Source: Bacteroidales bacterium
GTDB taxonomy: Bacteria; Bacteroidota; Bacteroidia; Bacteroidales; UBA12077
Direction: 5' to 3'
DNA length: 17,133 nt
NCBI GenBank assembly: GCA_030600865.1
Contig: JAUVUS010000005.1
Coordinates: 1-17,133 of the forward strand
Part shown: positions 1 through 17,133 of the stretch, one piece after another
How the letters are laid out: each line of letters starts with the position of its first letter
Position numbering within the stretch: the first letter of the stretch is position 1
The notes under the pieces: model-generated
Told to the model about the DNA's origin: nothing
The model's database searches: none
The model's input: only the letters and a program-made list of their open reading frames with translations
Program-made: the position numbers and the translations under genes

Positions 1-119
1 CCTACAGGTATTTCAGATATTGGTGGTGTGTCAAAATCATCATCGACACATGCAAACATAATAGCAGCCATTGCAACTATTAATGTCATAATTCTTGAAA
101 ATCTACTATACTTTTTCAT
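1..119 (-). CDS. Surface lipoprotein, N-terminal part only (possible DUF5689 family)
   Basis: Only the first 39 codons lie in the window; the gene runs off the left edge. The translation begins MKKYSRFSRIMTLIVAMAAI and reaches a lipobox-like MFAC at about residue 24, followed by an acidic run (VDDDFDTPPI). That is the signature of a Bacteroidota lipoprotein that is acylated and often exported to the cell surface. It starts 26 bases after the stop of the TonB-dependent receptor, on the same strand, so the two are almost certainly co-transcribed. A short lipoprotein opening with C-x-DDDFDTPP directly after such a receptor resembles the DUF5689 proteins that accompany these receptors in other Bacteroidota, but 39 residues are too few to settle the family. 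The lipoprotein call is firm; the family is a guess. Confidence 0.7.
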   Translation of the reverse strand, partial: MKKYSRFSRIMTLIVAMAAIMFACVDDDFDTPPISEIPV

Positions 120-145
120 GATATATTATTTTTTATTTTTTCTAT

Positions 146-2866
146 TTAAAAACTTAAGGTTAATATTAACATATATGTTCGGCCATACATATAAAAATAA
201 TTAGCCGGATATTTATTTACATCTTTATCTTCGTAATCGAAACGAAGTTGTTCATATCCTCCGGTAATTACTTCCTGGTTATCCAAAACATTATTTACAA
301 CAACAAAAAGGCTCAGGTAATATTTATCAAATCGCCATGATTTTCCACCCTTCAAATTAAGGGTATATGAGTTTGGTAATCTTTCCTGACTGAGAATCTC
401 ATCAACAAGGTCTGAATTTAAATCTAAACCTTCAACTGCCCCAGCTGTTCGTCGTGCAGGATTAAAACTCAGGTAAGTATTATCAAAATAATTTGCATCA
501 ATATTAATCCACCAGTTTTTAGGAGCCCTGTACCCTACACCAACAGAAAGAGCCGTTTGAGGAGTTCCATCTACACGATAATCTTTAACATAAACCGTTT
601 CGTTGGTTGCAAGCGATTCAGAATCGTTATCTCTGGTAATACTCACATTAGGACGAGAATCCCAGGTATACTGACCAAGTGATGCTGCACCGGTAACAGT
701 TATAGTTGATGTTACTTTACCTTCAATCCCAAGTTCTAATCCAAAATGTTTTTTATCAATTCCACTCATAGCATAGTTAACAAAACTTTTATAACCATCG
801 TGATAAAAGCTCATCACATCAACCTGATCTTTAAAGGTAGTGTAGAATGCAGAAAATCTTCCAGTAATATATGGTAATCTTGCTAAGTAGTTAACATCAA
901 AACTCATAATTTTTTCGTCGGTTAAGCCATCAATCAAATGATCTCTCGTACGCGGGGAAACATATGCATCGTCAAAATAAGGAGCACGAGTTAAATAAGA
1001 ACCATTTGCATAAACAATATGTCGACCTGTAATTTTGTAAGTTAACCCGCCACTAAAACTATAATTTAGATAGGTTTGTTTTTCAGAATCGCCGTACGAT
1101 TCATCAGGGAATTTACCTACTCTCATATTACCAGTTCGGTAAAAAGATGTATTTATTAAACCTGCTCCAAGATATAAATCTAAATTATTATCTAAAGTGT
1201 AATCTGCTTTAAGCAAACCTCCAATACGATTAATATTTGCATCATAATCATAACCAAAGACATCACCTACAGTAGTAATTCTGTTTGGATTATTTAAATC
1301 GCTTTGTAACTGATCAGGATTATCAACATCTCCTTCGGCAAATTTATCAATATCGAACCAAAACTCTCCACCAAGTAAATCACTTACTTCTTTAAAATGT
1401 CTTCCTTTATAATTTGTGTAGTTTATATTAGCTAGTAAATTAAGATCCTCGTTAAATTCATAATTAAATTTCATATTTGCAGAAATCTGTGAGTGATCAA
1501 TTCTTCGATCTTCGATCATAAATTTTGATCGAATTCCATAATAATCATTTCCTTCAATACCATCCAAATCTTCTACTAAGTAGTATTCATCACTATTAGC
1601 CTGATACATACCGTCCCAGTCAACTTGTTGTTGAATCCAACCTTCATAAAATTCATCATTACGATTATAATATGGCAGGTTTCTATAATAATTAGGACGA
1701 GGATCAGGAGCATCGCCCCAGTTCAAGGCTGTATTTCCATCTCTTCCAAAAAAATATGAAACCGATGTATTAAGATCCATTTTTTCATTTATAGTCCATA
1801 AATGATTAAGCATAATATAAGGTTTCATTGTGTTAGCTACCCTTGCATTTCTTACTTCACCATCCTGGTAACCCCAGTTAGCATTGTAATAATTTGATCC
1901 GGCTAAATCGTATGCTTCTTGTGTTGAAGCTATTTGTTTACCCCGTTTATTTGGTGTGGCAAATGCTGTTAATGAAACAGTATGGTTTTCGTTAATTATT
2001 TTCTCGGCAGCAATAAAATATGCCGATGCATCGTAGAATGTTCCATCAACATATCCTTCCTGAGCCCAACGATGAGAACCAGATATTGTAAATGCCCAGT
2101 TATTATCCATTAAACCGGTAGACGCCGTAGCCATTACACGGTTTTTATAATTTGAGAGCCTAGACATATATGAAATTTTTATTCCTGGTCTGTAGCCAGA
2201 GGGTCGTGTAAGTAAATTTGCTCCTCCACCTAAATATGACAATGAAAGGTCGTTATTATCCTGACCAAAATAAATTTCTTTATTTCGTAGAACATCATTT
2301 AATCCACCCCAGTCAGAATATTTAGGTCTTCCTGTTTCAATGTTATTCATTTCTATACCATTGAAATATATTGCAGAATTTTCAGAATCGTAGCCTCGAG
2401 TCTTGTAACGCACTGCTCCAAAAGTATAAGCTGCAATTTGTGAGAAAACATCATCTGAAGAATGAAGTAATCCACTCATTGCCTGAGAGCTTTCTTCTTC
2501 TAAATCTGATTCTTCAAGCACAACCATAGGAAGATCATCTGAAATGTTTCCATAAGTATAAATCAGGTCAACTGATCCGATATTAAGAACTTCTTCCGTA
2601 CTCAACTCAAACTCTAATTGCTTAGGCTCATAATCAGTGCCGGTAAAAATTAATGTTCCCGTTCCAATAGGAACATTTTCTAAAATAAATTCTCCTTTGT
2701 TATCTGTATAAGCTTCAATAGATGTGCCATTTACCTGAATAAATACACCTTCGACAGGCTGAGCACTTTTACTATCAATTATTATCCCCTGAACAGAACC
2801 TGTCTGAGCCAGGGATGAGAAAGCTAAAAACAAAGAGAGAACAAAAAATAATGCAAGATGTCTCAT
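146..2866 (-). CDS. TonB-dependent outer-membrane receptor with carboxypeptidase-like regulatory domain
   Basis: A 906-residue outer-membrane receptor of the TonB-dependent, CarboxypepD_reg-like type, which imports a bound substrate using TonB/ExbBD energy. Residues 1-20 are a signal peptide ending SSLAQ. Residues about 23-95 form the CarboxypepD_reg-like beta-sandwich (VQGIIIDSKSAQPVEGVFIQ, then TDNKGEFILENVP). The plug follows at about 115-220 (RYKTRGYDSENSAIYFNGIE, later WGGLNDVLRNKEIYFG). The rest is a beta-barrel rich in alternating aromatic strands, ending in a terminal Phe (LILTLSF) as expected for barrel-assembly recognition. No classical SusD gene adjoins it; a small lipoprotein follows instead, and a secreted EEP-fold enzyme is divergent. 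The substrate cannot be read from the sequence. A link to nucleic acid or phosphodiester scavenging is inferred only from neighbours. Confidence 0.93.
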   Translation of the reverse strand: MRHLALFFVLSLFLAFSSLAQTGSVQGIIIDSKSAQPVEGVFIQVNGTSIEAYTDNKGEFILENVPIGTGTLIFTGTDYEPKQLEFELSTEEVLNIGSVDLIYTYGNISDDLPMVVLEESDLEEESSQAMSGLLHSSDDVFSQIAAYTFGAVRYKTRGYDSENSAIYFNGIEMNNIETGRPKYSDWGGLNDVLRNKEIYFGQDNNDLSLSYLGGGANLLTRPSGYRPGIKISYMSRLSNYKNRVMATASTGLMDNNWAFTISGSHRWAQEGYVDGTFYDASAYFIAAEKIINENHTVSLTAFATPNKRGKQIASTQEAYDLAGSNYYNANWGYQDGEVRNARVANTMKPYIMLNHLWTINEKMDLNTSVSYFFGRDGNTALNWGDAPDPRPNYYRNLPYYNRNDEFYEGWIQQQVDWDGMYQANSDEYYLVEDLDGIEGNDYYGIRSKFMIEDRRIDHSQISANMKFNYEFNEDLNLLANINYTNYKGRHFKEVSDLLGGEFWFDIDKFAEGDVDNPDQLQSDLNNPNRITTVGDVFGYDYDANINRIGGLLKADYTLDNNLDLYLGAGLINTSFYRTGNMRVGKFPDESYGDSEKQTYLNYSFSGGLTYKITGRHIVYANGSYLTRAPYFDDAYVSPRTRDHLIDGLTDEKIMSFDVNYLARLPYITGRFSAFYTTFKDQVDVMSFYHDGYKSFVNYAMSGIDKKHFGLELGIEGKVTSTITVTGAASLGQYTWDSRPNVSITRDNDSESLATNETVYVKDYRVDGTPQTALSVGVGYRAPKNWWINIDANYFDNTYLSFNPARRTAGAVEGLDLNSDLVDEILSQERLPNSYTLNLKGGKSWRFDKYYLSLFVVVNNVLDNQEVITGGYEQLRFDYEDKDVNKYPANYFYMYGRTYMLILTLSF

Positions 2867-3025
2867 TTGTTTAGGTTAATTTAATATTTAAATTATTAAT
2901 ATATTATCGATTCTTAACTTAAAAAACAATCTTTAATTTTAAGGAAAGGAACGTAAAAATACACACTTAGTTTTTAACTTCCGAAAATTTTTCATACAAT
3001 TACCAACAATTTATAAATCAATACT
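2867..3025. promoter_or_regulatory. Divergent intergenic region between the receptor and the EEP-fold enzyme
   Basis: This 159-base, very AT-rich gap separates two divergent start codons and must hold both promoters. I see no exact TAnnTTTG match on either strand. The closest on the plus strand is TAGTTTTT at about 2969-2976. No clear operator palindrome was seen. The shared location suggests possible co-regulation, but that is inference. Confidence 0.35.
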
Positions 3026-4081
3026 ATGAAACAGAATATTTTTATGATTAAGGTCGGTTTTTTAGTGGTTTTTCCTTTTTTGTTATCAGTATTTAATTTA
3101 AGTGCTCAAGAAAAACAATATAAGGTAGCCACCATCGCATTCTATAATCTTGAGAATCTATTTGACACATTAGATACTCCCGACAAAAATGATTTTGAAT
3201 ATACCCCGGAAGGTGTAAAAAAATGGGATAGCAAAAAGTATATATCAAAACTAGAGAACATGTCAAAAGTTATTGCACAAATCGGTGCTGATTTAACAAA
3301 AACCGCACCTGCAATAATTGGAGTTTCTGAACTTGAAAATCGTATTGTTCTTGAAGATTTAGTAAATACACCTGCACTTAAAAATTATAATTACAAAATT
3401 GTACATTACGAATCACCAGATCGTAGAGGAGTTGATGTTGCATTATTATATCAACCTTCAATCTTTAAAGTAACAAATAGTGTGTCGGCCACATTAAAAA
3501 TTGAAGAAATAGACGATTTCTATACCAGGGATCAGTTGGTAGTATCCGGAATTTTAGCCGGAGAAAAGATGCATTTTATTGTGAATCACTGGCCTTCTCG
3601 TTATGGAGGAGAAAAACGAAGCAAACCCAAGCGTAATGCAGCAGCTGACTTAACTCGTTCTTTAGCAGACTCAATAATGAATGAAAACGAAAATGCTAAA
3701 ATTATTATTATGGGAGACCTTAATGACGATCCTAATGATGAAAGTTTAACAAACCATTTAAAAGCAAAAAAAGAAGAAAAAGAAACCGGCCCGGGAGAAT
3801 TATATAATGCTACTTATCCTTTATTTCAAAAAGGTATTGGCTCGCTAGCCTATAGAGATAAATGGAATCTTTTTGATCAGATGATAGTTTCATACCCTTT
3901 ACTTGGAGATGATAAAACAACATTTAAACTATATAAAACATTAATTTTTGATAAAGATTTCTTAAAAGAACAGGAAGGAAGATATAAAGGTTACCCCAAG
4001 CGAACCCACGCAGGAGGTGTATACAAAAATGGTTATAGTGATCATTTTGCTGTGTACTTATATCTAATAAAAGAAATTTAA
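3026..4081 (+). CDS. Secreted endonuclease/exonuclease/phosphatase (EEP) family protein
   Basis: A 351-residue exported enzyme of the metal-dependent EEP superfamily (DNase I, exonuclease III and phosphodiesterase fold). Residues 1-28 form a signal peptide (hydrophobic GFLVVFPFLLSVF, cleavage after LSAQ). The fold's motifs appear in order: FYNLENLFD with Asn41, VSELEN with the metal-binding Glu102, NHWPSR with His188, GDLNDDP with Asp231 and Asn233, and YSDHFAV with Asp339 and His340. All catalytic positions are present, so it should be active, probably in the periplasm or outside the cell. The sequence does not show whether the substrate is DNA, RNA, a nucleotide or a phospholipid. An alternative in-frame ATG at codon 7 would also give a signal peptide. 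It stands alone, divergent from the receptor, and ends at a strong terminator 21 bases on. Confidence 0.88.
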   Translation: MKQNIFMIKVGFLVVFPFLLSVFNLSAQEKQYKVATIAFYNLENLFDTLDTPDKNDFEYTPEGVKKWDSKKYISKLENMSKVIAQIGADLTKTAPAIIGVSELENRIVLEDLVNTPALKNYNYKIVHYESPDRRGVDVALLYQPSIFKVTNSVSATLKIEEIDDFYTRDQLVVSGILAGEKMHFIVNHWPSRYGGEKRSKPKRNAAADLTRSLADSIMNENENAKIIIMGDLNDDPNDESLTNHLKAKKEEKETGPGELYNATYPLFQKGIGSLAYRDKWNLFDQMIVSYPLLGDDKTTFKLYKTLIFDKDFLKEQEGRYKGYPKRTHAGGVYKNGYSDHFAVYLYLIKEI

Positions 4082-4101
4082 AAAAGATTTAGCATAATTG
4101 T

Positions 4102-4133
4102 AAAAGGGAATCAATGATTTTGATTCCCTTTTT
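4102..4133 (+). terminator. Rho-independent terminator of the EEP gene
   Basis: AAAAGGGAATCA (4102-4113) pairs perfectly with TGATTCCCTTTT (4121-4132). One more A-T pair (4114/4120) leaves a five-base loop, giving a 13-bp stem. The T-rich 3' arm supplies the U tract on the plus strand, and the A run at the 5' arm could act similarly on the minus strand. It lies 21 bases after the stop of the EEP gene. Confidence 0.9.
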
Positions 4134-4230
4134 CGTTTTATCAACATTTTCCAACTACTCATCAAAATTTATTAACTGATAATAAAATAAAAATGTAGTT
4201 TCACGGAAATTTTTTAACTAAACTTAAAAT

Positions 4231-4235
4231 AGGAG
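4231..4235 (+). promoter_or_regulatory. Strong Shine-Dalgarno site (AGGAG) for the thioredoxin-like gene
   Basis: AGGAG lies eight bases before the ATG at 4244. Other starts in this window lack such a clear site, as is usual in Bacteroidota, so it stands out and fixes this start codon. Confidence 0.65.
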
Positions 4236-4243
4236 ATTAAATC

Positions 4244-4960
4244 ATGAAACTTAAAAATTTATTATTCATAGCAATTCTAACTTTAGGGAGTTCTACTATT
4301 TTTGCACAAATAAGCAAATTAGCGCCAAGGGTTGTTGTTATAGGTGTTGGAGAAAAAAATACAACATTAGACGAGAGTCAATATCCAAACCTTGAATTTT
4401 ATTATACTCCTGAATTAATAAATATTGCCGAAGAAACATTTTCAGGCAAACCTGAATTCTTAGTTACTTTAGGGAATGATAAAAATCTGCAAGAAACTTT
4501 TATGCTATTTGATAAAAATGGAATTTGCGTTACACAAGGCTATCGTTTACTAAGTCAAAATAATGATATTGGAGCAAAATTATGTGTTGATAAAGAAGCC
4601 CTTCAAAATCATTTAAGAACTTATGTAAAAAAGGGGAAAGAAGGAAAAGCAAGTAGTAAAGAAATGAAGCTTAAAAAATCTGATTATATGATTGGATATA
4701 AAATGCCAGAATTTAATGTTGTTACTCCATCCGGAGAAGAAGTATCTTTTAATTCAATCGTTGAAGGTCAAGCAACTTTAATCGTATTTTTCCAATTATC
4801 AAGCGATATTGATATAGCTGAAGGAAAAAAATCTGATCAAAGTGATAAATCCGGAAGACAATTCTTTGCTGCAATGGCTCAAGGAGCAGCAGGTTCAAAA
4901 ACAACTAAATTATTCGTTAATTTAGAAAGTCAGTTCTTTAATTATGACACACGAGATTAA
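4244..4960 (+). CDS. Secreted thioredoxin-like protein lacking active-site cysteines
   Basis: A 238-residue protein with a clear signal peptide (MKLKNLLFIAILTLGSS, cleavage near IFAQ). I do not recognise a named family for the whole chain. The C-terminal part from about residue 147 reads GYKMPEFNVVTPSGEEVSF followed by ATLIVFFQLSS. This matches the opening of AhpC/TSA-redoxin and TlpA-type thioredoxin folds (G-x-x-MPDF..., then the central strand). Where those enzymes carry CxxC or a peroxidatic Cys, this one has LSSDID. The only cysteines in the mature protein are in the N-terminal half (GICVTQ and KLCVDK). A redox role of the usual kind is therefore unlikely; a binding or structural role, or use of the distal cysteine pair, is possible. 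It follows the EEP gene but is separated from it by a terminator, so it has its own promoter. Confidence 0.7.
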   Translation: MKLKNLLFIAILTLGSSTIFAQISKLAPRVVVIGVGEKNTTLDESQYPNLEFYYTPELINIAEETFSGKPEFLVTLGNDKNLQETFMLFDKNGICVTQGYRLLSQNNDIGAKLCVDKEALQNHLRTYVKKGKEGKASSKEMKLKKSDYMIGYKMPEFNVVTPSGEEVSFNSIVEGQATLIVFFQLSSDIDIAEGKKSDQSDKSGRQFFAAMAQGAAGSKTTKLFVNLESQFFNYDTRD

Positions 4961-4981
4961 TTAAAAATTAAATTTTATAAT

Positions 4982-5015
4982 AAAAAGTCCTGAGATTATA
5001 CCTTAGGGCTTTTTT
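4982..5015. terminator. Bidirectional terminator between convergent genes
   Basis: AAAAAGTCCTGAG (4982-4994) pairs with CTTAGGGCTTTTT (5002-5014) using two G-T wobbles, around a seven-base loop. T runs follow on both strands. It sits 21 bases after the plus-strand stop at 4960 and 8 bases beyond the minus-strand stop at 5023, so it probably ends transcription of both convergent genes. Confidence 0.85.
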
Positions 5016-5022
5016 CTTAAAA

Positions 5023-6006
5023 TCATAAGCTTGATTCAAAATACTTTCTTTCCTTTTTAAAATCTATAAAAGGATATTTTGCAGATATTTTCTTAATTAT
5101 TTCAACCTGCTTCTTCAAAAATTTCTTGTGATTTTCTGTATCCGGATTTAAGGGACGATGATTTCTTGCAAGAATGATTTTATCAATTTCTTTAATAATA
5201 TCTGTTGTTTCTTTTTCAAAGTAGGTTTGAGAAAATTGTTCCCAAATATATTCAATTGCCATATTTGATGGATGTAACATATCATCGGCATAAAAACGAT
5301 AATCGCGTAAATCGTCCATCATAATTTCATAAGCAGGAAAATATTCAATATTTTCAAATTTATTTTTCAATTGATTGATAGCTAAAATCAAAGTTGATTT
5401 ACTTAACTGATTTTGAACTGTTCCATCTTTCCAATGTCGTACAGGGCTTACAGTGAAAATAATTTTTAACTTTTTATTTAATTCGTTTAACCGATTTATA
5501 AGATTAGCCCATTCCACAAATATATCTTCAACTCCTAATTTAAATCTATCGAATTTCTTTGCCGGAATTTTATGGCAATTAGAAACTACATTGCCTGATT
5601 CCAAATATTTATAAACCCAGGCTGTTCCAAAAGTAATAATCAAATATTTGGCATTTTTTAATTGTTTTGCAGCTAATTCAATAGATGTGTTGATTTTATT
5701 TAAACTTTTTTCCTGATCAGTATCTGAAAACTCCGTATCGTGATAAAAACTGAACCATTGCTCGTTAAAAAAATTGAGATCAGATTCTGTAAACCGTTTT
5801 TGGTCAATTAAAATTTCCAGACCATTTCGAACCGAAACAGGATTGTACAAAACCCCAAAAGGATTTATTAAAACCGGAAACTTGAGTTCATTCATTTTAT
5901 CACCAATATTCTCGGTAAAACATGAGCCTAAAAACAAAACCGATGTGTGGTAGTTTATTTTGTTTTTAGATGGTTCGGCTTCAATTATGGTGCGAAAGTT
6001 TTTCAT
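5023..6006 (-). CDS. GSCFA domain-containing protein
   Basis: A 327-residue member of the GSCFA family (PF08885), named for the motif seen here as LGSCFTENIG at residues 26-35. Other family hallmarks are NPFGVLYNP (48-56), ITFGTAW (124-130), FTVSPVRHWKDG (184-195) and a C-terminal DDMLHPS with Asp242 and His245. The arrangement of an early Ser/Cys, a central SPVRH and a late D-x-x-H resembles SGNH/GDSL hydrolases, so an esterase-like activity is plausible; the true reaction is not established. There is no signal peptide, so it should be cytoplasmic. The length is normal for the family. It lies on the same strand as the downstream-reading hydrolase at 6209-7048 but is separated from it by a decayed repeat element. 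It ends with TGA, one of two TGA stops in the window. Confidence 0.9.
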   Translation of the reverse strand: MKNFRTIIEAEPSKNKINYHTSVLFLGSCFTENIGDKMNELKFPVLINPFGVLYNPVSVRNGLEILIDQKRFTESDLNFFNEQWFSFYHDTEFSDTDQEKSLNKINTSIELAAKQLKNAKYLIITFGTAWVYKYLESGNVVSNCHKIPAKKFDRFKLGVEDIFVEWANLINRLNELNKKLKIIFTVSPVRHWKDGTVQNQLSKSTLILAINQLKNKFENIEYFPAYEIMMDDLRDYRFYADDMLHPSNMAIEYIWEQFSQTYFEKETTDIIKEIDKIILARNHRPLNPDTENHKKFLKKQVEIIKKISAKYPFIDFKKERKYFESSL

Positions 6007-6016
6007 GTTAAATAGC

Positions 6017-6199
6017 TATTAGCTGTTAGCTTTTAGCTTTTAGCCTTCAGCTTGTTCATTAATCCATAAATCATCATTTGCTCTTCATCTAACATTTTTA
6101 TCAGAAGAATTAATTCTTCCTTTTTAACCAAATTCAAATTTTCAATTATAATTGCTTGAGTTTCTACCAATACTAATAGCTAAAAGCTAATGGCTAATA
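6017..6199. repeat. Inverted-repeat-flanked relic element (IVS-like)
   Basis: Two 27-base arms, 6017-6043 and 6173-6199, are inverted copies of each other with 24 of 27 positions matching. Both are built from runs of TTAGCT/AGCTAA units. Between them lies an open frame encoding the tail of a four-helix-bundle protein, whose stop codon falls inside one arm and whose first readable codon falls inside the other. This recalls 23S rRNA intervening sequences, in which inverted ends flank a four-helix-bundle gene, here in an intergenic position and internally deleted. A transcript of either strand could fold into a long hairpin. The repeats are seen directly; the origin is inferred. Confidence 0.7.
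6033..6179 (-). pseudogene. Remnant of a four-helix-bundle (23S rRNA IVS-type) protein, C-terminal part
   Basis: Reading the minus strand from 6179 gives 48 codons to a TAA at 6033-6035, with an in-frame TAG at 6180-6182 directly before. The translation opens LLVLVETQAIIIENLNLV, continues through KKEELILLIKMLDEEQ and ends near MIYGLMNKLKAKS. The ETQ followed by a long amphipathic helix, and the terminal G-L-x-x-K-L, match the last two helices of the four-helix-bundle family annotated as 23S rRNA-intervening-sequence protein, whose members are usually about 115-130 residues. The N-terminal half and the start codon are missing. The fragment begins exactly at the terminal-repeat arm, which suggests recombination between short repeats removed the front of the gene. 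It is not expected to make protein. Confidence 0.65.
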
Positions 6200-6208
6200 A
6201 CTTTTTGT

Positions 6209-7048
6209 TTATAGTTTTTTCATTATCCAATCAGCTACAAACTCAAAAACCTTATCCTTTTCCAATTCATTATGCAACTCATGATACATTCCATCCCACT
6301 CTTTATAAGTAATATCTTTATTAATTATTTTTGCTTTTTCGACGAATTCTTTACTTGCTTTATATGATGTTATTTTATCATCGTTTCCATGTTGAATTAA
6401 AACAGGCAAACTAATTTTATCAGCATTTTCCATTACCCAATGTCCTGCACAGTATATCTCATAAAACATTTTGGTAGACATTTTTCCATGAATTAGAGGA
6501 TCTGCAATAAATGCATCAATAATTTTCTTATCATGTGTAAAAGCCTTTACATCCAAATTTGTATTCTGTGTAAACTTCGGATAAACTTTTTTCATTATTC
6601 TTGCGAAAAACAGCATTAAGGCTGAAGGATCAAACGAAAGCTTATACCATGGAGAAGAAATTACCGCCCCTTTAAAATTATTATCTCTTTTAAAAATATA
6701 ATTAGTAACGATATTCCCTCCTAAGCTTTGCCCATAAATAAACTGTGGCAAATCGGGATAAAGTTTGTTAGATTCTTTTACTAAAACATCAATATCATTT
6801 AAAAAATCATTAAATTGGTTAATATGTCCTCTTCGGCCATCTGATTTTCCATGTCCACGATAATCAATTGCATGCACAACAAATCCTTTCCCAGCAAATT
6901 TCATTGCCCAATAATCGTATCGCTCGCTATATTCACCATAACCATGCACTAAATTTATAACTGCTTTGGGACTTTCTTTAGGCTCCCAAATATAACCAGA
7001 GAGTTTCATTCCATCGAATGATACATATGCAGTTGATTTGTAGTTCAT
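6209..7048 (-). CDS. Alpha/beta hydrolase, monoacylglycerol lipase/lysophospholipase-like
   Basis: A 279-residue serine hydrolase of the Hydrolase_4 type (monoglyceride lipase or lysophospholipase, PldB-like), without a signal peptide and so cytoplasmic. The oxyanion-hole motif is VHGYGEYSERY (His35-Gly36). The nucleophile elbow is GQSLGG with Ser108, using Gln where His is more common. The acid is in HGNDDKIT (Asp224) and the catalytic His in GMYHELHNE (His256); YHELxNE is typical of monoglyceride lipases. The motif DYRGHGKSDGRRGH at 62-75 is also typical. The length is normal and all catalytic residues are present. It starts 47 bases from the divergent yjbQ start. The physiological substrate cannot be told apart between monoglycerides, lysophospholipids and other esters. 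Confidence 0.9.
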   Translation of the reverse strand: MNYKSTAYVSFDGMKLSGYIWEPKESPKAVINLVHGYGEYSERYDYWAMKFAGKGFVVHAIDYRGHGKSDGRRGHINQFNDFLNDIDVLVKESNKLYPDLPQFIYGQSLGGNIVTNYIFKRDNNFKGAVISSPWYKLSFDPSALMLFFARIMKKVYPKFTQNTNLDVKAFTHDKKIIDAFIADPLIHGKMSTKMFYEIYCAGHWVMENADKISLPVLIQHGNDDKITSYKASKEFVEKAKIINKDITYKEWDGMYHELHNELEKDKVFEFVADWIMKKL

Positions 7049-7080
7049 ATTATTCGTAATTTTATATTATCTTAAAAATC

Positions 7081-7088
7081 AAATTTAA
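7081..7088 (-). promoter_or_regulatory. Candidate -7 element (TAAATTTG) for the hydrolase
   Basis: On the minus strand 7088-7081 reads TAAATTTG, an exact match to the Bacteroidota TAnnTTTG -7 consensus, about 33 bases upstream of the hydrolase start. A TTTG that could serve as the -33 element lies 23 bases further upstream, inside the yjbQ start region, which is slightly too far. This is a weak call because the region is AT-rich. Confidence 0.35.
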
Positions 7089-7095
7089 AGATATT

Positions 7096-7500
7096 ATGCA
7101 AGAAATCATACAAATATCAACCGATAAACAAAATGGTTTGTACGACATTACAAATCAAGTTGAACATCTTGTTTCGCTATGCAAAATTAAAAATGGATTA
7201 GTTAATATTTATGCACAGGGAGCTACTGCTGCTATTATGATACAAGAAAATTGGGATCAATCTGTTCAGAATGATGTCATTCATCTTTTAAAAAAGCTTA
7301 TTCCATCGGGAGTTTGGGAACACGATGCACAAGATAATAATGGTGATGCACATTTAAAAGCAGGTATTGTGGGTCCAAGCGAGACTATTCCAATTATTAA
7401 TGGTAAAATGGGATTATCGACCTGGCAAAATATATTTTTCTGTGAGTTTGATGGGCCAAGAAATAAAAGGAATATTGTGATTACAATAAGAGATGCATAA
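7096..7500 (+). CDS. yjbQ: YjbQ family protein (UPF0047, secondary thiamine-phosphate synthase-like)
   Basis: A 134-residue cytoplasmic protein of the small YjbQ/UPF0047 family, of normal length. Family signatures are the conserved DAHLKA block at about 94-99 (its His lies in the putative active site), the LGPSETIP-like stretch VGPSETIPIINGKMGLSTWQ, and the C-terminal FFCEFDGPRNKRNIVITI. E. coli YjbQ has a weak thiamine-phosphate synthase activity in vitro; its real role is unknown. A thiL gene is present elsewhere in the window (15282-16325) but too far away to count as genomic linkage. It is divergent from the hydrolase gene, with 47 bases between the starts, and no strong plus-strand terminator follows. 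Confidence 0.9.
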   Translation: MQEIIQISTDKQNGLYDITNQVEHLVSLCKIKNGLVNIYAQGATAAIMIQENWDQSVQNDVIHLLKKLIPSGVWEHDAQDNNGDAHLKAGIVGPSETIPIINGKMGLSTWQNIFFCEFDGPRNKRNIVITIRDA

Positions 7501-7525
7501 CTCACAGTTTATCTGCTTGTAATTA

Positions 7526-7578
7526 CAAAAAAAGGCGCGGACAAAATGCCTAAATAACAAGACATGTTCCGCACCTTA
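7526..7578 (-). terminator. Terminator of the outer-membrane protein gene
   Basis: AAGGCGCGGA (7532-7541) pairs with TCCGCACCTT (7568-7577) with one C/A mismatch. Read on the minus strand, the G+C-rich stem ends in CCTTTTTTTG, a good U tract, so it terminates transcription from 7606-8247. On the plus strand only TTAATTG follows, so it would be weak for yjbQ. The long loop (about 26 bases) is unusual. Confidence 0.7.
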
Positions 7579-7605
7579 ATTGTTAAATATAACAGATTAA
7601 TAGTT

Positions 7606-8247
7606 TTAGAATCTTACTCCAATACGTATTCCGGAAGTAGCTGTTAAACCAAAATCATAATTACTTGATTCTCTTTGAGTAATTGTTCCATCAACAGTAA
7701 CTTCCTTATTTTTACGATAAGAAAAACCCGGAGCAAACTCAGCGCCTATATAAAAATTATCAAAAACATAATAATCAAATCCGGTTACAATATTAAATCC
7801 AACACCTAAATATCCTCCACCAAGGTTTTCATCTTCTGTTGTTGTACCGCCAACTTTTGTTTCTCTTTTGCTTGAGTATGTTGAAAATGGTATTTCTCCT
7901 CCTACATATACCAGAAACTTTTCGCTTCCAAAATGTTTTTCAATTCCCGGAGCGATGGAAAGATAAAAATTTGTATTTTTAATATAATCATCAATTGCCG
8001 GATCTACATTGGTGTATGTTTTATTGCCACCAAAACCTAATCCAATACCAGCTCGGATGGCAAGGTCTGATGAAATAAAATACCGTCCTTTAATAAGTGG
8101 CATTTGAAACATTGGGCCAGCACCGGCATCGAATATAGCTGCCGGATCAAAATTAAAATCAATGGCATACTTACCCTTACTTTCCTGGGCATTTGTGTTT
8201 GCGAAAACAAATACACTAATAAATAAAATACTAATAATTTTTTTCAT
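7606..8247 (-). CDS. Outer-membrane beta-barrel protein
   Basis: A 213-residue exported protein with signal peptide MKKIISILFISVFVFANTNA and cleavage before Gln. The mature part alternates polar and hydrophobic residues in strand-length segments with many Gly, Tyr and Phe residues (for example GYLGVGFNIVTGFDYYVFDN), and ends in a terminal Phe (GIRIGVRF). This is the pattern of the small porin-like or OmpA-barrel (8-10 strand) proteins common in Bacteroidota. No OmpA peptidoglycan-binding domain is present. The function (pore, adhesin or structural) is not visible. It is a single-gene unit, with its own terminator downstream and no neighbour close upstream (115 bases to the queG stop). Confidence 0.82.
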   Translation of the reverse strand: MKKIISILFISVFVFANTNAQESKGKYAIDFNFDPAAIFDAGAGPMFQMPLIKGRYFISSDLAIRAGIGLGFGGNKTYTNVDPAIDDYIKNTNFYLSIAPGIEKHFGSEKFLVYVGGEIPFSTYSSKRETKVGGTTTEDENLGGGYLGVGFNIVTGFDYYVFDNFYIGAEFAPGFSYRKNKEVTVDGTITQRESSNYDFGLTATSGIRIGVRF

Positions 8248-8260
8248 TTTTAAATAATTT

Positions 8261-8318
8261 AATGCGTTTATAATTTAAAACTATCTATTAAACAAACTTT
8301 TGACAAATAAAACGCATT
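8261..8318. repeat. Inverted repeat (AATGCGTT/AACGCATT) upstream of the outer-membrane protein gene
   Basis: AATGCGTT at 8261-8268 and AACGCATT at 8311-8318 are perfect inverted copies 42 bases apart, starting 14 bases before the ATG at 8247. They bracket the expected promoter of the beta-barrel gene. CG-containing octamers are uncommon in such AT-rich DNA. They could be operator half-sites or the stem of a leader structure. The function is unknown. Confidence 0.35.
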
Positions 8319-8362
8319 TTATTAGAATTAACTAAAAAAAGCATAAAATATTTTTGTGATTT

Positions 8363-9283
8363 TTATGACTCTAAAAATTCAACATTCCTTTTAAATCCTT
8401 CGAATTTAGCTCTTTCTAAAGGAGAGTTTTTAAATATCTTTTTAAAAGTTGGTCCATCTAGTTTTAGCCATTCAGTTTTAGATAGATTTTTTAACTCATC
8501 TGATAAATTAAAGACTTCTTCATTATGTGGTTTCAATTTTGAGTTCCATGGACAAACATCCTGGCAAATATCACAACCAAAAATCCAGTCTTTCCATGTC
8601 CCTTTCATTTCTTCGGGCAAATCTTCCTTCTTTTCAATGGTTAAATAAGAAATACATTTTCGGGCATCCAAGCGATAAGGACTTAATGCATTTGTCGGGC
8701 AAGCATCTATACATTTAGTACAGGTTCCACAATAATCCTTTATAGATTTATCGTATTTCAGTTCCAAATCAATAATTAACTCACCAATAAAAACGAACGA
8801 ACCGAATTCCTTTGATATTAAATTCGTATTTTTCCCAATCCAACCCAAACCTGATTTTGCAGCCCAAACTTTATCCATTACGGGTGCCGAATCCACAAAA
8901 GTACGACCACTTACATCTCCAATTTCAATTTGAATAAATTCTAATAAATCGTACAACTTTTCTTTTATAACAAAATGATAATCTTTACCATATGCGTATT
9001 TAGAAATTTTGTATGTATTATCTTTTTGAAGTTTTTCCGGGTAATAATTAAGCAAAACTGAAATAATAGATTTCGCTCCCTTAACTAATTTTCCTGGATC
9101 TGTTCGTTTTTCAAAATTATTTTCCATGTAATTCATTTCACCATGGAAACCATTATTGAGCCATTCTTGCAGTAGTTGAGATTCATTATCGAGAAATTTA
9201 GCCTTTGAGATTCCAACAGCAGAAAAGCCAAGTTCAAGTGCTTTTTGTTTAATTTTCTTAGTATTTAAATCTCTTATATCCAT
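8363..9283 (-). CDS. queG: Epoxyqueuosine reductase
   Basis: A 306-residue QueG, the cobalamin- and iron-sulfur-dependent enzyme that reduces epoxyqueuosine to queuosine in the wobble position of certain tRNAs, in the cytoplasm. The N-terminal part has the family motif [20 protein letters not shown] with the catalytic Asp131, followed by [12 protein letters not shown]. Two [4Fe-4S] sites are complete: Cys185, 188, 191 and 195 ([12 protein letters not shown]) with Cys210, and Cys237, 240 and 244 ([11 protein letters not shown]). It lacks the C-terminal HEAT-like extension of the 379-residue E. coli protein; lengths near 310 are usual in Bacteroidota. It lies 130 bases downstream of the SUF cluster on the same strand, so a cluster-requiring enzyme may be co-transcribed with cluster assembly, although repeat debris lies between. 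Confidence 0.95.
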
Positions 9284-9290
9284 TTTAATT

Positions 9291-9358
9291 AACCACTAAG
9301 ACACGGAGAATACTAAGATACACAAAATTACTTTGAACAAGGAACTAGTAACTTGAAA
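9291..9358. repeat. Repeat debris between the DUF59 gene and queG
   Basis: The gap between queG and the DUF59 gene (9284-9413) contains AACCACTAAGACACGGAGAA at 9291 onward, then a degenerate second unit (TACTAAGATACACAAA), and a short AACTAGTAACTTGAAACTT stretch. CACTAAGACAC-type and AACTTGAAACTT-type tandem debris is familiar from Bacteroidota intergenic regions, often next to small mobile or decaying genes such as GxxExxY. No coding remnant of more than a few codons is readable here. The tandem similarity is seen; the origin is inferred from memory of similar sequences. Confidence 0.4.
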
Positions 9359-9413
9359 CTTCTTTCAGATCAAATAAAACCTTAATAATTTGGATTATGT
9401 CTTTTAACAAAAA

Positions 9414-9734
9414 CTAAAGCAACCCTAGATCAAGCATCGCTTCTTCGCTCATCAGGCTTTTATCCCAAGGCGGATCAAAAACCAAATTAATTTTTGCTTC
9501 TTTCACTCCTTCGATGGCATTGGTTTTTTCATTCACTTCACCAAGAAGTTGGTCAGCCATTGGACAGTTTGGGGCTGTTAAAGTCATTTTTATTTCAACC
9601 TTTTTGTCATCATCAACGTCGATGGCATAAATAAGCCCAAGGTCGTATATATTTACAGGAATCTCAGGATCGAAAATCTCTTTTAGCGTTTTTACAATTT
9701 CCGCTTCTAAAGCCATAAAATCATTTTGTTCCAT
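9414..9734 (-). CDS. DUF59/MIP18-family iron-sulfur assembly protein (SufT-like)
   Basis: A 106-residue DUF59 (MIP18/FeS_assembly_P) protein, the single-domain type annotated as SUF system Fe-S assembly protein. Family motifs are DPEIPVNIYDLGLIY near the N-terminus, TLTAPNCPMADQL with the conserved Cys in the centre, and FDPPWDKSLMSEEA near the C-terminus. Such proteins help mature Fe-S proteins; the longer SufT of Staphylococcus is related. I chose the ATG at 9732-9734. A reading two codons longer would need a TTG start and would leave only five bases after the sufE stop. AAAGAG lies a few bases upstream of the ATG. It is the penultimate gene of the SUF cluster, 11 bases after sufE, and ends with TAG. 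Confidence 0.9.
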   Translation of the reverse strand: MEQNDFMALEAEIVKTLKEIFDPEIPVNIYDLGLIYAIDVDDDKKVEIKMTLTAPNCPMADQLLGEVNEKTNAIEGVKEAKINLVFDPPWDKSLMSEEAMLDLGLL

Positions 9735-9745
9735 AATCAATCTCT

Positions 9746-10171
9746 TTAATTTCCTATTTTTGCATTATATGCCATAGCATACAATTTCATTTGCTTAACC
9801 ATTGCCAACAGACCATTCGATCGCGTAGGCGATAAGTTTTGTTGTAATCCAATCTTATCAATAAAATATAATTCATTATTTAGGATATCAGCAGGTTTTT
9901 GCCCACTTAAAACCCGAACCAACAGAGCCGCAATACCTTTTGTAATAATTGCATCACTATCAGCTGAATATTTCACCACGTCACCTTCCATTTCGGCAAA
10001 AAGCCAAACTTTCGACTGGCAACCTTCAATTAAATATTCTTGTGTTTTATATTTAGGATCAATAACCGAAAGGTCTTTACTAAGCTCAATTAAGTAATTG
10101 TACTTATCCATCCAATCATCAAATACCGAAAACTCTTCAATAATTTCGTCTTGTTGTTCGTTTAATGTCAT
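9746..10171 (-). CDS. sufE: SufE family sulfur acceptor
   Basis: A 141-residue SufE, which takes persulfide sulfur from the SufS active site and passes it to the SufBCD scaffold. The acceptor Cys51 is in IEGCQSKVW, the family's invariant loop. Other conserved segments are FDDWMDKYNYLIELSKDL (17-34), DSDAIITKGIAALLVRVLSG and LSPTRSNGLLAMV. The length is normal. It starts 21 bases after sufS and ends 11 bases before the DUF59 gene, so it is part of the same operon. The start codon is ATG and nothing is missing. Confidence 0.96.
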   Translation of the reverse strand: MTLNEQQDEIIEEFSVFDDWMDKYNYLIELSKDLSVIDPKYKTQEYLIEGCQSKVWLFAEMEGDVVKYSADSDAIITKGIAALLVRVLSGQKPADILNNELYFIDKIGLQQNLSPTRSNGLLAMVKQMKLYAMAYNAKIGN

Positions 10172-10192
10172 ATTGATATTTTTTATTGCAAT

Positions 10193-11413
10193 TTAGCTAA
10201 ACATCTGTTTAACAGTCAATAAAGCTTCGTGTAATTTATCAATTTCTTCTTTTGTATTATAAAATGAAAATGAGGCACGAATTGTTCCTTCAATATTAAA
10301 ACGATCCATCAATGGTTCTGCACAATGATGACCAGTACGAACAGCAATTCCCATTTTATCAATTACCATTCCTGCATCGTAATGGTGAATATTATCAAGA
10401 ACGAAAGAGATTACACTTACTTTTTCTTCTGATGTTCCAATAATTCTCAGACCATCGATTGATTCCAGTTTTTTGGTAGCATAATCCAGTAATTCTTTTT
10501 CGTATACAGCAATATTTTCTAATCCAATATCCTGAATATAATTAATGGCTGCTACTAATCCGATTGCTCCAACGTAATTTGGTGTTCCTGCTTCGAATTT
10601 AAATGGCAGTTCGTTAAAAGTAGTTTTTTCGAATGTTACTTTTTTAATCATCTCGCCACCGGTCATGAACGGCGGCATTTCGTTAAGCCATTTTTCTTTA
10701 CCGTATATTACTCCTATTCCATTTGGGCCATATATTTTATGACCTGAAAAAACAAAAAAGTCGCAATCCAGTTCCTGCATATCAATATTACCGTGCTGAA
10801 TGCTTTGAGCACCATCAATTAAAACAGGAATATTTTGTTGATGTGCAATATCAATAAGCTTTTTAACATTATTTACCGTTCCTAATGCATTTGAAACCTG
10901 ATTAACTGCAACAATTTTTGTTTTCGGAGATATTAATTTTTGATATTCATCTAATAATAATTCTCCCTTATCATTTATCGGAATTACTTTTAAAATTGCC
11001 CCTTTTCGTTCGCAAAGCATTTGCCACGGAACAATGTTAGCATGATGTTCTAGTGTAGAAATGATAATCTCATCTCCTTCGGAAATATATTTTTCTCCAA
11101 AAGAAAATGCAATAGTATTGATCGATTCGGTTGTTCCGCTTGTGAAAATTACTTCGTGATCATGCTTAGCATTAATAAATTTCCGAACTGTTTTTCGGGC
11201 ATCTTCGTAACGCTGAGTTAATTGTTCGCTCAGATAATGTACTCCACGATGAATATTACTATTCTCATGAGAATAAATTTTGAGCTCTTCATCGATCACA
11301 ACTTGCGGCTTTTGAGTAGTTGCACCATTATCGAAATAAATCAAAGGTTTATTATAAACCTGTTGATTTAAGATTGGAAAATCATTACGTATTTTTTGAA
11401 TATCTAAACTCAA
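10193..11413 (-). CDS. sufS: Cysteine desulfurase SufS
   Basis: A 406-residue group II cysteine desulfurase, a PLP enzyme that strips sulfur from cysteine to give alanine and an enzyme-bound persulfide. The PLP-binding Lys226 is in FSGHKIYGPNG, the PLP-phosphate contacts are in TSGTTESIN (91-99), and the ring-stacking His is in LEHHANIVPW (121-130). The persulfide-bearing Cys364 is in AVRTGHHCAEPLM. RTGHHCA and the short lobe around it mark SufS rather than IscS, and SufE next door fits that pairing. Length and motifs are complete. It lies 17 bases after sufD on the same strand. Confidence 0.97.
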   Translation of the reverse strand: MSLDIQKIRNDFPILNQQVYNKPLIYFDNGATTQKPQVVIDEELKIYSHENSNIHRGVHYLSEQLTQRYEDARKTVRKFINAKHDHEVIFTSGTTESINTIAFSFGEKYISEGDEIIISTLEHHANIVPWQMLCERKGAILKVIPINDKGELLLDEYQKLISPKTKIVAVNQVSNALGTVNNVKKLIDIAHQQNIPVLIDGAQSIQHGNIDMQELDCDFFVFSGHKIYGPNGIGVIYGKEKWLNEMPPFMTGGEMIKKVTFEKTTFNELPFKFEAGTPNYVGAIGLVAAINYIQDIGLENIAVYEKELLDYATKKLESIDGLRIIGTSEEKVSVISFVLDNIHHYDAGMVIDKMGIAVRTGHHCAEPLMDRFNIEGTIRASFSFYNTKEEIDKLHEALLTVKQMFS

Positions 11414-11430
11414 TTTTTAAGATTTTTAGT

Positions 11431-12798
11431 TTAACAACAATGCATTTGACAATTATTACATCGCGATAATTCACCACGTAAACGCTTATCAACCAAATCC
11501 TGTATTCGCTCTTGTAAAGCAGGAACCTGAATTTTATGAATTACATCATGTGCAAATGCATACATCAGTAAAAGCTTTGCTTCCTTTTTATTAATACCGC
11601 GAGAACGTAAATAAAATAACGCATCCTCATCTAACTGACCAACAGTTGCCCCATGGCTACATTTCACATCATCGGCATAAATTTCCAATTGTGGTTTAGT
11701 ATTAAAATCGGCATCGTCAGTAAGCAAAATATTATTATTTGTCTGGTATGCCAGAGTGTTTTGCGCATCCTTCCTTACTAATACTTTACCATTAAAAGCT
11801 CCTGTGGCAAAATCGTCCAAAACACCTTTAAATAATTGATTACTCGTACAATTAGGATTGGCATGATCAATAAATACATAATTATCAATATGCTGGCCTT
11901 TATCGGTTAAATATAGGCCATAAGTATTGTTTTCACAGCCTTCACCGTTTAATAATACATTTACATTATTTCTGATTAAACCACCGTGTAATGAAATATT
12001 ATTTGCACTTACGCGGCTATCTCTTTCCTGATGGAAATATAAATGAGAAACCTGCTTTGAACCATTATGCTCATTTTGCATTCTTGAAAAATCAAATTGT
12101 GCATTTTCACCAATGTAAAACTCAGAAACTGAATTTGTAACAAAATTAGGCATTGATAATGTATGGTCACACACAACAATTGATGCCTGACTATTCTCTT
12201 CAAGAATAAATAAATTACGATGTTGAGTCAATCCCTCCTCATCGTCCATTAATATATTTATAATCTGAATTGGTTTCTCAATTACAACCCCTTTAGGAAC
12301 ATATAAGAAAACGCCATCTTTTACAAATGCTGTATTTAATGCAACTAAACCTTCATTTTCAAAACCGGCATATTTAGCGAAATGCTTTTTAACCAAATCA
12401 GGATATAATTCTGCAGCTTTTTGAAAACTCCCAATTATAACACCTCCCGGGAGTTCTTGAATTAAATTTTCTCTATCGTAATACCAACCATTTAAAAGAA
12501 GAATAACTTTAGTATTTAAATCCGGAACATCACATTTAAAAATATCATCAACCTGAAATTCAATATTCTTAGGTGATAAATACATTTTATAAGTATTATC
12601 AAACTCCTTATTCAGATCGGTATATTTATAATTCTCATTTTTTTTATCAGGAATACCCAGCTTTTTAAATTGTTCAAATGCTTTTTCACGAACTTCATTG
12701 ATATAATCAGGCAAGTCGTTTTTAATTAAATCCTGATTCTCCTGATATAATTCAATGAAACGTTCTTTAGTATCCGTTTTAATTGTTTCTAAGCTCAT
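11431..12798 (-). CDS. sufD: SUF scaffold protein SufD with a Cys-rich tail
   Basis: A 455-residue SufD, the SufB paralogue that completes the SufB-SufC2-SufD scaffold on which [Fe-S] clusters form. The parallel beta-helix core includes LTQHRNLFILEENSQASIV. The C-terminal hallmark is CSHGATVGQLDEDALFYLRSRGI with Cys380 and His382, the residues equivalent to those needed for assembly in other SufD proteins. After the usual helical end comes a tail rich in cysteine: Cys447, Cys450, His453, Cys454 and Cys455 (RCNNCQMHCC). Such a tail could bind metal or a cluster, or accept sulfur; this is inference. The gene starts 42 bases after the sufC reading frame and is separated from sufS by 17 bases. 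Confidence 0.95.
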   Translation of the reverse strand: MSLETIKTDTKERFIELYQENQDLIKNDLPDYINEVREKAFEQFKKLGIPDKKNENYKYTDLNKEFDNTYKMYLSPKNIEFQVDDIFKCDVPDLNTKVILLLNGWYYDRENLIQELPGGVIIGSFQKAAELYPDLVKKHFAKYAGFENEGLVALNTAFVKDGVFLYVPKGVVIEKPIQIINILMDDEEGLTQHRNLFILEENSQASIVVCDHTLSMPNFVTNSVSEFYIGENAQFDFSRMQNEHNGSKQVSHLYFHQERDSRVSANNISLHGGLIRNNVNVLLNGEGCENNTYGLYLTDKGQHIDNYVFIDHANPNCTSNQLFKGVLDDFATGAFNGKVLVRKDAQNTLAYQTNNNILLTDDADFNTKPQLEIYADDVKCSHGATVGQLDEDALFYLRSRGINKKEAKLLLMYAFAHDVIHKIQVPALQERIQDLVDKRLRGELSRCNNCQMHCC

Positions 12799-12840
12799 AA
12801 CATTGCTTTTAAAAATCCGATTACCGTTCTTTACACTCTA

Positions 12841-13383
12841 TTATTCAACACCTTTCTTCAGCCAGTCATATCCCTTTTCTTCAAGTTCAAGAGCCAGTTC
12901 TTTTCCCCCGGATTTAATTATTTTGCCATTATATAAAACATGAACAAAGTCAGGAACTATATAATCAAGTAATCTTTGATAATGAGTAATTACAATACTT
13001 GCATTATCAGGAGATTTTAATTTATTTACTCCGTTTGCAACCACTTTTAATGCGTCAATATCCAAACCTGAATCCGTTTCATCCAGAATTGATAATTTTG
13101 GTTCCAACATCGCCATCTGGAAAATTTCATTTCTTTTTTTCTCTCCACCTGAAAAACCTTCATTAACCGATCTGCTTACTAAATCTGCATCTAGTTCAAC
13201 TAATTCCTTTTTTTCGCGCATTAGTTTTAAGAAATCTGACGAAGATAAAGGTTCCAGTCCTTTATGTTTTCGCTGCTCATTTACTGCAGTTTTCATAAAG
13301 TTAACCATACTAACACCCGGAATTTCTATCGGATACTGAAATCCAAGGAATATTCCTTCGCTTGCACGCTCTTCAGGAGACAT
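12841..13383 (-). CDS. sufC: SufC ATPase, C-terminal part (downstream of in-frame stop)
   Basis: This open frame of 180 codons is the second part of sufC, beginning with ATG directly after the TAA at 13384-13386. It carries the Q-loop (FLGFQ, Gln16 of this part), the ABC signature FSGGEKKR (77-84), Walker B with the catalytic Glu ([12 protein letters not shown], Glu102) and the H-loop His134 (VITHYQ). Every element after the P-loop is intact, and no frame change is needed to join it to the upstream part. Together the parts have exactly the length of a normal SufC (249 codons including the stop position). SufC hydrolyses ATP to drive the SufB-SufD scaffold. Alone this part has no Walker A and could not bind ATP. 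It may be made by reinitiation, made by readthrough, or not made at all. Confidence 0.85.
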
Positions 13384-13386
13384 TTA
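13381..13386 (-). other. In-frame stop-start junction (TAA-ATG) inside sufC
   Basis: On the minus strand the bases read GAC CTT TTT TAA ATG TCT CCT. The TAA replaces a codon that is normally Glu in this SufC segment (DLF-E-MSPEERA), one substitution from GAA. The ATG directly after it is in the same frame. No insertion or deletion is present. TAA ends most other genes in the window, so the code is not reassigned. Confidence 0.9.
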
Positions 13387-13590
13387 AAAAAGGTCATTTC
13401 CTAAATAAGTTATTTTACCTTCAGTTACTTCAAACAAGTCTCTTCCTACTAACACAGAAGCCAATGTGCTTTTCCCGGAACCATTCGGTCCCATAATAGC
13501 ATGAACCTCTCCTGCTTTTACTTCAAGATTAATTCCTTTCAGAATCTCTTTTCCTTCAATGGATGCGTGTAAATTTTTTATTGATAACAT
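13384..13590 (-). CDS. sufC: SufC ATPase, N-terminal part (ends at in-frame TAA)
   Basis: The first 68 codons of sufC, from ATG at 13588-13590 to TAA at 13384-13386. It carries the first strands (MLSIKNLHASIEGKEILKGI) and a perfect Walker A, GPNGSGKS at residues 34-41 with Lys40, and ends EGKITYLGNDLF. I chose this start because SufC proteins begin here. The longer frame reaching 13632 runs through intergenic repeat debris and its extra 14 residues resemble nothing in the family. In intact SufC this segment continues straight into the SPEERA helix. Here translation should stop in the surface loop between the last strand of the first subdomain and that helix, giving a short ATP-loop fragment. 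Confidence 0.85.
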   Translation of the reverse strand: MLSIKNLHASIEGKEILKGINLEVKAGEVHAIMGPNGSGKSTLASVLVGRDLFEVTEGKITYLGNDLF

Positions 13591-13686
13591 CTTTCTAATA
13601 TTTTGAAAATAGCCTCTAGCAACAAGCTTCAAGCTACAAGTATTTATACTTTATTATTAATTCTTCATTTATAATTCTTAATTAGC
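13591..13686. repeat. Repeat debris between sufB and sufC
   Basis: The 96-base gap is long for this operon (other internal gaps are 11-42 bases). It contains AGCTTCAAGCT, a perfect 11-base palindrome at 13625-13635, inside a longer tract of CTTGTAGCTTGAAGCTTG character on the minus strand. Two direct copies of AATTCTT follow, at 13659-13665 and 13673-13679. This AGCTT/CTTG-rich pattern resembles the terminal arms of small repeat elements such as that at 6017-6199, but no coding remnant or partner arm is visible. No terminator is seen, so transcription can continue from sufB into sufC. Confidence 0.45.
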
Positions 13687-15138
13687 TTATCCAACACTTC
13701 CTTCCAAGCTAATTTGTAAAAGTTTTTGAGCTTCTACGGCAAACTCCATAGGTAGTTTATTTAACACTTCTTTTGCATATCCGTTTACAATTAAACCAAT
13801 TGCATCTTCGGTTTTAATCCCACGCTGGTTACAATAGAAAATTTGGTCTTCACCAATTTTTGATGTAGTAGCTTCATGTTCAACAATTGAATCTTTATTA
13901 TCTACTTCGATATATGGAAAGGTGTGAGCTCCGCATTTATCACCTAATAAAAGGCTATCGCATTGTGAAAAGTTACGGGCATTTGTAGCATTCTTAACTA
14001 CTTTTACCAAACCACGATAACTATTCTGGCTAAATCCGGCAGAAATACCTTTTGAAATAATAAGACTTTTAGTGTTTTTACCAATATGTATCATTTTAGT
14101 TCCTGTATCGGCTTGTTGGTGATTATTAGTTACAGCAACAGAATAAAATTCACCAACCGAATTATCTCCTAATAATAAACAACTTGGATATTTCCAGGTA
14201 ATCGCAGAACCTGTTTCAACTTGAGTCCAGGATATTTTTGAATTTTCACCAACACATTTAGCACGCTTTGTTACAAAATTATAAATACCTCCCTTACCAT
14301 TCTTATCTCCCGGATACCAATTTTGTACTGTTGAATATTTTACTTCAGCATTTTTATTTACAATAATTTCAACAATTGCTGCATGAAGTTGGTTTTCATC
14401 TCTTTGTGGTGCAGTGCAGCCTTCCAGATAGCTAACATAAGAATCATCTTCTGCTATAATCAGTGTTCTCTCAAACTGGCCTGTATTAGCGGCATTAATC
14501 CTAAAATATGTTGATAATTCCATCGGGCATCTTACACCTTTTGGAATATAACAGAAAGAACCATCGCTAAATACAGCAGAATTCAGAGCTGCAAAATAAT
14601 TATCAGTATATGGTACAACTGATCCCATATATTTTTTAATCAGATCGGGATGTTCCTGAACTGCTTCGCTAAACGAACAGAAAATAATTCCTAGTTCCGC
14701 AAGATTCTCTTTAAAAGTAGTTTTTACTGAAACACTATCCATTACAGCGTCAACAGCAATCCCTGAAAGCATCTTTTGTTCGTCTAAGGGAATACCCAAT
14801 TTATCAAAAGTTGCTTTTAATTCAGGGTCAACATCGTCCATGCTTTTTGGTCCAGATGCTTTTTGCTTTGGTACAGAATAATATATTATATCCTGATAAT
14901 TTATTTTTGGAATAATCAAATGAGCCCATTCAGGCATTTTCAAGGTTTGCCAGTAACGAAATGCTTTTAATCTGAACTCCAGCATAAATTCTGGTTCATT
15001 CTTTTTTTGGGAAATAAGCCTGACAACATCCTCGTTCAAACCCTTTGGAATAGCTTCATTCTCAATATCTGTAACAAAACCGTATTTATATTCACCCTGT
15101 GTTACTTCCTTTAATATTTTATCTTGATCTTTTTCCAT
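13687..15138 (-). CDS. sufB: SUF scaffold protein SufB
   Basis: A 483-residue SufB, the core scaffold that receives persulfide from SufE and builds [Fe-S] clusters with SufC and SufD. Key segments are [17 protein letters not shown], the core motif [17 protein letters not shown], then [17 protein letters not shown] (Cys393 and Cys402) and [14 protein letters not shown] (His421). The Cys393-His421 spacing of 28 equals that of the E. coli Cys405-His433 pair, so the assembly site is intact. I place the start at the ATG at 15136-15138 ([12 protein letters not shown]), which matches family length. The frame stays open to an ATG at 15225, but that extension overlaps the likely promoter (15203-15210) and its residues look non-coding. 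It is the first gene of the SUF operon. Confidence 0.96.
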
Positions 15139-15165
15139 AAATTTGCAAAATCTATATAAAAATTT

Positions 15166-15176
15166 AGCACTGTGCT
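15166..15176. promoter_or_regulatory. Palindrome AGCAC-T-GTGCT in the sufB leader
   Basis: AGCAC (15166-15170) and GTGCT (15172-15176) form a perfect inverted repeat around one central base, 27 bases before the sufB start and downstream of the predicted transcription start. G+C-containing palindromes are rare in this AT-rich DNA, so it may be an operator half-pair or a small leader hairpin. It does not match the Fur or E. coli IscR consensus that I know. Confidence 0.4.
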
Positions 15177-15180
15177 TAAA

Positions 15181-15193
15181 TAGATTAAATCTA
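15181..15193. promoter_or_regulatory. Palindrome TAGATT-A-AATCTA at the predicted sufB transcription start
   Basis: TAGATT (15181-15186) and AATCTA (15188-15193) are perfect inverted copies around one base. They lie just downstream of the -7 element at 15203-15210, where a bound repressor would block initiation. The regulator is unknown; an Rrf2-type or Fur-like protein sensing iron or clusters would be a natural candidate (inference). Confidence 0.45.
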
Positions 15194-15202
15194 AATTGGG
15201 TG

Positions 15203-15210
15203 CAAATATA
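15203..15210 (-). promoter_or_regulatory. Likely sufB operon promoter (-7 element TATATTTG)
   Basis: The minus strand reads TATATTTG from 15210 to 15203, an exact match to the Bacteroidota TAnnTTTG -7 consensus. A TTTA that could stand for the TTTG -33 element lies 19 bases upstream. The start point would be near 15196, giving a leader of about 58 bases before sufB. This supports the start at 15138. Confidence 0.6.
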
Positions 15211-15281
15211 TTTAAAATATAACAACTAATAAAGCAAGATTGTTTAATCTTTTTTATTCATGATAAATATCAATTTTTAAG

Positions 15282-16325
15282 ATGAGTGATAAAAAACAAA
15301 AGTTAAGAGAAATATCGGAATTAGGGGAGTTTGGACTTATTGATCATATTACAAAAGACATAAAAATCAACCATAAAAATACAATAAAAGGAGTTGGTGA
15401 TGATGCTGCAGTTATTGAGTATGGAGAAATTTGTGCAATAATTACAACCGACCTTCTTGTTGAAGGAATTCATTTTAACCTGATTTATACACCATTAAAA
15501 CATTTAGGGTATAAGGCAGTTATTGTAAATCTATCAGATATTTATGCAATGAATGCCACACCAAAACAAATAACCGTTTCGTTGGCTATTTCAAAAAAAT
15601 TTGCTGTTGAGCATATTGAACAAATTTATGAAGGAATTAACCTGGCATGTGAACAATACAATGTCGACCTTATTGGTGGTGATACATCATCGTCGTTGAC
15701 TGGTTTAGCAATTAGTATTACAGCAATTGGTGAGGCTAGAAAAGAAGAAATCACATATAGAAATACGGCAAAGAAAAATGATGTTGTTTGTGTTACAGGC
15801 AATTTAGGAAGTGCATATATGGGTTTACAACTATTGGAACGTGAAAAAGAAATCTTCAAAACAGATCCGGGTTTTAACCCTAGCCTGGCAGGATACGATT
15901 ACATTCTTCAGCGTCAATTAAAACCGGAAGCCCGAAAAGATGTAATTGAAATTTTAAAAGAATTAAATGTTAAACCAACATCGATGATCGATATTTCGGA
16001 TGGTTTATCATCAGAGATTTTTCATATTTGTAACAAGTCTGATGTGGGTTGTAAGATTTTCCAGGATAAAATTCCAATTGATTTAAACACCGAAAAAATG
16101 GCCGAAGAATTTAATATTGATCCTTTAACTGCAGCCTTAAACGGTGGAGAGGATTACGAATTATTATTCACAATTGATATTAATGATCTTGAAAAAATAA
16201 AAGATCAATCAATGATTCATCCAATAGGTCATATTACCGATCAAAAACATGGAGCAGTACTGATTACAAACGGTGGACAATCAATTGCACTTCAGGCTCA
16301 AGGATGGAATCAAATGAAAGAATAA
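15282..16325 (+). CDS. thiL: Thiamine-monophosphate kinase
   Basis: A 347-residue ThiL, which phosphorylates thiamine monophosphate to the cofactor thiamine diphosphate using ATP, in the cytoplasm. Family motifs run in order: EFGLIDHI near the N-terminus, GVGDDAAVI (37-45), TTDLLVEGIHF (55-65), the HLGYKAVIVNLSDIYAMNA block (74-92), LIGGDTSSS (130-138), VTGNLGSAYMGLQLL, MIDISDGLSSEI and NGGEDYELLF. The fold is the PurM/AIR-synthase type and all metal-binding Asp residues are present. The length is usual for Bacteroidota. It is divergent from sufB, with 143 bases between the starts. No TPP riboswitch is visible upstream, and no thi biosynthesis genes adjoin it, so it may mainly serve salvage or a pathway encoded elsewhere. 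Confidence 0.96.
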   Translation: MSDKKQKLREISELGEFGLIDHITKDIKINHKNTIKGVGDDAAVIEYGEICAIITTDLLVEGIHFNLIYTPLKHLGYKAVIVNLSDIYAMNATPKQITVSLAISKKFAVEHIEQIYEGINLACEQYNVDLIGGDTSSSLTGLAISITAIGEARKEEITYRNTAKKNDVVCVTGNLGSAYMGLQLLEREKEIFKTDPGFNPSLAGYDYILQRQLKPEARKDVIEILKELNVKPTSMIDISDGLSSEIFHICNKSDVGCKIFQDKIPIDLNTEKMAEEFNIDPLTAALNGGEDYELLFTIDINDLEKIKDQSMIHPIGHITDQKHGAVLITNGGQSIALQAQGWNQMKE

Positions 16326-16353
16326 TTTTAAATTTACTTCTTTTTTAAATTAA

Positions 16354-16812
16354 TCAATTAACAACATTAATTAATTCAATTTCAAATATCAAAACAGAAT
16401 TTGCTGGAATACCAGACCTAGCATCAGATCCATATCCTAATCCGGAAGGGATAAGCAAAATACCTTCACCTCCTTCTTTAAAGAACTGCATACCTTCCTG
16501 CCAACCATCAATGTAACGATACAAAGGATAATCATTAACAACTCCTTCGTCAAATACGTCACCATTCAATAAATAACCTTTATAATCGACCTTTACTATG
16601 GAATTAAGAGTAGGATAATTCCCTATTCCTTCCTCTTCAATAATATAATGTAATCCAGACGCAGTTGATTCTGCAACCAAACTACTATCTATTAAATACG
16701 CTTCAATTAATTCAATATCTTTTTTAAGCTGTTCTGCCACAGGATCATCTTCTTCACAAGCCGCAAAAATAAAAACCGATATTACTAAAAGAAAAAATAA
16801 CTTTTTCATCAT
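16354..16812 (-). CDS. FKBP-type peptidyl-prolyl cis-trans isomerase lipoprotein
   Basis: A 152-residue lipoprotein with one FKBP domain, which speeds cis-trans isomerisation of X-Pro bonds during folding of exported proteins. Residues 1-18 are a lipoprotein signal (FFLLVISVFIFAA) with the lipidated Cys19, followed by an acidic EEDDP, a pattern compatible with periplasmic or surface location. The FKBP domain spans about 50-152: VKVDYKGYLLNGDVFDEG, then GWQEGMQFFKEGGEGILLIP, GLGYGSDARSGIPANSVLIFEIEL. These are the usual active-site aromatics (Tyr of VDYKGYL, Phe of DVFDEG, Trp of GWQEG, Tyr of GLGYG). A second ATG at codon 2 is an equally good start. It stops 28 bases from the convergent thiL. 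Confidence 0.94.
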   Translation of the reverse strand: MMKKLFFLLVISVFIFAACEEDDPVAEQLKKDIELIEAYLIDSSLVAESTASGLHYIIEEEGIGNYPTLNSIVKVDYKGYLLNGDVFDEGVVNDYPLYRYIDGWQEGMQFFKEGGEGILLIPSGLGYGSDARSGIPANSVLIFEIELINVVN

Positions 16813-16834
16813 TATAAGTTTAATTTATTTTGCA

Positions 16835-16842
16835 CAAACATA
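16835..16842 (-). promoter_or_regulatory. Likely promoter of the FKBP gene (-7 element TATGTTTG)
   Basis: The minus strand reads TATGTTTG from 16842 to 16835, an exact TAnnTTTG match, 22 bases upstream of the first ATG. A GTTT, partly matching the -33 TTTG, lies about 18 bases further upstream. The leader would be only about 16 bases. Confidence 0.5.
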
Positions 16843-16936
16843 ACAAAATATAAATTACTTAAACCAGATTTAATATATTTTAACTATTTCGGCAACAATC
16901 CGAATATTTTCCAGATTGTTTTATGTAACTTGTAAA

Positions 16937-17133
16937 TTAAATAGTTTTTTTGCTTAATATTCTATCCGTTATAACAATCATCCCAATTAATAAAACAGTA
17001 ATTATTATTGAACCTTCGAAACCAAAGTTTCCACCAGTAATTAAATCACTACCTAATACATCATGGTTTATAATTGATTTAATATTCAATCCGCTTACTT
17101 CGAAACCAAAAACAGGGCCTTGGAAAAAATTCC
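16937..17133 (-). CDS. CPBP-family intramembrane glutamic protease, C-terminal end
   Basis: Only the last 64 codons lie in the window; the gene enters from the right edge and ends with TAA at 16937-16939. The translation reads NFFQGPVFGFEVSGLNIKSI, then DLITGGNFGFEGSIIITVLLIG, a hydrophobic helix and a basic tail (RILSKKTI). N-F-x-Q-G-P-x-F-G-x-x-VSG followed by TGG-x-FGxEGS is the C-terminal signature of the CPBP (Abi/CAAX-like) membrane protease family. The third conserved block (Asn of the NFxQGP motif) is present; the catalytic Glu-Glu motif would lie beyond the edge. It is on the same strand as the FKBP gene, with 124 bases between and only weak hairpins there, plus the FKBP promoter. 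Confidence 0.75.
   Translation of the reverse strand, partial: NFFQGPVFGFEVSGLNIKSIINHDVLGSDLITGGNFGFEGSIIITVLLIGMIVITDRILSKKTI

Follow-up and report, generated by a model that had tools for sequence, protein, structure and literature searches.

SufC is the ABC-type ATPase of the SufBCD complex. Its structures include PDB entries 2D3W/5AWF and 2D2E, which we take to be the E. coli and T. thermophilus proteins. Our search of the literature on SufC with a premature stop, at the level of titles and abstract openings, showed no report of a split SufC among the papers listed. The window (the whole 17,133-nucleotide stretch analysed here) corresponds to contig C443; the bin to which it belongs totals 2.80 Mb over 467 contigs, with a completeness of 71.97 and a contamination of 2.15. 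Its sufC gene gives a full-length match in one frame to the SufC of the SufBCD complex (TIGR01978), lies between genes that look like sufB and sufD, and differs solely by an in-frame TAA at codon 69. The features of the region are as follows.

13384..13590, minus strand: 5' part of sufC, codons 1-68 plus the in-frame TAA; matches Pfam ABC_tran 1-49 and presumably carries Walker A
13384..13386, minus strand: the in-frame TAA, codon 69; GAA in the sister genomes G004, G011 and G015 by codon comparison
12841..13383, minus strand: 3' part of sufC, codons 70-249 plus its own stop; matches Pfam ABC_tran 79-135, shares 99% identity with its counterpart in the open G004 sufC frame and presumably carries the Q-loop, signature and Walker B
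13687..15138, minus strand: sufB-like gene, open, with the start placed at an ATG inside the 13687-15225 frame
11431..12798, minus strand: sufD-like gene, an open reading frame
10193..11413, minus strand: open reading frame that we take to be a sufS-like cysteine desulfurase gene
9746..10171, minus strand: open reading frame that we take to be a sufE-like gene

The open frames on either side of sufC resemble sufB and sufD, names that we assume from the sequence and the operon position. The sufC frame runs on the minus strand from 13590 to 12841 and reads MLSIKNLHASIEGK...GNDLF, TAA, ATG, SPEERASEG..., ending in GVE and a second TAA; that is, residues M1-F68 and the stop are followed, still in frame, by ATG (13381-13383) and another 179 residues. 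This frame scored 359.7 bits against the NCBIfam sufC profile (TIGR01978), above the curated cut-off of 212.8 bits, and matched positions 1-243 of 243 with one TAA inside, which the tool read through. Each part covers a different portion of a single ABC ATPase domain, and the two portions complement each other. The frame reading, the sufC profile and ABC_tran thus bear out what had been proposed from the letters alone (the sequence-only reading), namely the coordinates, the shared frame, the TAA abutting an ATG and the identity of both parts as one SufC. The deposited consensus does not encode SufC as one uninterrupted chain of ~250 aa, since the TAA interrupts it at codon 69; the G004 protein is 249 aa long.

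The nearest sister, G004, is 96.8% identical to the window across 4,265 bases. Within sufC it differs at six synonymous codons and one nonsynonymous codon and has GAA in place of the TAA, and the small number of differences indicates that both parts of the gene are conserved. A sufC-level match was present in 55 of 59 genomes (the window's own included) and was not found in G013, G036, G037 and G041; G013 belongs to the same genus and is 96% complete. Codon 69 was read in 30 of the 54 relatives, where it is GAA in 15, GAG in eight, GAT in five, GAC in one and CAG in one, with no stop at any of the 30 loci. For the remaining 24, whose codon was not read, the match to the 3' part lies within open frames as long as an entire SufC (251-293 aa). 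A TAA flagged in G028 was rejected as a shared stop and is taken as the gene's own, since that sufC (L042) lies within an open 305-aa frame with the usual C-terminus.

More distant sequences gave the same picture. Among 80 named loci (the best 80 of 591, which are at most 80% identical to the window in the best segment and may omit the records nearest to it), the aligned residue is Glu in 43, Asp in 24, Ala in seven, Gly in three, Lys in two and Ser in one, and no stop appears in any alignment. In alignments with the uninterrupted sister protein P0002 (249 aa), which cover residues 1-245 for the 2D3W chain and 2-248 for 2D2E, the residue aligned to codon 69 is Ala in the former and Glu in the latter. 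The variation among named loci and structures shows that the position is not invariant; the expectation that Glu belongs where the TAA now stands is nonetheless upheld by the GAA of the three closest sisters. Across 393 genomes of the order, 374 have a sufC above the cut-off and there is no stop among the matches listed, a set that excludes the weaker rows and the window's own and is hence not a full count. Within the best 120 proteins of a capped set of 8000 scored, the window's 180-aa product alone starts at the junction Met, and the 119 others have residues on both sides of the junction, including four other short proteins (197-208 aa) that all contain residues before it. A protein from another record, P0005, differs from the window SufC by one residue besides the stop. 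We therefore rejected a stop common to relatives (0 of 30 relatives' loci; 0 of the best 80 of 591 named loci), and the conservation of the split that would mark a natural coupled split gene was found at none of the same loci. The comparison with sister genomes that the sequence-only reading had proposed thus counts against a functional split, the stop being absent wherever relatives were read.

That reading had also offered a two-chain SufC, translated by termination at the TAA and reinitiation at the ATG, with the halves assembling into a working ATPase. Such a product would draw on the shared frame, the stop abutting an ATG and the conservation of both parts relative to G004. We consider it very improbable, because the arrangement occurs on the window contig alone among the relatives, named loci (best 80 of 591) and proteins compared, and because the ATG was there beforehand: it encodes the Met of EMSPEER, a native residue that the three closest sisters share and that stands at this place in 13 of the 30 relatives and in 30 of the best 80 of 591 named loci. 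A single base change is sufficient to create the whole TAA-ATG arrangement. Codons 1-248 of the G004 sufC (744 bases x 3) allow 2,232 single-base changes, of which 126 (5.6%) are nonsense; two of these 126 fall directly before an ATG (~1.6%), and five precede an ATG, GTG or TTG. Since the adjacency would arise by chance in ~1.6% of cases, was noticed after the fact and involves a native Met codon, it is weak evidence. A split at this point would also part Walker A from the Q-loop and signature. We give equally little credence to a version private to this lineage, in which one base change turned the native Met into a second start and both halves still join SufB and SufD. A real split would be a test of whether an ABC ATPase domain can function with a break separating Walker A from the Q-loop.

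The stop in sufC has company within the bin. In a scan of 61 of the 467 contigs, we found four further genes that a single in-frame stop interrupts and whose counterparts in relatives are open:

L130 (G000:C175) 1369-1371, minus strand: TAA in atpD (VPADD*TDPAP); TTA in relatives, with the frame open
L179 (G000:C417) 8066-8068, plus strand: TAG in an ABC ATPase with a TOBE domain, between the two domains; sense codon in relatives
L169 (G000:C308) 4187-4189, plus strand: TAA in an ABC-2 permease; sense codon in relatives
L148 (G000:C59) 1155-1157, minus strand: TGA in a small membrane protein; sense codon in relatives

For atpD, four of the five relatives searched gave a match, all four with TTA and an open frame; the fifth, G004, gave none. 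The ABC ATPase was matched in 10 of 11 relatives, all 10 with a sense codon and an aligned stretch without a stop; the codon is CAG in the nearest three (G011, G004 and G015) and TAC, AAA (four relatives), AGA or CGA in the other seven. The permease was likewise matched in 10 of 11 (TCA in eight, TCT in one, TTT in one; no stop in the aligned stretch), and the small membrane protein in two of 11, both with TGG. No ATG follows any of these four stops, a further point against a two-chain SufC. Each of the five stops, that of sufC included, is one base away from a sense codon of the nearest relatives read, and the changes on the coding strand are G>T, T>A, C>T, C>A and G>A. Because the kinds of base change differ, no single damage type or error source is indicated.

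Readthrough or reassignment of TAA, the remaining suggestion of the sequence-only reading, has the continuation of the frame in its favour and nothing else, and no relative read has the stop. Within the window, TAA also serves as the terminal stop of sufC and of the sufS-like gene. The internal stops in the bin replace different residues (Glu in sufC; Leu, Gln, Ser and Trp in the other four), and TAA, TAG and TGA are all represented, on which grounds we rejected codon reassignment. We regard this explanation as the least credible of all.

The scan searched for two open frames joined by one stop and covered 408,265 bases, with the window included and C302 covered in part. It gave 15 + 22 frame pairs, from which candidate broken genes were first picked by eye; the comparison with relatives then covered five of these 37 pairs, the ones named here. 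The sample was neither random nor blind. It comprised 20 contigs taken at every 25th, with C1 and C460 added, and 40 further contigs, 11 of which had already been seen in the sufC profile search and one of which (C208) had been seen in the NifU_N search; the TAG on C417 was visible in the sufC profile search before that contig was chosen. The 20 stepped contigs (133,764 bases) yielded one case, atpD. As a control, 340,000 bases of the relative G016 were scanned in the same way; of the 29 frame pairs obtained, none resembled one split protein by eye.

Whole genes in the relatives, together with other genes of the bin cut in the same way, make a sequence error or a chance mutation probable, rather than a new two-piece protein. 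Intact sisters and four other cut genes likewise favour the first option of the sequence-only reading, a recent mutation or sequence error, and the sufC stop appears to belong to a set of scattered base errors or rare mutations of the strain. We conclude, with a probability of roughly 0.7, that the suf operon contains an ordinary sufC, present as a single copy, for which the consensus shows TAA instead of a sense codon, most likely through an erroneous base in what is a fragmented metagenome assembly. The error would then lie in the assembly alone, and the living cell would make one normal SufC chain. Five nonsense changes in ~0.4 Mb imply, given the share of changes that are nonsense, some 90 wrong or new bases, on the order of 2 in 10,000; this is a rough figure from a small and partly chosen sample. 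As a rough judgement, such a rate is more in keeping with a low-coverage consensus than with a cell that has lost both SUF and ATP synthase, a combination that seems less likely than scattered base errors. On the other side, real nonsense variants in a mixed population would give the same picture. With single in-frame stops in several of its conserved genes, pseudogene or split-gene calls from this bin are untrustworthy without reads.

A real and recent nonsense mutation, fixed or segregating, would mean that sufC is broken in the sampled strain and that its function is lost or supplied by another copy or system. We consider this unlikely, though far less so than two chains or readthrough. It takes the deposited sequence as it stands, and a decaying or mutator strain could show the same four other cut genes. 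Divergence from G004 also lends it something: a thiL-like frame near sufC has 10 nonsynonymous and nine synonymous codon differences, and a frame at 16354-16812 on the minus strand of the window, presumably an FKBP-type peptidyl-prolyl isomerase, has 24 and 16, both without a stop. These many nonsynonymous differences indicate that the two lineages are not equally constrained everywhere. Against it, the sufB-like gene has 44 synonymous and four nonsynonymous differences and no stop or frameshift, the 50 sufD codons covered by G004 have neither, and atpD would have to be dead as well.

Nor does the bin offer a replacement, as far as its ~72% completeness and 467 contigs allow. The search for a second sufC that the sequence-only reading had called for found none above 212.8 bits, the next match scoring 101.1 bits, and we accordingly rejected the idea that the window sufC is a spare copy. 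The bin holds one NifU_N-type gene, L143 (G000:C208), which, judged by eye, has a small NifX-like frame on one side and two MinD/Mrp-like ATPases on the other; this neighbourhood does not look like an ISC operon, which also weighs against a lost sufC. The MinD/Mrp-like ATPases carry, by eye, ferredoxin-type cysteines. The sufC profile search of the bin also returned an ABC-type match with one TAA inside, at G000:C280:235-522.
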